Assembly: GCA_001770015.1 (NCBI GenBank)
Contig: MEQB01000011.1
Span: 62,001 to 126,000, forward strand
Direction: 5' to 3'
DNA length: 64,000 nucleotides
DNA from: Bdellovibrionales bacterium RIFOXYC1_FULL_37_79
GTDB lineage: Bacteria > Bdellovibrionota > Bacteriovoracia > Bacteriovoracales > Bacteriovoracaceae
A program made the position numbers and the translations under genes. Below the pieces are notes generated by a model. It made no database searches, was not told where the DNA came from, and worked only from the letters and a program-made list of their open reading frames with translations. Positions 1 to 64,000 of the stretch are shown one piece after another. Within the stretch, counting starts at the first letter, position 1; every line of letters begins with the position of its first letter.

Positions 1-72
1 AATCAATATAAATTATATATAAAAGAAAAAATTGAATATTCAGATAGTGAAATTGTAAAAAAAATTGAATAA
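1..72 (+). CDS. 3' end of an unidentified gene (partial)
   Basis: Frame 1 is open from the window edge to a TAA at 70-72. It encodes about 23 Lys/Glu/Ile-rich residues, ending in a basic run. A strong hairpin follows within 5 bases, which is where a terminator for a plus-strand gene would lie. Too little is visible to name the product, and an open frame this short could be chance. Confidence 0.35.
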   Translation, partial: NQYKLYIKEKIEYSDSEIVKKIE

Positions 73-76
73 AAAA

Positions 77-104
77 AATAGGGAAGAATGTCTTCTTCCC
101 TATT
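77..104. terminator. bidirectional intrinsic terminator
   Basis: A perfect 11-bp stem (AATAGGGAAGA at 77-87, TCTTCCCTATT at 94-104) encloses a 6-base loop. On the minus strand it is followed by a run of eight T, and on the plus strand by TAAAATTTT. It can end the histone transcript (minus) and the gene entering from the left edge (plus). Confidence 0.8.
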
Positions 105-130
105 TAAAATTTTAACATTTTAAAACAAAA

Positions 131-328
131 TTAAATGTCGCTGGCTTTTACCGTTTTTCTTCCGTTGGCAACACATCGGTCCTGGGCATCTTTAACAATG
201 GCGTAAACTCTTTCATTTAATTTTTCAAGAGCTTCCCCTGAAACATTAAGACCAGTAGATTTTAAGGCTTCTTTGGTTTTGGAACTTACAAGTAACATTT
301 CTTTTTCATTTTGGTTTTCGGTTGTCAT
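131..328 (-). CDS. bacterial histone-fold protein (Bd0055-like)
   Basis: Small DNA-binding histone-fold protein of 65 residues. The reading frame extends further upstream, but the ATG at 326-328 has a GGAG site 6 bases ahead and gives the right length. After a polar N-terminus come a short helix (about 11-22), a long amphipathic central helix (about 28-45, SGEALEKLNERVYAIVKDA) and a loop plus short helix with the signature NGRKTVKASDI. In archaeal histones and in the Bdellovibrio protein Bd0055, this RKT(V) loop contacts DNA and pairs with the partner loop. The truncated third helix is typical of bacterial single-histone proteins. The gene is monocistronic, with a promoter in the gap after glutamine synthetase and its own hairpin terminator, which suggests strong independent expression. 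Family assignment rests on recalled sequence pattern, not a search. Confidence 0.85.
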   Translation of the reverse strand: MTTENQNEKEMLLVSSKTKEALKSTGLNVSGEALEKLNERVYAIVKDAQDRCVANGRKTVKASDI

Positions 329-371
329 ATTATTCTCCGTTTTAATAGTTCTAGAAATTAACAACATAGAT

Positions 372-401
372 ATTGTAGAGATAAAGTTCCTTTATCCTCA
401 A
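372..401 (-). promoter_or_regulatory. putative sigma-70 promoter of the histone gene
   Basis: On the minus strand, TTGAGG (396-401) is 18 bases from TACAAT (372-377). This would start transcription near 365 and leave a leader of about 35-40 bases before the histone ATG. Confidence 0.5.
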
Positions 402-459
402 GTAAAAAATGTTAAAAAAATTAAAAAACATTTTTGCGATGGGTGTTATGAATAATTAA

Positions 460-2001
460 TTAGTGTTTATGCAGATCTTTATGCATGATTTCACGGGTTG
501 CCTGCAGCCGTTTATCAGCAGTTAAATGACTAAATCGGTTATTAATATCATTATCCTCTTCAGCTTGTAGTTTTTTTATTACATGATTGATAATTTCTTT
601 TGAAAATAACCCATCTTTTTCGTAAAGATATCGCTCGTTGTTTAGTGCTTCTGCCGATTCATAGCAGCTAGTCGGTAGCGAATCATAATCACCGGGTTTT
701 TTATTTGAACCCTTAGGAAAATGAAGTTTTTCCGCAAAGGCCAGGGAGTTTTCATCAGTCAGTCCATCAATCGCTGCACATACAATTGCCGCCAGTAATA
801 AGTGAACATGCGCAGATCCGTCAGGGCTTCGAAGTTCAACTGTTTGCCTGGAGCCAATTTCTGCTTCATAGCTATCTTTTTGATAGGGGTTGACTAATTT
901 TGCTAAATCCTCGTGCATATTCCAACCCAGGGGAATACGAATGAGTGCTGCTCGATTCTGTTCTGACCAGCACACTGTCGTGGGAGCTTCTTGATGGGCC
1001 ACTAGACGTAGATAAGCGCTGGAAACAGAGTTACCAAAAGCGGTCATGGATTGAGCATGTTTAAGTAAACCACCGATCAGTTTTTTAGCTTGGGTGCTTA
1101 GGTTTCCGTCACTGTTGGTCATTATGTTCTTTTTGCCATCAACTAGTTCCATATGGAAATGAAGACCATTTCCGGCCATGCCTTCTTCCAATTTGGGGGT
1201 GAAGGTGGCGGTACATCCCCAGCGATATGCCACATTTCTAATGACCCATTTGGCAAGTGGAATGTAGTTGGCCATGTCTTCAATTGGCCTGGGTAGAAAT
1301 TCAATTTCGTATTGCTCACAACGTTTACCAGAAATTTCGGTATCCGTTGATTTTAGGGAATCGATATAACCAACTTCGGAGTGAGCATATTTCACCGAAG
1401 CTGTGATGGTTGAAATAATATCCATCATTTCATTTAACATTTGTCTTGATTTTACGAAGGGGGAAGATTGATGATAACCCCTTTGAGGAATACCTCTAAA
1501 AAGGTGATCCTTGTGATCATAGATAATATAAAATTCTAGTTCTCCCAGAACGTTGAGTTTTAAATTGGTATTTGCTTCCAATTTTTTATGAGCCTCAACT
1601 AAAATATTGTACGGAGAACACATTGCTGGTTTTCCCTCTTTATCAACGAAACGACAAATGATTCCCAAAGTATTTTCCTCGAAAGGAGAAATAAAAGCAG
1701 TCTTGTAAATAGGAACGATATAGAGGTCACTATTGGAAGGATCAATAATGCCTTTAAAAATGCTGCTTCCGTCAATTCGTTCTCCTTGAGCTAAAATGAG
1801 TTCGGCATATTTATATGAATTGACAGGGACTTTTAATTCCTTAAGTTTCCCATCGAAACCTATGTAGTGCAAATTAATTTGTTTTATATTGTGCTCTTCA
1901 ATAACTTTCATTAAGTCTTTTCTTTGAAATTCATTGGGATTTTTTCCAAGAATTTTTACCAAGGGAGTAAGTGCCAGCTCATTATAGTTTTGATGTACCA
2001 T
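460..2001 (-). CDS. glnA: glutamine synthetase
   Basis: ATP-dependent ligation of ammonia to glutamate, expected as a cytosolic ring. The 513-residue protein has an N-terminal beta-grasp domain (about 35-125) and the catalytic domain: a metal-binding Glu motif in LGELEFYI, the second Glu cluster in EIEFLPRP, the ATP/glutamate loop in GNGLHFHMEL, the substrate arginine in SEQNRAALIRIP, and ELRSPDGSAHVHL near the C-terminal active-site strand. I do not see the NLY-type adenylylation motif of enterobacterial GlnA, so it is a divergent type I enzyme. The start is supported by AAGGA upstream and a promoter at 2041-2069. A gamma-glutamyl-amine ligase of the same fold is the main alternative. Confidence 0.85.
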   Translation of the reverse strand: MVHQNYNELALTPLVKILGKNPNEFQRKDLMKVIEEHNIKQINLHYIGFDGKLKELKVPVNSYKYAELILAQGERIDGSSIFKGIIDPSNSDLYIVPIYKTAFISPFEENTLGIICRFVDKEGKPAMCSPYNILVEAHKKLEANTNLKLNVLGELEFYIIYDHKDHLFRGIPQRGYHQSSPFVKSRQMLNEMMDIISTITASVKYAHSEVGYIDSLKSTDTEISGKRCEQYEIEFLPRPIEDMANYIPLAKWVIRNVAYRWGCTATFTPKLEEGMAGNGLHFHMELVDGKKNIMTNSDGNLSTQAKKLIGGLLKHAQSMTAFGNSVSSAYLRLVAHQEAPTTVCWSEQNRAALIRIPLGWNMHEDLAKLVNPYQKDSYEAEIGSRQTVELRSPDGSAHVHLLLAAIVCAAIDGLTDENSLAFAEKLHFPKGSNKKPGDYDSLPTSCYESAEALNNERYLYEKDGLFSKEIINHVIKKLQAEEDNDINNRFSHLTADKRLQATREIMHKDLHKH

Positions 2002-2040
2002 TGTTAGTTCCTTGAATAATATAAAGATAAAATATAATTT

Positions 2041-2069
2041 AATATAAGTTGGCTCGGTTGGAAACTCAA
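2041..2069 (-). promoter_or_regulatory. putative promoter of glnA
   Basis: TTGAGT (2064-2069, minus strand) is separated by exactly 17 bases from TATATT (2041-2046). It lies about 40 bases ahead of the glutamine synthetase ATG. Confidence 0.5.
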
Positions 2070-2105
2070 TTCTAATATCGTAAAGATTGTATCTATTTGC
2101 TTTTA

Positions 2106-3746
2106 TTAATACTCAGAAGTGTTATAAATAAGATTTAGCAGTTTTTCAAAGGATGAGACAGAATCTTTATTATTAAAATGGGTGTACAAAGCTGATTTTT
2201 TAAATTCGTCGATTCGGTGATTAAATAGTTTTTTGTTTGAGGGCACCCATAAAGAAAAGCCTTTAAAATAATTTAAAAAATATGTATCCTGTTTGCTCAG
2301 AGATGGATCGGTATAGTAAGGACCAAAACTATTACTCAGCACCATCTGATTCAAGTTGTCCCAAAGTTTTAAGATGGTATTTTTTAAATGCATGCCTTTC
2401 AAGGTCTCCTTATCGCTGTTTTTTTCGGCATAAAGAAGTTGTTCAATAGTGGCGATTAATATTCCAATATCCCGAGTTTCCCCCATGAAAGATGGTGAGT
2501 TTTCAAAAATAACCCTAAGGTCGAGCAGGCGAAACAGATCTTCTTCTATATAATCAATTAGGCTTTGGGCAAAATCCATGAATGATGGGATGAAGAATTT
2601 TTTTAAGGTTTGAGTGGAGAGGGTGCTGGCGGTAAAAGTTCCTTTATTTTTAAGACTGATTAACCCTTGATATCCGTCTTTTTGCATAGATTGACTAACC
2701 ATAAACGGTATCTGTCTGGCTAGATCAAAAGGGGATACTTTTTCGTTTAATTTGTCCAAGATCATTCTATATGGAAGTCCCAGATAATCTTGAATTTGGG
2801 TGGAACCAATTATATAGTCCGTGATGTCAGAAAGCTCCGTTGCCACTTCTAGGGTCTGCATTAGGCAGGCATCAAAGGCAACTATGTCGATTGGTTTGTC
2901 ATATTGCAACTGCAATAAAGTGTTTTTGATGGTTTGCTGAATTGATGGAATGTCTAAAAAAGAAAGATCAGTATAGTCAAATGCCACGCCACCAAACACC
3001 TTGTCGTAGGGAAATTCATTTCTAATTTCAAAATTATATTGATTGTTGAGAGCTTCCACAGCAATGTTTTCTGATTTTAAATATTGGCCGCGGGATGATG
3101 ATTGTAAAGGCTGGTGGTCCTTTCTTATTTTTGATCTATAGCTACTTCCGATATAACCTTCACCATGCCCCCAGATAACCACCATATAGTGTTTGGAAGG
3201 ATAATCTCTCATGGATTGGGTAATGAATCGCTCAAACCGGATATTTTGATCTTTAACCGTATTATTTTGTTCCAGGTATTTCTTGATTACTGGTGAGTCA
3301 ATATTTTTTTCATTAAAGCTTGCAAAAAAATCTAAATCAACACTTGCATCATATACTTTATTGGTTTGGAAAATATGATATCGATTTATACCATTTTTAG
3401 CATAGGTATCGAGTTCAACAATAACATCCACATTGTCAGTAGTGGCCCCGAGATTGTTCTGGTCACTTAGTCGTCTTTCCATTTCATATATATCCCAGTA
3501 GGCATAAGGGGAAAGGTCGTTATCTGCTGCCATAAAAATTAAAACGGTCCACTCTTTATGACAGTTTTTGCGATCTAGGGATTTGTAATAAATTTCATAA
3601 GGTTGATGATCATCGTAATAGTCGGATGATATATTTTTTTCTTTAAAAAAGTTTTCACAGTCTATATCGGGAAATAAGACAGGGTAAGCGAAAGCGCTTA
3701 CCCTGCATATAATTAACAATGAGAATATGAAAAATCCAATTCTCAT
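2106..3746 (-). CDS. secreted clostripain-family (C11) cysteine peptidase
   Basis: Secreted peptidase of 546 residues. The signal peptide is about residues 1-20 (hydrophobic core FFIFSLLIICRVSAFA). The C11 fold is recognised from WTVLIFMAADNDLSPYA near residue 70, the catalytic His in VVIWGHGEGY (His194) and the catalytic Cys in IVAFDACLMQ (Cys294). The family normally cleaves after Arg or Lys and often self-processes. Its ATG overlaps the stop of the preceding transglutaminase-like gene (ATGA at 3743-3746), so the two are translationally coupled and probably act together outside the cytoplasm. The C-terminal 200 residues are not recognised. Confidence 0.85.
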   Translation of the reverse strand: MRIGFFIFSLLIICRVSAFAYPVLFPDIDCENFFKEKNISSDYYDDHQPYEIYYKSLDRKNCHKEWTVLIFMAADNDLSPYAYWDIYEMERRLSDQNNLGATTDNVDVIVELDTYAKNGINRYHIFQTNKVYDASVDLDFFASFNEKNIDSPVIKKYLEQNNTVKDQNIRFERFITQSMRDYPSKHYMVVIWGHGEGYIGSSYRSKIRKDHQPLQSSSRGQYLKSENIAVEALNNQYNFEIRNEFPYDKVFGGVAFDYTDLSFLDIPSIQQTIKNTLLQLQYDKPIDIVAFDACLMQTLEVATELSDITDYIIGSTQIQDYLGLPYRMILDKLNEKVSPFDLARQIPFMVSQSMQKDGYQGLISLKNKGTFTASTLSTQTLKKFFIPSFMDFAQSLIDYIEEDLFRLLDLRVIFENSPSFMGETRDIGILIATIEQLLYAEKNSDKETLKGMHLKNTILKLWDNLNQMVLSNSFGPYYTDPSLSKQDTYFLNYFKGFSLWVPSNKKLFNHRIDEFKKSALYTHFNNKDSVSSFEKLLNLIYNTSEY

Positions 3747-5338
3747 TCTTTTTCGTTAGAAAGTCTAATCAGTTCTTCAACTACTTTTGCCAGAGGAGTT
3801 CCATTTGCAGAAGGACTGCCAACAAAACTGGAGTTATAAAGAGCCGCTTTTTTAAATTCTTTAGGAGTATGCTTGGTAGTCATGGATACTTGGGTTAAAG
3901 TTTTATCAAGTTTGGTTTGTGCACGAGCATCTTTTTCAGGGGTCCATAAGAAATCAGGGTGGCTGTTACTATACCATTCGCCACCTACGATTTCACCATC
4001 AGCAGTAATTTCCAGGTCGTATCGATAAGTAACAGACCCCACTGCATCGTAACTGGGACTGTCGGTTTCATTTTGGCTGGGCCTGGTTTCTGCCATATAA
4101 TCAACAAACATTTCAACACCTACGAGATATTTTGCCTGCTTACTTCGATATTTTTTGAATACGTCGTTGGAGTATTCATTGATTTTCAGTAAAACTTCCT
4201 TGTCGTTCCATTTAGTTGACCGGGCCGAAGTTTCCACATTGAAATAACGATAGCTGTAACTATAAACAGGTTGGTTCCAGACTTCGTAATCATAGGATGC
4301 ATCCAAAACAAAGGATCGTCCCTCGGGACCTTTTTTGATTTGATTTACCACGACTTTATGCCAGGTAGCCGGGTTGGAATCAAAGCAGTCTTGATTTTGA
4401 ATTCGTCCATGTTCATCTTTTTTCGGGTTTTTAGTATTGCATCGTCCTCCAATAAATTTTGTTCCGTAAGATGCCTTGGCCCAAAGCAAGGAGGCGAGTG
4501 CCTTGATATCTGAAGGATAGAATGTGATGGGGGTTTCTCCATCGGCAGCGGTGACCGTAATGGCATTTTTAGGTCTTGGTATCATGTAAGCAGCCGGTGC
4601 CCATCCGTGACATATTCCCATCCAATGTTCCACATCTTTTTCGGGTGTCCAGTAAGCTTGGCCTTCGGCCCACATCGCCTTGGTCAGGGTATAATTTTCA
4701 TCACCGATAAGTAGATCGTATTTTTCTGAGGGGGATAAATAATTGATCTTACCTTGTTCAATATATTGGGATACCGGGAAAGTGGTAAAGTGAGTATCAA
4801 AAATATTTTTCCACCCCGTAACATGTTTGACGTCGTAGTCAGCATATCTATAACCAAGGATCCCTCTAGCGATTGGCCAATAATCGTCTGACCAGGGTTG
4901 TGCATCCAGTTCTCCACCTAAATAACCTTCCTCATCACGAATTGATTTTTCAATGTCATTTAAATTGTTCAGGTGATAGAAAGTGGAATCAACCAGGTCT
5001 TCTGCCCGATCGTTGGTTAAAAAACTTGCTTTTCCTTGTAGACTGTCGTCTCCCAGACATTGGGTGACCCCATTAATTTCTTTGCAAAAATTCTGTTTGG
5101 CCTTTTGATGGTCTTTGATAGAGATGAATTCACGTGAATCAATTGTTTCTTTTGGAAACAAAGTGGCAGGTCGGGATTTAGGGGGTAATTGTTCTAATAC
5201 CAGTGCAGGGTTGGCATGAAACTGTTTGAGAAATAGAGTAAGATCTTTCGCCTGATGAGTTTCACTCTGAGCATTTGCGCCAAGAGCACATAAGCTCAAA
5301 ACGTTGACAATAAAAATTGAATGTTTAGAAAATTTCAT
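3743..5338 (-). CDS. secreted transglutaminase-elicitor-like protein
   Basis: Exported protein of 531 residues. The ATG at 5338 is chosen because the upstream in-frame GTG lies inside the GGAG ribosome site. Signal peptide about 1-23 (SIFIVNVLSLCALGANA). The central region contains WMGICHGWAPAAYM, matching the nucleophile Cys region of the transglutaminase elicitor family first known from Phytophthora GP42, then TWHKVVVNQI and FVLDASYDYEVWNQP, which plausibly supply the catalytic His and Asp. These enzymes crosslink Gln to Lys side chains. Bacterial members are rare and their substrates unknown. It is the first gene of a two-gene operon with the C11 peptidase, which could be its activator. 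Family call is from motif recognition. Confidence 0.7.
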   Translation of the reverse strand: MKFSKHSIFIVNVLSLCALGANAQSETHQAKDLTLFLKQFHANPALVLEQLPPKSRPATLFPKETIDSREFISIKDHQKAKQNFCKEINGVTQCLGDDSLQGKASFLTNDRAEDLVDSTFYHLNNLNDIEKSIRDEEGYLGGELDAQPWSDDYWPIARGILGYRYADYDVKHVTGWKNIFDTHFTTFPVSQYIEQGKINYLSPSEKYDLLIGDENYTLTKAMWAEGQAYWTPEKDVEHWMGICHGWAPAAYMIPRPKNAITVTAADGETPITFYPSDIKALASLLWAKASYGTKFIGGRCNTKNPKKDEHGRIQNQDCFDSNPATWHKVVVNQIKKGPEGRSFVLDASYDYEVWNQPVYSYSYRYFNVETSARSTKWNDKEVLLKINEYSNDVFKKYRSKQAKYLVGVEMFVDYMAETRPSQNETDSPSYDAVGSVTYRYDLEITADGEIVGGEWYSNSHPDFLWTPEKDARAQTKLDKTLTQVSMTTKHTPKEFKKAALYNSSFVGSPSANGTPLAKVVEELIRLSNEKE

Positions 5339-5485
5339 AATTATCTCCACAAAAAAGTTTGATTTGAAATAAGATATATAACGATTAATTCAAAAAAGTA
5401 CCTAAATCTTTATCATATTGAATTTTTTACAATATAGGTGAAAAAGCAGTTTCTTTGAACAATCCAAGTCGGGGGCGTTATTGGC

Positions 5486-6214
5486 TTAATTGATAATTTT
5501 GTCTGAAGGAATCCAACCTTTGCGGTTCTCTCCCAAGGTCACTAAAATCCAATTATCTTTTTTGTCTACCACCACTACTTCGCTACCTTCATGGAGGGTA
5601 AACAGTTTGATAGAGTCAACGCCAATCGTAGAGAAAACCGAGGCTTCCGGGGAGGTGATGACCCCAATTTCCTTTTTGGAAAAAGTATGGATAGTAAGCA
5701 GTGTGCCAGTTAAGAAAAGAAGTATAATTGCAATGTATCTGGTGGAGATAATGATGAAGTTTTTCCTATACAGGGAAATAATCATGATACTCCAGAAAAA
5801 TAGGGCAAAAACAGTTACCAGAATTAAAAGCTCATCTTCGTTAAATGGAATGTTAAATAAATCTAATAGATCCTTGTTATTTTCCTGTTTATCGATTTTT
5901 TGATTTCTGGCATATTCAAGGTTGTATTTTACATCACCATGGCGGGGAAGAATTTTACGAGCCTTGATGTAAAAGAAAATGGATTTTCCCAGTTCACCAT
6001 TTTTATAATAGGCATTGGCCAGGTTATAATAAAGCTCACCTGATTTTGGGTAACGATCAATCAGTTCGTGGTATTTGGAAAGGGCACTCTTGTAATCGCC
6101 CTGATCATAAAGGGTATTTGAATCGATAAATATTTTGGTATCAATTTCGTTCATGCCCAGGACGTTAAATGAAAATAACAGGAGAAAATAGAGGGATAAA
6201 ATTTTAATCATCAT
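5486..6214 (-). CDS. batE: BatE-like TPR and SH3 protein
   Basis: Last gene of the Bat operon, 242 residues. Signal peptide about 1-20, two to three TPR units at about 28-100 (DQGDYKSALSKYHELIDRYP, then YYNLANAYYKNGELGKSIFFY), a membrane segment pair at about 130-180, and a C-terminal bacterial SH3 domain ending in GENRKGWIPSDKIIN. This order is typical of BatE. The start codon overlaps the batD stop (ATGA at 6211-6214). It likely acts at the inner membrane with BatA/B/D. The exact role of Bat proteins is unsettled; they are linked to oxygen and envelope stress in Bacteroides and Leptospira. Confidence 0.8.
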   Translation of the reverse strand: MMIKILSLYFLLLFSFNVLGMNEIDTKIFIDSNTLYDQGDYKSALSKYHELIDRYPKSGELYYNLANAYYKNGELGKSIFFYIKARKILPRHGDVKYNLEYARNQKIDKQENNKDLLDLFNIPFNEDELLILVTVFALFFWSIMIISLYRKNFIIISTRYIAIILLFLTGTLLTIHTFSKKEIGVITSPEASVFSTIGVDSIKLFTLHEGSEVVVVDKKDNWILVTLGENRKGWIPSDKIIN

Positions 6215-7911
6215 AATTCTCTCTCCAATTTCTTAACAATTTTTAAAAGGGTGACTATTAAATCATCTTTTTCCTGGTCGCTTATGGTAACACCGCCAAA
6301 TTGAAAATTATCCAGCTTGATAAATATGTTTTTCAGCTCGAGGTGGGTTTGTTTGGATATTTTGGATGGGGAAAAGATTTTATCAAGATCGATGGTGGTA
6401 ATGGATTTTCCATCTAGTTGAAGCTTGTCCCCTAAATATTCTCTGAGTAAAGTGGAAGCCTGAGAACAAAAATTAGCTTGATTTTTTATATTTTTAAATT
6501 GCCGGTTGAAAACACCAAATGCCTTGTTTTTTCTTAATTTTTTAATATCTATTTTAAGTTTGTTTTTTATATGTTTTTGATAATAAAGAAAAAGGTATAG
6601 AATAAAAGTCAAAATATTAAAGACATAAAGCTGACTCATTTTTATTTTTTTGGTGAAATTTCCCTCTAATACGCCGGGATGGTAAAATATTGGCATCAGG
6701 TCGGTTGCTAGCAGGTTAATATTTTTCTTTTCACTGGTTACGTTATTAAAGTTTGCCAGTTTGAATTCCTCTTCTCCATTTTCAGATGGTAACACATTAA
6801 TAGAAATTGCTTGTGTGGATTTGGATTCATATTTTCCGCTGGCAGGATTGAAAAAAGTGATTTCAATAGACGGAATGGTGATATTTCCAACTTTTTGTGG
6901 AACGATCGCTTTTTTGAAAACCTTGACGCTTTTAATTTGGTTGCCTTGAACTGCTTTATTAAAGGTTGGTTTATCGTTATAAATTTTAAAATCGTTGGTT
7001 TTGATTACAGGCTCAGGAAAATCTTGCGAGTCCCCAATTCCGGCTATCTCAAGCGTTAAGGTGGTGGATTCTCCTCGTTTGATGTTATTTTTTTCGATTG
7101 AGGCGCTGATAGTAAATTCGCCGATTAAACCTGAAAAATTGGATGGTTTGTTGGCAGATGGTAGTTCTTTGATTCTAATTTTGATGGATTCAGAAATCAG
7201 TCTTACCGGTTTGGTTTCTGCACCAAAAAAAGATTGATTGATAATTAATTTAGCATTTATGCTTGCGGGTGGTATTTCAAAAACACCAGTTCTAGTGGGG
7301 ATAAGTAATGTTTTTATTTCAGTTTCTTTCCATCTTACCCCATTAATTATTTTAATAACTGATTTTTCAGATCCCAGGCTTTCAGAGATAAAACTATCGA
7401 ATTTAGGGATTTCAAGTGTGGAATTGTATAATTGAACCTTATTAAAAAGTTTAAAGGTGTAGATAACTTGTTCACCCAGGTATGCTTCTTTTTTATCCAG
7501 AAAGGCTTCAACATAATAATTTCGTTCCTTGTTTGGTAAGTTAGCAGCATTTGAAATTGTAATGGAGATGGTATTACTGGTATATTCTTTGCCATCTATA
7601 TCCACAGAGGCAGGCCCTAGCGTAAAAACACCAGGTTTGATTGGAGAAAGTTGAAATTGATGGCTGGTGGAAATTGTGGTGTCACCGTTTATAATATTAA
7701 TCTGAGAACTACTCCCTTCGTGTTGTATATTGAAGTTTCCGTTAGTGTTAATAATGGGAGTAGAGGTGTTCCGGGCACCGACAATTTTTACGTTAACGCC
7801 AATCACTTCATTTAAACTCATGGTATCTGAATCGACTTCCAGATGTACCTGGATTTGAGCATAACAAAGATTAGAGAAAATTAATAAATATATTAAAAAG
7901 TAAAATTTCAT
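6211..7911 (-). CDS. batD: BatD family membrane protein
   Basis: Protein of 566 residues with signal peptide 1-18 and beta-rich extracytoplasmic repeats, recognisable from QVHLEVDSDTMSLNEVIGVNVKIVGA at the start, YYVEAFLDKKEAYLGEQVIYTF in the second unit and FTISASIEKNNIKRGESTTLTLEIAG in the third. One transmembrane segment (about 430-447) leads to a basic helical cytoplasmic tail of about 115 residues. This is the standard BatD (oxygen tolerance) architecture. It sits between the batB-batC fusion (3 bases away) and batE (overlap). Confidence 0.85.
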   Translation of the reverse strand: MKFYFLIYLLIFSNLCYAQIQVHLEVDSDTMSLNEVIGVNVKIVGARNTSTPIINTNGNFNIQHEGSSSQINIINGDTTISTSHQFQLSPIKPGVFTLGPASVDIDGKEYTSNTISITISNAANLPNKERNYYVEAFLDKKEAYLGEQVIYTFKLFNKVQLYNSTLEIPKFDSFISESLGSEKSVIKIINGVRWKETEIKTLLIPTRTGVFEIPPASINAKLIINQSFFGAETKPVRLISESIKIRIKELPSANKPSNFSGLIGEFTISASIEKNNIKRGESTTLTLEIAGIGDSQDFPEPVIKTNDFKIYNDKPTFNKAVQGNQIKSVKVFKKAIVPQKVGNITIPSIEITFFNPASGKYESKSTQAISINVLPSENGEEEFKLANFNNVTSEKKNINLLATDLMPIFYHPGVLEGNFTKKIKMSQLYVFNILTFILYLFLYYQKHIKNKLKIDIKKLRKNKAFGVFNRQFKNIKNQANFCSQASTLLREYLGDKLQLDGKSITTIDLDKIFSPSKISKQTHLELKNIFIKLDNFQFGGVTISDQEKDDLIVTLLKIVKKLEREL

Positions 7912-7914
7912 TTA

Positions 7915-9741
7915 TTACCAGTCCTTGTCCACTTGATAGCGTCCACTTTGTTGAAGCTTTTTTTGTAAATATTTTTTTCTATTTTCATCAATATTGTTTA
8001 ACAGACGAGCGGCTTCTCGTTCAGACATTTTATCTTCGGGCTTGGGCTTTTCTCCCGTAGCTGCCGAAGTCTGCTCTTGCTCCTGTTTTTGCTGATCTTG
8101 TTTTTGTTGATCCTGGTTTTGCTGATCCTGGTTTTGCTGATCTTGTTTTTGTTGGTCTTGCTTTTGCTGATCCTGGTTTTGCTGATCTTGTTTTTGTTGG
8201 TCTTGCTTTTGCTGATCCTGGTTTTGCTGATCTTGTTTTTGTTGATCCTGGTTTTGTTGGTCTTGCTTTTGCTGATCCTGGTTTTGCTGATCTTGTTTTT
8301 GTTGATCCTGTCTTTTCTTATTCTCTTCAATCCTTTTTTTAAGTTCTTTTCTCGCCAGTTCAAGGTTAAATTTAGCATCTTCATCAGATGGATCCAGGGT
8401 GGTAGCCTTATGATATTGCTCAATGGCCTCTTCAAGCTTGCCTAATCTAAATGAAGTGTTGCCGAGGTTATAATATGCCTTTTGAGACATTGTCTTATCC
8501 GATGCATCTTTTAACTCGTTAAAAATATTGTATGCTTCCTGATAGTTCTGTCCTTTGTAGTAGCTATTACCCAAATTGAATTTTAATTCCTTGTTAGTAG
8601 GATTTTCTACGGATTTAGTCAAAAAATTAGAGATCGCCTCTTTGTATTGCCCTTTAGTATAGTTTTTTTCAGCGTCTTTAATCAAATTGTTTTGGAAGAA
8701 AGCATGGGCGGTGTGAGTATATAAGAAGGATATTAGCAAAATGCCAAGAATTTTTCGGCTTGATCTTTCACTAATAAATACTTCCAAAATAAGTAGAATA
8801 AAGGCCAGCATTAATATCCATTGATAACGTTCTTCGAAACGTTTTCTTTTACCACTTTTTAATTCCTTATCTTCAACAGTTTTATTAATATCCTTGTAGA
8901 TATTTTCGAGATCCAGATCGCCTGAAACTGATCGGACATAACTTCCACCGGTTTCCAGTGCTATTTTTTGCAGACTTGTTTCATCAAGCTGGGTTAGTAC
9001 CACATTTCCTTTTTGATCTTTCTTGAAACCTCCTCCTTGATCGGGAATAGGAGCACCTTCCTGCGCTCCTATTCCGATGGTATAAATTTTAATTTTTTGC
9101 TCATTGGCCCGCTTGGCAGCTTCCAGAGGATTATTCATATGATCTTCACCGTCGGTAATGAGAATAATGACTCTTGATTTTCCGTCATCAGGATCAAAGG
9201 CCTTAATTGATTTTTCAATTGCGTCTGCGATGGCGGTACCTGGGACGGGGATTAGTTCTGTATCGAGATCATCCAAGAAAATTTTGACTGCGCCATAATC
9301 GAGGGTTAGCGGGCTTTGAATGAAGCTGGTGCCAGCAAAAGCCACCAGACCTAGCCGGTCTCCTTGTAATAAATTGATTAAATCTATAATTTCTCTTTTC
9401 GCTCGTTCCAGTCGGTTGGGTGAAACATCCTCAGCCAGCATGCTTTTTGACACATCTAAAGCTACTACAATGTCCACTCCTTTTCTTTTTATTTCCTCCC
9501 AGTGAAAACCCCATTTGGGTCTTATTAGTGCAAGAATAGAAAAAGTAATCGCCATTAACAATAGGGCGATTTTAAATTTTTGCCTGGTTTTGGAGAAGCC
9601 AAGCAGTAACTTGTCCTTTAAGTCTTTGCTGACAAACTGTTCAATTAAGATATTTTTTTTATTGGCTGCCCACATATAAAAAAACAGCAACATCGGTATT
9701 AACCAAAGTAACCATAAAAATTTCAGATTTCCAAACATCAC
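7915..9741 (-). CDS. batB: BatB-BatC fusion: von Willebrand A plus TPR protein
   Basis: 608 residues combining two Bat proteins. Two membrane segments (about 5-22 and 58-75) precede a vWA domain (about 88-285) with an intact MIDAS motif (VVALDVSKSMLAED, then LVAFAGTSF and LITDGEDH). A further membrane segment (about 305-322) is followed by TPR repeats (about 350-450) corresponding to BatC. Residues 478-552 are 15 copies of a QDQQ(K/N) pentamer, and the tail contains MSEREAARLLNNIDENRKKYLQKK, characteristic of BatC ends. The frame starts at GTG 9741 with ATG as the next codon; GGGAG upstream fits the GTG slightly better. BatB and BatC are separate genes in Bacteroides, so the fusion is notable. 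Confidence 0.85.
   Translation of the reverse strand: MMFGNLKFLWLLWLIPMLLFFYMWAANKKNILIEQFVSKDLKDKLLLGFSKTRQKFKIALLLMAITFSILALIRPKWGFHWEEIKRKGVDIVVALDVSKSMLAEDVSPNRLERAKREIIDLINLLQGDRLGLVAFAGTSFIQSPLTLDYGAVKIFLDDLDTELIPVPGTAIADAIEKSIKAFDPDDGKSRVIILITDGEDHMNNPLEAAKRANEQKIKIYTIGIGAQEGAPIPDQGGGFKKDQKGNVVLTQLDETSLQKIALETGGSYVRSVSGDLDLENIYKDINKTVEDKELKSGKRKRFEERYQWILMLAFILLILEVFISERSSRKILGILLISFLYTHTAHAFFQNNLIKDAEKNYTKGQYKEAISNFLTKSVENPTNKELKFNLGNSYYKGQNYQEAYNIFNELKDASDKTMSQKAYYNLGNTSFRLGKLEEAIEQYHKATTLDPSDEDAKFNLELARKELKKRIEENKKRQDQQKQDQQNQDQQKQDQQNQDQQKQDQQNQDQQKQDQQKQDQQNQDQQKQDQQKQDQQNQDQQNQDQQKQDQQKQEQEQTSAATGEKPKPEDKMSEREAARLLNNIDENRKKYLQKKLQQSGRYQVDKDW
8086..8310 (-). repeat. 15-bp coding minisatellite (15 units) in the BatB-BatC gene
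   Basis: Fifteen consecutive 15-base units encode QDQQK or QDQQN. The units differ mainly by synonymous changes and by K/N at position 5. Because the unit is a multiple of three, copy-number change keeps the frame. It gives long spurious open frames on both strands. Confidence 0.9.
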
Positions 9742-9755
9742 GTTCGTTTTCTCCC

Positions 9756-10748
9756 TTATGGTATTTTTCTAAACAGTGTATTTCCTAAAATAATCTCAAT
9801 CAGTAAAACGATCAAAGCAATGATTAAAAAAATATAAAAAATCTCGTTATATTCGGTATATTCATTTGCTTCGATTTTCGTTTTTTCCAGTTTGTCAATT
9901 TCATTGTAGATGCTTTCAAGCTCATCTGTGCTGTTGGCCGCAAAATATTTTCCCTGGGTAATGCGGGCGATTTCCTTAAGGGTTACTTCATCGAACTGGG
10001 TTTCCCCGTATTGAATTCTTTTTCCAAACAGAGGGTGATCGATGATAAAAGGAGCCTTGCCAGAAGTGCCAACTCCGATGGTATAGGTTTTTATATTATA
10101 GGTGTTGGCAGCTTCAGCAGCCTGTAATGGTGGAATTGTCCTGGCAGTATCAGCACCGTCAGTAACTAAAATCATAATTTTAGATTTGGAATCGAGGTCT
10201 TTCATTCTTTTGGTACCTACGCCAATCGCTGATCCAATAGCGGTTTCCTCTCCAGCCATACCGATTTCCAGTTTATCTAAAAATTGCGATACAATGCCGT
10301 GATCAAGAGTGAGGGGGCATTGAGTGTAGGCGTCAGTTCCAAAAACAATCACCCCGATGCGGTCGTTAGGACGGTTTTTGATAAATTGCAAAGAGACATC
10401 TTTGACAATAGTCAAGCGATTTACTCTTTCCTTGTCTTTGAAAAAATCAACAGCTTGCATACTCCCAGAGGTGTCAACTAAAAGCATGATGTCAATACCT
10501 TCGCTGGTAATTTTAGTAAATTTTTTTCCCGATTGAGGTCTGGCCAGGGCCAGAATGAAAAAAATTATTGCGAAAATTCTAAGAATTAAAAGAATTTGTC
10601 TGGGATGAATAAAAACACCCAAATTTAATTCTTTCAGGATTGATAGATTTGAAAATTTGAATCGTCCACCGCTTCTGGTCCCCCAAAAAAACACCGGAAT
10701 GATCGTTAAAAGCAAAAGAAAAAACCAAGGATGCGCAAACCTTATCAT
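9756..10748 (-). CDS. batA: BatA family von Willebrand A protein
   Basis: 330 residues. Two N-terminal membrane segments (about 8-24 and 52-70), a vWA domain (about 85-290) with complete MIDAS residues (LLVDTSGSMQAVD, IGVIVFGTDAY, LVTDGADTA), and a C-terminal membrane segment (about 303-322). This is the usual BatA layout with the vWA domain outside the cytoplasmic membrane face. Its start overlaps the stop of the preceding gene by 4 bases, and the BatB fusion follows after 14 bases. Confidence 0.88.
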   Translation of the reverse strand: MIRFAHPWFFLLLLTIIPVFFWGTRSGGRFKFSNLSILKELNLGVFIHPRQILLILRIFAIIFFILALARPQSGKKFTKITSEGIDIMLLVDTSGSMQAVDFFKDKERVNRLTIVKDVSLQFIKNRPNDRIGVIVFGTDAYTQCPLTLDHGIVSQFLDKLEIGMAGEETAIGSAIGVGTKRMKDLDSKSKIMILVTDGADTARTIPPLQAAEAANTYNIKTYTIGVGTSGKAPFIIDHPLFGKRIQYGETQFDEVTLKEIARITQGKYFAANSTDELESIYNEIDKLEKTKIEANEYTEYNEIFYIFLIIALIVLLIEIILGNTLFRKIP

Positions 10749-11665
10749 ACCAACTCCTCCTGCGATTCGGGAACTTTTGGTTTGGTTTCTTCTACAAGTG
10801 TATAGGCTAGATTGTATAATTCATTTTTTTGATGGTTATCTGGAAGTATATCGGTAAATTTAATTAAGTCGGTATCTTCTAATAATTTGATAAAACTTTT
10901 CTGGTTTTGGTCGTTGATATTGGTGTAGGAGTGCAGGGTTCTTTTAATTTCCCCAGTGGTTTTATCGGTAACGTTAATATTAAGTAAGGCTTCAAAATAA
11001 ATTCTTATAATTTCGGAGATTTTAAAGGAGAAAAGCTTGGCTTCTTCTCTGGTATTAAATTCGATTTTTTTAATTTTTAAAAGTTCACTAAAAGCTGTTT
11101 CATGGGCAGGTATGGTTATAGGAATACTACTTTTTTTGAAGTTAAATTTGTAATAGTAAAGACTTCCGAGGATAAGAACTAGGAATACAATAATCAGTGC
11201 CACCCATAAGTTGTTAGAAGGGGAAAGATAGATGTCTTTGATGTCACGGATATCATTTTGAGTTGAATCATTCTTAGAAGTTGAATTGGGTTCCTTGAAT
11301 TCAACAAAGATGGGGGAAGTTTTAAATGTTTCGTTGTTGCTAGTTATCTCGACGGAGGGGAGTTGATAGGTTCCTGAAATGTTAGCCTTTAAAATAAACC
11401 ATTTTTCTTTTAGAACCGTATCTTTAACAGTTTCGGGTTTTTCATCTTGGAATTGGGTAATATTAAGTCCTGAAATAAGCGGGCCAACGTCGGGAATGTT
11501 TATATCAATATTTTGAGGGTGGTTAAGAGTTATGGTGAATTTTATTTCATCATCAGTGGTCGTGGATGCCTTATCTACAAAGGAATTAAGTTTTATTCCT
11601 TCAGCAAACAAGGCTTTTGAAATAAACAATAATACCAAAATGTTAAAAAAAGCCGGTTTATTCAT
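10745..11665 (-). CDS. BatD-N/DUF4381-like membrane protein
   Basis: 306 residues. Signal peptide about 1-21, a beta-sandwich domain (about 22-140) resembling a single BatD N-terminal unit (IKLNSFVDKASTTTDDEIKFTITL), one membrane segment (about 168-187) and a cytoplasmic helical region (about 200-300) with AFSELLKIKKIEFNTREEAKLFSFKISEIIRIY, which looks like DUF4381. Genes of this kind sit between DUF58 and BatA in many Bat operons. Overlaps both neighbours by a few bases, so it is clearly co-translated. The molecular role is unknown. Confidence 0.65.
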   Translation of the reverse strand: MNKPAFFNILVLLFISKALFAEGIKLNSFVDKASTTTDDEIKFTITLNHPQNIDINIPDVGPLISGLNITQFQDEKPETVKDTVLKEKWFILKANISGTYQLPSVEITSNNETFKTSPIFVEFKEPNSTSKNDSTQNDIRDIKDIYLSPSNNLWVALIIVFLVLILGSLYYYKFNFKKSSIPITIPAHETAFSELLKIKKIEFNTREEAKLFSFKISEIIRIYFEALLNINVTDKTTGEIKRTLHSYTNINDQNQKSFIKLLEDTDLIKFTDILPDNHQKNELYNLAYTLVEETKPKVPESQEELV

Positions 11666-12839
11666 TGATGTTTTCCGGGTAAAGCTTTACTTCCTCTTGT
11701 GCCATGAGATTTTGAATCATTTCCTGATACAGATTTTTCGCCTCATTCATTTGATAAGCATTTTTTACCTGGTCTTGTACTTCCTCGTATGAGTTTTTCT
11801 TTCCTGGTATTTTTTGAATCAATTCATAAACATAGTACTGTCCGTTAGCCAATATTTGTCCTGTCTTATTTTTATTAATATTATTTATAATTTCCATGGT
11901 CTTGGTGGAATCCATGCCGGCAATGGGGGATAGTGGCGAAAGGCGATGTTCCACATAGTTTTTGTTATTAAATGATTTTAATTTTTTTCCTTTTTGCAAG
12001 TCCGTCACCCATCTTTCACTTTCATTTTTATCCTTGGTAGTGACATAGCCTATCTGATATGTTTCGGGCACATTGAATTGATCTGAATTTTCTTCGTAGT
12101 ATTTTTTTAATTTGTAGGAACTGGCATCAATTTTTTTATGAACTTCATCTTTCAGCACGAGTTCGACCAAGATTTCTTTGCTGACCGAGTTTATTTTTTT
12201 CTTGAAATCATCACTATCTGTAAGATTCAGTCGCATTGCTTTTTGATGTAATAGTTCGTCAGCCACAAGTTTTTGGAGTAACTGTAATTTCATGTTTTTA
12301 TCAATTTTTTGCTTGGAATAATTTTGAAAATTATCAACCAGATTGCGTAAATCGCTATCGTAAATATTTTTATCTCCAACCTTTGCAAGAATTTTGACAT
12401 TCAAATCAGTTGGTTGATTGTTCAGGGCGGTTTTTTGTTCAAGGGAGAGTTTACTAAAGGAATGTTTACCCAGTTTTTCAAGTAAACTGACAATGCTTTT
12501 AGCAATATGATTTTTGTTGTCTCCGGTAGGACCTAAACTTTCTGCCATATAAAACCATGCCAAGGCTTTTTCACTTAATCCTTGTTTTTGATAAAGTTCA
12601 CCAAGAGTTAAAGAGAGAGAGAGCATATCCTTGGAATTGAATGATCCTTCAAAAAAGCTTTTTTCATAAAAAGAGATAGCCTCATCAACCAGCCCAGCAG
12701 CATGCAACTTATCAGCAGACGTTTTAGAAAAAGATAAATTATTTTTTTCAGGTTCGGTTAAAAGAAGAAGGACAACTAGTACCAATATGAAGGCCTGTAT
12801 AACGATTAATAATGTAAAGCGGGTATTTTTATTATTCAT
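11658..12839 (-). CDS. membrane-anchored SurA/PpiC-like peptidyl-prolyl isomerase
   Basis: 393 residues. An uncleaved N-terminal anchor (about 8-26, FTLLIVIQAFILVLVVLLLL), TPR-like helices (about 40-110), a SurA/PrsA N-terminal chaperone region (about 150-245, LLQKLVADELLHQKAMRLNLTD) and a parvulin-like segment (about 255-350) with YQIGYVTTKDKNESERWVTDLQKGK and LSPLSPIAGMDS. The parvulin part is divergent and its active-site residues are not obvious, so it may be mainly a chaperone. Its position inside the Bat operon, overlapping the DUF4381-like gene, suggests it folds the exported Bat domains. Confidence 0.7.
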   Translation of the reverse strand: MNNKNTRFTLLIVIQAFILVLVVLLLLTEPEKNNLSFSKTSADKLHAAGLVDEAISFYEKSFFEGSFNSKDMLSLSLTLGELYQKQGLSEKALAWFYMAESLGPTGDNKNHIAKSIVSLLEKLGKHSFSKLSLEQKTALNNQPTDLNVKILAKVGDKNIYDSDLRNLVDNFQNYSKQKIDKNMKLQLLQKLVADELLHQKAMRLNLTDSDDFKKKINSVSKEILVELVLKDEVHKKIDASSYKLKKYYEENSDQFNVPETYQIGYVTTKDKNESERWVTDLQKGKKLKSFNNKNYVEHRLSPLSPIAGMDSTKTMEIINNINKNKTGQILANGQYYVYELIQKIPGKKNSYEEVQDQVKNAYQMNEAKNLYQEMIQNLMAQEEVKLYPENINE

Positions 12840-12850
12840 TTATAACCTCA

Positions 12851-13741
12851 CTATCTCTTTTTTTCTCGATATCGGAAAAATTTTACAATCTCATCCAAAT
12901 AAAACTGATCCGTTCTGATATCAATGTAGTCAATGCCATTTCTTTCAAAAAATTGTTTAATATTTTTAAGTCTTTTCATAGATGCTTTTTTATAAGAATC
13001 CCTAAGCGTTTTGCTGCCAGTATTAATGATGCGAAAATCACCGGTTTCGGCATCTTCCAGCTCTATATATCCAATGTTGGGCAGATCAATTTCTCTTTGA
13101 TCGGTTACATTGATGGCAATCATTTCATGTCTTCTTGAAGTGGCCAAAAGTTGCTGGTCAAAATTATCACCTTGAAAATCTGAAATAAGAAAAGTGATCG
13201 TTTTTTTCTTTTGAACCCGGTTCAAAAAATCCAGTGGAATATTCATATTAGTTTTTCTGGCAGAAGATTTGAAGGTGAGAATGTCTCTGATTAATCTCCA
13301 AATATGTCCACGCCCTTTTTTAGGGGGAAGGTAGTGTTCCACATGATCGGAGAAAATAATTAATCCGACTTTATCGTTATTTTTTAAAGCCGTCCAAGAA
13401 AGTAGTGCGGTTATTTCAGCAGCTATCTCATTTTTAAATTTGGAAATGGTTCCAAAATGCGCAGAAGCAGATACATCGACCACAAACATGATCGTTAACT
13501 CTCTTTCATCTTTGTATGTCTTGATGAAAGGCTTGTTTTGTCTGGCGGTAACATTCCAATCTATGGCTCGAATATCATCGCCCGGGATGTATTCTCTTAC
13601 CTCTTCAAATTCGATCCCTCTTCCCTTGAAAGCACTGACATATTCCCCGGAAAAGGAATCATTAACCAAGTGGCGTGCCTTGATCTGGATTCCTTTGATT
13701 TTTTGGAGGAGTTCTTCCGTTAAAAAACTATTTTCGTTCAT
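12851..13741 (-). CDS. DUF58 protein with vWA-like fold
   Basis: 296 residues. Contains the DUF58 signature GRGIEFEEVREYIPGDDIRAIDWNVTAR (about 39-67), then a degenerate vWA domain beginning ELTIMFVVDVSASAHFG, where the MIDAS DxSxS is kept (DVSAS). Soluble, cytoplasmic. DUF58 proteins almost always follow a MoxR ATPase and are thought to be its partner. The gap to moxR is 12 bases. Confidence 0.88.
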   Translation of the reverse strand: MNENSFLTEELLQKIKGIQIKARHLVNDSFSGEYVSAFKGRGIEFEEVREYIPGDDIRAIDWNVTARQNKPFIKTYKDERELTIMFVVDVSASAHFGTISKFKNEIAAEITALLSWTALKNNDKVGLIIFSDHVEHYLPPKKGRGHIWRLIRDILTFKSSARKTNMNIPLDFLNRVQKKKTITFLISDFQGDNFDQQLLATSRRHEMIAINVTDQREIDLPNIGYIELEDAETGDFRIINTGSKTLRDSYKKASMKRLKNIKQFFERNGIDYIDIRTDQFYLDEIVKFFRYREKKR

Positions 13742-13753
13742 TACTTCTCCTGT

Positions 13754-14737
13754 TTAAGGCACATCAATTTTGTCAAAGATGGTAAGAAGTATATCATCGG
13801 AGGTCATGTTTTGCGCCTCAGCCTCGTAGGACACCATTACTCGATGCCTGAGTACATCGGCTCCGATTGTTTTAATATCCTGAGGGGTAACATATCCACG
13901 TCCTTGTAAAAAGGCATGGGCCTTGGATGCCTTGACCAGATTGATGGAGGCTCGTGGACTTGCCCCAAATTCAATCAGTGATTTTAATTTTTCCAGTCCA
14001 AATAGCTCCGGATTTCTGGTGGCAAAAACAATATTGGCAATGTAATCATATAGCTTTTCATCTAGAAAGATGTTGGAGATCAGTTTTCTAAGTTCTAAGA
14101 TTTTTTCTGGGGATATGACTTGCAAAATATCAAACTGATCATTTTGGGTGATTCTTTTCATTATTTTGATTTCTTCTTCCTTATTGGGGTAATCAATCAA
14201 TACCTTGAGCATGAAACGATCAACCTGCGCTTCTGGAAGAGGGTAGGTACCCTCTTGTTCAATGGGGTTTTGAGTTGCCATAACTAAAAATGGTGAAGGC
14301 AGTTTAAATGTTTCTTGACCAATGGTTACTTGTTTTTCTTGCATGGCTTCTAGCAGGGCAGATTGGACTTTGGCCGGTGCGCGGTTGATCTCATCTGCCA
14401 GTATGATATTGGCAAAGATCGGTCCTTTTTTGGTAGAGAAATTGCCATCTTTCGGAGAGTAAATCTGCGTTCCAATCAAGTCTGCTGGCAAAAGATCGGG
14501 AGTAAATTGTATTCTTTTAAAGTCAGCTTTTATAGCCTTAGCCAGGGTATTGATGGCGGTTGTTTTAGCAAGACCAGGAACTCCTTCCACTAAAACATGT
14601 CCATCCGTTAAAAAACCAATGATCAGCTTTTCAATTAGATTATTTTGTCCAACCATGACTTTTTTAACTTCTTCAACAATTTGAGTGATCTGGGGAAATT
14701 CTAAATTTACTTTTTTGGTGATCTCTTCTACGTTCAT
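13754..14737 (-). CDS. moxR: MoxR-family AAA+ ATPase
   Basis: 327 residues, the usual MoxR length. Walker A in LVEGVPGLAKTTA (about 51-63), Walker B in NIILADEINRAPAKVQSALLEAM (about 110-132), sensor 1 in FLVMATQNPIEQEGTYPLPEAQVDRF and a C-terminal lid (ASPRASINLVKASKAHAFLQGRGYVTPQDI). MoxR proteins act as chaperones that remodel or insert cofactors into vWA-domain partners, here DUF58, BatA and BatB. Second gene of the operon. Confidence 0.92.
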   Translation of the reverse strand: MNVEEITKKVNLEFPQITQIVEEVKKVMVGQNNLIEKLIIGFLTDGHVLVEGVPGLAKTTAINTLAKAIKADFKRIQFTPDLLPADLIGTQIYSPKDGNFSTKKGPIFANIILADEINRAPAKVQSALLEAMQEKQVTIGQETFKLPSPFLVMATQNPIEQEGTYPLPEAQVDRFMLKVLIDYPNKEEEIKIMKRITQNDQFDILQVISPEKILELRKLISNIFLDEKLYDYIANIVFATRNPELFGLEKLKSLIEFGASPRASINLVKASKAHAFLQGRGYVTPQDIKTIGADVLRHRVMVSYEAEAQNMTSDDILLTIFDKIDVP

Positions 14738-14755
14738 TCATTATCTCCTTGAAGA

Positions 14756-16033
14756 TTAAACTTCATCGTTGTTAACTTCATTTATTATTTTATCAATTTT
14801 CTTTTCAAGACTAATTGTTTCCGCAGGGTCTAGTTTTTTTCCAGCGTATGACACTTCTTCTATTAATTGATCAAGTTGGGTATCTTTATTACTGGAGGCA
14901 GCCAATACTTGTTTATACAAACCCACAAGTTGTTTCTGATATTCTTGAGTTTCTCCAGAAATTTTCAATGTCCGAATGTTTATTAACTCACCCATAAACT
15001 TTTTTAAATCTAAAGAAGAATTTGAAATTTGATTTTTTGTTTCTGTACCTAAGACTACTGCTTTAAAAATATACAATGTTATAATAAAAATCAAAGCGCA
15101 TAGCGCCAATAAATAATAAATTGGTTTATAGTTAGGGGCGGTTTTAAAATTATGAGATAAACCCGGATGGGAAGTAGACATTTCCTCTCCTCCATAAATG
15201 GAGCGGTATTTCACTTCGATAGGACCAATTGAGTAATTTCCTAGGTTTTTCATTTTCAGATAGTAAATGTAAGTCAGGATTGTTTTGTTAACTTGAGCCT
15301 GTGAGGTGGAGGATATATTGGAGAATGAAATTTCGCTGGGAAAGGTAACTTGAGGAACGCCAATTTGATATTCGTTGATATTTTCTTCAAAAATCAAATG
15401 AACGTTTAGTTGATTTTCTTGAATATCGGCTTCAATTTTTGGTGGATTCAAAGCTTTGATAGGGGTGGATGGATTTTGTGCACTATTAATGCGGCTTAAA
15501 TCAATCTTGTCTAATTGAGTAAGTTGTTTTAGCAAACTCAATACTTTTTTATCCTCCCAGTTAATGGCCCCTCGTAAAATACCTACAATTTGGAGTTGAG
15601 GTGATAAAAGATAGTGTACTGGCACGGAAGATGAATCGAGGTTTTTAGAGATAGTACCTGTAAAATCGTGGATAATTGGAAAGGTGATTCCTTGTTGTTT
15701 AATAAATTTTTTGACCTGAGCACTGTTGCCCTGATCGATGGATACCCCTAGTATTTTTAATTTTGAGTTTTTAAACTCTAAATACAAACTTTCCAGGGAA
15801 GGGAGTTCCTTTTTACAAAAACCACACCAAGTGGCCCACAGATTAAGTAAAACCCAGGACCCTTTTAAGGATGCCAGGTCGATAGGATTACCCTCAAGAT
15901 CAGCTGTTTTAAATGATTTAATTTCCTGATGAACGGGGGTAAATCCCAAAGCCTTGAGTAATTCAACGGAATCCTCACTGGCATTGGCGTTTGGCATGTT
16001 TAAAAAAATGATTAGAATCAGTATGTATTTCAT
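14756..16033 (-). CDS. TlpA-like thioredoxin fused to a BatD-like membrane module
   Basis: 425 residues, first gene of the Bat operon. Signal peptide about 1-18. A TlpA/AhpC-type thioredoxin domain (about 38-175) has the active site WATWCGFCKKE. A second exported beta domain (about 205-285) resembles a BatD unit (NQLNVHLIFEENINEYQIGV). A membrane segment (about 293-314) leads to a helical cytoplasmic tail of about 100 residues similar in layout to the BatD and DUF4381-like tails. The fusion ties periplasmic thiol reduction to the Bat complex. AAGGA lies upstream of the ATG. Confidence 0.75.
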   Translation of the reverse strand: MKYILILIIFLNMPNANASEDSVELLKALGFTPVHQEIKSFKTADLEGNPIDLASLKGSWVLLNLWATWCGFCKKELPSLESLYLEFKNSKLKILGVSIDQGNSAQVKKFIKQQGITFPIIHDFTGTISKNLDSSSVPVHYLLSPQLQIVGILRGAINWEDKKVLSLLKQLTQLDKIDLSRINSAQNPSTPIKALNPPKIEADIQENQLNVHLIFEENINEYQIGVPQVTFPSEISFSNISSTSQAQVNKTILTYIYYLKMKNLGNYSIGPIEVKYRSIYGGEEMSTSHPGLSHNFKTAPNYKPIYYLLALCALIFIITLYIFKAVVLGTETKNQISNSSLDLKKFMGELINIRTLKISGETQEYQKQLVGLYKQVLAASSNKDTQLDQLIEEVSYAGKKLDPAETISLEKKIDKIINEVNNDEV

Positions 16034-16062
16034 ATTTATTTTTCCTTAAGCAAATATACAAT

Positions 16063-16090
16063 ATGATACAGAAACTAAGGAAAAATTCAA
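16063..16090 (-). promoter_or_regulatory. possible promoter of the Bat operon
   Basis: TTGAAT (16085-16090, minus) is 16 bases from TATCAT (16063-16068), about 30 bases ahead of the first Bat operon ATG. The -10 match is modest. The 169-base divergent gap must also hold a plus-strand promoter for the coiled-coil gene, which I cannot place with confidence. Confidence 0.35.
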
Positions 16091-16202
16091 GAAGTGGTGC
16101 GCCGAGCCAACTCCTCGTGTTGGAATTACTTCCCAGCCCTTATTTATTCTGTAATAATGATACTTGGTAGAAATGTTGTGATTTCACTTTTGGGGGTGAA
16201 AA

Positions 16203-17438
16203 ATGCCTTTGCTTTATAATAGCTTTGAAGATTTTGTCGAAAAAAATAAATCCGTTTTGGATTATTTAAATCAAAAGCACAATAAGTCCAATCTTTTAAA
16301 AAGCAAAAGCCTCGGTATGTTTAAAGCTGTTTGGGAAGCCAGACAATCAGAACTTGATTCGTTAAATGAACAGATAAAAAAAGAACAAACGGAGAGAAAA
16401 AAAGAAAAAAGTTTATATGATTTAAGGCTGTCCACGCTTGAAGTGGAGAGAAATAAATATAAGGAAGTCATTGCTTTTTTGGAAAAGAAAGTTGGTTGTA
16501 TTGAGGAAAAACTAGATACCAACGATCGGGAATTGTCAGCCATTAGCATAGAAAAGAAGGAAATTGAAAAAGAACTAATGGAGTTATCATCCAACGAATT
16601 AAAAATAAAATCCCTGGTGCAAAAGCTTGATCAGGAAAAGGCTTCTTTGGAAAATGAAATTAGGGTATCCGCTGATCTAATTTCAAAAAAAAATAAAGAG
16701 CTTGAAAAATATCATAGTCAGTTAAATAGGGCCCAGATGTTGCTTGATAAGCAAAGTAAAAAGATCGCGGAATACAAGCAATTAATTACCAAAACCAAGG
16801 CCAATGAGAGAATCTTTTCCATAGATGTGGAGCGATTAAAAGAAGAGTTAGAAAAAAATTTGTCCCAAACGAAGGAGCAGAATAAATACATTGAAAGTCT
16901 CAAGGAATATATTGAAAGATACAAAGATAATTCCGTCGTATTGCAGGAACAAATTCAAAAATCAAAGTTGGAAGAGAAGAAGATTCGGGTTAAATATGAA
17001 AATATGATGACAACCGTCAAAGAGGTTGAGGATAAGCTAAAATTGTTCCAGAATGATCATGCTAAAACTTATGCCGAAAATCAGGAATTAATAACCCATA
17101 ATAGGGAACTACAAACCAGATTGCTGGAGGGAAAGAAGGAATTGACTCAAAAAAGTGAAAGAATCGACCAATTGGGGCAGAAAGTTGAATCAGAAAAACA
17201 AGCCAGAAAGCCTCTCCAAGATGAAATAGAAAAATTAAAAATGCAATTGCTGGTCAAACAACAAGAAGTTGAAAAAGCTGTGGTAAAAGCAGAGCGATTT
17301 TTTGCCGATAAAGAAAAACTTCAGGCTGAATTACAATGGATGAATGAGATGTTGGAAGGTATCGGTAATAAAATTAAATCCAATTCCACCCCAACCACTT
17401 CCAGTAGCAAAACGATTAGACATGAAATGAATATGTAA
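16203..17438 (+). CDS. long coiled-coil protein
   Basis: 411 residues, almost entirely charged heptad-like helix rich in Glu, Lys and Gln from about residue 45 to 385. No signal peptide and no enzymatic motif. A short non-coiled head (LYNSFEDFVEKNKSVLDYLNQKHNKS) and a Ser/Thr-rich end flank the coil. GGGGGTG precedes the ATG. It could be a cytoskeletal or tethering protein. It abuts the MATE gene without any gap, so the two are probably cotranscribed, but a functional link is only a guess. Confidence 0.7.
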   Translation: MPLLYNSFEDFVEKNKSVLDYLNQKHNKSNLLKSKSLGMFKAVWEARQSELDSLNEQIKKEQTERKKEKSLYDLRLSTLEVERNKYKEVIAFLEKKVGCIEEKLDTNDRELSAISIEKKEIEKELMELSSNELKIKSLVQKLDQEKASLENEIRVSADLISKKNKELEKYHSQLNRAQMLLDKQSKKIAEYKQLITKTKANERIFSIDVERLKEELEKNLSQTKEQNKYIESLKEYIERYKDNSVVLQEQIQKSKLEEKKIRVKYENMMTTVKEVEDKLKLFQNDHAKTYAENQELITHNRELQTRLLEGKKELTQKSERIDQLGQKVESEKQARKPLQDEIEKLKMQLLVKQQEVEKAVVKAERFFADKEKLQAELQWMNEMLEGIGNKIKSNSTPTTSSSKTIRHEMNM

Positions 17439-18851
17439 GTGGACAAAAATGGATTAACCTATAAAATTTTTCAAATTGCCATACCATCGATTATTGGATT
17501 TGTTGGATTAACTTTATTTGAAGTGGTGGACATTTATTGGCTGGGAAAGTTGAATTCTAAAGCTGTGGCAGCAGCAGGTGCTTGTGCATTCATTGAATGG
17601 ATTCTTTATGCCATGATGAGGTTATTTAATACCGGGTGCGATACATTAGTTGCCCAAGCAATTGGGGCCAAAAAGGAAAATGAGAAATTTGATATAATCA
17701 GGGAAGCAGCTTTTTTGTCTTTGGTATTTTCCTTTATAGTTTTTATTCTTTTTTATCCAATTAAGGGATATCTGTTTTTGTTGATGGGGCTTGATCAGGA
17801 AACCCAAATCTATGCAGTTGCTTATTTTTCGATTCTTTTAACTGGTGTGCCGGTTATTTTTTTACTGGATTTGCTTGGTAGAATTTTTAATGCACACGGT
17901 GATACCAAAACGAGTACTTTGATTCTTTTATTTGTACTTTTTATTAATCTTGTATTGGATCCATTTTTAATTTTTGGCTGGGGCGGATTTCCAGTGCTCG
18001 GGATAAGGGGGGCGGCGATTGCTTCCGTCTTTAGTATGTCAATTGGGATTATCTTGAGAGTTTATATTTTAAGAAGAAAAAAATATATTCCTCCACTTTT
18101 AAGTTTTTCGAGGATTTCGTTCAAGTATTTGACGAGATTTTTAAAGATTGGAATACCTTCTTGTGTAACCAATATGATCTGGTCGGCGGTGTATCCCATG
18201 CTAGCTGTGATTGTTACGAAGTTTGGCATGGCCCCTTTAGCGGCTTTAAATATTTGCCATCGGATTGAAGGAATCCCTTATTTTTTTGCGCTTGGTTTTT
18301 CAATTTCTATGTCAACTTTGGTAGGACAGCATTACGGCGCAGGAAATTACAAGGAAGTGGGAAGGATTGTAAAACGTGGTGGTTTTTTGATTGTCGGATT
18401 ACTTGTTCCAGTTTCCCTCCTGTATATTCTCATTCCAGAACAACTGATCATGCTTTTGAATAAGGATGAAGAAATTATCAAGCATGGAGCAGATTATTTA
18501 AGAATCATTGGTTATTGCGAGATTTTTCTGGGTCTTGAAGTGGCCATGGAGGGGGCTTTTAACGGACTTGGCTATACCAGACCTTATCTGTTAATCAGGG
18601 GCCCGCTTACATTACTAAGAATTCCGATGGCATGGTATCTGGCCATTTATTTGGGAATGGGAACGGTTGGTATTTGGTGGTCCATCAGTTTGACAACCGG
18701 ATTAAAAGGGATACTGATGGTGATAAGTTTCTTTAAAAGGTACGGCCTGACTTTTAGGGATGCATTCAGTCGCCAATGTATAATGGAGGTGCCTAAACGA
18801 GATCAAGACCTTTTAACATATCATTCATTTCTTTCAAGTTTCCAGAGATGA
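17439..18851 (+). CDS. MATE-family multidrug/sodium antiporter
   Basis: 470 residues with 12 predicted membrane segments in two halves. IPSIIGFVGLTLFEVVDIYWLGKLN at the start and ALGFSISMSTLVGQHYGAGNYKEVGRI in the middle are typical of NorM/DinF-type MATE exporters, which use a Na+ or H+ gradient to expel cations. Starts at GTG directly after the stop of the coiled-coil gene, with no clear ribosome site, which suggests reinitiation. Its last 59 bases overlap the 3' end of the convergent SPFH gene. Confidence 0.88.
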   Translation: MDKNGLTYKIFQIAIPSIIGFVGLTLFEVVDIYWLGKLNSKAVAAAGACAFIEWILYAMMRLFNTGCDTLVAQAIGAKKENEKFDIIREAAFLSLVFSFIVFILFYPIKGYLFLLMGLDQETQIYAVAYFSILLTGVPVIFLLDLLGRIFNAHGDTKTSTLILLFVLFINLVLDPFLIFGWGGFPVLGIRGAAIASVFSMSIGIILRVYILRRKKYIPPLLSFSRISFKYLTRFLKIGIPSCVTNMIWSAVYPMLAVIVTKFGMAPLAALNICHRIEGIPYFFALGFSISMSTLVGQHYGAGNYKEVGRIVKRGGFLIVGLLVPVSLLYILIPEQLIMLLNKDEEIIKHGADYLRIIGYCEIFLGLEVAMEGAFNGLGYTRPYLLIRGPLTLLRIPMAWYLAIYLGMGTVGIWWSISLTTGLKGILMVISFFKRYGLTFRDAFSRQCIMEVPKRDQDLLTYHSFLSSFQR

Positions 18852-19707
18852 TCACTCGGTTGTCCTTTTTGTCGAGTTTACCAAGGGCGGTTATGTATTT
18901 TTGAGTTAGTTCAAATTTCATAGCCTGAGCACCACCAGTGATAGAGAGGGCTTGTGCAATTTTAGAGATGGCTTCGGCAGTCGCTTTTCCCAAAAATAAA
19001 ATTTCCTGGGCCTTACCTTCAGCTTCATTAATCATCTTTTGTTTTTCTCCCTCGGACTTGTTCATCATTTCTTTTTTTTGACCTTCTGAGGTATTAATTA
19101 AAGATTGCTTGACCCCGACACTTTTTTGCACAATGGCCCTTCGTTCTCTTTCTGCGGTTACTTGTTTTTCCATTGATTGACGAACAGACTCAGGAGGGAA
19201 AAGATTTTTGATTTCAAATCTTAAAATTCGAATTCCCCATTTGGCTGCCGCCTCGTCCAGCACAGAGACCACTTTACCACTGATCATTTCTCTTTCTTCA
19301 AAGGTACGATCAAGATCAAGTGTCCCCACTACTGATCTGGTGGTGGTTTGCGCCAGTTGAATTGCGGCAAATTTATAATTGGTTATTCCGTAGCTGGCTT
19401 TAACGGAATCGATCACTTGCATGTAAAGTACTCCATCTATTTCAACTTGAATTTCATCTTTGGTAAAACACTTTTGTTCAGGAACATCGATGGTATGCTC
19501 TTTGAGATCTTGAACATAAGCTACACGGTCAACAATAGGAATCAGTAAATGAAAGCCGGCTTTTAAAGTTTTATTATATTTTCCCAGACGTTCAACAATG
19601 AATTCACTTTGGGCCGGAACCAGTCTGATGGATTGTAATAATGCCACCAGTGCGTAAAGAAAAAGTACCCCAATAACAATTATAAAAACTAGAAGATCGA
19701 GTGACAT
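18793..19707 (-). CDS. SPFH/stomatin-like protein (second copy)
   Basis: 304 residues. N-terminal membrane hairpin (about 4-25), then the SPFH domain (IRLVPAQSEFIVERLGKYNKTLKAGFHLLIPIVDRVAY) through about residue 190 and a helical C-terminus with repeated SEGEKQ/EAEGKAQ motifs, as in stomatin and YbbK/QmcA. Forms large membrane-bound oligomeric cages with NfeD-type partners. The two copies here are clearly paralogous but well diverged. The start lies 3 bases beyond the stop of the first copy. Confidence 0.9.
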   Translation of the reverse strand: MSLDLLVFIIVIGVLFLYALVALLQSIRLVPAQSEFIVERLGKYNKTLKAGFHLLIPIVDRVAYVQDLKEHTIDVPEQKCFTKDEIQVEIDGVLYMQVIDSVKASYGITNYKFAAIQLAQTTTRSVVGTLDLDRTFEEREMISGKVVSVLDEAAAKWGIRILRFEIKNLFPPESVRQSMEKQVTAERERRAIVQKSVGVKQSLINTSEGQKKEMMNKSEGEKQKMINEAEGKAQEILFLGKATAEAISKIAQALSITGGAQAMKFELTQKYITALGKLDKKDNRVIISGNLKEMNDMLKGLDLV

Positions 19708-19710
19708 TGG

Positions 19711-20610
19711 TTACCCCCTTTTCCCTTTAAGTTCATCCACAATTCCCTTGAGTGTTGCCAGTTCTGCTGGAAACACTGATACGTTGCCATTTTCTATAAT
19801 ATTTTGAAATTCTTCAATATATTGTCCAACTAATTTTACTTTGATTGATTGGTCGCCGCAGGGACTGCTAATTGCTTTACCCACCATTTCCATACTTTTG
19901 GCAGTTGCATCGGCAATCAATTCTATAGATTTACTTTTTCCTTCAGCTTCATTAATCCGTTTTTGCTTTTCGCCTTCGGAAATATTAATTGCCAGTTGCC
20001 TTTCTCCTTCGGAAATATTAATCAGTCTTTCTTTTTCCGCAGTCGCTAGCGTGATTTCGGCGCGTTTTTCTCTTTCGGCTTCCATTTGTTTTTCAAGAGT
20101 ATCAATAACATGTTTAGTGGGATAAATATCTCTGATTTCATATCGTAGGACTTTGACTCCCCACGGATCGGAAGCCTTATCAATTTCTGAAATGATTTTC
20201 CTATTAACCTTATCGCGTTCGCTGAAAGTTTCACCTAAAGATATTTTTCCAATTTCCGAACGCATGGTGGTTTGTGCTAGATTTATAGTTGCAGCAGTAT
20301 AGTCGCCAATACCATAGCTTGCTTTTTTAGAATCAACTACTTTGAGATAAATCAGTCCGTCCACAGACACTTGAATATTATCAGAGGTGATAACACTTTG
20401 AGCGGGGATATCAATAACCTGCTCACGCATTTCTTGTTTGTAAGCAGCGTGATCAATAAAAGGGATAAGAATATAAAGACCCGGAGTAAGCGTCTTATGG
20501 TATTTTCCCAGGCGTTCTACAATGACGTTTTCACGTTCAGAAACGATAATAATGGTTTTAAAAATTATAACCACCAAAAAGATGATTAAAACGGATGTGA
20601 TAGTTAGCAT
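19711..20610 (-). CDS. SPFH/stomatin-like protein (first copy)
   Basis: 299 residues with the same layout: membrane segment about 3-22, SPFH domain (VSERENVIVERLGKYHKTLTPGLYILIPFID), and a C-terminal coil with three near-repeats of INISEGE/INEAEGK. CAGGAG precedes the ATG. It follows the nfeD gene by one base, the usual order for NfeD-partnered stomatins. The tandem pair may form a hetero-oligomer, like bacterial HflK/HflC, though these look like the QmcA/slipin branch. Confidence 0.9.
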   Translation of the reverse strand: MLTITSVLIIFLVVIIFKTIIIVSERENVIVERLGKYHKTLTPGLYILIPFIDHAAYKQEMREQVIDIPAQSVITSDNIQVSVDGLIYLKVVDSKKASYGIGDYTAATINLAQTTMRSEIGKISLGETFSERDKVNRKIISEIDKASDPWGVKVLRYEIRDIYPTKHVIDTLEKQMEAEREKRAEITLATAEKERLINISEGERQLAINISEGEKQKRINEAEGKSKSIELIADATAKSMEMVGKAISSPCGDQSIKVKLVGQYIEEFQNIIENGNVSVFPAELATLKGIVDELKGKRG

Positions 20611-20611
20611 G

Positions 20612-21064
20612 TTAAAGCTCCTGATTTTTTTTTATTTTTTCAACGATGAAAGTAATATTTTCCTGCTTGATTATTCGAACCATTTCACCAGTTATAATTT
20701 TCTCGTTATGAAGAGTCTTGGCAATCCAGCCACAGCCTTCTAATTCTATCCGGCCGTTTCCGCCTACGGGAATTTCTTCAATCACTTTTACACACTTGTT
20801 AATATTGGAAAGTTCATTATCAACATTTTTTCGTTCAGTGTCGCTTGGGTAGAGCCTAATAACAAGTAAGCGAAGGGTAAAGCAATAAAAGATGGAGATG
20901 GAAAAAAAGATGAGTATCTGTATGTGCAAAGCTTCGATAACCTGAAGATATAGAAGAAGTGCTACGGTCAGTGCCCCAAGACCGACAAAGCTTACTACCA
21001 TTCCCGGAATGACGACTTCAAGAATAATTAAAACAATACCAAAAATTAACCAATAATTTACCAT
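20612..21064 (-). CDS. short NfeD-family membrane protein
   Basis: 150 residues. The ATG at 21064 (GGAAG ahead) is preferred over an upstream TTG. Membrane segments at about 4-22, 26-45 and 47-65 are followed by a soluble OB-fold domain (about 85-145) with the NfeD pattern PVGGNGRIELEGCGWIAKT. It lacks the ClpP-like protease domain of long NfeD proteins, so it is the short form that pairs with SPFH proteins. Confidence 0.82.
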   Translation of the reverse strand: MVNYWLIFGIVLIILEVVIPGMVVSFVGLGALTVALLLYLQVIEALHIQILIFFSISIFYCFTLRLLVIRLYPSDTERKNVDNELSNINKCVKVIEEIPVGGNGRIELEGCGWIAKTLHNEKIITGEMVRIIKQENITFIVEKIKKNQEL

Positions 21065-21081
21065 AATACTTCCAGTCAAAA

Positions 21082-22125
21082 TTAAACATTAAAGAGAAAA
21101 TTACAAATATCCCCATCTTCAATGATGTAATCTTTGCCTTTGGTTTGCAGTTTCCCGGCAGTTTTTAATTTTTGTTCACTTCCATGAGTGAGGAGGTCAT
21201 TGTATTTGAAAACTTCAACTCGTATAAAGCCGCGTTCAATGTCGGAGTGAATTTTACCACCAGCGGTTGGTGCCAGAGATCCTTTATTGATGGTCCAAGC
21301 TCGGACTTCGTCAGGACCTACCGTATAAAAGCTCATAAGTCCTAATGCATCGTAAGCGGTTTCATTTAATCGGATAATGCCCGGAGTGGTAATCCCAAGT
21401 TCTTTCATGAATTCCAGACGTTCTTGTTCATCACCAATAGAGGAAATATCATTTTCAATTGCGGCAGATATGTAGAAAATTTCCTTGTTACTTTGAGAAT
21501 ACTTTTCACTAATTTGATTTTCGTGAACATTAATACACCAAAGAATAGTTTTCAGAGTAATGAAATTCAAACTTTGAATAGCAGTCAGTTCATCATCTTT
21601 AAATTTCAGGGTATTTAAGAATTTTTCTTGCTCAAGTACATCCTTGCATTTTTTGAGCGTTTCTTCTTCGGTAATTTGGATAGGTGTTTGCTTTCTTTTG
21701 ACCTTATCTTTTGCTATGCGATCCAATCTAGTTTCAATAAGTGCTAAATCAGCCAGTAGAAGTTCAGCTTCAATATTATCTTTGTCCCTCTTGCTATCCA
21801 CAGAACCTAAAGCATGAAAAACATCTTCGCTTGCGAAATCTCGAATAATAATACAAAGCAGATCACAAACCCTGGCTTCATTTAACCATGAGTAATTGCC
21901 GGCACCGGTTTCGATGTCTGGACAAAGGATAAAGTCAGTTTCAGCGTAAACCGATCTTTGGGGTTTATAGATTTTGGCCAGCTCATCAATTCTTTTATCG
22001 ATAACCTTGGCGTTCCCTTTAACGATTTCTCCAGCCTTTAGAAATTCCGGTAATTTTTTTTGAGTAAGAAGGGTAAAAAGAGTTTTTTTTCCTGCTTGAG
22101 GTAATCCTAAAATCGCAATTTTCAC
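21082..22125 (-). CDS. divergent YchF-like GTPase with TGS domain
   Basis: 347 residues, slightly shorter than YchF (about 363). The N-terminus aligns with the G1 loop as AILGLPQAGKKTLFTLL, where canonical YchF has GLPNVGKSTLF: the P-loop Ser is Lys. The G3 region (DFILCPDIETGAGNYSWLNEARVCD) also departs from the DxxG consensus. A coiled-coil insertion (about 120-170) and a C-terminal DUF933/TGS domain (DEVRAWTINKGSLAPTAGGKIHSDIERGFIRVEV) are well kept. YchF binds ribosomes and hydrolyses ATP in preference to GTP. This copy may bind nucleotide poorly. Starts at GTG with AAAGGA ahead, in an operon with nfeD. Confidence 0.75.
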   Translation of the reverse strand: MKIAILGLPQAGKKTLFTLLTQKKLPEFLKAGEIVKGNAKVIDKRIDELAKIYKPQRSVYAETDFILCPDIETGAGNYSWLNEARVCDLLCIIIRDFASEDVFHALGSVDSKRDKDNIEAELLLADLALIETRLDRIAKDKVKRKQTPIQITEEETLKKCKDVLEQEKFLNTLKFKDDELTAIQSLNFITLKTILWCINVHENQISEKYSQSNKEIFYISAAIENDISSIGDEQERLEFMKELGITTPGIIRLNETAYDALGLMSFYTVGPDEVRAWTINKGSLAPTAGGKIHSDIERGFIRVEVFKYNDLLTHGSEQKLKTAGKLQTKGKDYIIEDGDICNFLFNV

Positions 22126-22148
22126 GTTATGTCCTTTATGTTTTTAAA

Positions 22149-23279
22149 TTATATTTTTGCCCAAAATCCCAATTTATTAAAATCATATTGTTTTAAATTT
22201 AATTCTTTTTGTATAATTAACATTTCTTTTTGTAAATTTTCATTGATAGGAGCGCCTTTGTCTTTTCTCTCTAACCAGGCCAGATGTTCTTTTTCTCCGG
22301 CGGTATAAATTTGATCAAATCCAGGCATTTTTTTGGAAGAGCGAAGTTCTCTCAAAATATCTCCAGTGGTTTTTTTAAATTCCTTAGGATCGCAAAAGGC
22401 ATTCACATCAATAGCTATGAAAAAATGTCCAAGCTTATAAGGACATTTTTTTCCTTTTTCGTCTATACCAAGAAGCATTTTCATGTAGGCACCTTGCTGA
22501 AGAGCTGCACAAAGCATTTCCACGACAGCACAGTATCCATAACCCTTATATCCCGCTCCTTCTTCACCGATCCCACCAAGTGGAGTGAGTGCACATGTTC
22601 CCTTGACCAAGTCATCCAGTACTTTAGCAGTATCGGTTCGCGCATTGCCTTCTTGATCAATTACCCACCCGGGAGGAAGTTCCTTTTCAGCTCGATTATA
22701 AACTTCAATTTTTCCTCTTTGAGTGAGTGATGTTGCGCAGTCGAGGACAAAGGGAAATTCTTCGTCAGTGGGAATTCCAAAAACCAGCGGATTGGTTCCC
22801 ATCATATTTTCAACTCCAAAGGTTGGAGCCACGGAAGGTCTGGCATTGGAGCCGGTAACCCCAATCATGTCATTTTCACAGGCCATGAGAGAGTAAAATC
22901 CGGCAATGCCGTAGTGGGTGGAATTTCGAACTGCGACCATTCCCATCCCGTATTTTTTAGCTTTATCGATAGCCATTTGCATAGCACGTTTTCCAATTGT
23001 GTGACCCATCCCGTGATGTCCGTCAACAACAGCAGTAGTCGGTCCTTCTCTAACAATTTCAAATTCAGTTACTGGTTTTTGAATGCCGATTTTTATTCGG
23101 TCGTAATAAATGGTTTTAAGTCTTCCGATTCCATGAGAATCAATGCCCCTTTTATCAGCGGTGATCAGTACTTCGGCACTTATTTTTGCATCTTCTGCGG
23201 GAACACCCATTCCCTTGAAAACATCGATCATAAATTTTTCTAAAGTATTAAATGGAACCCAGGTCACCTTTTCAGACAT
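22149..23279 (-). CDS. malate/L-lactate/ureidoglycolate dehydrogenase family oxidoreductase
   Basis: 376 residues of the Ldh2/MDH2 (YlbC/AllD) family of NAD(P)-dependent 2-hydroxyacid dehydrogenases. Family features include the N-terminal helices with EDAKISAEVLITADKRGIDSHGIGRL (catalytic His in DSHG), VDGHHGMGHTIGKRAMQMAI, VRNSTHYGIAGFYSLMA and MGTNPLVFGIPT. The substrate cannot be told from sequence; malate, sulfolactate and ureidoglycolate are all possible. First gene of the minus-strand operon with the YchF-like, NfeD and SPFH genes (gap 23 bases). Confidence 0.85.
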   Translation of the reverse strand: MSEKVTWVPFNTLEKFMIDVFKGMGVPAEDAKISAEVLITADKRGIDSHGIGRLKTIYYDRIKIGIQKPVTEFEIVREGPTTAVVDGHHGMGHTIGKRAMQMAIDKAKKYGMGMVAVRNSTHYGIAGFYSLMACENDMIGVTGSNARPSVAPTFGVENMMGTNPLVFGIPTDEEFPFVLDCATSLTQRGKIEVYNRAEKELPPGWVIDQEGNARTDTAKVLDDLVKGTCALTPLGGIGEEGAGYKGYGYCAVVEMLCAALQQGAYMKMLLGIDEKGKKCPYKLGHFFIAIDVNAFCDPKEFKKTTGDILRELRSSKKMPGFDQIYTAGEKEHLAWLERKDKGAPINENLQKEMLIIQKELNLKQYDFNKLGFWAKI

Positions 23280-23418
23280 ATTGGCCTCTTTTTAAATTTT
23301 TTTATAAGAGTTTCAGATCTTATACCATTTGAAGTAAATTATGACTAAAAATTTTGGCCTTAAGTAAAAGTTTTTGATAGATTTACGAGTCGTTTGCGAT
23401 AAATCCTTGGAGAATTAT

Positions 23419-26400
23419 ATGGGCCAAATTGGTTATTACTACGGTGCAACAATCTGTAATGAAAAAATTGCTTTTGTTTCGGATAACGATTTATGGCTGA
23501 CAGATATCAATGGCGGAGTCGCTCATCGATTAACCTCTAATCAAGGAACGGTTACAACTCCCAACTTTTCTCCTGATGGCAATCATATCGCATATGTTGC
23601 CACCGATAGCGGTCAAAGTGATATGTATTTACTGTCGCTTTTTTCTGGAGAATGGAAGAGATTAACATTTTTAAATATTGGTTTTGGAAGAATCACTGGT
23701 TGGAAAAATAATGACGTGATTCTTTTTTATTCTACCCATGAAAGTATGGTAAGAGGACCTGGATATTTGTATGAACTTAATATCAAAACCAGTGATGTTA
23801 AAAAGATTGAAGTTGGCCCAGCCAATAGAATCTCGTTTGGAAATGATGGATTAATTGTTATAGGAAGAAATTGTAAAGATTCTATCTATTGGAAAAGATA
23901 TCAAGGCGGAACTGTTGGCGTTTTATGGGTTAAGGCCAACAAGGAAGTCAAATTTAAACGAATATTGAAAGACATCAGACATAATTTAACAGACCCAACA
24001 TTTATTAAAGGACGAATTTTCTTCATTTCAGATCATGAAGGTATCTCTAATGTTTATTCTGTAAAACCAGACGGAAGATCAATCAAACGACATACTCATC
24101 ATGACGAGTATTATGTGAGAGGTTTGAGTTCTGATGGCGAAAATATTGTTTATAGCTCCGGTCCGGATATCTATTATCATGATCTAGCAAAGGGAGAATC
24201 CATCAAGATCGAAATTACTATAAGCACTTCAGGTATTGAAAAAAATCCCCGCTATGTCTTGGTTAATGATTTTTTAGAAGATTATTCGATTAATTATGAT
24301 GGAAGTGAACTGGCATTTAGCAGTCGAGGAAGACTTTTTAAGATGCCTACATGGGTGGGAGCTCCTTTCGTTCTTGGTAGGACTGATGAAGTGAGATATA
24401 AGCTTCCGACCTGGCTTCATGATGGTAAGGGTTTGGTATGTTCAGTAACCAATGATGTGGGTGTGGATGAACTCAACTACGTTAAAGCGGAAGATCGGTC
24501 GATAAAAAGAATTGCATCGAAAATAGATTTTGGCAAAATAATGGAAATTGCTTCCTCACCGGAAGATAATTGGGTGGCCATAACCAATAATCGAAATGAA
24601 TTATGGTTGGTGCACGCAACTAGAAACATTACCCTTAGGGTTGATAAAAACGATACAGGAAGAATGAACAACCCTTCATGGTCGCCTGATGGAAATTGGT
24701 TAGCCTATACTTTTTTTGAAATACAATCCGGCAAGGTTCGCATTTGGGTTTATAATTTAAAAAGTAAAAAGAAACAAATATTACTGGAACCAGTTCGTTA
24801 TGATTACGATCCAGTTTTTTCACCGGATGGAAAATATCTATATTTTATAGGAATCAGGGAATTTGTTCCAAATTATAATGAAACTCATTTTGATTTGGGG
24901 TTCCCCTTTGCCTCACGTTTGTATGTAGTGTCGCTAACGAAGGAAGCTGAGAATCCTTTTTATAAAAATCTGATAATGATTGCAGAGGATGAAGAGGATG
25001 GTGGCAAAAATAAAAATAATAAAAAGAAGAAGGGTGAGAAAGATGAATTGATTGTTAAAATTGATTTTGATGGAATCGATAACCGGGTCTATGCATTTCC
25101 AGTGGATCATGGTGGATATAAAAAAATAGCAGCCGTGGATGGCAAGATTTTTTATCTCAAAAAAAGAATAGCTCCCATCATCAATCAGGAATGGCGCAGT
25201 AATGAATCCAACATGAGTTTATATCAATTCAGTTTCGATGAAATGAAAGAAGAGTTGTTTCATAAAAATGTTGAAGGTTTTGAAATTTCTTTTAATTATA
25301 AAAAAATGCTTCTGGATAGCGAAAAAAGACTGAGAGTGATTTCGGTTGACAGTAAACCTAAACCGGATACTGAGGGGTACAATAAAAAAGAAGGATGGGT
25401 CGATTTAGAAAGAGCTAAATTAAGAATTGATCCTGCTCTGGAATGGAAGCAGATGTACTCTGAAGCGTGGCTATTGCAAAAAGAACATTTTTGGACCAAG
25501 GATATGTCCAAAATAGAGTGGGATGATATTTATCATAAATACCGACCCTTCCTGGAGAGAGTGCATACTCGAAAAGAAATGAGTGATTTGTTATGGGAAA
25601 TGCAAGGTGAGCTTGGGACTAGTCACTGCTATGAATTTTTTGGAGATTATTATAAAAAACCGCCCTTTAATCCGGTGGCCAAATTGGGGGTTGGTTTAAA
25701 ATGGATCGCTAAAGAAAAAACCTTTGAAATAGTTACCATTCATAAAGGTGATTCATGGTTAAAAGACGGAGACTCACCACTAAATGGAATGGGAACAGCA
25801 CTTAAACCTAGAGATAAAATTCTAGAAGTGGATGGAATCGGATTTAAAACTAGTAATTGTATTCATCGCCTGCTGGAAAATAAGGCGGGAAGTAGTGTTA
25901 ACTTGCTGATTAAGAAAAACCAGAAAAAAAATGCCCAATACATTCATGTTCCAACATTAATGGGGGAAGAAAAACTTCGCTATCGTGAGTGGGTGGAAAA
26001 AAACAAACAGTATGTGCATGTAAAATCCAAAGGAAAGCTTGGATATGTTCATATTCCCGACATGGGAGCGAGAGGATATGCTGAATTTTATCGTCATTAT
26101 ATTACGGAATGTGGTTTTGATGGGTTAATTATTGATGTACGATTTAATGGTGGCGGACATGTATCTTGTCATTTACTTAAAATATTAGCTCAAAAAGTTT
26201 TAGGTTTTGATCAGTCCAGGTGGTCTGGCGTTGAAGCGTACCCTCACAACGTGGTTAACGGCCCGATGGTGGCAATAACCAATGAACAGGCGGGATCAGA
26301 TGGTGACATTTTCAGTCATTCTTTTAAAATGATGAGACTGGGAAAATTGATTGGTAAAAGGACGTGGGGTGGTGTTATTGGAATAGATGGGAAGTATATG

Positions 26401-26652
26401 CTAAAGGATGGAACCATAACCACTCAACCAGAATATTCATTTTGGTTTAAAGATGTAAAATGGGGTGTGGAAAATTATGGAACAGATCCGGATATTGAAG
26501 TAGAAATCACCCCGGAGGATTATAGGACAGGTCTTGATCCTCAATTGGATAGGGCCATTGAGGAGTGTCTTAAAGATTTAAAAAAGAATCCTCCTTTAAA
26601 ACCAGATTTAACGAAAGATAGGCCAAACTTGAGAGCACTTAAATTAAAATAA
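23419..26652 (+). CDS. tri: tricorn protease homologue
   Basis: Large self-compartmentalising serine protease that trims peptides, 1077 residues from the ATG at 23419. GGAG lies 6 bases ahead; an in-frame TTG 45 bases upstream lacks such a site. The N-terminal two-thirds are the six- and seven-bladed propellers, with repeated NFSPDGNHIAYV, PSWSPDGNWLAYT and PVFSPDGKYLYF strands. A Lys-rich insertion lies near residues 523-545. The C-terminus carries a PDZ domain and the catalytic core: Ser735-His736 (GTSHCYEF), Ser960-Asp961 (AGSDGDIF) and Glu1018 (GVENYGTDP), matching the archaeal Ser745/His746, Ser965/Asp966 and Glu1023. No signal peptide, so cytosolic. Confidence 0.93.
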   Translation: MGQIGYYYGATICNEKIAFVSDNDLWLTDINGGVAHRLTSNQGTVTTPNFSPDGNHIAYVATDSGQSDMYLLSLFSGEWKRLTFLNIGFGRITGWKNNDVILFYSTHESMVRGPGYLYELNIKTSDVKKIEVGPANRISFGNDGLIVIGRNCKDSIYWKRYQGGTVGVLWVKANKEVKFKRILKDIRHNLTDPTFIKGRIFFISDHEGISNVYSVKPDGRSIKRHTHHDEYYVRGLSSDGENIVYSSGPDIYYHDLAKGESIKIEITISTSGIEKNPRYVLVNDFLEDYSINYDGSELAFSSRGRLFKMPTWVGAPFVLGRTDEVRYKLPTWLHDGKGLVCSVTNDVGVDELNYVKAEDRSIKRIASKIDFGKIMEIASSPEDNWVAITNNRNELWLVHATRNITLRVDKNDTGRMNNPSWSPDGNWLAYTFFEIQSGKVRIWVYNLKSKKKQILLEPVRYDYDPVFSPDGKYLYFIGIREFVPNYNETHFDLGFPFASRLYVVSLTKEAENPFYKNLIMIAEDEEDGGKNKNNKKKKGEKDELIVKIDFDGIDNRVYAFPVDHGGYKKIAAVDGKIFYLKKRIAPIINQEWRSNESNMSLYQFSFDEMKEELFHKNVEGFEISFNYKKMLLDSEKRLRVISVDSKPKPDTEGYNKKEGWVDLERAKLRIDPALEWKQMYSEAWLLQKEHFWTKDMSKIEWDDIYHKYRPFLERVHTRKEMSDLLWEMQGELGTSHCYEFFGDYYKKPPFNPVAKLGVGLKWIAKEKTFEIVTIHKGDSWLKDGDSPLNGMGTALKPRDKILEVDGIGFKTSNCIHRLLENKAGSSVNLLIKKNQKKNAQYIHVPTLMGEEKLRYREWVEKNKQYVHVKSKGKLGYVHIPDMGARGYAEFYRHYITECGFDGLIIDVRFNGGGHVSCHLLKILAQKVLGFDQSRWSGVEAYPHNVVNGPMVAITNEQAGSDGDIFSHSFKMMRLGKLIGKRTWGGVIGIDGKYMLKDGTITTQPEYSFWFKDVKWGVENYGTDPDIEVEITPEDYRTGLDPQLDRAIEECLKDLKKNPPLKPDLTKDRPNLRALKLK

Positions 26653-26672
26653 GAAATTAAAAGGGGAAACAT

Positions 26673-28079
26673 ATGAACAATCTAGATCAAGTTTACCACG
26701 AACTTGTAAATGAATGCGCCAGTTGTGAAGATACTGCTTTTTTTGAGGAAATGAGAAAAAAAGAATATCCTCTTCTAGATGAGCGAAACCATACTTATTT
26801 GGATTATACCGGCGGTAATCTCTTCCCGAGATCCTTAATTAATGCCCATATGGAACTTTTATGTGCGGATGTCTATGGGAATCCCCACTCCTCCAATCCC
26901 ATCAGCCAAGCAACTACCAAGTTGGTCAATCGGGCCAGAAAAAAAGTACTGGAGTTTTTCAATGCAAATCCAGAAGAGTACGAAGTGGTTTTTACTAAAA
27001 ATACCTCAGAAGCATTGAAGTTGGTGGGTGAGTCCTATCCTTTTAGCGACGGAGATCAGTATTTACTTACAGTGGATAACCACAATTCGGTACTTGGTAT
27101 TCGCGAATATGATAGAGTGAGCGGTGCTCGAACTATCTACGCGCCAATCAAATCCCCTGGAATGACAATTGATGAGGAAAAACTTGAAGAATGTTTGGAT
27201 ATGGCCATGATGGGAAAAAATAATTTATTTGCCTACCCGGCCCAATCAAATTTTTCTGGCATCAAGCATTCCCTTGATTGGGTTAAAAAGGCTCAAGATA
27301 AGGGATGGGACGTTATCTTGGATGCTGCCGCTTATGTACCCACTAGTAAACTTGATTTATCTGTTGTTAAGCCGGACTATACGACGATTTCTTTTTATAA
27401 GATGTTTGGTTACCCCACGGGCGTTGGAGCCTTGATTGCCAAGAAGAAAGCGTTAAGAAAATTGCACAGGCCTTGGTTTGGCGGGGGAACTATTGTGGCT
27501 GTTTCAGTGGCCGCCAATACTCATCACCCTGCCCAAGGTTCTGCCGGGTTTGAAGACGGAACGGTAAATTATTTAAATATTCCGGCTATTCAAATAGGCC
27601 TTGAATTCTTAGAAAAAGTGGGTATGGATAGAATTAATAAAAGGGTCACCTGCCTGGCACAATGGTTGATAAAAAACTTAAAAGATTTAAAACACGACAA
27701 TGGTGCTTCACTTATAAGATTTTATGGAGATACCGATCTTGCCCCCCGAGGGGGAACCATGGCCATGAATTTTTTCAAAGCTGACGGAAACCAATTTGAT
27801 ACCGATAAAGTCCAGGCGATCGCTAATAGCTTAAAAATTTCTTTTCGAACGGGTTGTTTTTGTAATCCGGGAATTAGTGAAACAGCGTTCAATGTGGAAG
27901 AATCGGAAATTTTTAGTTGTATTGCAGGGGCTTCCAGCTACGAATCAACTGATGATTATAGGGTTTGTGTAGGCTCAATTGGCGCTATCAGAATTTCAGT
28001 TGGGTTTGTTTCAACCTTTAAAGACGTCTATACTTTTTATAATTTTGCTAGAAGCTTTTTGAATAAAAGCAGTATATAA
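26673..28079 (+). CDS. class V aminotransferase, MOCOS/cysteine-desulfurase-like
   Basis: PLP-dependent enzyme of 468 residues resembling the N-terminal sulfurase domain of eukaryotic molybdenum cofactor sulfurase. YLDYTGGNLFPRSLINAH opens the fold, TKNTSEALKLVGESYPF forms the phosphate-binding loop, TISFYKMFGYPTGVGALIAKK holds the PLP lysine, and SFRTGCFCNPGISE carries the persulfide cysteine, as in MOCOS. The MOSC domain of eukaryotic MOCOS is absent. AAGGGG precedes the ATG. It follows the tricorn gene by 20 bases. It could sulfurate a cofactor or serve as a general cysteine desulfurase; no scaffold gene is adjacent. Confidence 0.8.
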   Translation: MNNLDQVYHELVNECASCEDTAFFEEMRKKEYPLLDERNHTYLDYTGGNLFPRSLINAHMELLCADVYGNPHSSNPISQATTKLVNRARKKVLEFFNANPEEYEVVFTKNTSEALKLVGESYPFSDGDQYLLTVDNHNSVLGIREYDRVSGARTIYAPIKSPGMTIDEEKLEECLDMAMMGKNNLFAYPAQSNFSGIKHSLDWVKKAQDKGWDVILDAAAYVPTSKLDLSVVKPDYTTISFYKMFGYPTGVGALIAKKKALRKLHRPWFGGGTIVAVSVAANTHHPAQGSAGFEDGTVNYLNIPAIQIGLEFLEKVGMDRINKRVTCLAQWLIKNLKDLKHDNGASLIRFYGDTDLAPRGGTMAMNFFKADGNQFDTDKVQAIANSLKISFRTGCFCNPGISETAFNVEESEIFSCIAGASSYESTDDYRVCVGSIGAIRISVGFVSTFKDVYTFYNFARSFLNKSSI

Positions 28080-28088
28080 TTTCCAGTA

Positions 28089-29030
28089 ATGAGCAAGATT
28101 AAAGAACTCCATTTTAGAAATGCTTTTTTGGAAAATAGGAATATTACCAAAGATGATGTTTTAAAATTTTTAAGATACATCAATAATGTAGGCGATGAAG
28201 GAACTCAATTTGATGCCAAGGATATTGGAAAAATTTTGGGTGACGATTTGGAAATTGCTTTTGATAAAATCCGGACTGAAATGGGAAAACATTTTTCTGC
28301 TATGGCCAATACGGCTGGTGGCTTGATTGCAGTTGGTATTCGAGAAACCAAAGGTCAAATCCCTAAATTTACCTTAAACCCCTATGATGTTTCCAAGTTT
28401 GATTTGCAATATATCCAAAGGGCCATCGTCACGTCCGTGGAACCTAAAATAGAATTTTCGGTTGAAGTTGTGGAAATGGAAAATGTTGGGGGATTTTCTA
28501 AAGGGATTTTACTCATTTTTATTGAGCAAAGTCTTCATCCGCCACATCAAGTTGTCTGCAATAAAACTTATTATTTCAGGCATGGAGATTCTTCTGAACC
28601 AGCTACCCATTCGCTTATACAGGCAATGTTTAGATCAAGAAGAAATCCAGAATTATCAGTTGATGTGATTAAAGTTGATAACCCCGGCTTTTTAAGAGTG
28701 CTTATTAAAAATAAAGGTAATGCTCCGGCGTACCACACTCATATTGTAATTAACATATTTCCAAGACTTATGAGAGGGAGTGAATATCTTATCACCGACA
28801 AGATGATTGAAGATACTACTGATGGTATTTGGAATATAAAATCAAGCTATGGTAATGCCAAGCAAAACCATATGAAATTTCGTTTAAGGGCCTCGCCAAG
28901 TGAAATTATATTACCTGAGGTAAATGAAATACTATTTGATTTTCCTTTTGCTTCTTATGATAACGCCAAGCTCACTGCGGACATTTTTTGTGATGGGCAT
29001 AGTACTCATCAAGAATTTGATTTATCTTAA
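28089..29030 (+). CDS. AlbA_2 / Schlafen-like divergent AAA_4 protein
   Basis: 313 residues. The first half fits the AlbA_2 (divergent AAA_4) domain: EGTQFDAKDIGKILGDDLEI, then MGKHFSAMANTAGGLIAVGIRE, with PPHQVVCNKTYYFRHGDSSEPATH completing the fold. The second half is a beta-rich domain (PGFLRVLIKNKGNAPAYHTHIVINIF) that looks immunoglobulin-like. AlbA_2 domains bind nucleic acid, are often found in regulators and, as Schlafen relatives, can cut RNA. I cannot see catalytic residues clearly. The ribosome site is weak and the gene starts 9 bases after the aminotransferase stop. Confidence 0.65.
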   Translation: MSKIKELHFRNAFLENRNITKDDVLKFLRYINNVGDEGTQFDAKDIGKILGDDLEIAFDKIRTEMGKHFSAMANTAGGLIAVGIRETKGQIPKFTLNPYDVSKFDLQYIQRAIVTSVEPKIEFSVEVVEMENVGGFSKGILLIFIEQSLHPPHQVVCNKTYYFRHGDSSEPATHSLIQAMFRSRRNPELSVDVIKVDNPGFLRVLIKNKGNAPAYHTHIVINIFPRLMRGSEYLITDKMIEDTTDGIWNIKSSYGNAKQNHMKFRLRASPSEIILPEVNEILFDFPFASYDNAKLTADIFCDGHSTHQEFDLS

Positions 29031-29079
29031 ACATAACTTATAATGGAAGAGTTCTTGTTTTCTTTGTAATGGAGTTTTT

Positions 29080-29829
29080 ATGGCCAATCCGTACGCATAT
29101 CTGGTGGAAAAAATAGTTGAATTGGTGGATGCCAATTCGCTTAAGTCAATTTGTGATTATGGATGCGGTAAAGGCGAACTGTTAAATTTGTTAAGTAATC
29201 GGTTGGATAAGGATGTCTCATTAACGGGAATTGATTATTTTGAACATCTTTCCAAGAATCATCGCCCTGTTTCAGATCGGATTAAATATATTGATAAAAA
29301 TTCAAAAGAGTTTGAGGTTATAATTGAGACAGATGGAAAATATGATTTGGTGGTTTCCTCATTCGCTCTACATCATTATCAATACCCAATCTACGAGCTA
29401 AAGAGTATTTATAATTTAACCACCCCAAGCGGCTATAATCTTTTTCTAGATACCAATTTTCAAAACAATAACGATGCTCAAATGATTACCAATATCCATA
29501 CTTTTGACTCGGAAATATTCACATCATTCATGGGAAAGTATCATCGACATCATTATACGCTGGATGAAGCGATCGATATTATTTCAAGTAATCGAGTTCA
29601 TATTATAGAGGCTAAAACGAAAAAATTTGATTTTACCCACGATGAACGAGAAAAGGATTCAGCGGATGCCTTAAGACATGTGGATAATTCCTTGGAAATC
29701 TGTAATGGACTGGATTCGCCGATACTTAAGAATTACTTAAAAATGATTTTAGGATATGAGCGTAATTTGATTGGGGATTATGGGATAGATTATTCTCAAG
29801 TCTTTATAATTGTTACTAGAAAAATCTAA
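29080..29829 (+). CDS. class I SAM-dependent methyltransferase
   Basis: 249 residues. Motif I is SICDYGCGKGELLNLL (about 24-39), the acidic residue ending strand 2 is in LTGIDYF, and the motif before the substrate pocket is YDLVVSSFALHHYQYP, as in methyltransferases of domain types 11/25. No membrane or signal segments. Substrate unknown. GGAG lies 5 bases before the ATG. Confidence 0.85.
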   Translation: MANPYAYLVEKIVELVDANSLKSICDYGCGKGELLNLLSNRLDKDVSLTGIDYFEHLSKNHRPVSDRIKYIDKNSKEFEVIIETDGKYDLVVSSFALHHYQYPIYELKSIYNLTTPSGYNLFLDTNFQNNNDAQMITNIHTFDSEIFTSFMGKYHRHHYTLDEAIDIISSNRVHIIEAKTKKFDFTHDEREKDSADALRHVDNSLEICNGLDSPILKNYLKMILGYERNLIGDYGIDYSQVFIIVTRKI

Positions 29830-29901
29830 GCTGATTAAAAAACTCAAGTATTTTTCTCATTGCTCCGATAAGGCTGGGCAGGTCTAACCTCGGGAGGAAC
29901 T

Positions 29902-30057
29902 ATGAAAAATGACTTATCTTTTTCTATTCTCACCGTTTTCTTTATATTTATGATGTTAGCGGTCTCCACCTTTGTGCCGTGGGGTAAAGGCCGTTATGTA
30001 GCTTCAGGAAAAACCCATGTGGTGGGTTATGTTATGCCTGAACTTGCTAAAAAATAA
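29902..30057 (+). CDS. 51-residue single-span membrane protein
   Basis: Short gene with a strong ribosome site (GGGAGGAAC) directly ahead of the ATG. After a polar MKNDLS start, one membrane segment runs from about residue 7 to 26 (FSILTVFFIFMMLAVSTFVP), followed by a Gly/Val-rich tail that ends in Lys-Lys. It precedes the DUF6754-type operon on the same strand, with a hairpin and promoter between, so it is probably a separate transcript. No homologue recognised. Confidence 0.6.
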   Translation: MKNDLSFSILTVFFIFMMLAVSTFVPWGKGRYVASGKTHVVGYVMPELAKK

Positions 30058-30084
30058 AGAAAACATTCGGATTTTTGTCCAAAT

Positions 30085-30115
30085 GATGGGTCAAATTTAA
30101 AAAATTTGTCCCATC
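30085..30115 (+). terminator. hairpin after the small membrane protein gene
   Basis: GATGGG-T-CAAATTT (30085-30098) pairs with AAATTTG-T-CCCATC (30102-30115), interrupted only by a central T-T mismatch, with a 3-base loop. It is followed by GTTTATTTGG rather than a clean T run, so it could be a weak terminator or a stabilising 3' hairpin. The 307-base gap 30058-30364 otherwise holds only the promoter of the next operon. Confidence 0.5.
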
Positions 30116-30315
30116 GTTTATTTGGGGGGACACTTGTTGTCTAAAATAATTTTATCCCAAAAAGAAATCTGTCATCTTGGGATCATTCTGGCCCTAAGCC
30201 TTGAAACTCTTTATGGATCGATCTGAACAACATCAGGACGTGAAAAAAAATGATTTTAAGGTTCCTTTTAAGTCGTTTTAAAGCAAGAAATTTTTAGTAG
30301 AGTTTTTAAGTCAAA

Positions 30316-30321
30316 TATAAT
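30316..30321 (+). promoter_or_regulatory. putative -10 element of the DUF6754 operon
   Basis: A perfect TATAAT lies 44 bases before the ATG at 30365. The -35 region at the right distance (30293-30298) is only weakly similar to TTGACA. Confidence 0.45.
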
Positions 30322-30364
30322 AGTCTTGCTCTTGGCGTAATTCTTTTATGGAAGGGTAACTATT

Positions 30365-31510
30365 ATGAAGAATTTTTTACGGTTAATGGTGATTTTGGTC
30401 GTTATATCTTTCGCCTTTCATTCTTACTCGGTTGACATGGTTGAGTTGACGGGTGGGGATTCTCCCAACGATAAAGGTGAGGCTGTCGATTTAAAATGGA
30501 CGTTGGATGAATCCATCAAGAAAGATTCTAAAAAGATTTTTGTTTTTAGAAAAGCCCAGGACGAATCTGAATTCAAGCAGGTAAAAGAACTTGATATTAC
30601 TGCTGATGCTTTCAATGATAAAAATGAAGTTAAAAACCATATCCCATATATGTATTATCTCGAGTTAAGGAGCGTTGACGGAAATGTGGTTTTTAAAACT
30701 AACGAATATGGGCCTTTTGTTTCTATTCCTCAATGGGTAAATACAGATAAAATTCCTACCTTTATTTTTTCTGTGGTGGCGATGATTGTTATTCTTATTT
30801 TTATTCGGATCGCAAAATCTGGAAGAAAATTATATGTTCGTCCACTCGCTGGTGTCCAGGCAATTGAAGATGCCGTAGGGCGGGCCACTGAAATGGGTAA
30901 GCCGATGATCTATTCGCCTGGTATTTCGGTTATAAGTGATATTGCCACTTTGGCATCCATTTCTATTCTGTCAAGAGTTTCTGAAATAGTTGCAGAATTT
31001 GGCTCCAGATTGATTGTTCCAAACTATGATCCGATCGTTTATTCAGTTACCGATGAAGTGGTGAAAGGTGCCTACGTCAAAGTTGGAAGGCCAGATGCTT
31101 ATAAGGCGGATGACGTTTATTTTTTAACTCAAAGGCAGTTTGCCTACGCTTCTGGAGTTTCCGGACTAATGGCAAGGGAAAAACCGGCGGCGAATTTTTT
31201 CCTCGGTTGGTTTATGGCAGAATCTTTAATTTTAGCCGAGGCTGGTTCTATGACCGGTGCGATTCAAATTGCCGGAACTGACTCCATCTCTCAAATTCCA
31301 TTTTTTATAGTGGCGTGTGACTATACTTTGATAGGTGAGGAGCTTTATGCAGCGGCAACCTTGATGGGAGAAGATACCAGATTGCTCGGAGGATTGAAAG
31401 GTCAGGATTATGTAAAATTGATTGCTATGATTCTTTTAATTGTCCTTTTTATACTTAAGCTTTGTGGAGTGCCAGGAATTGAATCGCTTCTCGTAGTAGG
31501 GGGTAATTAA
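30365..31510 (+). CDS. DUF6754-type membrane protein
   Basis: 381 residues. Signal peptide about 1-22, a fibronectin III-like extracytoplasmic domain (about 25-120, VDLKWTLDESIKKDSKKIFVFRKA and YYLELRSVDGNVVFKTNEYGPF), a membrane span (about 133-152), then a conserved soluble or peripheral domain with GRKLYVRPLAGVQAIEDAVGRATEMGKPMIYSPGI, a Gly/Ala-rich hydrophobic stretch (FFLGWFMAESLILAEAGSMTGAIQIAGTDSISQIPFFIVACDYTLIGEELYAAAT) and a final span (about 355-375). This matches the DUF6754 pattern as I recall it. No function is established for that family. Heads a six-gene operon. Confidence 0.7.
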   Translation: MKNFLRLMVILVVISFAFHSYSVDMVELTGGDSPNDKGEAVDLKWTLDESIKKDSKKIFVFRKAQDESEFKQVKELDITADAFNDKNEVKNHIPYMYYLELRSVDGNVVFKTNEYGPFVSIPQWVNTDKIPTFIFSVVAMIVILIFIRIAKSGRKLYVRPLAGVQAIEDAVGRATEMGKPMIYSPGISVISDIATLASISILSRVSEIVAEFGSRLIVPNYDPIVYSVTDEVVKGAYVKVGRPDAYKADDVYFLTQRQFAYASGVSGLMAREKPAANFFLGWFMAESLILAEAGSMTGAIQIAGTDSISQIPFFIVACDYTLIGEELYAAATLMGEDTRLLGGLKGQDYVKLIAMILLIVLFILKLCGVPGIESLLVVGGN

Positions 31511-32149
31511 ATGTTTTTTAAAAAAACGGTTCCTTTTATTTTAACGTTATCAGTAGGTATTTTTAGTTTTCTCTACTATTTTATGCCCCATGCTTTTATG
31601 CAGGATATGTGGGACAAGGCTTCTGATTGGGCCATTATTATTGGTGGTGGTGCCATGTTTGTGGGGGTTATCTCCATGGTCAGAGCGTATTATAAGCGAG
31701 CTACCAATAAACTGGATCCTAATCGTTACTATGCCGTAATCACCATTTTATGTTTTTTTGTCATGACGGTGGTGGGACTGGTGACAGGAATAAAGCCGGG
31801 CAGTTTGTTCAATGATATTTTTGTGGGAATTATGATTCCTTGTGAAGCAACGATGTTTTCATTATTGGCTTTTTATATTGCATCTGCGGCATTTAGAAGT
31901 TTTAGATTAAAAAGTTTTTCAGCAGGACTACTTCTTTTTTCTGCTATTATTTTAATGTTGGCACAAATTCCAACGGGAGAAAATATTTCACCAGCTATTC
32001 CTTGGTTAAAGGGATGGTTGCTTGATTATCCAAACGTTGCCGCCCAGAGGGCAATTTTGATAGGAATTGCCATTGGACAAGTGGCAACTGCATTAAAAAT
32101 TATTCTTGGAATTGATAAATCTATTTATGCCGGCGTTGGTGGAAAGTAA
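31511..32149 (+). CDS. six-span membrane protein of the DUF6754 cluster
   Basis: 212 residues beginning immediately after the previous stop, with GGGGG as its ribosome site. Six likely membrane segments: about 7-27, 41-60, 74-94, 105-128, 138-154 and 179-196. Gly-rich motifs (WAIIIGGGAMFVGVISM, RAILIGIAIGQVATALKIILG) suggest tight helix packing. Charged residues are few. No transporter signature recognised. Gene packing says it works with the DUF6754 protein. Confidence 0.75.
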   Translation: MFFKKTVPFILTLSVGIFSFLYYFMPHAFMQDMWDKASDWAIIIGGGAMFVGVISMVRAYYKRATNKLDPNRYYAVITILCFFVMTVVGLVTGIKPGSLFNDIFVGIMIPCEATMFSLLAFYIASAAFRSFRLKSFSAGLLLFSAIILMLAQIPTGENISPAIPWLKGWLLDYPNVAAQRAILIGIAIGQVATALKIILGIDKSIYAGVGGK

Positions 32150-32160
32150 AAGAGGTAAAT

Positions 32161-33021
32161 ATGTTGAATAGAAATAAATGGCTTGATTATTTATTAAATA
32201 TTGATCGAAGAGTTGTTTATGTGATTATTTTTCTAAGTATCGCATTACCGTTCTTTTTAAATCCAGTAGTTGATATACAACCTACTAAATGGGTCAGCGC
32301 TGTTTATAATGAGATGGAAGAGGCTGCAAGGACCAACAAACCAATTATTATTGGATTTGATTATGATCCATCTTCGCTAGCAGAACTTGATCCCATGGCC
32401 AAAGTTCTTTTACGTCATGCTTTTAGTAAAAATATTAAAGTTCTAGGCTTAAACTTTATAGCAAACGGGACGTCGCTTGCTGATATTACCATGGAGCAAG
32501 TAGCTAAGGAGTTTGGAAAAGAATACGGTAAAGACTATGTTTATTTGGGCTATCTACCGCAGTATGATTTGGTTTTGCTGAATTTTGGAGATAATTTTCG
32601 AAAGTCCTTTAGCAAAGAATTTAGAGGGCAGCCTATCGAAAACATTCCAATGCTTAGTAATATTCAAAACTACGATGATTTTCATATGGTTATTGATCTT
32701 TCTGGAACCAAGCTTCCTACAGCTTATATAATGTATGGAGTAACCAGGTATCATTTTAAATTTGTCACAGGATGTACAGCGGTTTCTGCCACTGAATATT
32801 ATCCTTATCTTCAATCAGGTCAGATGGTGGGGCTAATTACTGGTATGAAGGGAGCGGCTGAATATGAAGGGTTGGTTAAATCTAATCTGAATATACCGAC
32901 GGGTGATGCTATGAGAGGCATGGCTTCTCAAACATGGGGTCACTTGGTAATCATTATTTTTATTATAATTGGTAATATTCTTTATTTTGTACGTAAGAAA
33001 ATAACTGTTGAGAGCAAGTAG
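32161..33021 (+). CDS. membrane-anchored protein with extracytoplasmic domain, DUF6754 cluster
   Basis: 286 residues. One membrane segment near the N-terminus (about 17-34), one near the C-terminus (about 261-278), and about 220 residues between them that should lie on one side of the membrane. That domain contains an alpha/beta-looking pattern (KPIIIGFDYDPSSLAELDPMAKVLLRHAFSKNIKVLGLNFI, then YDLVLLNFGDN and FHMVIDLSGT), reminiscent of a Rossmann-like fold without a recognisable cofactor motif. AGAGG precedes the ATG. Confidence 0.7.
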   Translation: MLNRNKWLDYLLNIDRRVVYVIIFLSIALPFFLNPVVDIQPTKWVSAVYNEMEEAARTNKPIIIGFDYDPSSLAELDPMAKVLLRHAFSKNIKVLGLNFIANGTSLADITMEQVAKEFGKEYGKDYVYLGYLPQYDLVLLNFGDNFRKSFSKEFRGQPIENIPMLSNIQNYDDFHMVIDLSGTKLPTAYIMYGVTRYHFKFVTGCTAVSATEYYPYLQSGQMVGLITGMKGAAEYEGLVKSNLNIPTGDAMRGMASQTWGHLVIIIFIIIGNILYFVRKKITVESK

Positions 33022-33030
33022 AGGTAATTT

Positions 33031-33648
33031 ATGAGTCATGAGCCATGGGTTTGGGTAGCTGCTTTTTTTACAATTGCTATTTTTTCTTATCTTTGGAAAG
33101 AGAATCCTCTGTACCGATTTGCTGAACATGTGTTAGTGGGGATATCTGTTGGTTACTTAGTTTGCATTACTTGGGAGAACGTTTTACATCCTAAGCTGGT
33201 CGAACCAATTCTTAAAAATGGTGAATATGTTTTAATTATTCCTGGGATTATGGCCGCACTGATGCTGTTTAGATTTTCTCAAAAAATTGGATGGATCAGT
33301 TTTTGGCCCTTGGCTTTTTTAATTGGTTTTTCTGGTTATGCAATCCCTACCGTAATTGAAACCAATATGCTTACTCAAATTCAAGCAACGGTGAACACCC
33401 CACTTTCGGGTGGATGGTTTGAATTAGTGAGTGGTCTATTTATTATTTTAGGAACGCTCGCTTGCCTTGTGTATTTTTATTTTTCCTATCCTCATAAGGG
33501 AGTAGTCGGTAAAACTGCCCAATTTGGATCAATGCTTTTAATGGTAAGCTTTGGTGCCAGCTTCGGCTTCACGGTTATGGCCCGTATTTCCCTTTTAATT
33601 GGCCGGGTTCTCTTTCTTCTGCGAGACTGGCTTGGTGTGGTTAGTTAG
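33031..33648 (+). CDS. multi-span membrane protein of the DUF6754 cluster
   Basis: 205 residues with about six or seven membrane segments (about 6-22, 35-52, 65-82, 89-106, 131-150, 163-180, and a hydrophobic end). YLWKENPLYRFAEHVLVGISVGYLV near the N-terminus and a C-terminal VVGKTAQFGSMLLMVSFGASFGF stand out. AGAGG precedes the ATG. Unknown family. Confidence 0.72.
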   Translation: MSHEPWVWVAAFFTIAIFSYLWKENPLYRFAEHVLVGISVGYLVCITWENVLHPKLVEPILKNGEYVLIIPGIMAALMLFRFSQKIGWISFWPLAFLIGFSGYAIPTVIETNMLTQIQATVNTPLSGGWFELVSGLFIILGTLACLVYFYFSYPHKGVVGKTAQFGSMLLMVSFGASFGFTVMARISLLIGRVLFLLRDWLGVVS

Positions 33649-33655
33649 ATCTATT

Positions 33656-34063
33656 ATGAGAAAAATTGAATTTACGGTATATCCCCTCATGGCCTATCCC
33701 CTGAGGGGTTTTTTTTCCCTAGTGATGATTGTTTTATTCACGGCACTTTCTTATATTCTGGTTAAACATATTGTCATGCCTATTTTTACTTTTTTAATTA
33801 TCTGCATGCCCATAGTTAATTTTATTTTTCCATCTAAATATATCTTGGAAGATGAAGGTTTTAAAAAAATTCAACTCTTTCAGGAAAAAAAAATGGGATG
33901 GAATCAATTTGCATCTTATTTGGTGACGAACGACGGAGTTTTATTAATCAGTAAACTTGCTCGTAGGTATAACGAGTATATTTATATTTTTGATAAGCCA
34001 TATTTTATTGAAATTGAAGAATTGTTAAATGCTAAAGGGATTGTAAAATATGCAAACGGATAG
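33656..34063 (+). CDS. small two-span membrane protein of the DUF6754 cluster
   Basis: 135 residues from the ATG at 33656. The frame extends upstream to a TTG inside the previous gene, but the ATG just after that gene's stop is more natural. Two membrane segments (about 19-36 and 42-58) are followed by about 75 cytoplasmic residues with alternating strands (WNQFASYLVTNDGVLLISKLARRYNEYIYIF), possibly a bacterial PH-like fold. The ribosome site is weak, so translation may depend on the upstream gene. Confidence 0.6.
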   Translation: MRKIEFTVYPLMAYPLRGFFSLVMIVLFTALSYILVKHIVMPIFTFLIICMPIVNFIFPSKYILEDEGFKKIQLFQEKKMGWNQFASYLVTNDGVLLISKLARRYNEYIYIFDKPYFIEIEELLNAKGIVKYANG

Positions 34064-34337
34064 CATGGCTGAACTTGATCCTGAGAAAACTAAATTTTTG
34101 GACAAGATAGCTGATTTTATAATAAAGAAAGACCTGGGCGTTATTGCCATTATGTACATTGAAAGTATGAGACCACTTCATCGAATAAGCTCTAATTTAA
34201 TAACTTTTTTCGAACCCTTCTTGAACCTCGCAGTTTCTGGGGAAAATTTAAAAAATCTTAGAAGTTGCCTGGAGGAAGAAAAGTATATGGATTACCTGAT
34301 GGAGCGGATTGAAAAAGGCAAAGATGCTTTAAAATAA
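34050..34337 (+). CDS. small soluble helical protein ending the DUF6754 cluster
   Basis: 95 residues, overlapping the previous gene by 14 bases. AAAGGG lies 9 bases ahead of the ATG at 34050. No membrane segment. The sequence reads as several amphipathic helices (KFLDKIADFIIKKDLGVIAIMYIESMRPLHRI, then a Leu/Glu-rich end). The overlap indicates coupled synthesis with the membrane subunits. Confidence 0.65.
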   Translation: MQTDSMAELDPEKTKFLDKIADFIIKKDLGVIAIMYIESMRPLHRISSNLITFFEPFLNLAVSGENLKNLRSCLEEEKYMDYLMERIEKGKDALK

Positions 34338-34378
34338 TTGGTCGCTTTAGAGATTTGGCAAAAATTTTAAAATAAAAA

Positions 34379-35995
34379 CTAGTTGATCATCTCAAACAAA
34401 GCAGCCAGGTAAGCCTTTTGATATCCCTTATATTCATAAATAAAATCATCTCTGGTAATCGTATAAGGAATATTTGGTTCAGCTCCATGGTTTTCTACAG
34501 CCACACCATCGGGACGGTAAAATAAAGATTTGGTCATTTTAACTTTTATACCCGAATAGTTTAAATCTGGGACTTCGGAGACATGTCCTCCAGCTCCCAT
34601 CGTTCTTGTCCCAAATAATTTTGCTCTCCCGAAACCCTGCATCATCGATGGAAAAGCATCTCCACCGGAACCGGAGTTTTCATCAATTAACATGAGAATA
34701 GGTTTAGTGTATCTGGTTTTGGGATTTGGATAAACTAGATCATTGCTTGAGAAAGAAGTCATGCCAGTCATGAAATCACCTTTTTGCCAGGCATCTTTAA
34801 CAAGTTCTGCAATTTCTTTTATGTTTTGGCCATCTATTGTTGATGAATATTCGTTTGCAATTTTTAAATAAAATAAATAATTAACCTTATTGGCCCTGAA
34901 CTGAAATTGAAGTGGTTTAAATGGAGTATCTATAAATAAAGAAACGAGCGATTGTAGATAATCAACGCTCCCACCACAATTGTGATCTTGATCAATAACG
35001 AGTCCCACGGTATTTTTTTCTAATTCTCTTATGGCATATTCATATTGGGCAAAACGCAGCTCACCTTCCCATGTACCGGTGGTTTCATTTTGTGGATAGT
35101 AGTGAGGGATTCGAAGGTATCCGATATTTCCTTTTTCGGTAGGATGGTAATAGGCTACGAAGGGGGTCTTCATGATAATGGTGGCATCTTTGGGAATGGC
35201 TACTCTGGTTTTTCCGGAACAGAAATAAGTGACTTCTAATTGATCGTCATAAATGTTTTGCCAGATATCTTTAACCGAGAGCATGTCTAAATCGTGGTGT
35301 TTTGGACTAATAAGACCTTTGTTAGTAGAATCATATTCATCAATCGGTTCACCAGTGTAAATCCAAGGCAGTTCCACTTCTTCAATTATATTTGAAGTAC
35401 CTCTTCTTATTTTAAGTTTGGCTTTAGTATTGGGAAGCGGGACTGGCAGCAGGCTACCTGGTCTGATTGGAACATATATGGCTGACATTCTATCTCGATT
35501 TTCTTTTGTTCCTCCCGAAATATATTTTCCAATTTCATTCATTAATTCTCTAACGGGTTGGTCGTTTATGGATATTATTTCATCACCTTTTATAAAACTA
35601 AATGTATCTTTTGGAAGAAAATTTTCGTTGACCGAATCAATGAGTACCTTGCCATCAACTAAATCAGTGTAAAAACCTAAAGTGGCACGATGTGTGGTAG
35701 GCAAGTTGGCAGAGAAGTGACTATCTTGAAAACGGGCCACAAATTCAACAATAGTGTAGTAGAATTCACCATTGGTTTGGGTTTTTTCGATTTTTTCTTT
35801 AAATTCATTGACCACGTTATCAAATATTATTCCTTGAGTTTCTTTATATTGGAGCGGTCCATAGGATGCCTTCATGGTATTTACCAATTGGTAAAAATCA
35901 CTATATTTCTGTTCGAGTGTCAGTGAGTTAGCAAAGAGCGAATTGATACTGAAAAGGAAAATCAAAAGTGTAAATGTTCTCATCATGTTTGGCAT
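34379..35995 (-). CDS. secreted S41-family peptidase with PDZ domain
   Basis: 538 residues; the start may instead be the ATG at 35986, which sits better after GGGGGAG. Signal peptide about 4-23 (MRTFTLLIFLFSINSLFANS). The PDZ domain lies near residues 110-170 (KGDEIISINDQPVRELMNEI), and the tail-specific protease core carries LMLIDENSGSGGDAFPSMM, whose Ser-Gly-Gly-Asp region holds the nucleophile, and LFGTRTMGAGGHVSE following. The family cleaves C-terminal or unfolded segments of exported proteins. Lies convergent to the DUF6754 operon with only 41 bases between them. Confidence 0.82.
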   Translation of the reverse strand: MPNMMRTFTLLIFLFSINSLFANSLTLEQKYSDFYQLVNTMKASYGPLQYKETQGIIFDNVVNEFKEKIEKTQTNGEFYYTIVEFVARFQDSHFSANLPTTHRATLGFYTDLVDGKVLIDSVNENFLPKDTFSFIKGDEIISINDQPVRELMNEIGKYISGGTKENRDRMSAIYVPIRPGSLLPVPLPNTKAKLKIRRGTSNIIEEVELPWIYTGEPIDEYDSTNKGLISPKHHDLDMLSVKDIWQNIYDDQLEVTYFCSGKTRVAIPKDATIIMKTPFVAYYHPTEKGNIGYLRIPHYYPQNETTGTWEGELRFAQYEYAIRELEKNTVGLVIDQDHNCGGSVDYLQSLVSLFIDTPFKPLQFQFRANKVNYLFYLKIANEYSSTIDGQNIKEIAELVKDAWQKGDFMTGMTSFSSNDLVYPNPKTRYTKPILMLIDENSGSGGDAFPSMMQGFGRAKLFGTRTMGAGGHVSEVPDLNYSGIKVKMTKSLFYRPDGVAVENHGAEPNIPYTITRDDFIYEYKGYQKAYLAALFEMIN

Positions 35996-36031
35996 TGCTC
36001 CCCCATAAAGAATTTGGAAATCAGAGGCACT

Positions 36032-36058
36032 CTATTAAAGAATTGTATAAAGTGTCAA
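36032..36058 (-). promoter_or_regulatory. putative promoter of the S41 peptidase gene
   Basis: A perfect TTGACA (36053-36058, minus) is followed after 15 bases by TAATAG (36032-36037). The spacing is short, but the -35 box is exact. The 333-base gap 35996-36328 has no other gene. Confidence 0.4.
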
Positions 36059-36312
36059 TGACCTAAAAGGATACTAAAATATTTTCATAGAAAAGGGGAT
36101 TGGAGAAACGACGAAGTAGGTGTTTTATTTATCACAATATGATTTGAACTTTATTTTATGTCATATAAGGTTTGCACTCGCATGCTGGTTTTTTTTCCCT
36201 ATTAGCCTGATTTGGTAATATGCATGGGACATAACTATAGAACTTTTTTAGCCGAGAGATTTGACCACCTTAAGAAAACTAAGGCATGTTTTTCTTCAAA
36301 ATATTTTGCTAA

Positions 36313-36330
36313 AAGGCTTCCGGAAGCTTT
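36313..36330 (-). terminator. possible terminator of the HTH-ATPase gene
   Basis: A 12-base palindrome, GCTTCCGGAAGC (36316-36327), flanked by A and T runs, lies directly at the stop of the ATPase gene. On the minus strand it is followed by CCTTTTAGC. The T run is short, so confidence is low. Confidence 0.4.
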
Positions 36331-37822
36331 ATTTTTCTAAGGAATTAACTACTTCTTCAATAGTTGTTAAGCCTTTTAAAACTTTTATAAGTCCGGCTTC
36401 AACTAGCGGTGTAGTACCAGTTGTAAATGCTACATCCATCAGTTCTTCAGTTGATAAGTTGTGAATGATAGACTTTTTTATGTTTTCATTGGGCTCAAGT
36501 ATTTCATAAAAAACTACTCTGCCTTTATAACCATTAACGCATTTATCACACCCGACCGCTTTATAAATTGTTTCACCTTCGTAGCGGGACAAATCTTTTA
36601 ATCCGTTGGTTAGTTCTTCTAATTTTTTAATATTATCCTTATTCAATTTTGTTTCTTTTTTACAGTGAGGACAAAGTTTTTTTGCTAATCTTTGAGAGAT
36701 AAGTAAATTGATAGAATCGATTACCTGGTAAAGATTATCTTTGCCAGCATCCATTATTCTTCGAAGCATTTCAAAAGTATTTTTAGCATGAAATGTTCCC
36801 AGCATTAAATGGCCACTGGTGGCGGCGTCTATAACTAATTTTATGGTTTCAGGATTAGGGGTATCGGACACCATAATAACTTCGGCATCACTTCGAAGGG
36901 CCGAAAGGATAGCCCGGTCAAAGGTAAGACCAACTTTGGGATTAACTGGTATTTGAGTTGCCCATGGAAAAATAATTTCCACTGGATTTTCAATGGTGAC
37001 AATCTTTTTATCAGGATGATTTATTTCTCGGAGGCATTGATACAAGGTAGTGGTTTTTCCGCTGCCAGCAGGCCCTGATGCTAAAACTAATCCAGATTCT
37101 TTATTCAGGTTTTTTTTTATCTGAATTTCTTCTTCCTTGGTAAAACCAAGATCGGAAAGACTGCTTAGAGCAATGAATGATTCAACATTTAAAACTCTGG
37201 ACGTTAAAGATTCACCAAGGAGAGTGGGGACAATGTGATTGGCGAGGGTAAAACTTTTACCAGCGATGCTTCCTGCATTGTGGGGAAACTCCATCAGTAT
37301 TCTTCCGTCTTGAGGAATATTTGAAACATTGATGTCTAGTTGGGCCCATTTTTTCCAGACGTCGATGATTGGTTTTACTAGTTTTGAATTAAATTTACTG
37401 ATTATTTTAAGTTGTGAGTATATTCTCATTCTGAGAAGACCGATTGTTTCGCCTCCAAATTCTTCCTTTTGGACTGAGATATGAACATCGCTGGCATTCT
37501 TTGCGCGTGTGATGGCCATTATATAAAGAACACAGGTTTCCAGTTCATCAAATTCTTCTGGTGCTATGTCGGTAATATTCATTTCTTTTAATTGAGTTTC
37601 AAGCTCTGTTAGAAGTGGTTTGATATCTACCGGAATGTTAATTTTGGGAGTTTCCCCTTTCATGAATCTCTCTACATCATCTTTTTGGAATTTCCATTTT
37701 TTTCCAACTTTAGTTCCTTTGATTTTTCCTGTTTTGAGCCAGCGATAAAAGGTAGGCCTTGAAGTTTTGAGTAATTCAATTGCTTCTTCCATTTCGATTA
37801 GGTTTAAATTTTCTGATGTCAT
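36329..37822 (-). CDS. excisionase-type HTH fused to a PilB/GspE-like ATPase
   Basis: 497 residues. Residues about 6-54 form an HTH_17/MerR-like domain (NLIEMEEAIELLKTSRPTFYRWLKTGKIKGTKVG, then KWKFQKDDVERFM). The rest is a secretion/pilus ATPase: an N2-like domain, Walker A ASGPAGSGKTTTL (about 246-258), Asp box TIENPVEI, Walker B region DAEVIMVSDTPNPET where PilB has VGEIRDxET, His box GHLMLGTFHAKN, and the zinc tetracysteine CPHC/CDKC (about 384 and 424). The membrane-complex-binding N1 domain is replaced by the HTH. GGAG precedes the ATG. No pilus or secretion genes lie nearby. It may be an ATP-driven DNA-binding regulator. Confidence 0.85.
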   Translation of the reverse strand: MTSENLNLIEMEEAIELLKTSRPTFYRWLKTGKIKGTKVGKKWKFQKDDVERFMKGETPKINIPVDIKPLLTELETQLKEMNITDIAPEEFDELETCVLYIMAITRAKNASDVHISVQKEEFGGETIGLLRMRIYSQLKIISKFNSKLVKPIIDVWKKWAQLDINVSNIPQDGRILMEFPHNAGSIAGKSFTLANHIVPTLLGESLTSRVLNVESFIALSSLSDLGFTKEEEIQIKKNLNKESGLVLASGPAGSGKTTTLYQCLREINHPDKKIVTIENPVEIIFPWATQIPVNPKVGLTFDRAILSALRSDAEVIMVSDTPNPETIKLVIDAATSGHLMLGTFHAKNTFEMLRRIMDAGKDNLYQVIDSINLLISQRLAKKLCPHCKKETKLNKDNIKKLEELTNGLKDLSRYEGETIYKAVGCDKCVNGYKGRVVFYEILEPNENIKKSIIHNLSTEELMDVAFTTGTTPLVEAGLIKVLKGLTTIEEVVNSLEK

Positions 37823-37973
37823 AATTGTTCTCCGGTTATGTATTATTATATATCATATTGCGTTTGATATGTAATAATAATTTCGGAAGATGGTTAGAAA
37901 GCTTTAATAAAAAGTTAAAAATTCAGCAAATACGGTATGTTGGGTGCATACAAATTAGCTTATTTTGGTGCGC

Positions 37974-37987
37974 TTGCCGGTAGGCAA
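37974..37987. promoter_or_regulatory. small inverted repeat upstream of the HTH-ATPase
   Basis: TTGCC and GGCAA face each other across a 4-base spacer. It lies in the same 343-base gap (37823-38165) as the two larger palindromes. Possibly a binding site; the short arms make chance plausible. Confidence 0.3.
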
Positions 37988-38013
37988 ATTTTGGGTCTGA
38001 AAATATATGGCAT

Positions 38014-38029
38014 AAACAACACGTTGTTT
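38014..38029. promoter_or_regulatory. operator-like palindrome 1
   Basis: Perfect inverted repeat AAACAAC-AC-GTTGTTT. The same half-site recurs 33 bases away, centre to centre, so both sites face the same side of the helix (about three turns). They lie upstream of the HTH-ATPase gene and downstream of the papain-like gene. Confidence 0.6.
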
Positions 38030-38046
38030 TAACATAAAAGGTGATA

Positions 38047-38062
38047 AAACAACCGGTTGTTC
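38047..38062. promoter_or_regulatory. operator-like palindrome 2
   Basis: AAACAAC-CG-GTTGTTC: the same half-site as palindrome 1 with one terminal mismatch. The inner 14 bases are a perfect palindrome. Confidence 0.6.
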
Positions 38063-38165
38063 TATCATGCTTTTTTGGATGGCGAGTCATACTTAAAAGA
38101 AATAATAAACTAAATAAAAAGGAAAATATTTATAGGTACGCTTGGATTGGTATGGTTCTTCTATT

Positions 38166-39896
38166 TTAGAATTTATTTAATAGGTCTTCCAATATATATC
38201 TAAGTTCTGCAGGAGGATCATTATCAAGTAAATAGTTATGGATGAATTTTTCGGCAGGTTTTCCCATTTTTAAAATCTTATCTTGAATATTTTCCTTATA
38301 GTTATTATCTAACAAATAAGGGAAGAGATAAGGTAAAGAATTTAGTTTTCTTTTGTCAACAATAACATCTATAAGAAGATACTGATTATCTATATTTAAA
38401 AAAGTCAAAAGTCTTTGAATGGATTCGTTTGGATCTCCGACTTGCAAAAGGCCTATAAATGCATAATAAGTGTATTTATTATTTTTAATAAAATCAATGA
38501 ATAGAGGTACTGCAGCTTCTTTTAGTTTAGAAAGTTCAGGTACAACAAAATAATCATTATTATCATTTATTACATCTCTTAAATATGGAATTACTTGAGG
38601 GCCAATTTTAATTAGATTGTTCATGGCAGAATATCGTAGATCATCACTATTTAGCTCTTCTATTAATTCAAGAATTTCTTCTTCCAATAATGTACTATTA
38701 CCTGGGTCAATAATATTACCAGCTAAGTCTTGATCAGAAGTGTTTATTGTAGAAATTCCGTAAACAAAACTTTCAAAATAATCTTTATATAGATGCACAA
38801 AACCACGGTCCCCACTATATTTGCCATGACTATTTTTCAACTTTAATTTTATTACTTCCCCGGAAGATTCGTCTATATCGTATCCGACGACGATCACAGC
38901 ATGACCCCTGTATGAATCTTGATTATATAGGTAATTAAAGAATGCAGAAACTTTAGGACGAGAAATTGGTAATTCATGAATTTGAGGATCCAAAGTCAAT
39001 ATTTCGTCATCCTTAATAAATATCCGCACCCAATTAAGAGCTATAAAAACTGGTTTTCCATGATTAATTTCGTTAACAATAATCTCAAGTAATTCCTTGG
39101 TATTTTGGTAAGAAATTGGAATATTGAGTTTTGATAGTTCTTCTGCTTCAAACTCAACCAGCGTCTGGTAATACTTTATGGTATTATCTGAAAATTGTTT
39201 ATTAGTTTCCATTCTTTCGATAAGATTTTTAGCATATTCAACTGAAAATTCATTTCTGATATAGTGTGAAAATTTTGGTTTTAAAGGATAAAGAAATTCA
39301 TAAAACTCTTGCGGACTGTAACTTTTTCCCTCATAAGAAAATCTCGTAGGGAGTTCCCCTACATAGTGATTGAAAACTTTATCAATTTCTTCTTTTGTTT
39401 CTTGTAAATTTTTGTTTTTTTCCGAAGTGTTTAATACATATAAATTTTTTTCGTGGTAATTTTGAATTAAATAATCTAGTAACATAAAAAATTGAGTATT
39501 TTTTCCTTTGTCACCTTTAAATCCAATTTTAGGACTCCAAACATTTTCAGGTACAACCCCAAATTCATTTAATAAAAAAGCAAGGATGTGAGTATACCCT
39601 CCCATTCCTACTACCCAACCAGGAATTTCTAAAGCTTTATTAACTTGATACTTGGCCCAAACGGCATCTAAATAATCTTCTGACAAATTTAAAGTATCTA
39701 GTTCTTGGGTGTTCATTTCGTCCGTATATGGCTCGAGAGCACCTAGCCCTGCAAATAACCAGCATTGGCCTGTAGCTTCTTGATTTTTCACAGAGCTCGT
39801 TTTCAATTCCACATCGTAATAAGTATTATGTTCAAAAGCATGAGTATGAGATGCGAACAAAAAAAATAGAAAAAACCACTGGAAAGAATATTTCAT
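38166..39896 (-). CDS. secreted papain-like (C1) peptidase with repeat tail
   Basis: 576 residues from the ATG at 39896, which has AGGAG ahead; an earlier in-frame ATG lacks one. Signal peptide about 1-21 (FFLFFLFASHTHAF). The catalytic Cys is in NQEATGQCWLFAGLGALEP, near the N-terminus as in bleomycin hydrolase-type C1 enzymes. The His is in GHAVIVVGYD and the Asn in LKLKNSHG, with SGDRGFVHL following. After about residue 420 come helical HEAT-like units (LIKIGPQVIPYLRDVI, AAVPLFIDFIKN, NSLPYLFPYLLD, GKPAEKFIHNYLL). Likely degrades or processes proteins outside the cytoplasm, with the repeats binding substrate. Confidence 0.8.
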   Translation of the reverse strand: MKYSFQWFFLFFLFASHTHAFEHNTYYDVELKTSSVKNQEATGQCWLFAGLGALEPYTDEMNTQELDTLNLSEDYLDAVWAKYQVNKALEIPGWVVGMGGYTHILAFLLNEFGVVPENVWSPKIGFKGDKGKNTQFFMLLDYLIQNYHEKNLYVLNTSEKNKNLQETKEEIDKVFNHYVGELPTRFSYEGKSYSPQEFYEFLYPLKPKFSHYIRNEFSVEYAKNLIERMETNKQFSDNTIKYYQTLVEFEAEELSKLNIPISYQNTKELLEIIVNEINHGKPVFIALNWVRIFIKDDEILTLDPQIHELPISRPKVSAFFNYLYNQDSYRGHAVIVVGYDIDESSGEVIKLKLKNSHGKYSGDRGFVHLYKDYFESFVYGISTINTSDQDLAGNIIDPGNSTLLEEEILELIEELNSDDLRYSAMNNLIKIGPQVIPYLRDVINDNNDYFVVPELSKLKEAAVPLFIDFIKNNKYTYYAFIGLLQVGDPNESIQRLLTFLNIDNQYLLIDVIVDKRKLNSLPYLFPYLLDNNYKENIQDKILKMGKPAEKFIHNYLLDNDPPAELRYILEDLLNKF

Positions 39897-39977
39897 GCAA
39901 ACTCCTAACAACTGTACAAACTTATGACACATTTAAGTGTCAAATAGTTATAGATTTTCAAGTCTTTATAAATAGCG

Positions 39978-39991
39978 CCATAGTACTATGG
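39978..39991. promoter_or_regulatory. 14-base perfect palindrome
   Basis: CCATAGTACTATGG lies about 80 bases upstream of the papain-like gene start. It could be an operator. Apart from this, the 345-base gap 39897-40241 shows nothing recognisable. Confidence 0.35.
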
Positions 39992-40241
39992 ATTATTGTT
40001 GCATCTTTATTGCCAATTATTTGAACTCGCTATCATCCTTAATGTAGCTGGCCCGCGGTGACCTAGATGCTGAAAGAATTTTATTTTTTCTTGTAGATAA
40101 TTTAGAAATTTTAAAAACTGAGTACTCCGCACTTGGTTATAAAATTTCCTTTTATAAAAAAGGTGCAAGATTTGGTAAAATTATTATATAAGCAAAAATT
40201 TTTACCAATGTTCACCCACCCTCGAGAAGGTCAATATGTTG

Positions 40242-41018
40242 TTATACAATATTTTTCTTTCCTATGTATAGCCCGTGCATACTGTAGCCTAATATTGAAC
40301 TATCTTCACAGGTTTTTAAATGAAAATAAATCCAATTTTCAAAATCATCATTACTTAGATTATTTACTTTATCCTTAAGAATATAACTTATTCCATTGGT
40401 ACCTAAATTATGAATTTTTTTACAATTAATACTTTGAGCTATTTCTTCAATTTCGAAGGGGTGAGAAAAGTAAAAAGGATTCAAAGGATCAATTCCGTTT
40501 TCGATAACACTGTCGACAATTCCTCTTTTTAGGTTTTCGGATCTCAAATTTGCAACTATAGAGGCAAAACGATTAACATACGCAATAGCAATTATCCCCT
40601 CTGGTTTCAAAACACGACAAGCCTCACTTAAGCATTTGTATCTATCGTCAGCATTTTTAAGATGATAGAGGGGGCCTAAACAGAGTACAATATCAAATAC
40701 TTGAGCGGGAAATCTTGATAAGTCTCTAGCGTCACCAATAGCGGCTTTAATATTAATGGATGTTTTATTTTTTTTAATTTTATTTTCTAACAGCTCTATG
40801 TAATGTGGCATTATATCAACTGCTGTAACGTCATGTCCTTCTTCAGCAAAATACATTCCATAGCGACCTGTCGCTGCTCCTAACTCTAATATTTTGGATT
40901 TATTTTTAAGAAAATTATTAATATATTTTACAGTCGTAATGAATTCAACTTTATGAGCATTATCTTTTTCGAGTCTACTGTCCTCATCATAATTTTGATA
41001 ATATTCATTAATATTTAT
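40242..41018 (-). CDS. SAM-dependent methyltransferase with apparent ATA start
   Basis: The frame encodes 258 residues if read from an ATA codon at 41016-41018, which lies 6 bases after a strong AGGGAGG site (41025-41031). The resulting N-terminus (INEYYQNYDEDSRLEKDNAH, then KILELGAATGRYGMYFAEEG) has the length and motif I of complete methyltransferases, followed by VTAVDIMPHYIELL, DIVLCLGPLYHLKNADDRYKCL and RVLKPEGIIAIAYVNR. There is no in-frame ATG, GTG, TTG or CTG before the ATG at 40856, which would remove the SAM-binding motif. So this gene either starts at ATA or has lost its start by a G-to-A change. Substrate unknown. Confidence 0.7.
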   Translation of the reverse strand: MNINEYYQNYDEDSRLEKDNAHKVEFITTVKYINNFLKNKSKILELGAATGRYGMYFAEEGHDVTAVDIMPHYIELLENKIKKNKTSINIKAAIGDARDLSRFPAQVFDIVLCLGPLYHLKNADDRYKCLSEACRVLKPEGIIAIAYVNRFASIVANLRSENLKRGIVDSVIENGIDPLNPFYFSHPFEIEEIAQSINCKKIHNLGTNGISYILKDKVNNLSNDDFENWIYFHLKTCEDSSILGYSMHGLYIGKKNIV

Positions 41019-41110
41019 GGTATCCCTCCCTTCTGTTTTAAAATATTTTCTTCCAATATTTTAAAAATGTCGACCAACTTTAGCGCCTTGGAATTACATT
41101 CATTCAAGAG

Positions 41111-42262
41111 CTAGACAGTAAATAAGCGATCACTCCAGAGTTCTTTTAAAAATTCGCCTATAGGTAATATTGTGATCCCATCAACTGTTCGTCTAAACGG
41201 TTCTTGGGATATGACAAAATATTTTTCGATTAATTTTTCTTCTCTTAAGGCCTTAAGGTTTTTTAATTCAGAGTCTGAAATCCGGGAACTTGCTTTTACT
41301 TCTATCGCTGCTTTTGTACCAATAATAAAATCCACCTCAAACCCATTTTTGGTGCGCCAGTAATAAAGTTGCTCCCGCTTGTTATTATAAGAAAGATAGG
41401 CGCGAATTTCCAATGCAATAAATTGTTCAAGCGCTCTTCCAAAAAGCTCGCTTTTGTTTTTTATTTCTCCTCTGTTTGCAAGAAAATTTGTCACACCAAT
41501 GTCAAAAAAATAAAATTTTGATTTGGTTATAGCCTTTCTTTTTTTAGTTTTAAAAAAGGGATAAACTTGAAATCCAACAAGCGTATCTTCTAAGACTTGA
41601 ATATAGCCTTCAAGCGTTCGAGGAGATATACCACTATCATTTGCGATATTGGCAAGATGTAATTCTTCCCCATTTGAAAGAGACATTGTATCTAAAAAAC
41701 GCACAAACTGTTCAAATTTCCTGATAAGCGCTTCCTGCTTAATCTCTTCTGCTAAATAAAGGTTTACGTAGGCCTTAAGATCAATGTATGGATCGTCCGA
41801 TTTATATATTCTTGGAAGTCCCCCCCGGTTTAAATATTTTATAAGATCAAAATCTAAACCAAGTTCTTTTGAAGTTAGGGGATAGAGATGAAATTCTCTT
41901 GCTCGCCCTCCGAGTAAATTTCCTCCTTCTCGTTTAATCTTCCTGGAACTGGATCCGGTTAGAAGGAAATTGATTTTTCTGGTTTCTATTAATCTATGAA
42001 TAACATCAAGTAGTGCTGGTAATTTTTGAATTTCATCAATTATAACACACTTATCTTTTATGGTTAACATCTCTTCAAGTGCTTTGGGACGCCTTAATAA
42101 GGCAGAGTAGCAATCTGAGTCTAAAAGATCAATATATCGTAATTTAGGAAAAGTATGTTGTATAAGAAAACTTTTTCCAGTATTTCGTGCTCCAAATAAA
42201 AAAAGCGAGCTTTTATTTAAATGTTTACCAAGAGAAAGACTACGTGTGTATTGATGATCCAT
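41111..42262 (-). CDS. AAA_14 / DUF4143 ATPase
   Basis: 383 residues from the ATG at 42262. Walker A FGARNTGKSFLI (about 26-37), Walker B KCVIIDEIQKLPALLDVIHRLI, sensor FLLTGSSSRKIKREGGNLLGGRAREF, then the DUF4143 part with a winged-helix look (LANIANDSGISPRTLEGYIQVLEDTLVGF) and a PD-(D/E)xK-like end (EVDFIIGTKAAIEVKASSR). Such proteins are common in accessory regions and their function is unproven. A promoter lies so close that the message should be almost leaderless, and no ribosome site is visible. A palindrome covers the -35 box. Confidence 0.82.
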   Translation of the reverse strand: MDHQYTRSLSLGKHLNKSSLFLFGARNTGKSFLIQHTFPKLRYIDLLDSDCYSALLRRPKALEEMLTIKDKCVIIDEIQKLPALLDVIHRLIETRKINFLLTGSSSRKIKREGGNLLGGRAREFHLYPLTSKELGLDFDLIKYLNRGGLPRIYKSDDPYIDLKAYVNLYLAEEIKQEALIRKFEQFVRFLDTMSLSNGEELHLANIANDSGISPRTLEGYIQVLEDTLVGFQVYPFFKTKKRKAITKSKFYFFDIGVTNFLANRGEIKNKSELFGRALEQFIALEIRAYLSYNNKREQLYYWRTKNGFEVDFIIGTKAAIEVKASSRISDSELKNLKALREEKLIEKYFVISQEPFRRTVDGITILPIGEFLKELWSDRLFTV

Positions 42263-42268
42263 CCATCC

Positions 42269-42296
42269 ATTATAGCACAATGTCGCCGATTGGCAA
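42269..42296 (-). promoter_or_regulatory. promoter of the AAA_14 gene (near leaderless)
   Basis: TTGCCA (42291-42296, minus) is 16 bases from a perfect TATAAT (42269-42274). Transcription would begin within a few bases of the ATG at 42260-42262. Confidence 0.7.
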
Positions 42297-42309
42297 GCCA
42301 AATGGCGAC
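42282..42309. promoter_or_regulatory. 28-base operator-like palindrome over the -35 box
   Basis: Nested arms GTCGCC (42282-42287) with GGCGAC (42304-42309), and TTGGC (42290-42294) with GCCAA (42297-42301), around a common centre; 22 of 28 bases are symmetric. It covers the -35 element of the AAA_14 promoter, as expected for repression. A further GGCGAT half-site lies near 42332-42337. Confidence 0.6.
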
Positions 42310-42501
42310 TAGATTCATTTTTAGCTTCATGTGGCGATTTTTTAACTCCTATGCTAATAATATAAGCTTAATTTTAAAGGTTTTGTGGGTATAAAGAAGG
42401 TGTAGCGCCCGTTTTTGGTTGGTGCGAAGGATGGTCTAAAAATTTTCGGTTGTATTATCAGGCTTTAATAATTTTATTCAGCAGATTAAACCTAAAATAC
42501 T

Positions 42502-43626
42502 CTACTCATTATCAAAATAATCAATTTGGTTTTCTTTTTTTTCGTTAAACTTTTCAATAGCAAGTTCAATCAATTTATTTAATAGTTCACTATTGGTTAC
42601 ACCGGAAGCCTCCCACAGTTTGGGATACATGCTTATAGGAGTGAATCCAGGAAAAGTATTTACTTCATTTAAAAAAATTTCACCGGAAATTTTATCTAAG
42701 AAAAAATCGACTCGTGCTAGTCCGAAGCATTCTAAAGATTTAAAGGCCAAAGTTGCATAATTTTGAAATTTTTTCAGTTGATCTGAAGTGATATTAGGAG
42801 CCGGAATTAAAAGTTCAGCACCATTTTCATCTATATATTTTGCTTCATAATTATAAAATTCTCCTTGAGGTATTATCTCTCCTACAATACTGGCTGCTGG
42901 ATCGTTATTGCCCAAAATTGCACATTCAATTTCTCTGGCATCAATGGCTTTCTCAATTAAAATTTTAGTGTCAAATTGAAAAGACTTTTTAAGTTTTATT
43001 AATGCTTCATCACGATTTTTAATTTTTTCTACACCTACAGAGGAACCCAGATTGGCGGGTTTTACAAAGTAAGGATAGCCAAATTTTTTCTCAGCTTCGT
43101 CTATCATTTTATTTGAATTAATCTTGAATTCATTTCTTTTGTAGCAAAGATAAGGGACAATTGGAATTCCTGCATCTCGCATAATTCTTTTGGCCATATC
43201 TTTATCCATACATAGTGCAGAACCAAGTACTCCGGACCCAACAAAGGGGACATTTGATAATTCTAATAAGCCTTGAATAGTTCCGTCTTCACCATTTGGG
43301 CCATGTAATACAGGGATGATTATGTCCACTTGATTATTCAAGGTTGAATTTAGCTTTAAGGAAATTAAATTTTTATTTTCAGAATCGTAAGGAAGTAAAC
43401 TTACTTGTTCCCCTGTTTTATTTAAACTCACCAGTTTGGGATTACTACTTCCAGCTAATTGTTTTGATTCATCAGGAAGAAGCCATTTACCCCTTTTATC
43501 AATTCCAATAAGGGTTACATCGAATTTAGTTTTATCCAGAGCTCTATAAATAGATGTGGCCGAGATAATACTGACCTCATGCTCAACCGATTTTCCACCA
43601 AATAAAATTACGACTCTTTTTTTCAT
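42502..43626 (-). CDS. ddl: D-alanine--D-alanine ligase
   Basis: ATP-grasp enzyme joining two D-Ala for peptidoglycan precursors, 374 residues. The ATG at 43626 (AAAGGA ahead) is chosen; the frame runs 69 bases further upstream. N-terminal VVILFGGKSVEHEVSIISA, then VLHGPNGEDGTIQGLLE, KPANLGSSVGVEKI, REIECAILGN and the metal-binding end FLNEVNTFPGFTPISMYPKLWEASG are all intact. The Tyr of the substrate loop appears in FYNYEAKYIDENGAELLIPA. The gene stands alone among accessory genes rather than in a cell-wall cluster, so it may be a second copy. Confidence 0.93.
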   Translation of the reverse strand: MKKRVVILFGGKSVEHEVSIISATSIYRALDKTKFDVTLIGIDKRGKWLLPDESKQLAGSSNPKLVSLNKTGEQVSLLPYDSENKNLISLKLNSTLNNQVDIIIPVLHGPNGEDGTIQGLLELSNVPFVGSGVLGSALCMDKDMAKRIMRDAGIPIVPYLCYKRNEFKINSNKMIDEAEKKFGYPYFVKPANLGSSVGVEKIKNRDEALIKLKKSFQFDTKILIEKAIDAREIECAILGNNDPAASIVGEIIPQGEFYNYEAKYIDENGAELLIPAPNITSDQLKKFQNYATLAFKSLECFGLARVDFFLDKISGEIFLNEVNTFPGFTPISMYPKLWEASGVTNSELLNKLIELAIEKFNEKKENQIDYFDNE

Positions 43627-43729
43627 AATATTTCCTTTGACTTTTGTATTAATCATAAATTTTATAATCAGTTTTTTTAAATGGGTACCATTCAATACGC
43701 TTTAACTGACAGATACGATCTATATAGCA

Positions 43730-44062
43730 TTAAAATTCGTTTCTACAGCGACAAGTATCCAAAACCATAAATCTATACCTGTTTCCTTCAGATTTGTATG
43801 TGCTTACAACATCGCCATTATTGTCGAGTATTGCGTAGGGACCCATTAAAGCTGATGATGAAGTTGAGGAACTTGACATTGCCCAACCATTTCTTATGCA
43901 AAAGTTATCCGAAGCAAAAGGATACTCTGTTTCTGTCAAATCATCCTCAGTAACAACTTTGTATTCTATTCCATCTATTACAATCTGTGGATTATAAAAC
44001 GTAAATGAAAATACTTTCAGACTTAAAAAAATAAAAATTAGTAATAAAAATTTGTTGTTCAT
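43730..44062 (-). CDS. small secreted protein
   Basis: 110 residues. Signal peptide about 1-20 (NNKFLLLIFIFLSLKVFSF), then a compact domain with three Cys near CIRNGW and CRCRNEF and a Ser-rich stretch (WAMSSSSTSSSALMGPYA). AAGGA precedes the ATG. No family recognised; the cysteines suggest a disulfide-stabilised periplasmic or secreted protein. Confidence 0.65.
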   Translation of the reverse strand: MNNKFLLLIFIFLSLKVFSFTFYNPQIVIDGIEYKVVTEDDLTETEYPFASDNFCIRNGWAMSSSSTSSSALMGPYAILDNNGDVVSTYKSEGNRYRFMVLDTCRCRNEF

Positions 44063-44274
44063 TGTATTCCTTCTTTAAATTAACCATTCTTTTCTAGCGT
44101 AAATTGTACTTATTTTCTTTTTGCATTGTCGACAGATTTTAAGTTATGAAAAACAAGCGCATTTATGAGTATAAAATTAAATACCTAAAAATAAGTAATT
44201 GATTGACCTTAACTCCGTAAAATAATATTCATGTTAGTATGGGGAGGGCAGGGATAATGATACGATTATGAAAT

Positions 44275-44694
44275 CTAAGCAGATAGTTTAAATGTCGTGT
44301 TAAAGGCCTCAGCAATTCTAATCAAAGTCTGGGCGGTAGGATTTGATTTTCTGGGGTATTCAAGTTTTTGATAGGTTTGGAGTTTTATTTTAAGCAAGTC
44401 AGCCGCCTTTTGTTGGGAAATATGTATGGCCTTCCTCGCTTCTCTGATCATTAATGGAATGGCAATTTCAGGACTGGGAGTAATCCAGAAATAATTTTTT
44501 CCCTTGTGATCAATAGTTTTTGGTAGTGGCCATTTGGGGTCGTTGGCTTCCTCCAAGTATAAATCAAGAGCAAAAACGGCATTTTTCTTGGCTTTGAGGA
44601 GCGTTGATCCACTGGAAAAGCAACCCTTCAGATCAGGAAAGACCACGCTATAACCGTTGTCATCTTTTTTTATTTTGGCTTTATATTTAATCAT
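44275..44694 (-). CDS. hicB: HicB-type antitoxin
   Basis: 139 residues. N-terminal HicB fold (MIKYKAKIKKDDNGYSVVFPDLKGCFSSGSTLLKAKKNA) that blocks the toxin, followed by a C-terminal Xre-type HTH (ISQQKAADLLKIKLQTYQKLEYPRKSNPTAQTLIRIAEAF) that should bind the promoter. Length and order match HTH-containing HicB antitoxins. It follows hicA by 14 bases. Confidence 0.9.
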   Translation of the reverse strand: MIKYKAKIKKDDNGYSVVFPDLKGCFSSGSTLLKAKKNAVFALDLYLEEANDPKWPLPKTIDHKGKNYFWITPSPEIAIPLMIREARKAIHISQQKAADLLKIKLQTYQKLEYPRKSNPTAQTLIRIAEAFNTTFKLSA

Positions 44695-44708
44695 ATCTAT
44701 CTCTCAAT

Positions 44709-44891
44709 TTAATTTAATAATTTTACGCCAGATTGTTTTTCTATCTCTCGAATAATCCCAGTCTCAAGATCTTTTCCTCCGTGATCAGGGATAATGACGA
44801 TACCTTTGCCCATTTTTTTAAATTTTTTGTGAGAATCAAATCCAGCCTCTAGTAATTTCCTTATAATTTCTCTAGCGTTTCGATTTTCCAC
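44709..44891 (-). CDS. hicA: HicA-type mRNA interferase toxin
   Basis: 60 residues with the double-stranded RNA-binding-like HicA fold: REIIRKLLEAGFDSHKKFKKMGKG with the catalytic His at 21, then IVIIPDHGGKDLETGIIREIEKQSG. Cuts mRNA when free of HicB. Starts at GTG, which weakens translation relative to the antitoxin's ATG. Transcribed first, from the promoter at 44907-44935. Confidence 0.88.
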   Translation of the reverse strand: MENRNAREIIRKLLEAGFDSHKKFKKMGKGIVIIPDHGGKDLETGIIREIEKQSGVKLLN

Positions 44892-44906
44892 AAATTGTTA
44901 CCCCCC

Positions 44907-44950
44907 ATTATACAGCAAAAAAGCTGTGTGCGCAACAGCATATATACTGT
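44907..44950 (-). promoter_or_regulatory. hicAB promoter with two tandem operators
   Basis: TTGCGC (44930-44935, minus) and a perfect TATAAT (44907-44912) are spaced by 17 bases. Two palindromes of the form ACAG-N8-CTGT lie at 44912-44927 (inside the spacer) and 44935-44950 (just upstream of the -35), 23 bases apart centre to centre. These are the likely HicB binding sites for autoregulation. Confidence 0.7.
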
Positions 44951-45050
44951 ACCTGCAATCGAATTTATAAAACAACCCTTTGTTGAATTATCAACTTCAT
45001 CATTGAATAAGAATTTTCGAGGTTTTTGTTAATTATGAAAAATCATCTAC

Positions 45051-45785
45051 TTAATTTATCAATTCTATAAAACTGGAAATTGTATATTGAGGAAGAATAT
45101 TAGTTGAGTTAGAAATGTTTTTTAAATTATACCAAATGGTCGACATCCCAACTTGCTCTGCCCCAAGTACATCTGCTTCCAATTTATCTCCAATCATTAA
45201 AGTATTTTGAGCGGAGCAATTCATTTTTTCGAGTGCATAATGGAAAATCTCAGGTCTTGGTTTTTTGATTTGTTGGTAATAGCTGAAAGTATAATCATCA
45301 ATAAAGGGATGGAGTCCGGCGGTTTCAAAAAACTCAATCATGATTTCGTCAGGTAAATATGTGTTTGAGATCACGCCTATTTTTAATCCCCTTTCCTTGA
45401 TTATAGCTAAAACATCTTTGGTGCAATCTTCCGTCCAAATATAAGGGTGGTATTCTTTAATAAAAAGTTTTTGGCAAAAGTGAGCTTCTGGTTGTGTAAG
45501 AAATATTCCATATTTTCTTAAAAACAAATTCATGTGATCTTCGATTGGGTATTCATATGTACCTTGAGATCTTGTTTTCATTAATTCATCAAATAAAGGC
45601 CAATATTCATTTTTAAGCGTTTGGAGATCACCACTGAAATGATGTTTGTTTTTTAGATAAGTTAGCATATAGGAGAGGCCTATTTCGTCTTTAACTTCAT
45701 TACTTAATGTTTTGTGAAAATGAAGTAGTGTTCCTCCCATATCGAAAAAAACGACCTTCAAATTTTCTATTTTATTAAGAAGCAT
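45051..45785 (-). CDS. HAD-superfamily hydrolase
   Basis: 244 residues of HAD subfamily IA. Motif I is VVFFDMGGTLLHF: the nucleophile Asp is present, but the usual second Asp (DxDGT) is Gly. Motif II is IGVISNTY, Lys in KKPRPEIFHYAL, and motif III/IV is LMIGDKLEADVLGAEQVGM. The missing Asp normally acts as acid/base, so activity may be altered, as in other DxGGT members. AAAGGA precedes the ATG. Substrate unknown. Confidence 0.82.
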   Translation of the reverse strand: MLLNKIENLKVVFFDMGGTLLHFHKTLSNEVKDEIGLSYMLTYLKNKHHFSGDLQTLKNEYWPLFDELMKTRSQGTYEYPIEDHMNLFLRKYGIFLTQPEAHFCQKLFIKEYHPYIWTEDCTKDVLAIIKERGLKIGVISNTYLPDEIMIEFFETAGLHPFIDDYTFSYYQQIKKPRPEIFHYALEKMNCSAQNTLMIGDKLEADVLGAEQVGMSTIWYNLKNISNSTNILPQYTISSFIELIN

Positions 45786-45977
45786 TTAAACGATCCTTTG
45801 TATTACAATTCTATTGATTTTAAATCATAGAAATAGGTGAATCAATGAGGGTAAGGGACTCTACGGGAATTAAGTCAAAAAAACAGATGTATATAGCTGA
45901 TATCAAAGGTGTTTTTAACTTCGTCAATTATTTTACTAATTTCCGTATTTTTTGGGCCAATATTTTACGAAATATGG

Positions 45978-45983
45978 TATAAT
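45978..45983 (+). promoter_or_regulatory. extended -10 promoter of the second AAA_14 gene
   Basis: TGGTATAAT (45975-45983) is an extended -10 element with a perfect core, 31 bases before the ATG at 46014. Just upstream, ATATTT and AAATAT face each other across 4 bases (45960-45975), a possible operator. Confidence 0.55.
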
Positions 45984-46013
45984 TATGTAACAATATGAAT
46001 TTAAAGGATAAAT

Positions 46014-47354
46014 ATGTTTAGAAAAAATATGGACCAATTAATAAAATGGGCCGATGAAAAGAGCAGAAAACCGCTAGTTTTAATGGGGGCCAGGCAGGTT
46101 GGAAAATCTTATCTCGTTTCTGAGTTTGGTGAGCAACATTTTAAAAAGATGCATGCTTTTAATTTTGAAAAAGATAAAAGACTGCACCCACTCTTTTTGA
46201 GTGTTAAGGAGCCGGGTAAAATAATCAGGCAACTATCTCAACTCTACGGCAGTCCCATCGATGAGACAAAAGATCTTATTTTTTTTGATGAGATTCAAGC
46301 CTGTCCCGAGGCAATAACCTCCCTCAAATATTTTGCAGAAGATTTACCACACGCCTTTATTTGTGCAGCAGGTTCTTTACTGGGCCTCTCTCTTGGGGAG
46401 AGTTCGTTTCCGGTTGGTAAGGTTAACTTTTTAAAAATCTTCCCCTTGGATTTTCAAGAATACATGCAAGCTTTTGAGCAAAAAAATCTTTTTGATGAAT
46501 ATATTTTAAATCCCAACCAAGGCCTGCATGAGATAATTTGGCCATACCTTATTGACTATTTAATCACTGGCGGACTGCCTGAGATTGTTAAAAATTTTGT
46601 GCAAATGAACAAGGAGAATAGAAATGACAGGTATGAAAAGGTACGTGAGCTACAAGAAGTTTTAATACTAGGATATTTGGCAGACATGGCCAAGCATTGC
46701 GGGAAAGAAAATGCGATGTTTTTGGAACGCATATGGCGAAACGCCGCCGAACAAGTTGGACAAGAAAAGGCCAGTAAATATAAGTTTAAAAATATTTTTC
46801 CAGGCAAGCGTGGTTATGAGGATTTTATGAATCCGATTGATTGGCTAAAAAAAGCAGGTATTCTTTATCAAACACCTCTCATCGATAGCGTAAAAATACC
46901 ACTGTCAATCCAAAAGAAGGAAAATGCTTTCAAGCTTTTTGTTTTTGATATAGGTATTATGAATGCGCTGGCCGGATTGTCCCACCAGCATCTTTTGGAT
47001 TATAACTTCAGTCATAAAGGTTTTATTGCAGAAAATTTTGTTTTGCAAGAGATGATGAGTACTCTTTTTCCAAATAGGCCGGTTTATACCTATAAAAGCT
47101 CCCAATCAGAAATTGAATTTATCGTTGAATATAATGGAGTTGTATTACCGATAGAAGTTAAAGCTGGATTTAACCTTAAAGCGAAAAGTTTATCTACTTT
47201 CATTCAACAACATAAACCCAAAAATGCACTTCGCGTAAGTCGTAAAACTTTAATTTATCCTGATGATTTGAAAAGAGATATTATTATTCATGATTGGCCA
47301 CTATTTTTAATTTCTCAGGCCATTTCAAAAATAGCACTACCAATCCGCAGATAA
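46014..47354 (+). CDS. second AAA_14 / DUF4143 ATPase
   Basis: 446 residues. Walker A LMGARQVGKSYLVSEFG (about 23-39), Walker B LIFFDEIQACPEAITSLKYF, sensor FICAAGSLLGLSL, a DUF4143 winged-helix region and a nuclease-like end QSEIEFIVEYNGVVLPIEVKAG. Same family as the minus-strand gene at 41-42 kb but only distantly similar in length and sequence, so it is not a recent duplicate. AAAGGA lies before the ATG. Role unknown. Confidence 0.85.
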   Translation: MFRKNMDQLIKWADEKSRKPLVLMGARQVGKSYLVSEFGEQHFKKMHAFNFEKDKRLHPLFLSVKEPGKIIRQLSQLYGSPIDETKDLIFFDEIQACPEAITSLKYFAEDLPHAFICAAGSLLGLSLGESSFPVGKVNFLKIFPLDFQEYMQAFEQKNLFDEYILNPNQGLHEIIWPYLIDYLITGGLPEIVKNFVQMNKENRNDRYEKVRELQEVLILGYLADMAKHCGKENAMFLERIWRNAAEQVGQEKASKYKFKNIFPGKRGYEDFMNPIDWLKKAGILYQTPLIDSVKIPLSIQKKENAFKLFVFDIGIMNALAGLSHQHLLDYNFSHKGFIAENFVLQEMMSTLFPNRPVYTYKSSQSEIEFIVEYNGVVLPIEVKAGFNLKAKSLSTFIQQHKPKNALRVSRKTLIYPDDLKRDIIIHDWPLFLISQAISKIALPIRR

Positions 47355-47385
47355 CGAGAACCTGGAGTGCGGGCCACTGACAGTT

Positions 47386-47877
47386 CTAGTTATTAATGGC
47401 CTCTAATACTTTATTGACTGATTCTTCAATAGAATTATTTGTATTATCAATTTTCTTTGATTTCATTTCATCATACAAGTTTGAATGAATAATACTATTT
47501 AGAAAATTTTCATCTTCTATACCTCGTTTGCGAAGCCTTTTTTTTAATTCTTCCTCCGAGCACGTTATAGTTATTATTACTAATTTATAATCAAGATCCT
47601 TAAGTTTGCTGAGATATCTACTGAACACCTCTTCTTTGTCAATTACCAAACTAAATATGACATTTTGATAAGCTGAATTATTCAGATAGTTGCAAAGAAG
47701 GTATGTAATATTATTTTCTATCATCCTCATATTTTCATCAGTAAAGCAAATAGGATTCATCATCCAGCACCAGTCAGCATCAAGCCAAATGCTTTTATCC
47801 ATTTTTTTATAGAGAATTTTGCATATGGTTGATTTACCTACACCCATATTGCCATTTATTATAATCAGTTTTTTCAT
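47386..47877 (-). CDS. P-loop nucleotide kinase-like protein
   Basis: 163 residues. Walker A IINGNMGVGKSTICKIL at the N-terminus and an acidic substrate motif WLDADWCWMMNP about 20 residues later, then LVIITITCSEEELKKRLRKRG, where the Arg-rich lid closes on ATP. It looks like the AAA_33/shikimate-kinase-like group that includes small-molecule and antibiotic phosphotransferases. Substrate unknown. The ribosome site is weak. Confidence 0.75.
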   Translation of the reverse strand: MKKLIIINGNMGVGKSTICKILYKKMDKSIWLDADWCWMMNPICFTDENMRMIENNITYLLCNYLNNSAYQNVIFSLVIDKEEVFSRYLSKLKDLDYKLVIITITCSEEELKKRLRKRGIEDENFLNSIIHSNLYDEMKSKKIDNTNNSIEESVNKVLEAINN

Positions 47878-47982
47878 TTAAATTATGTATCCTTTGAGGT
47901 CACAATTCGTGACCTCAAGGTAAACGCCGTTATGTGCTCTGAACTTTTGGAAAGTGTAGTAATAGGCAGATCATTTTGCATG

Positions 47983-48207
47983 TTAGGCAACTTTATTTGA
48001 ATGTACTTCTTTGGCCTTTTTTAGTCTATATTCCAACTCTTCAATAATTAAATCAACATCACATTTTCCATCTTTTTCTGAATTCTCTAAAAGTTGAGTG
48101 AAAAGATATATTAATGAATTATGTTCTTTGGCCGGGTTAATTTCGCTGTTACAAATTTTTTCTAATTCTTCCAGAATAAGTCCGATTTCCGTTAATTTGT
48201 GCCTCAT
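47983..48207 (-). CDS. small helical protein
   Basis: 74 residues, all helical and acidic (ELEKICNSEINPAKEHNSLIYLFTQLLENSEKD), no membrane part. GAGGGG precedes the ATG. It sits 43 bases after the next upstream gene on the same strand and may share its promoter. No family recognised. Confidence 0.5.
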   Translation of the reverse strand: MRHKLTEIGLILEELEKICNSEINPAKEHNSLIYLFTQLLENSEKDGKCDVDLIIEELEYRLKKAKEVHSNKVA

Positions 48208-48250
48208 AAACCCCTCTTGTTATTCTTATCGGCAAACTTGATTACTGGCC

Positions 48251-48754
48251 CTAGCCTCGATCTCTGAGTTTGATTAAATCATCTTTCAGTTTTCCCATCT
48301 CTTTTTGAAAATTTTTCTTGTTAAAATCATTTCCAATTATTAAATTTTTGCCGCTTGGATTTTTACGACGGTGCCCATCCACATCTTCAATTTGCTTTTT
48401 TTGTCTGTCATGTCTTCGCACCCAGTGCTCACCGATTGGACAAATTCTCCATGGGCTATATTCTTTTATTTGTTCAGTATCAAAAAAAGGAATTTTATAA
48501 ATATTCTTCCTGGGAATCAGACCACTAACCGTATCAATCCATTTCAAAAGATCAATCGCAGGATTTTGTAACTCATCTCTCAAAAGTAGTCTGACATCAT
48601 CAAGCCTTTTTTGCTCCAAGGCTACTTTGCTTTTTATAATGAGAGAATTGGAATATTTTTTTAAACCTTTTATAAAATAAAACTTGGTCTTATCTGACTT
48701 TTTAAAGCTGTTTGAAAGAACTGATTTGATCTTATTTTTTTTTGTTTTGATCAT
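48251..48754 (-). CDS. basic protein of unknown function
   Basis: 167 residues, strongly basic, with an N-terminal Lys-rich arm. A Cys/His-containing segment (WRICPIGEHWVRRHDRQKKQIEDVDGHRRKNPSGKN) has spacing that could bind a metal or nucleic acid. AGGATTT precedes the ATG, and a good promoter lies 40-68 bases upstream. Not recognised; location suggests an accessory gene. Confidence 0.5.
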   Translation of the reverse strand: MIKTKKNKIKSVLSNSFKKSDKTKFYFIKGLKKYSNSLIIKSKVALEQKRLDDVRLLLRDELQNPAIDLLKWIDTVSGLIPRKNIYKIPFFDTEQIKEYSPWRICPIGEHWVRRHDRQKKQIEDVDGHRRKNPSGKNLIIGNDFNKKNFQKEMGKLKDDLIKLRDRG

Positions 48755-48794
48755 AAATCCTAGACTAAAACATCAATGTACGTATGTAAGTAAA

Positions 48795-48822
48795 ATCTTA
48801 ACTAAAAACAAAAATGTGTCAA
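48795..48822 (-). promoter_or_regulatory. promoter of the 48.2-48.8 kb genes
   Basis: A perfect TTGACA (48817-48822, minus) is 16 bases from TAAGAT (48795-48800). The 343-base gap 48755-49097 otherwise shows nothing I can name. Confidence 0.5.
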
Positions 48823-49097
48823 TGCGATTTATCGACATTTAATCTGTATTTGATATTTAGGTTGCACCTCCTGTTTTTTAATAATTATTTATTGAAGGTC
48901 CCTGTTTTTTGGGGATAGTAAACATTTCCAGACTAAAAACTTCTGCTATTGCATATCTGGGTGGAATTATTGTTTTAATTTTTTAAATTAATTTCCTCGG
49001 TAACAGATATTTTGAATCAATTTTGGATCACGATAATGCGTCTGAGAGTAAAAAATTCCACTGTTTTTTTTGTCTTACTCTGATATATACTTATTCT

Positions 49098-49391
49098 ATG
49101 TGCGCTATTGGATTATTCCACATTTATATATTAGCGTGTCTATTGCTAATCACACCTTGTTATAGTGAGGTAATTAAGGATAGTGGTAAATGTGATTTTC
49201 TCAAGAAAGAGTTGAATAGACTGCAGTGGCTCCAGCACCATCATTTTAAACACATCAAGAGTGTTGAGAATGCCAAGGATATAAATGCTGGGAAAAAAAA
49301 TGACTGGTCCAGGGAACTTTATTATCAATTAGATCTGTTATATTTTCAACAAGAAATGATCAAAGATGAGATGTATAGGAATTGTAAGTGA
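49098..49391 (+). CDS. small exported protein upstream of the large orphan
   Basis: 97 residues if started at the ATG at 49098; the open frame continues upstream to a TTG. The N-terminus is a hydrophobic signal (FHIYILACLLLITPCYS), then a polar helical domain with Cys in GKCDFLKKELNRLQW and at the very end. There is no clear ribosome site. The stop codon overlaps the GTG of the next gene (GTGA at 49388-49391), which argues that it is real. Confidence 0.45.
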   Translation: MCAIGLFHIYILACLLLITPCYSEVIKDSGKCDFLKKELNRLQWLQHHHFKHIKSVENAKDINAGKKNDWSRELYYQLDLLYFQQEMIKDEMYRNCK

Positions 49392-51742
49392 TATATATAA
49401 TGCTGTTCCTTCTTCTGATGAATCCATTAGTATTGGCTGAAGACAATAAATCTTGCGAAAAAATAACCATTCCGGGTACCGGGTTGGGAATAAATGACAT
49501 TACTAACATTACTAACATAGAAAGATGTAATGAGTTGGCAGAAGATTTTCTTGAAGAGTATAGTGATGACAAAAAATTTTGCGTTGAGAAGATTAGAGAC
49601 AATGATGTCACTGACAATGAAGCCAATGAAGCAAAGCGCGTGACCTGGATTATGTCGAAGGACCTTGTGCGACAGTGCAAAGAGGATTTTTATAAGTTAA
49701 TTACGCCCGCAAATGTAGATTTTATGGAAACTCTTATAAATTCATTACACTCCGATCTTACGTTTGGAGAAGATAAACAAGATTATCCACGAGGTGTCAG
49801 ATTTGTTGCAGCAATAGCTTTTTGTGGGAAATTTCATTATTACAATTCAAACCAGACAACATCCCACGATCCAGGAGAAGATGACTGTAATTTAAACACC
49901 ATGGAAAACAAGTTAAGGATGGTTAAATCGGATATTTTACGAAATCGAACTGCAGTGAGAATCGCTGTCATGCTTGCTCTGGATAGTGTGAACTCTTTTA
50001 AATTTTCTCCAAAAGCGGATCTGGTAGAATTAAAGAAGATTCAGGAGTTTATTGACCGTATTGCTTTAATTGGTAACTTGGATAAAAAAATACACTCCGA
50101 AATCAATAAACTTTTACACCAAGGTAATTATGAAGAGTTTTTAAAAAACAATACCCAAAATTCTGTATTTCTCGAAAGAAGAACCAAGGGTTTTAGATTT
50201 GATATTACACGTTGTCCAGAAAAAGACATTAGTGCCCAGGCAACAAGACTGATTATTAACGGATTATGTTTTCATAAAGAACAGTTAAATAAGTTAGCAG
50301 ACTTAACCAAGGCAATTGAATGTGCAAAAAAATTTGGAGAAAAATATTTCCCCAACAATAGTTTTAATGCCAATAGAGTGGTCAACATTTTAGCAGAAAA
50401 AATGTCCACTGAGGACTTTTTTGAATATCTTAAAGTTGAAAATATTTTTACAGATAAATCCAAATACGCAGAAGATGTCTATAGCCACATGAATTATGTC
50501 GGCCATAGATTGAATATCCTTATGAAAGATCTTGATACAAAAGCAGCGGAATCCAGATACTCCAATAATAAGCTAAGTGGCTTTGTGACCCAAATGCCGG
50601 ATTCAGATGGAAATCATTTAATCGTGCTTGCCAATGAAAACTTTGAGTTGGTGAGTGCAAATTACGCAATAAAGGATGATAATAACGATAAATATCACTC
50701 AGGAAAAATTTTAGACGACAATGCATGGTCAAATAAGAAAATTGGAAATGGTTTGCATCATCCTAAATCGATAAGTAGTGATTCAATAATGGGAACTAAA
50801 ATAGCATTTAGAATCCCTTCGGATGATTTATTGATTGCTGGTGATAAAAATTATATTTTGAATTTCAAAAATAAAAATACTGGTGTCCCTAAACAGCTCC
50901 TGTTAACTTTTCCTCAAAAAGAAAATACAAAGGATAGCAATCTTGAAAAAAATATAATAAATAAATTAGCATCACAAAAATCACCACCGTATGAAGTTTT
51001 TAAAAGCGATGGTCATTTCAAAGGACTTTGGTTGGTAGGAAGTGGCATTCAACCCTGTCCCAATTATTTTGACGCAATTAAAGGACAGGGCTATCTTCCA
51101 TCCGGCGATGTCGCCACCGTCAATGTCGAAGATAAGCTGGTTGAACTTATAGAAAAAGACAACATTGATTACATGATAAAAAGCTCTCATGCTAATGGAT
51201 ATAATTTCGCCACCGGGGTTGCTTTTTCTTGTAAAAAAGTAAATTATAGAAAATTTATCAAGGATGACAAAGAGATGAATGTTCTATGTCAGCCTGATTC
51301 ATGCGATGAAGAAATAAATATTTCATATAAAAAATTTCTGACCTCCGTTAAGAAGAAAAAAACTCAAATGGTTGAAGCAAACTTATCATGTGGATCAGCC
51401 TCAAAAGCAGCTTTTGAAATTGCAATAGCCGGTAGCGATAAACTAATCGAAATTCCCACAAACCGGCCAGTACTTCTGTCTGCTGGCCGGTTTAATCCTA
51501 AAAACATAAATGATTTTGTAGAAACAGCTGTTTTAAGAATGTTTAACAATGAGTGGGATTATTCTAGCTTTTACGCTGATGCACAAAAGATTGACCCTGC
51601 AACTAAGAAACCTTATTGGAATGAATATAATCTCAATCTGCCCAACGATCATGCATGGATAGAAGATCTTAAAAAGAGAATTTATCAGATTGATAATGCA
51701 GGCGATTTATCCAAGCTTATAATACTCAAAGAGTTAAAGTGA
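49388..51742 (+). CDS. large secreted protein of unknown function
   Basis: 784 residues from GTG 49388 (or 780 from the ATG at 49400). Signal peptide about 1-17 (LFLLLMNPLVLAE). The mature protein is polar and mainly helical in its first half. The second half has FDAIKGQGYLPSGDVATVN, a Cys-containing GVAFSCKKVNYRKF and LCQPDSCDEEI. Several cysteines suit an extracytoplasmic location. No domain recognised. Coupled by overlap to the small exported protein before it. Confidence 0.6.
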   Translation: MIYIMLFLLLMNPLVLAEDNKSCEKITIPGTGLGINDITNITNIERCNELAEDFLEEYSDDKKFCVEKIRDNDVTDNEANEAKRVTWIMSKDLVRQCKEDFYKLITPANVDFMETLINSLHSDLTFGEDKQDYPRGVRFVAAIAFCGKFHYYNSNQTTSHDPGEDDCNLNTMENKLRMVKSDILRNRTAVRIAVMLALDSVNSFKFSPKADLVELKKIQEFIDRIALIGNLDKKIHSEINKLLHQGNYEEFLKNNTQNSVFLERRTKGFRFDITRCPEKDISAQATRLIINGLCFHKEQLNKLADLTKAIECAKKFGEKYFPNNSFNANRVVNILAEKMSTEDFFEYLKVENIFTDKSKYAEDVYSHMNYVGHRLNILMKDLDTKAAESRYSNNKLSGFVTQMPDSDGNHLIVLANENFELVSANYAIKDDNNDKYHSGKILDDNAWSNKKIGNGLHHPKSISSDSIMGTKIAFRIPSDDLLIAGDKNYILNFKNKNTGVPKQLLLTFPQKENTKDSNLEKNIINKLASQKSPPYEVFKSDGHFKGLWLVGSGIQPCPNYFDAIKGQGYLPSGDVATVNVEDKLVELIEKDNIDYMIKSSHANGYNFATGVAFSCKKVNYRKFIKDDKEMNVLCQPDSCDEEINISYKKFLTSVKKKKTQMVEANLSCGSASKAAFEIAIAGSDKLIEIPTNRPVLLSAGRFNPKNINDFVETAVLRMFNNEWDYSSFYADAQKIDPATKKPYWNEYNLNLPNDHAWIEDLKKRIYQIDNAGDLSKLIILKELK

Positions 51743-51761
51743 AGAAGTGAAGTGAAGTAGG

Positions 51762-51816
51762 CGGTTCTTATTTGCGAACCAACACGTTAATCGCAGATAG
51801 TCGCAAATAAGAACCG
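51762..51816. repeat. 16-bp perfect inverted repeat
   Basis: CGGTTCTTATTTGCGA (51762-51777) pairs exactly with TCGCAAATAAGAACCG (51801-51816) across a 23-base loop. It begins 20 bases after the stop of the large orphan gene. No T run follows on either strand, so it is not a standard terminator. It may be an RNA-stabilising hairpin or a recombination or transfer remnant. Confidence 0.75.
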
Positions 51817-51968
51817 TGTACTTTGGCTATCAAACCTAATTATCCATATCAAGGGGGTTTTTGGCTTGTAAATTATCCAATGTATAGGATACTTATATAC
51901 GTCATCCTGATAATGTGTTAACTCACTCAGGATAGCATCATAATTCTTATTATAAAATGGAGTAGGAA

Positions 51969-52400
51969 ATGGCATTATTAAAATCTTTTTTTCTTTTTGT
52001 GTTTCTTGTAAATCTTGCTTACGCTGATCTAAACAATGTTGGCCCAATTCAGATAAAACCTCTCTATGTCGAAACACGATCTGCGGCGGGCACAATTCAT
52101 TTTTATGCAGATATTTTAGCGGTTGATTACGTTACACAAAGCTCTACAACAATTGGAGCGACCCTGAGATTGGAAAACTCAAAATTAGCTGGCAAAGTTT
52201 TTTCTTGTCGAGTTTGGAGTGATCGTGTTGAATTTATTCAATCATTACATAAACAGATTGTAGATTTAAGACTTACTAAAATTCCCATGACACTGCACTG
52301 TTATATTGGCGATAAAGAAATAGACAGTGGTATCATCAGGGTAAATTTAAAAGATATGGGCAATCATAACTCATTTCATGTTTCAGCAACAGTTAAGTGA
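51969..52400 (+). CDS. small secreted beta-rich protein
   Basis: 143 residues. Signal peptide about 1-19 (LLKSFFLFVFLVNLAYA), then a beta-sandwich-like domain (IQIKPLYVETRSAAGTIHFYADILAVDYVTQ) with two Cys (FSCRVW and LHCYIG) placed to form a disulfide. GGAGTAGG precedes the ATG. No family recognised. Confidence 0.6.
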   Translation: MALLKSFFLFVFLVNLAYADLNNVGPIQIKPLYVETRSAAGTIHFYADILAVDYVTQSSTTIGATLRLENSKLAGKVFSCRVWSDRVEFIQSLHKQIVDLRLTKIPMTLHCYIGDKEIDSGIIRVNLKDMGNHNSFHVSATVK

Positions 52401-52631
52401 AAACTGCTGAAGCTTTTCAAGGGATCAATATTTAGAATTTTTACATATTAAAAAATGATATTATTAGCTTCTAGTCATTACTCACACTAAAGTCTAGAAA
52501 GTTGAATTGGGTAATTGGGGCGAGTTGAAATTTTATTATCTATTGAATCAAATTCTAATTTCCAATTGCGCTGCAAGAATTATGGTATTGGATTCCTTGG
52601 AGGCATGGGCACGATATGTTTTCCATCTCAC

Positions 52632-54329
52632 TTATTCTAACAAAAGCACTGGATGTAGATCAGCCTCATAATTCCAAAGTGGAGAGAGAAGCGCCGAAGC
52701 GCGAATTCTAGGTTGTTTGCGTCTAAAATTAATTTTAATTTGTCCGCTTGAGGGATCATAGTTTAATTCTTTGAGGGAAATTCGTATTTCAGTTCTCCAG
52801 CTATAATCATCTTTAGAGTTAGCAATTAAAAAGGAACCATTCCATTCTGGGTGATAGGTTGAGTCTGTTTTATTAAATTTTTGATCCCAGATCGTTCCGA
52901 TAGAATTGGTATAAAACTGATAAGTTTCCTTTGGATTAGGAGTGATTATCATGCCAACGGCATCATCCAAATGAACATTCCCGTCGCGATCTACCGCATT
53001 TGAGCGAAGCTCATTCATGCGAGAGTCGTAACAATTGATTGCAATATAAAGAAATTGATCATCATGCATGAAAGAAAGTTCTGTTTTTTCTACAGGACTA
53101 AGCGTTCCGTCCATCTCTCCGAAATCAGTTGTTTTAATAGAGCGATCCCACTCAGAGGGGGTAATGATACCATCTATAGTTGGGGTATTGATTGGTGGAA
53201 TTTTGGAGCTAATAAGGACTCTCTCTAAAATAATGGGTTCATTATATTGATATTCTAGATTATTACCAAAAGGGTAGATGAATTTAATTCTTGGAAGAGG
53301 ATAAATAGAAGTCAGTTTGGTGAGTTTAATGGTGTCGTTATAAGTTTCACCTGGAAGTATCTCAATAGGCAAGGAAGATACAAGGGACGACCAGTTATCT
53401 CCTGTTTCAATTATTAAATTTTGCTTGATGGTTTTGTTGGTTTTATTTTGAATGGAGATAGTTAGATTGACGTTGTCATTTCCCTCTCGTATTTGCCCTT
53501 TAGTTAGTATTAATCCATTTTGAATCTCATTAAACATAATTTGATCCTGAGCCGACATGATATTACTTGGAATCATCCCATCTTCTTTAATCAATGTGGT
53601 ATGAAGTTTTCCATCTATGACCGTACACCACATAAACTGGTAAAAGAATCCAAAATGAACTTCGTCATTGCTTCCGCTAAAATGTCCTCCACTGCTACCA
53701 ACGATAAAATACTCTATGCCATCAATTTTCTGATAGGCATTTTGATGTAGATGTCCGGTAAAGACCGCTTTGACATTGTAATGTTTAAAAATGTTGTGAA
53801 GAGGATCGACTTCTCCTCGAACGCTGGCATACCAAAAAGGCTTATGCATAAAAACAAAAATATTTTCGAAATGTTTATTTCTTTCCAGATCATTAATCAA
53901 CCAGACTATTTGTGAGCTTTTCAGTTCATAGAAACTTTCCCACATGGAGTTATCCATGATAATGAAATGAGAATTTTCATAATCAAAAGAATAATAAGTC
54001 GGACGATTGGTGTGCTCAATATAGCGAATTCTGGATGCTTCATCTAAGATATCATTATTCCCGGGAACAAAATAAAATGGACTGGTTAAAATATCCAGGG
54101 TTTTAAGTACCACTTGCCAGTCGTCTTCTAGTCCATCTTCAGGAAGATCACCCACATTTAAAACAATATCTGGGTGGAGAGTTTCTACTTTTGAAACCAC
54201 TGATTCGAAAATAGGTTGATTAGCGGTTCCGGTTCGGTCGCCGATTATGGCGAAATGAAATTTGGTAGAAGCCAGAGTGATCAGAGAAAACAGGGAAAAA
54301 GTTAATATGAGAAGAAGGTTTTTCATCAT
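52632..54329 (-). CDS. secreted metallophosphoesterase with CBM9-like domain
   Basis: 565 residues from the ATG at 54329 (AAGGA ahead; the frame extends upstream). Signal peptide about 1-20 (KNLLLILTFSLFSLITLAS). Calcineurin-like phosphatase domain (about 22-260) with metal motifs IGDRTGT, LNVGDLPEDG, PGNNDI, FMHKPF and FTGHLHQ; NVGDLPEDG and PGNNDI replace the commoner GDxxD and GNHD, so motif order is kept with small changes. A linker domain is followed by a C-terminal CBM9-type sandwich (about 400-560, TPTIDGIITPSEWDRS, then WRTEIRISLKEL). Likely acts on an envelope or host glycan-linked phosphate; this is inference. Confidence 0.8.
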   Translation of the reverse strand: MMKNLLLILTFSLFSLITLASTKFHFAIIGDRTGTANQPIFESVVSKVETLHPDIVLNVGDLPEDGLEDDWQVVLKTLDILTSPFYFVPGNNDILDEASRIRYIEHTNRPTYYSFDYENSHFIIMDNSMWESFYELKSSQIVWLINDLERNKHFENIFVFMHKPFWYASVRGEVDPLHNIFKHYNVKAVFTGHLHQNAYQKIDGIEYFIVGSSGGHFSGSNDEVHFGFFYQFMWCTVIDGKLHTTLIKEDGMIPSNIMSAQDQIMFNEIQNGLILTKGQIREGNDNVNLTISIQNKTNKTIKQNLIIETGDNWSSLVSSLPIEILPGETYNDTIKLTKLTSIYPLPRIKFIYPFGNNLEYQYNEPIILERVLISSKIPPINTPTIDGIITPSEWDRSIKTTDFGEMDGTLSPVEKTELSFMHDDQFLYIAINCYDSRMNELRSNAVDRDGNVHLDDAVGMIITPNPKETYQFYTNSIGTIWDQKFNKTDSTYHPEWNGSFLIANSKDDYSWRTEIRISLKELNYDPSSGQIKINFRRKQPRIRASALLSPLWNYEADLHPVLLLE

Positions 54330-54679
54330 ACAGGGTTCCTTGATTTTGAGATTAGATGGTTTTGGGACGTATAACATATTGCTAATAAAAATCAAAGATG
54401 ATTAAAGTTAGATTGATTGGAATCAAAAATTTTATTATTTTTCAATCAACTTAATATTGGGACTTGAAATTTAACTAATCCAGCATGATGAAGTTGTATT
54501 TTATTTAACATGTTAAAATATGGACTTTATATAGAAATTAAAACAGTTTAAACAAAATCCATGTATTATGCCGGCTACCCTATTTGTAAGGGATACATTT
54601 GAAAATACAAAAGGCTACGAGTGTATCTTTTTTGAGCAACTTACGATTACTTTTTGACCTTATTACGGAATGTTATCGC

Positions 54680-54695
54680 TGGCATAAAGAATGCA
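54680..54695 (+). promoter_or_regulatory. possible sigma-54 promoter
   Basis: TGGCAT (54680-54685), 5 bases, then ATGCA (54691-54695) keeps the GG/GC pair and spacing of sigma-54 sites, with one deviation in the -12 box. It would start transcription just before the gene at 54723. The 393-base gap 54330-54722 contains nothing else I can identify. Needs a sigma-54 gene elsewhere. Confidence 0.3.
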
Positions 54696-54722
54696 GTGAT
54701 AATTTAGAGTGAGATAATAGAA

Positions 54723-55766
54723 ATGAAATCAATTATTTTTATAATATTAGCGATTATATTATTACAAAAACCGATTGTCGTAATTTCTTGCGAACAATCA
54801 AATGCCGAGAGTTCTTGCAAAATTTCTCAATGTGAGGATAAATATAGTTTCATTCAAAATAAGATTAACAATTCATTTACGTTGAAACAATTTGCTAAAA
54901 AAATTAGTGAAATTGACCCGAAAGTAATATTGGTGGGGGAGACTCATGATTTTCATTATGAAAAGACCTTAAAGAAGTTTATTGAAGAATACAACACTGA
55001 GAGTAATCAAAAAATAGATTGTGCATTTATAGAAATACCGGAAGGAAAGCTACCTGGGCCAGAGGGGTATTATGAATATAAGAAAGGCAATATTCCTAAA
55101 CCTATTCGTTTTAAGGGATATGTTGACGGAGTTGAAAAAGTGTTTGCCATTGATGATAGGTTCACAAATGAAAGGGATAATGACATGGCAGAAAAAATAG
55201 AATTAATTTTTAAAAGTGGACTGTGCACGAGAGCGGTAAGTATCAATGGATATATGCATCTTCAGAGTATGAAAAAAGAACTTGCCAAGCGAAGTTTAAG
55301 CAGTTTTTCGCTTCGATGGAATTCAACGATGGACTACTTGGGTGATTATTCTATTTTTCCAAGCAATTTTTATGCGGGTCAGTTAAGTATCAATAATTCC
55401 TTAAAAGAGTTTTGGGATAACTGTGAACCTATTAGAATTGCGAATCAAACTGCGTTTTTTACTTCAAATAAAGATACAAATTTTTATAACCAATTTCTAT
55501 CAGTGGACGTACCTTGGAACTGGGCGGATGCCCATATATTCACGGATCCAGAGGTCTTGGTGATGAGATATTTTGTTGATGCCTGCAAAGCTGATATTAC
55601 TAACAAGAATGAGCTTTTATCTGAGGAAATGGAATCTTGTTTAAAAACTGATATAACAAAAGATAGGTGCGAAAAAAAATTAAAAACCCAAATAGGGTTA
55701 GATGAAATAAATAATGCTTCTATCCAATGTAACAAGTTCGAAGAGTTTGTTGATGGATTTAAATAG
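54723..55766 (+). CDS. exported Tiki/TraB/ChaN-superfamily protein
   Basis: 347 residues. Signal peptide about 1-23 (FIILAIILLQKPIVVISC), possibly with a lipid-attachment Cys. KVILVGETHDFHYEKTLKKF carries the GETH motif of the Tiki/TraB/ChaN/EreA superfamily, CAFIEIPEGKLP the acidic strand, and RAVSINGYMHLQSMKKEL a second G-x-x-H motif. Members are metalloproteases, haem-binding proteins or erythromycin esterases. Eight or more cysteines are spread over the mature part. Function not determinable here. The ribosome site is weak. Confidence 0.65.
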   Translation: MKSIIFIILAIILLQKPIVVISCEQSNAESSCKISQCEDKYSFIQNKINNSFTLKQFAKKISEIDPKVILVGETHDFHYEKTLKKFIEEYNTESNQKIDCAFIEIPEGKLPGPEGYYEYKKGNIPKPIRFKGYVDGVEKVFAIDDRFTNERDNDMAEKIELIFKSGLCTRAVSINGYMHLQSMKKELAKRSLSSFSLRWNSTMDYLGDYSIFPSNFYAGQLSINNSLKEFWDNCEPIRIANQTAFFTSNKDTNFYNQFLSVDVPWNWADAHIFTDPEVLVMRYFVDACKADITNKNELLSEEMESCLKTDITKDRCEKKLKTQIGLDEINNASIQCNKFEEFVDGFK

Positions 55767-55806
55767 GAAGCTAAATAAGGCTGAGTTTTGTTTTAAAAAT
55801 ATTTTA

Positions 55807-56937
55807 TTATTCTTCAATCAACTCAATATTTGCCCGTGGAATGGTGACTTCTTCGTTGTTTCCTTCAAATTTTACTTTTAAAACCCGAGCGTGAGTTTCA
55901 GATTCAATTTGCGTGAGAGCGGAAGGAAGATCAGTTACTGTTCCAATTCTTCCAAAGTATGGTTGTCGGATAACCCGTACTTGGTTGCCGATTGCAACGG
56001 GCTTGGCTTCGTGAACTTCTTTTTCGATACGGCTTAAATCAGCATCGTCGTAAGGAATAATTATTTCAGGGCGGATAACGCCTGCTCTGATTTGCGTGGC
56101 ACCAGAGATGGAGGCAATTGCACCTTCTCGGTCTTTTAAACAATTCCAGGTTCTTTGGGCCATTTGAATTTTTCCAAAGCCTTCGGTCAAAACGAGGGTT
56201 ACACCGACGTCTTCAGATCCGGTGATGGCAACCCCAAGGTCGTATCCGAGAATGGTTCTAAGATCTCCGTCTTTAATTCCACCAAGAATAATGCCTTTAA
56301 CACCAACTTGAATTGCTTTTTTGATAGCGGCAAAGTCAGCAAAAGCTCCACCAACAATGATGGCATCCTTGTATTCAGAAGTAATGTTTGCTTCTTCCAG
56401 TACGTCACCGGGAGATTTTACGGCAAATTTTAAAGTTCCCCAGGTTTCTCCGCCAATCCCAAAAATACCTTGTATAAAACTACAAACGGTCTCGACAACT
56501 ACACCTTCTTTGGGAACGACCTCTGTTACTTTACCATTGATGTAACCCTTTACTTGAACAGGAATAGGTGGTTCACGAAGAAGAACTTGTCCGGTTACGC
56601 TGGAGATGGATTCAATTTTTCCCTTGAGAGGGGCCTTTATCTGGGTGGAAAACCATTTGATAAAAGATTTGCTTTCAGCAATCAGTTCATCTTTTTCAAA
56701 GGAATCACCAACTTTTTTTAGCATATACTGGTCTATTTCCATTGCTTGAATTCCAAGCAGGTTGACTACGTTGATAGTGGAAACGTTACCAGGAAGATCG
56801 GTTTTGGCTACAATGCTGTCTCTTTGTACGAGATCACCAATTTTATTAACCACCTCACCTTTTAAGGGGAGGATGCGATCTTTAGCGATAACTGTTCTTT
56901 TTGCGACTCTAAGTCCTGGCGTATATGAGTGTCCCAT
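55807..56937 (-). CDS. KOW-domain partner of the MutL-like protein
   Basis: 376 residues. The N-terminal half contains two beta-barrel/lipoyl-like turns (ILPLKGEVVNKIGDLVQRDSIVAKTDLPG, then IKAPLKGKIESISSVTGQVLLREPPIPV). The middle has KDAIIVGGAFADFAAIKKAIQVGVKGIILGGIKDGDLR, and the C-terminus a KOW-type stretch (GNQVRVIRQPYFGRIGTVTDLPS). GGAGG precedes the ATG. Starts 16 bases after the MutL-like gene. I have seen this pair together in other anaerobe-like genomes, but its function is unknown to me. Confidence 0.65.
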   Translation of the reverse strand: MGHSYTPGLRVAKRTVIAKDRILPLKGEVVNKIGDLVQRDSIVAKTDLPGNVSTINVVNLLGIQAMEIDQYMLKKVGDSFEKDELIAESKSFIKWFSTQIKAPLKGKIESISSVTGQVLLREPPIPVQVKGYINGKVTEVVPKEGVVVETVCSFIQGIFGIGGETWGTLKFAVKSPGDVLEEANITSEYKDAIIVGGAFADFAAIKKAIQVGVKGIILGGIKDGDLRTILGYDLGVAITGSEDVGVTLVLTEGFGKIQMAQRTWNCLKDREGAIASISGATQIRAGVIRPEIIIPYDDADLSRIEKEVHEAKPVAIGNQVRVIRQPYFGRIGTVTDLPSALTQIESETHARVLKVKFEGNNEEVTIPRANIELIEE

Positions 56938-56953
56938 TTTTTCCTCCGCTTAA

Positions 56954-58750
56954 TTAATAAACTGGATAAAGATCCATTGCTTGATTCCATTTCTTGATTA
57001 TATTTTTTCTCTCTTGATCGTCTTCTGGGAATTCAATGGGTCTTCCACGTCCGTCGACAATCAATCCAACTACGCCACCTTGAACAGTTCCCTTGTAAGT
57101 TTTGCCTTTGCCGGCGCCTACATCAAAGTTTTTGGCGGGATTGAGTTCAACTTCGGCTGTCTCGCCTATGCCCAAGTGAAAATGTTTTAAATCGCCAAAG
57201 TGAAGATCCTCTTGAATGGTTTTTCCACCCATGGTGATTTTATAATCCATTATTTTTTGTCCAAACTTTTTAAGCTGTCCAGCAGGAGCAATACAAGTTC
57301 CAAGGTAGATCAGACAATCTTTTTGGAAAACTTCGGTGGCAATTTCCCCATCAATTTTGGCAAGAACACCCAGGTGAGGCATCATAAAGATGCTGTCCAC
57401 GGTAAGTGTGGTGATACCTTCTGGCAAGAATGCATCGATCATCATGGACATGGACTGATTTCTTCTTGGGGCGTGGGATAAAACACCACCAGAACCAACG
57501 ATCATATCAAGCTCGGTCATTTTAATAATTGATTGACCTGTTCCTTCTTGGCTGAAAACGTCTGCAATTGTTCTTGTCTGTTGAACCCCTTTGAGTCCTA
57601 CCGCCAGAAGTTTATGTTGATCAAAAGAAAGCCTAAGAGCCTCTCTTGAGATTGCTTGTTCAATTTTTAATTCTTCAAGGGATTGAGGAATGGTAGTAGG
57701 ACGAATCATTTTATTTTTGATCCGATCCCTGACTTCTTTTTCATCAATATCAAAGGAAAGCCAGCGCATGACATTTTTCAGTCCTGCGTCTGCCAGAACG
57801 TTGGATATGGAGTAACTCATCCCGTAGTTAGCTGAAACGGTACGGTTGAATGTTTCACCAATGACGGAAAAGACGTCAGTGGTAGCCCCACCGATATCAA
57901 CCCCAATAACGTTTATACTGTTAAGTCTGGCAATGGTCTGCATAATCTCACCAACTGCCGCCGGGGTGGGCATGATTTCAACACTGACCATCTCCATTAA
58001 TTTTTTATATCCGGGAGCTTGGGCCATGACGTGTTCCAAAAATAGATTTTGAATTTCAAGCCTGGCTGGCATTAAGTTTTCTTCTTCAAGGGTTGGTCTC
58101 AGGTTGTCGGTGATTGTCAGCGCCATCTTGTGATCTAAAATTTCTTTGACTTTTCCGCGAGCGTCTTTATTGCCGGCATAAAGGACGGGAAGTCGATAGC
58201 TCATCCCCAGCCTTGGTTTTGGATCAGCAGCACCGATATATTCCGCCAGTTCAACCACATGGGTAACTGTTCCGCCATCGGTTCCGCCAGATAGCAGAAT
58301 CATATCAGGACGTAGTTGTCTGATTCTTTCAATTTTTTGGTGAGGAAGTCTTTTGTCGTTGGATGCCAGAATATCCATAACAATCGCACCGGCACCGAGT
58401 GCCGCTCTTTGAGCACTTTCAGCGGTCATGGTTTTGATGGCACCGGCCACCATCATTTGCAGACCACCGCCCGCAGAACTGGTAGAAATATAAGCATCAA
58501 CCCCAACTTTGCCATTCACCGTAGTGATAATCTTGTCCCCGTCTAATATTTTTCGACCGGAGAGTTCTTCCACTTCCTGAATAGCGTTGAGTACCCCCTT
58601 GGTAACGTCTTCAAAGGGAGCTTCCACGGTGGTGGGCGCTTCTCCTCTAAACGTTTGGCGATATTCATTTCCTACTTTTTCAATAAGAATGGCCTTGGTG
58701 GTGGTACTGCCGCAGTCAGTTGCGATAATTGCTTGAATATCCTTGGACAT
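56954..58750 (-). CDS. glmL: MutL/GlmL-like actin-fold ATPase
   Basis: 598 residues of the glutamate mutase L family (ASKHA fold). Phosphate-1 loop IATDCGSTTTKAILIEK at the N-terminus, phosphate-2 loop INVIGVDIGGATTDVFSV (about 278-295), and LLSGGTDGGTVTHVVELAEY and VGSGGVLSHAPRRNQ as adenosine-side motifs. In Clostridium, MutL/GlmL is thought to reactivate B12-dependent glutamate mutase. No mutase subunits (GlmS/GlmE) are in the window, so it is an orphan here and may act on another target. GAGAGG precedes the ATG. Confidence 0.85.
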   Translation of the reverse strand: MSKDIQAIIATDCGSTTTKAILIEKVGNEYRQTFRGEAPTTVEAPFEDVTKGVLNAIQEVEELSGRKILDGDKIITTVNGKVGVDAYISTSSAGGGLQMMVAGAIKTMTAESAQRAALGAGAIVMDILASNDKRLPHQKIERIRQLRPDMILLSGGTDGGTVTHVVELAEYIGAADPKPRLGMSYRLPVLYAGNKDARGKVKEILDHKMALTITDNLRPTLEEENLMPARLEIQNLFLEHVMAQAPGYKKLMEMVSVEIMPTPAAVGEIMQTIARLNSINVIGVDIGGATTDVFSVIGETFNRTVSANYGMSYSISNVLADAGLKNVMRWLSFDIDEKEVRDRIKNKMIRPTTIPQSLEELKIEQAISREALRLSFDQHKLLAVGLKGVQQTRTIADVFSQEGTGQSIIKMTELDMIVGSGGVLSHAPRRNQSMSMMIDAFLPEGITTLTVDSIFMMPHLGVLAKIDGEIATEVFQKDCLIYLGTCIAPAGQLKKFGQKIMDYKITMGGKTIQEDLHFGDLKHFHLGIGETAEVELNPAKNFDVGAGKGKTYKGTVQGGVVGLIVDGRGRPIEFPEDDQERKNIIKKWNQAMDLYPVY

Positions 58751-58850
58751 TTCTACCTCTCTGTTACTCGCTAATTAGGTAAGCTATGGATATATTGCTT
58801 AGTAAGACCTCCATTCATAACACGGTCTTAATATAAATTAAATGATTTCC

Positions 58851-59933
58851 TCAATCTATTTGGATAAATTTTATCTGGGCCTCTTTGATTTTACCGTCAC
58901 GCAAGTAGGTTATGGTAGCAGAGTCACCAATTTTAAATTTATCCAGAGCATGGTAGATATCCTCGTAATTATTCACTTCAACATCACCTATTTTTAATAA
59001 AATATCGCCAATGTAAATGCTATTATTGTCTTGTGTTAAACCTTTCAGACCGGCCTTATCGATAGGTCCGCCTTCGGCCACACTCCAAATGACCACGCCT
59101 TTTTTGATACCATAACGGTACTTGATTTGTTCGTTATAATTCATGGCGATTCCAAGTCTTGGTCTGATGACCTGGCCGTGTTTGATGATTTGAGGAACGA
59201 TATTATTGATCGTATCGACGGGCACTGAAAATCCAACCCCGGAACTTGCCCCAGATGTGCTATAGATGACGGTATTCATTCCGATTAACTCGCCGTTTGA
59301 ATCAAGCAGTGGACCGCCGGAATTTCCGGGGTTGATGGCAGCGTCCGTTTGAATCATATTGTTTATGCTGATACCGGTTACACCCTTGATAGAGCGATCG
59401 AGGGCAGAAACAATTCCCTGGGTTACCGTGTGATCGAGACCATAAGGGTTTCCGATGGCGATGGTTTTTTGACCAACTAATAAATTTTTAGAGGAACCTA
59501 CTTTGATTGGATGCAAATTTTTGGGAAGCTTGACCAGTTTTAAAACGGCGATATCTTTGTAGGCTTCGTCTCCGACCAGTACCGCTTCATACTGGGTCTT
59601 ATCCCCGTTAAAGGCAATCAAGAATTTTCCTCCCCCTTGGATAACGTGATAGTTGGTCACTATATGTCCTTTTTCATCCCACACAAAACCAGAGCCTGCG
59701 CCGGTTGGAACTTCCTGGCCTTCCAAATCTAAAAAACCTCTGCTGACTCTTTGAATATTGGAAACAAAAACCACCGAGTTAACGGTATTTTTGACGACTT
59801 CAATGGTGTTTTTTTCAGTTTCCAGCAGTTTTTGGGCGTCTGGATTACTGTAGCTGATGCGGTTAAAGGCAATAAAAAAAGAAATGATAGAGAGGGTTAT
59901 AACAGCAGGAAGAAATAATTTTACTCGATTCAT
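58851..59933 (-). CDS. DegP/HtrA-like serine protease
   Basis: 360 residues. Membrane anchor or signal (about 6-24), trypsin-like domain (about 75-245) with catalytic His in IVTNYHVIQG, Asp in YKDIAVLKLV and Ser in INPGNSGGPLLDSNGELIG, then one PDZ domain (about 255-350, IYIGDILLKIGDVEVNNYEDI). One PDZ and an N-terminal anchor resemble DegS. Envelope quality control is the expected role. GGAG precedes the ATG. Confidence 0.92.
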   Translation of the reverse strand: MNRVKLFLPAVITLSIISFFIAFNRISYSNPDAQKLLETEKNTIEVVKNTVNSVVFVSNIQRVSRGFLDLEGQEVPTGAGSGFVWDEKGHIVTNYHVIQGGGKFLIAFNGDKTQYEAVLVGDEAYKDIAVLKLVKLPKNLHPIKVGSSKNLLVGQKTIAIGNPYGLDHTVTQGIVSALDRSIKGVTGISINNMIQTDAAINPGNSGGPLLDSNGELIGMNTVIYSTSGASSGVGFSVPVDTINNIVPQIIKHGQVIRPRLGIAMNYNEQIKYRYGIKKGVVIWSVAEGGPIDKAGLKGLTQDNNSIYIGDILLKIGDVEVNNYEDIYHALDKFKIGDSATITYLRDGKIKEAQIKFIQID

Positions 59934-60009
59934 TTAAATCTCCATGATAAAGAATGTTAGTACTAATGGATATAATGCTATAGATACTCTTTATCAAGGG
60001 CCTTAAATT

Positions 60010-60912
60010 GTGGATATAAAATTTTATGATAGGTATAAAAATCAAGAGTCAATAGAAAAAGTTTATGGAAGCCGGGAAATTCTGTTCTTATACGAAACTT
60101 TCGCAGGCAAATTGTTAAGGTATCTGTTGTGCGGAAAGTTATTCAGTAAATTTTATGGTTTTTGGCAGGACGTGCCTTCGAGCAAAAATAAAATCAAACC
60201 TTTTATCAGGGAATTTGATATAAAAATTGGTGATTTTCTTCCAGAAGATGGAAGAGAAATGATTGATCCTTATGCGACTTTTAACCAGTTTTTTATCCGA
60301 AGATTTAAAGCAGGGAAAAGAAATTTTCCGGCCCATGAAAACGAAATGGGTGCCTTTGCGGAAGCCAGGTATCTTGGTTTTAAAAGGGTGACCGGGAACA
60401 TGACTGTTCCGGTTAAGGGCTTTGCACTTTCGGTGGAAGAAATTCTTGCCAACCCTATTTGGCATAAAACCTTTGCGGGAGGCCCGCTTCTGCTTGCCCG
60501 GCTTTGTCCTGTTGACTATCACCGCTTTCATTTTGTTGATGATGGGAAGGTGCTTGCCAGCTATAACGTGAAGGGGAGCTTGGATTCGGTAAACCCACTC
60601 GCTTTATCCACGAAAAAGGATATTTTATTTGCTAATGAAAGACAGGTAACCATTGTGGAAAGTAAAAATTTTGGAAAACTGGCCTACGTTGAAGTGGGGG
60701 CTATTTGCGTTGGTAAAATTATGCAATCTTGTCATTTAGAAAATCATAACAGAGGCGATGAAAAGGGTTATTTCTTGTTTGGTGGTTCCACGGTGATGGT
60801 CATTGGTGAAGAAAGAAAGTGGTATCCCAGTGAGGATATCCTTACCAAAACCAAGGAAGGGATGGAGATCTTCGTCCAACTCGGTGATGTCGTTGCAAGC
60901 AAAATTCAGTAG
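60010..60912 (+). CDS. psd: phosphatidylserine decarboxylase proenzyme
   Basis: 300 residues. Makes phosphatidylethanolamine at the inner membrane. The self-cleavage motif is FGGSTVM with G258-G259-S260-T261, where cleavage before Ser generates the pyruvoyl group of the alpha chain. LLARLCPVDYHRFHFVDDG is the conserved substrate region with the His used in cleavage, and FNQFFIRRFKAGKR is the usual N-terminal motif. Starts at GTG with AAGGG ahead. Divergent from the DegP-like gene. Confidence 0.93.
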   Translation: MDIKFYDRYKNQESIEKVYGSREILFLYETFAGKLLRYLLCGKLFSKFYGFWQDVPSSKNKIKPFIREFDIKIGDFLPEDGREMIDPYATFNQFFIRRFKAGKRNFPAHENEMGAFAEARYLGFKRVTGNMTVPVKGFALSVEEILANPIWHKTFAGGPLLLARLCPVDYHRFHFVDDGKVLASYNVKGSLDSVNPLALSTKKDILFANERQVTIVESKNFGKLAYVEVGAICVGKIMQSCHLENHNRGDEKGYFLFGGSTVMVIGEERKWYPSEDILTKTKEGMEIFVQLGDVVASKIQ

Positions 60913-61057
60913 AATCAAGCTGGGTTTGCCAATTCTCTAATAAGAATAATATTTTAAAAATGAAATGAAAAAAACCAAACCTCAGGCTAACTGTTTGTTA
61001 TCGTGAAAAATATCTTTGGCATCAAAACTGCTTGGTAAGTGAAAAAAAGGAGGCCAC

Positions 61058-61387
61058 ATGAAAGAGCAGAAAGAATTATTGCAAAGATTTATGAAACTTT
61101 TCAATCAACCCACCCTGCAAGAAATATCCAATCAAACCGGGATTCAAATTACCAGGGTTTTTCGAATTATGAATTTCGCTCCTATGAAATTTTCTGAATA
61201 TTTAATTTTTAAAAATCTGATTGATTTAAAAATTTGTCCCGATAATTCCCTGGCGATGGCCCTTGATCAATCCTTGAATGAATTATCGATTGATACCATC
61301 GACGATATCAAGCAACAAATTGAAAGAAAATTACAACTTAAAAAATTATTAACCAAAGATGATTCGAAGGAGGCGGTGTATGCGTGA
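61058..61387 (+). CDS. small HTH protein
   Basis: 109 residues with a strong GGAGG site. The N-terminus reads as a helix-turn-helix (LQEISNQTGIQITRVFRIMNFAPMKFSEYLIF), followed by an acidic helical tail. Overlaps the next gene by 8 bases, so the two proteins are made together. Function unknown; a transcription regulator is likely. Confidence 0.6.
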   Translation: MKEQKELLQRFMKLFNQPTLQEISNQTGIQITRVFRIMNFAPMKFSEYLIFKNLIDLKICPDNSLAMALDQSLNELSIDTIDDIKQQIERKLQLKKLLTKDDSKEAVYA

Positions 61388-61895
61388 TGGAATATTGGTA
61401 ATTGAAAGGATGGTGCTGGAATCGCTCTTTAAAAAGGAAAAAAATCTGATGGAGATGGAGCGGGACACTGGTTTGGATGCAGGGATTTTAAAAAATATTT
61501 TATCAAATTTCATGATGGATAATTTAATCAAATATCAAAGAGGAATCTACTCACTCAATAAAAACGAAATCATGGGAAAACTTAAAAAAATAAATGATAA
61601 AAAGCAGATCAAGGAAGAGGTCAGCGAATTATTCACGTCAATGATTAATGAATATTTTAAAAAAATTGAACCAGATAAGAAAAATGTGGATCTCAAGGTT
61701 AGAAAAATCTGGTTGACTCCGAGCGAGGAAAAAATATTTAACACCTATCTGATTAATTTGGATACCTTTATGAAAAATATTGAGCAAGACCGGAAGATTC
61801 ATCCTAAAAATGAAAAGCTCAAGGAGAAAAAAGTTTTTATCTGGGGAGCAACGGACTACTCAACCATTGCCAACGGATGTTTGCAAGCCATTTGA
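61380..61895 (+). CDS. winged-helix-like partner protein
   Basis: 171 residues from the ATG at 61380 (GGAGG ahead). N-terminal HTH (LFKKEKNLMEMERDTGLDAGILKNILSNFMMDNLIKYQRGIYSL) resembling a winged helix, then Lys-rich helices. Its start lies inside the end of the previous gene. It converges on metH with 13 bases between. Probably acts with the small HTH protein. Confidence 0.6.
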   Translation: MRDGILVIERMVLESLFKKEKNLMEMERDTGLDAGILKNILSNFMMDNLIKYQRGIYSLNKNEIMGKLKKINDKKQIKEEVSELFTSMINEYFKKIEPDKKNVDLKVRKIWLTPSEEKIFNTYLINLDTFMKNIEQDRKIHPKNEKLKEKKVFIWGATDYSTIANGCLQAI

Positions 61896-61908
61896 TTTTG
61901 CCTTTTGC

Positions 61909-64000
61909 TTACCGGTGTGTAATCGGAATATTAAAATAACTGGCGTCCTTATGATGGAAAACAATGGCCGATACGGATGCTTCCGGTTCCATCATAAGCG
62001 ATTCGGTTAAATTAACTTCAATGGCGGAAAGCGGATCCAGTAACCTGAAAAGAATCTTTTGATCTTCCAAATTAGGGCATGCCGGATAACCAAATGAATA
62101 GCGTTTCCCGTGGTATCTGGCCTGCAGACGATCTTTCATTTTCATATCAACCGGATCGGGATTACCCCAGGCGTTTCGGATATTGGCATGCAGGAGTTCG
62201 GCATAGGCTTCCGCAAGCTCGATCGCCAAAGCTGCGACAATGTGAGAATGCAAATAGTGACCTTGGTCTTTGAGGTGCTTGGTCAGTTCCTTGATGCCAA
62301 ACCCGACGGAAGTTACAAATATCGCCACATTATCAATAACCCCGCTTGCTTTGGGAATAACGTAATCACTCAGGCATAATCCATTTTCTTTTGGCTGTCT
62401 GGGAAGAATAAGGCTTTCTTGTATATTTTCATTTTGGTCTAAAAGGTGGATGGTGTTTCCCTCGCTATAGCATTTGAAAAATTGATAAACAGCTCTTGGA
62501 ATAAAGTGCGTGGTCTTATATTGCTCTTTAACTTTTAATACTTCCTCATAAATCTCCAGGGCCTTGAGTCCTTGAGGAGTCTTTTTTAATTCATTAAAAT
62601 TATTATTGCTTAAAAGCTCAACCTCCTCTTTGTGAACGCCGAGGTGTCTTTTATAGATCATAATGGGATTGATAAAATTAAAAATTTGATCAATGGGGGT
62701 ATTTTTTAAAATATGCTTGTCAAAATCGGGTGCGCTTGGGGCAACGGTTAGAACTTCCACTTCCTTTGATCTGGTTTGATCATTGGATAGGGTGCTCGAT
62801 TTGCTGTTTGGCCCGATATCCAAATTATTTTTTTCCTCATCAATTTTGTTAAGCAAGGTGGAAAATTCCTCTGGATTGATGATTTTATCAGCGAGAGCCA
62901 GTCCTTGCATGGCATCCTTGGCGTAAATGGCCCTGCCCTCACCATAAGCAGGGTCAATTTTATTTAAGACAAAATTCTTAGACAAAGCGGCTCCGCCCAC
63001 CAGGATAGGAATGTTAACTCCCGCCTCTTTTAAATCCCCGGCGGAGATTTCCATTTGTTGAGCTGATTTGACCAGCAATCCACTCAGTCCAATAATGTCC
63101 GGACGATGTTCTTTGGCCGCAGCGATAAGTTGTTCGGAGGTGATTTTGATTCCCATATTGATGACTTCATAGCCATTGTTGCTCAAAATGATATCCACCA
63201 GGTTTTTGCCAATATCGTGAACGTCGCCCTTGACGGTGGCGAGCAGGACTTTGCCTTTTTGTCTTTGTTGGGTTTTAGGCATGAATGGTTTTAAAAAATC
63301 AACCGCTGCCTTCATTACTTCAGCGGACTGTAACACTTCTGCCACGATCAATTTATTTTCGTTAAACAAAACTCCGACTTCTTTCATTCCGGCCATAAGT
63401 GGACCGTTAATGATATCAAGGGGACTCTGGGTTTTTAATAACTCGGTAAGATCACCGGTAAGTCCGGTTTTGGTGCCGTCTTTTATATATTGCGCAAGCC
63501 TTTGATCAAGTGGAAGGTCCGAGGTGTTTTTTTCGGTATCGACTTTTTTATCTCTAAAAAAAGCGGCAAATTGTCCAATGGGATCAGCTCCGATGTTGAA
63601 AAGTAGATTTTCTGATAAAGTAATTTCTTCCTTCGAAAGGGAATTAAATCTTTTCATACCTTGAGCGTTCACGATGGCGAGATCCAGTCCCGCTTTTACA
63701 CAGTGATAAAGAAAAACAGTATTTAAAACCTCGCGACCGGCCGGTGGAAGCCCGAAAGAAACATTGGAAATTCCAAGTACCGTTTTTGATCTGGGATATT
63801 TTTCTTTAATCAGGCGCACGCCTTCGATGGTTTCCTTGGCCGATCCAATATAATCGGCATTACCTGTGCCACAAGGAAAAACCAGTGGGTCAAAATATAA
63901 GTCGGTTTCTGAAATGCCGTATTTTTGGGTGAGCAGGTCATAGGATTTGGTGGCAATTTCCAGCTTTCTTTCCTTGGTAACGGCCATGCCCTGGATGGGG
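61909..64000 (-). CDS. metH: B12-dependent methionine synthase, C-terminal part (partial)
   Basis: Runs off the right edge; the frame stays open to 64000 and the Met at 63987 is internal. Methylates homocysteine to methionine using methylcobalamin. Visible domains in order: the end of the pterin (methyltetrahydrofolate) domain (KTVLGISNVSFGLP), the B12 cap (LIVAEVLQSAEVMKAAVDFLKPFM), the cobalamin domain with the lower ligand motif DVHDIGKNLV, and the AdoMet reactivation domain (LCLSDYVIPKASGVIDNVAIFVTSVG, RYHGKRYSFGYPACPNLEDQ). The cobalamin and reactivation motifs are intact. Confidence 0.92.
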   Translation of the reverse strand, partial: PIQGMAVTKERKLEIATKSYDLLTQKYGISETDLYFDPLVFPCGTGNADYIGSAKETIEGVRLIKEKYPRSKTVLGISNVSFGLPPAGREVLNTVFLYHCVKAGLDLAIVNAQGMKRFNSLSKEEITLSENLLFNIGADPIGQFAAFFRDKKVDTEKNTSDLPLDQRLAQYIKDGTKTGLTGDLTELLKTQSPLDIINGPLMAGMKEVGVLFNENKLIVAEVLQSAEVMKAAVDFLKPFMPKTQQRQKGKVLLATVKGDVHDIGKNLVDIILSNNGYEVINMGIKITSEQLIAAAKEHRPDIIGLSGLLVKSAQQMEISAGDLKEAGVNIPILVGGAALSKNFVLNKIDPAYGEGRAIYAKDAMQGLALADKIINPEEFSTLLNKIDEEKNNLDIGPNSKSSTLSNDQTRSKEVEVLTVAPSAPDFDKHILKNTPIDQIFNFINPIMIYKRHLGVHKEEVELLSNNNFNELKKTPQGLKALEIYEEVLKVKEQYKTTHFIPRAVYQFFKCYSEGNTIHLLDQNENIQESLILPRQPKENGLCLSDYVIPKASGVIDNVAIFVTSVGFGIKELTKHLKDQGHYLHSHIVAALAIELAEAYAELLHANIRNAWGNPDPVDMKMKDRLQARYHGKRYSFGYPACPNLEDQKILFRLLDPLSAIEVNLTESLMMEPEASVSAIVFHHKDASYFNIPITHR

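Follow-up and report, generated by a model that had tools for sequence, protein, structure and literature searches.

The six closely packed genes g1-g6, at positions 30365–34337 of the window (the whole 64,000-nucleotide stretch of DNA analyzed here), may form one cassette, cassette A, of a multi-subunit inner-membrane complex that is served by two further proteins, c0 and c2, and carries out ATP-driven work in the cell envelope. This is our preferred reading, and it is a tentative one. The anatomy of the system is well supported; what it does and what it acts on are inferred or unknown. Computation shows the genes, their linkage and co-occurrence, natural c0-c2 fusions, the domain architecture and the conservation of ATP-site motifs, whereas physical assembly of the parts, their topology (taken from the charge rule) and the coupling to ATP are all inferences. 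The full set would consist of g1-g4 as the membrane core, g5 and g6 as accessory proteins, and c0 and c2 as a cytosolic pair, a short and testable list of eight components. The first-pass annotation of the cluster left out c0, c2 and a second paralogous cassette.

Composition of the six-gene cluster

The cluster had been described as six tightly packed genes, and all six open reading frames (ORFs) were found, on the forward strand. The first gene, g1 (30365–31510), encodes a DUF6754 protein of 381 amino acids. It is followed by genes for a polytopic protein of 212 amino acids (g2, 31511–32149), a 286 amino acid protein with a Rossmann-like alpha/beta domain between two transmembrane (TM) segments (g3, 32161–33021), another polytopic protein of 205 amino acids (g4, 33031–33648), a small protein of 135 amino acids with two hydrophobic spans and a C-terminal domain (g5, 33656–34063), and a soluble helical protein of 95 amino acids (g6, 34050–34337). 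The successive gaps are 0, 11, 9 and 7 bp, followed by a 14-bp overlap between g5 and g6, and most of the starts have a purine-rich, ribosome-binding-like sequence just 5' of them. Read from the sequence, the likely start of g5 is the ATG at 33656 (the listed ORF opens with a TTG at 33599); g6 has a second possible ATG at 34065. The membrane make-up proposed earlier agrees with these assignments: g1 and g3 are anchored, g2 and g4 are multi-span, g5 has two spans and g6 is soluble (the last two by inspection).

Two protease genes accompany the cluster in the window. The next gene after g6, convergent with it, encodes an S41 protease (34379–35995, reverse strand) that scores 286 bits against the NCBIfam chlamydial CPAF model, above the cut-off of 250. 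At 23374–26652, on the forward strand, a Tricorn-like protease combines PD40 beta-propeller repeats with Tricorn C1, PDZ and S41 peptidase domains.

The designation of g1 as a DUF6754-type lead protein holds. It matches PF20539 with 347.9 bits (gathering threshold 27; E-value 3.5e-104) from model position 3 to 252, that is, over 250 of the 257 positions of a family without an assigned function. None of g2-g6 scores above a curated cut-off in Pfam or NCBIfam and, as the first-pass annotation had stated, no known transporter, secretion or respiratory motif is matched by g1-g6 in these databases; a known secretion, transport or respiratory complex was rejected as a candidate, there being no family matches. 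In the AF2 model of g1 (mean pLDDT 93), an N-terminal hydrophobic helix is followed by a fibronectin type III (FN3) domain, a TM segment, a six-stranded Rossmann-like domain and another TM segment. The N-terminus is signal-like, and both profile and fold evidence place the FN3 domain at approximately residues 26–120. This N-terminal part is common to g1 and other FN3 proteins, yet FN3 is a generic module; outside it, a fold search of the PDB gives no convincing solved relative. The g3 model (pLDDT 95.3) likewise has a six-stranded Rossmann-like domain flanked by TM segments, with no PDB fold match at an E-value of 1e-3 or less, and structure searches with g2, g3, g4 and g6 gave no convincing solved relatives.

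From the distribution of charge alone (lysine and arginine counts averaged over each family), the alpha/beta domain of g1 is predicted to be cytosolic and that of g3 periplasmic. By charge, g2 would have both its N- and C-termini inside, with about six TM segments. The topology of g4 includes six or seven TM segments, and its C-terminal segment, FGASFGYTVMARISLLIGR, is conserved in the alignment. The order of secondary structure elements is identical in g1 and g3, but a profile comparison is not significant, and we do not regard the two as detectable homologues; no homology was found between g2 and g4. Among the relatives of g1 there are DUF6754 proteins of 1160–1190 amino acids (L049:567-4049 and L097:1-3573) whose greatly extended N-terminal region has no Pfam match.

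Conservation and spread of the cassette

The gene-neighborhood check on the proposed cluster was run, and it bears out the linkage as more than a chance arrangement: g2, g3 and g4 follow downstream, on the same strand and in the same order, for 92 of the 105 g1 genes of relatives that have at least 2.6 kb of downstream sequence. Some lone g1 genes lack g2-g4. A scan of genome contigs finds at least 565 relatives. The best 80 of these come mainly from WOR-3, Zixibacteria, Fermentibacteria, Latescibacterota and Eisenbacteria, and also from Edwardsbacteria, Cloacimonadota, Coatesbacteria, Poribacteria and others. The cassette is spread over more than ten little-known bacterial phyla at least; because only the best 80 of at least 565 loci were used, this figure is a minimum, and close sequences are over-represented in it. 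The genomes are mostly metagenome-assembled and incomplete, and the ORFs are simple longest-ORF calls. That gene order and sequence are both conserved in over ten candidate phyla, usually with several paralogous copies, suggests an important role.

Within its own phylum the cassette is patchy, with DUF6754 above cut-off in six of 369 genomes. At nine loci from DUF6754 genomes of this phylum, the order g1-g2-g3-g4 is the same wherever the contig is long enough. Type A loci, like that in the window, carry g5 and g6 after g4, and type B loci carry them before g1 (one type B genome has a g5-g6 fusion). A second DUF6754 gene, elsewhere in the same genome as the window, marks a paralogous cassette. 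In relatives outside type A, g5 and g6 recur upstream of the core, not downstream as in the window. The g5 protein is weakly conserved; it has homologues at loci of both types, and in other phyla ones that precede c0. The g6 protein has the motif A-[IL]-x-x-[IL]-E-[ST]-x-x-P-L conserved in the alignment, and its gene lies beside c0 or g1 in several phyla. The six-gene extent first given to the cluster thus needs revision: the packing is real, but the system is larger, with c0 and c2 at 55807–58750, and it is g1-g4 that is invariant while g5 and g6 are mobile.

At many loci two or three cassettes stand in tandem. A tree built from 99 concatenated cassettes resolves the first, second and third positions in Zixibacteria into clades of their own; in the window's own phylum, types A and B are both monophyletic (support 1.0) and are sisters of one another (0.909). 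Clades that are specific to position and type suggest that these are old, specialized paralogous cassettes.

The c0 and c2 proteins and their association with the cassette

The two genes lie on the reverse strand. The product of c0 (56954–58750; 598 amino acids) is an ASKHA ATPase of the GlmL/MutL family, and that of c2 (55807–56937; 376 amino acids) is a soluble protein with one or more barrel-sandwich hybrid (BSH) domains and a KOW-like C-terminus. c0 matches PF13941 with 422.9 bits (threshold 27; E-value 1.9e-126) over positions 1–450 of 450. Its motif DCGSTTTK is invariant and GVDIGGATTD is conserved, and the ASKHA phosphate motifs are kept across 19 c0 sequences. The whole ASKHA domain is common to c0 and GlmL/MutL proteins (methylaspartate mutase accessory protein GlmL and ornithine degradation protein Or-4), from which c0 differs by a C-terminal extension of approximately 120 amino acids. 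However, c0 falls below all three NCBIfam cut-offs for the GlmL family (NF040745, 237 bits against 475; NF040744, 214 against 600; TIGR01319, 176 against 204), and the glutamate mutase E subunit (PF06368) was found in none of the ten genomes tested. For these two reasons we reject a role as glutamate mutase accessory protein; strictly speaking, c0 is not a GlmL.

c2 is very strongly conserved, with a mean column identity of 63% in its family and an E-value of 6.6e-176 against a profile built from its relatives. The family has weak similarity to the BSH domains of RnfC_N, NQRA_N and Biotin_lipoyl, the last seen, again weakly, in paralogs where c0 and c2 are fused. The matches of c2 and of these fusions to the N-terminal BSH domain of RnfC and NqrA are short and below or at cut-off (c2 against RnfC_N: 13.9 bits, cut-off 25.6, not met), and g1-g6 have no Rnf or Nqr family match (these proteins only, not genome-wide). 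The natural fusions (L045:95-2842, L132:5799-8693 and L133:4463-7366) are divergent paralogs of 916–967 amino acids that join a c0-like ASKHA domain to a c2-like BSH region; the one at L132 lies near a FemAB/GNAT gene. Because fusion proteins were included in the c2 model, it gives spurious matches within unfused c0 proteins.

Such similarities raise the question of whether the eight proteins could form an enzyme complex bound to the membrane, with catalysis in the Rossmann-like domains of g1 and g3, c0 as a GlmL-like reactivase or chaperone, and c2 as a BSH subunit resembling a cofactor or electron carrier. The many invariant polar residues of g1 and g3 would suit catalysis, GlmL/Or-4 is what c0 most resembles, the BSH region recalls NqrA, RnfC and lipoyl domains, and several lineages have gcvPA-gcvPB upstream of g5-g6-c0-c2. 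On the other hand, the E subunit is missing from all ten genomes tested, neither g1-g6 nor c2 belongs to a recognizable redox or biotin/lipoyl family above cut-off, and the gcvP adjacency is not universal. We consider an enzyme complex rather unlikely.

Are c0 and c2 partners of the membrane cassette at all? In the window the pair lies 22 kb downstream of g1-g6, on the opposite strand. In several lineages the genes are contiguous in the order g5-g6-c0-c2-g1-g2-g3-g4 (there, c0 has approximately 605 and c2 approximately 375 amino acids), and in a genome of the same family as that of the window (L019) g1-g4-g6 face c2-c0. Within the window's own phylum c2 occurs in five of 369 genomes, every one of them DUF6754-positive. 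MutL is above cut-off in six of the 369, namely the same five and one of the same genus, 85% complete, that has a fragment at a contig end; the completeness of the sixth DUF6754 genome is just 84%. When the phylum is restricted to its 235 genomes of at least 90% completeness, DUF6754, c0 (MutL) and c2 share a single set of five genomes. The chance of such a match is approximately 2e-10 if genomes are taken as independent, a figure that overstates their independence because all five share a family. In a wider sample, drawn from the loci, c2 is present in 19 of 20 DUF6754 genomes, mostly from other phyla (G372 is the one without it), and the c0 family (MutL) is present in 15 of 15 (five from the same phylum, ten from others), nearly always as a single copy.

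A skeptical reading would see two independent things, a membrane operon and a c0-c2 housekeeping pair, that share a distribution through common ancestry or a single co-transferred block. The distance and opposite strands in the window allow for it, as do the G+C content of c0 and c2 (43%, against 37% in the six-gene cluster and 36% in the window) and the fact that the genomes carrying both in this phylum all belong to one family. Yet contiguity in several lineages, near-universal co-occurrence in other phyla, and a contig (L045) that carries both a c0-c2 fusion and a lone g1, with glycosyltransferase and GNAT genes nearby, make independence very improbable. No constant neighbor qualifies as a fixed ninth partner, which we therefore rejected; the neighbors are lineage-specific only (a 2-hydroxyacid dehydrogenase/transketolase block, a MazG-like gene, a TonB-dependent receptor and a Wza-like SLBB protein).

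A possible ATP-driven envelope complex

It is tempting to propose how such a complex might work. The drive by ATP is inferred from conserved ATP-binding motifs and genetic links, without hydrolysis data. In this scheme g2 and g4 would make up the membrane-embedded part, and Rossmann-like domains would sit beside the membrane on both sides, that of g1 at the cytosolic face and that of g3 at the periplasmic face. c0 would bind and hydrolyze ATP, and c2 might act as a scaffold between c0 on one side and g6 and the cytosolic domain of g1 on the other. A conformational change could then travel via g1, g2 and g4 to the periplasmic domain of g3 and to the FN3 domain, and the outcome would be ATP-driven envelope work, e.g., a substrate (unknown) moved or handed over. 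DUF6754 is present in one to seven copies per genome, against usually one c0, so that any coupling would be shared among the cassettes.

Several points count against an ATP-driven complex. Physical interaction, ATP hydrolysis and transport all lack direct evidence, ASKHA proteins may act as chaperones or scaffolds and not as motors, the cassettes of a genome usually have a single c0 between them, c2 is missing from one DUF6754 genome (G372), and some g1 genes stand without g2-g4. The ASKHA proteins PilM, FtsA and MreB tie cytosolic assemblies to membrane partners. With this precedent, c0 might be an actin-like or PilM/FtsA-like protein that binds ATP without needing to hydrolyze it, and c0 and c2 would organize the cassettes into a static or signaling scaffold that positions envelope machinery. 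A single c0-c2 pair serving several cassettes would fit such a role. However, c0 belongs to the GlmL/MutL branch and not to that of PilM, FtsA or MreB, and g1-g4 have no MreCD or PilNOP family match; we regard a scaffold as unlikely, if well within reason. Both this and the enzyme alternative remain open.

As for the complex itself, both the linkage and the lack of a known match support the earlier proposal that such packing implies a defined membrane complex, and an undescribed one, with physical assembly still inferred; neither of the two findings that would have overturned it, unlinked genes in relatives or a characterized counterpart, was made. Nothing in our family, structure and PADLOC searches points to a characterized complex. 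An anti-phage defence system was rejected (no PADLOC match for any of the eight proteins). In the literature searched we found no mention of DUF6754, PF20539 or PF13941, and no description of g2-g4, c0 or c2 as partners of DUF6754. These genes might even represent a new class of machine, in which an ATPase of the ASKHA (actin/Hsp70) fold powers a membrane complex through a BSH adaptor, Rossmann-like domains lie at either face of the membrane, and a genome carries between one and seven paralogous cassettes. The class would be present in many uncultured diderm phyla; this broader claim is possible, and more doubtful. In either case, an orphan subfamily of ASKHA ATPases, annotated only as a glutamate mutase accessory, is now tied to a specific membrane complex.

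Two further observations concern the surroundings of c0. Close to it in the window, at 61909–63987 on the reverse strand, is a gene for a MetH-like protein with a pterin-binding domain, two B12-binding domains and an activation domain. In relatives, gcvPA and/or gcvPB lies just upstream of g5/g6-c0-c2 at L030, L035, L073, L076, L081, L090 and L122.
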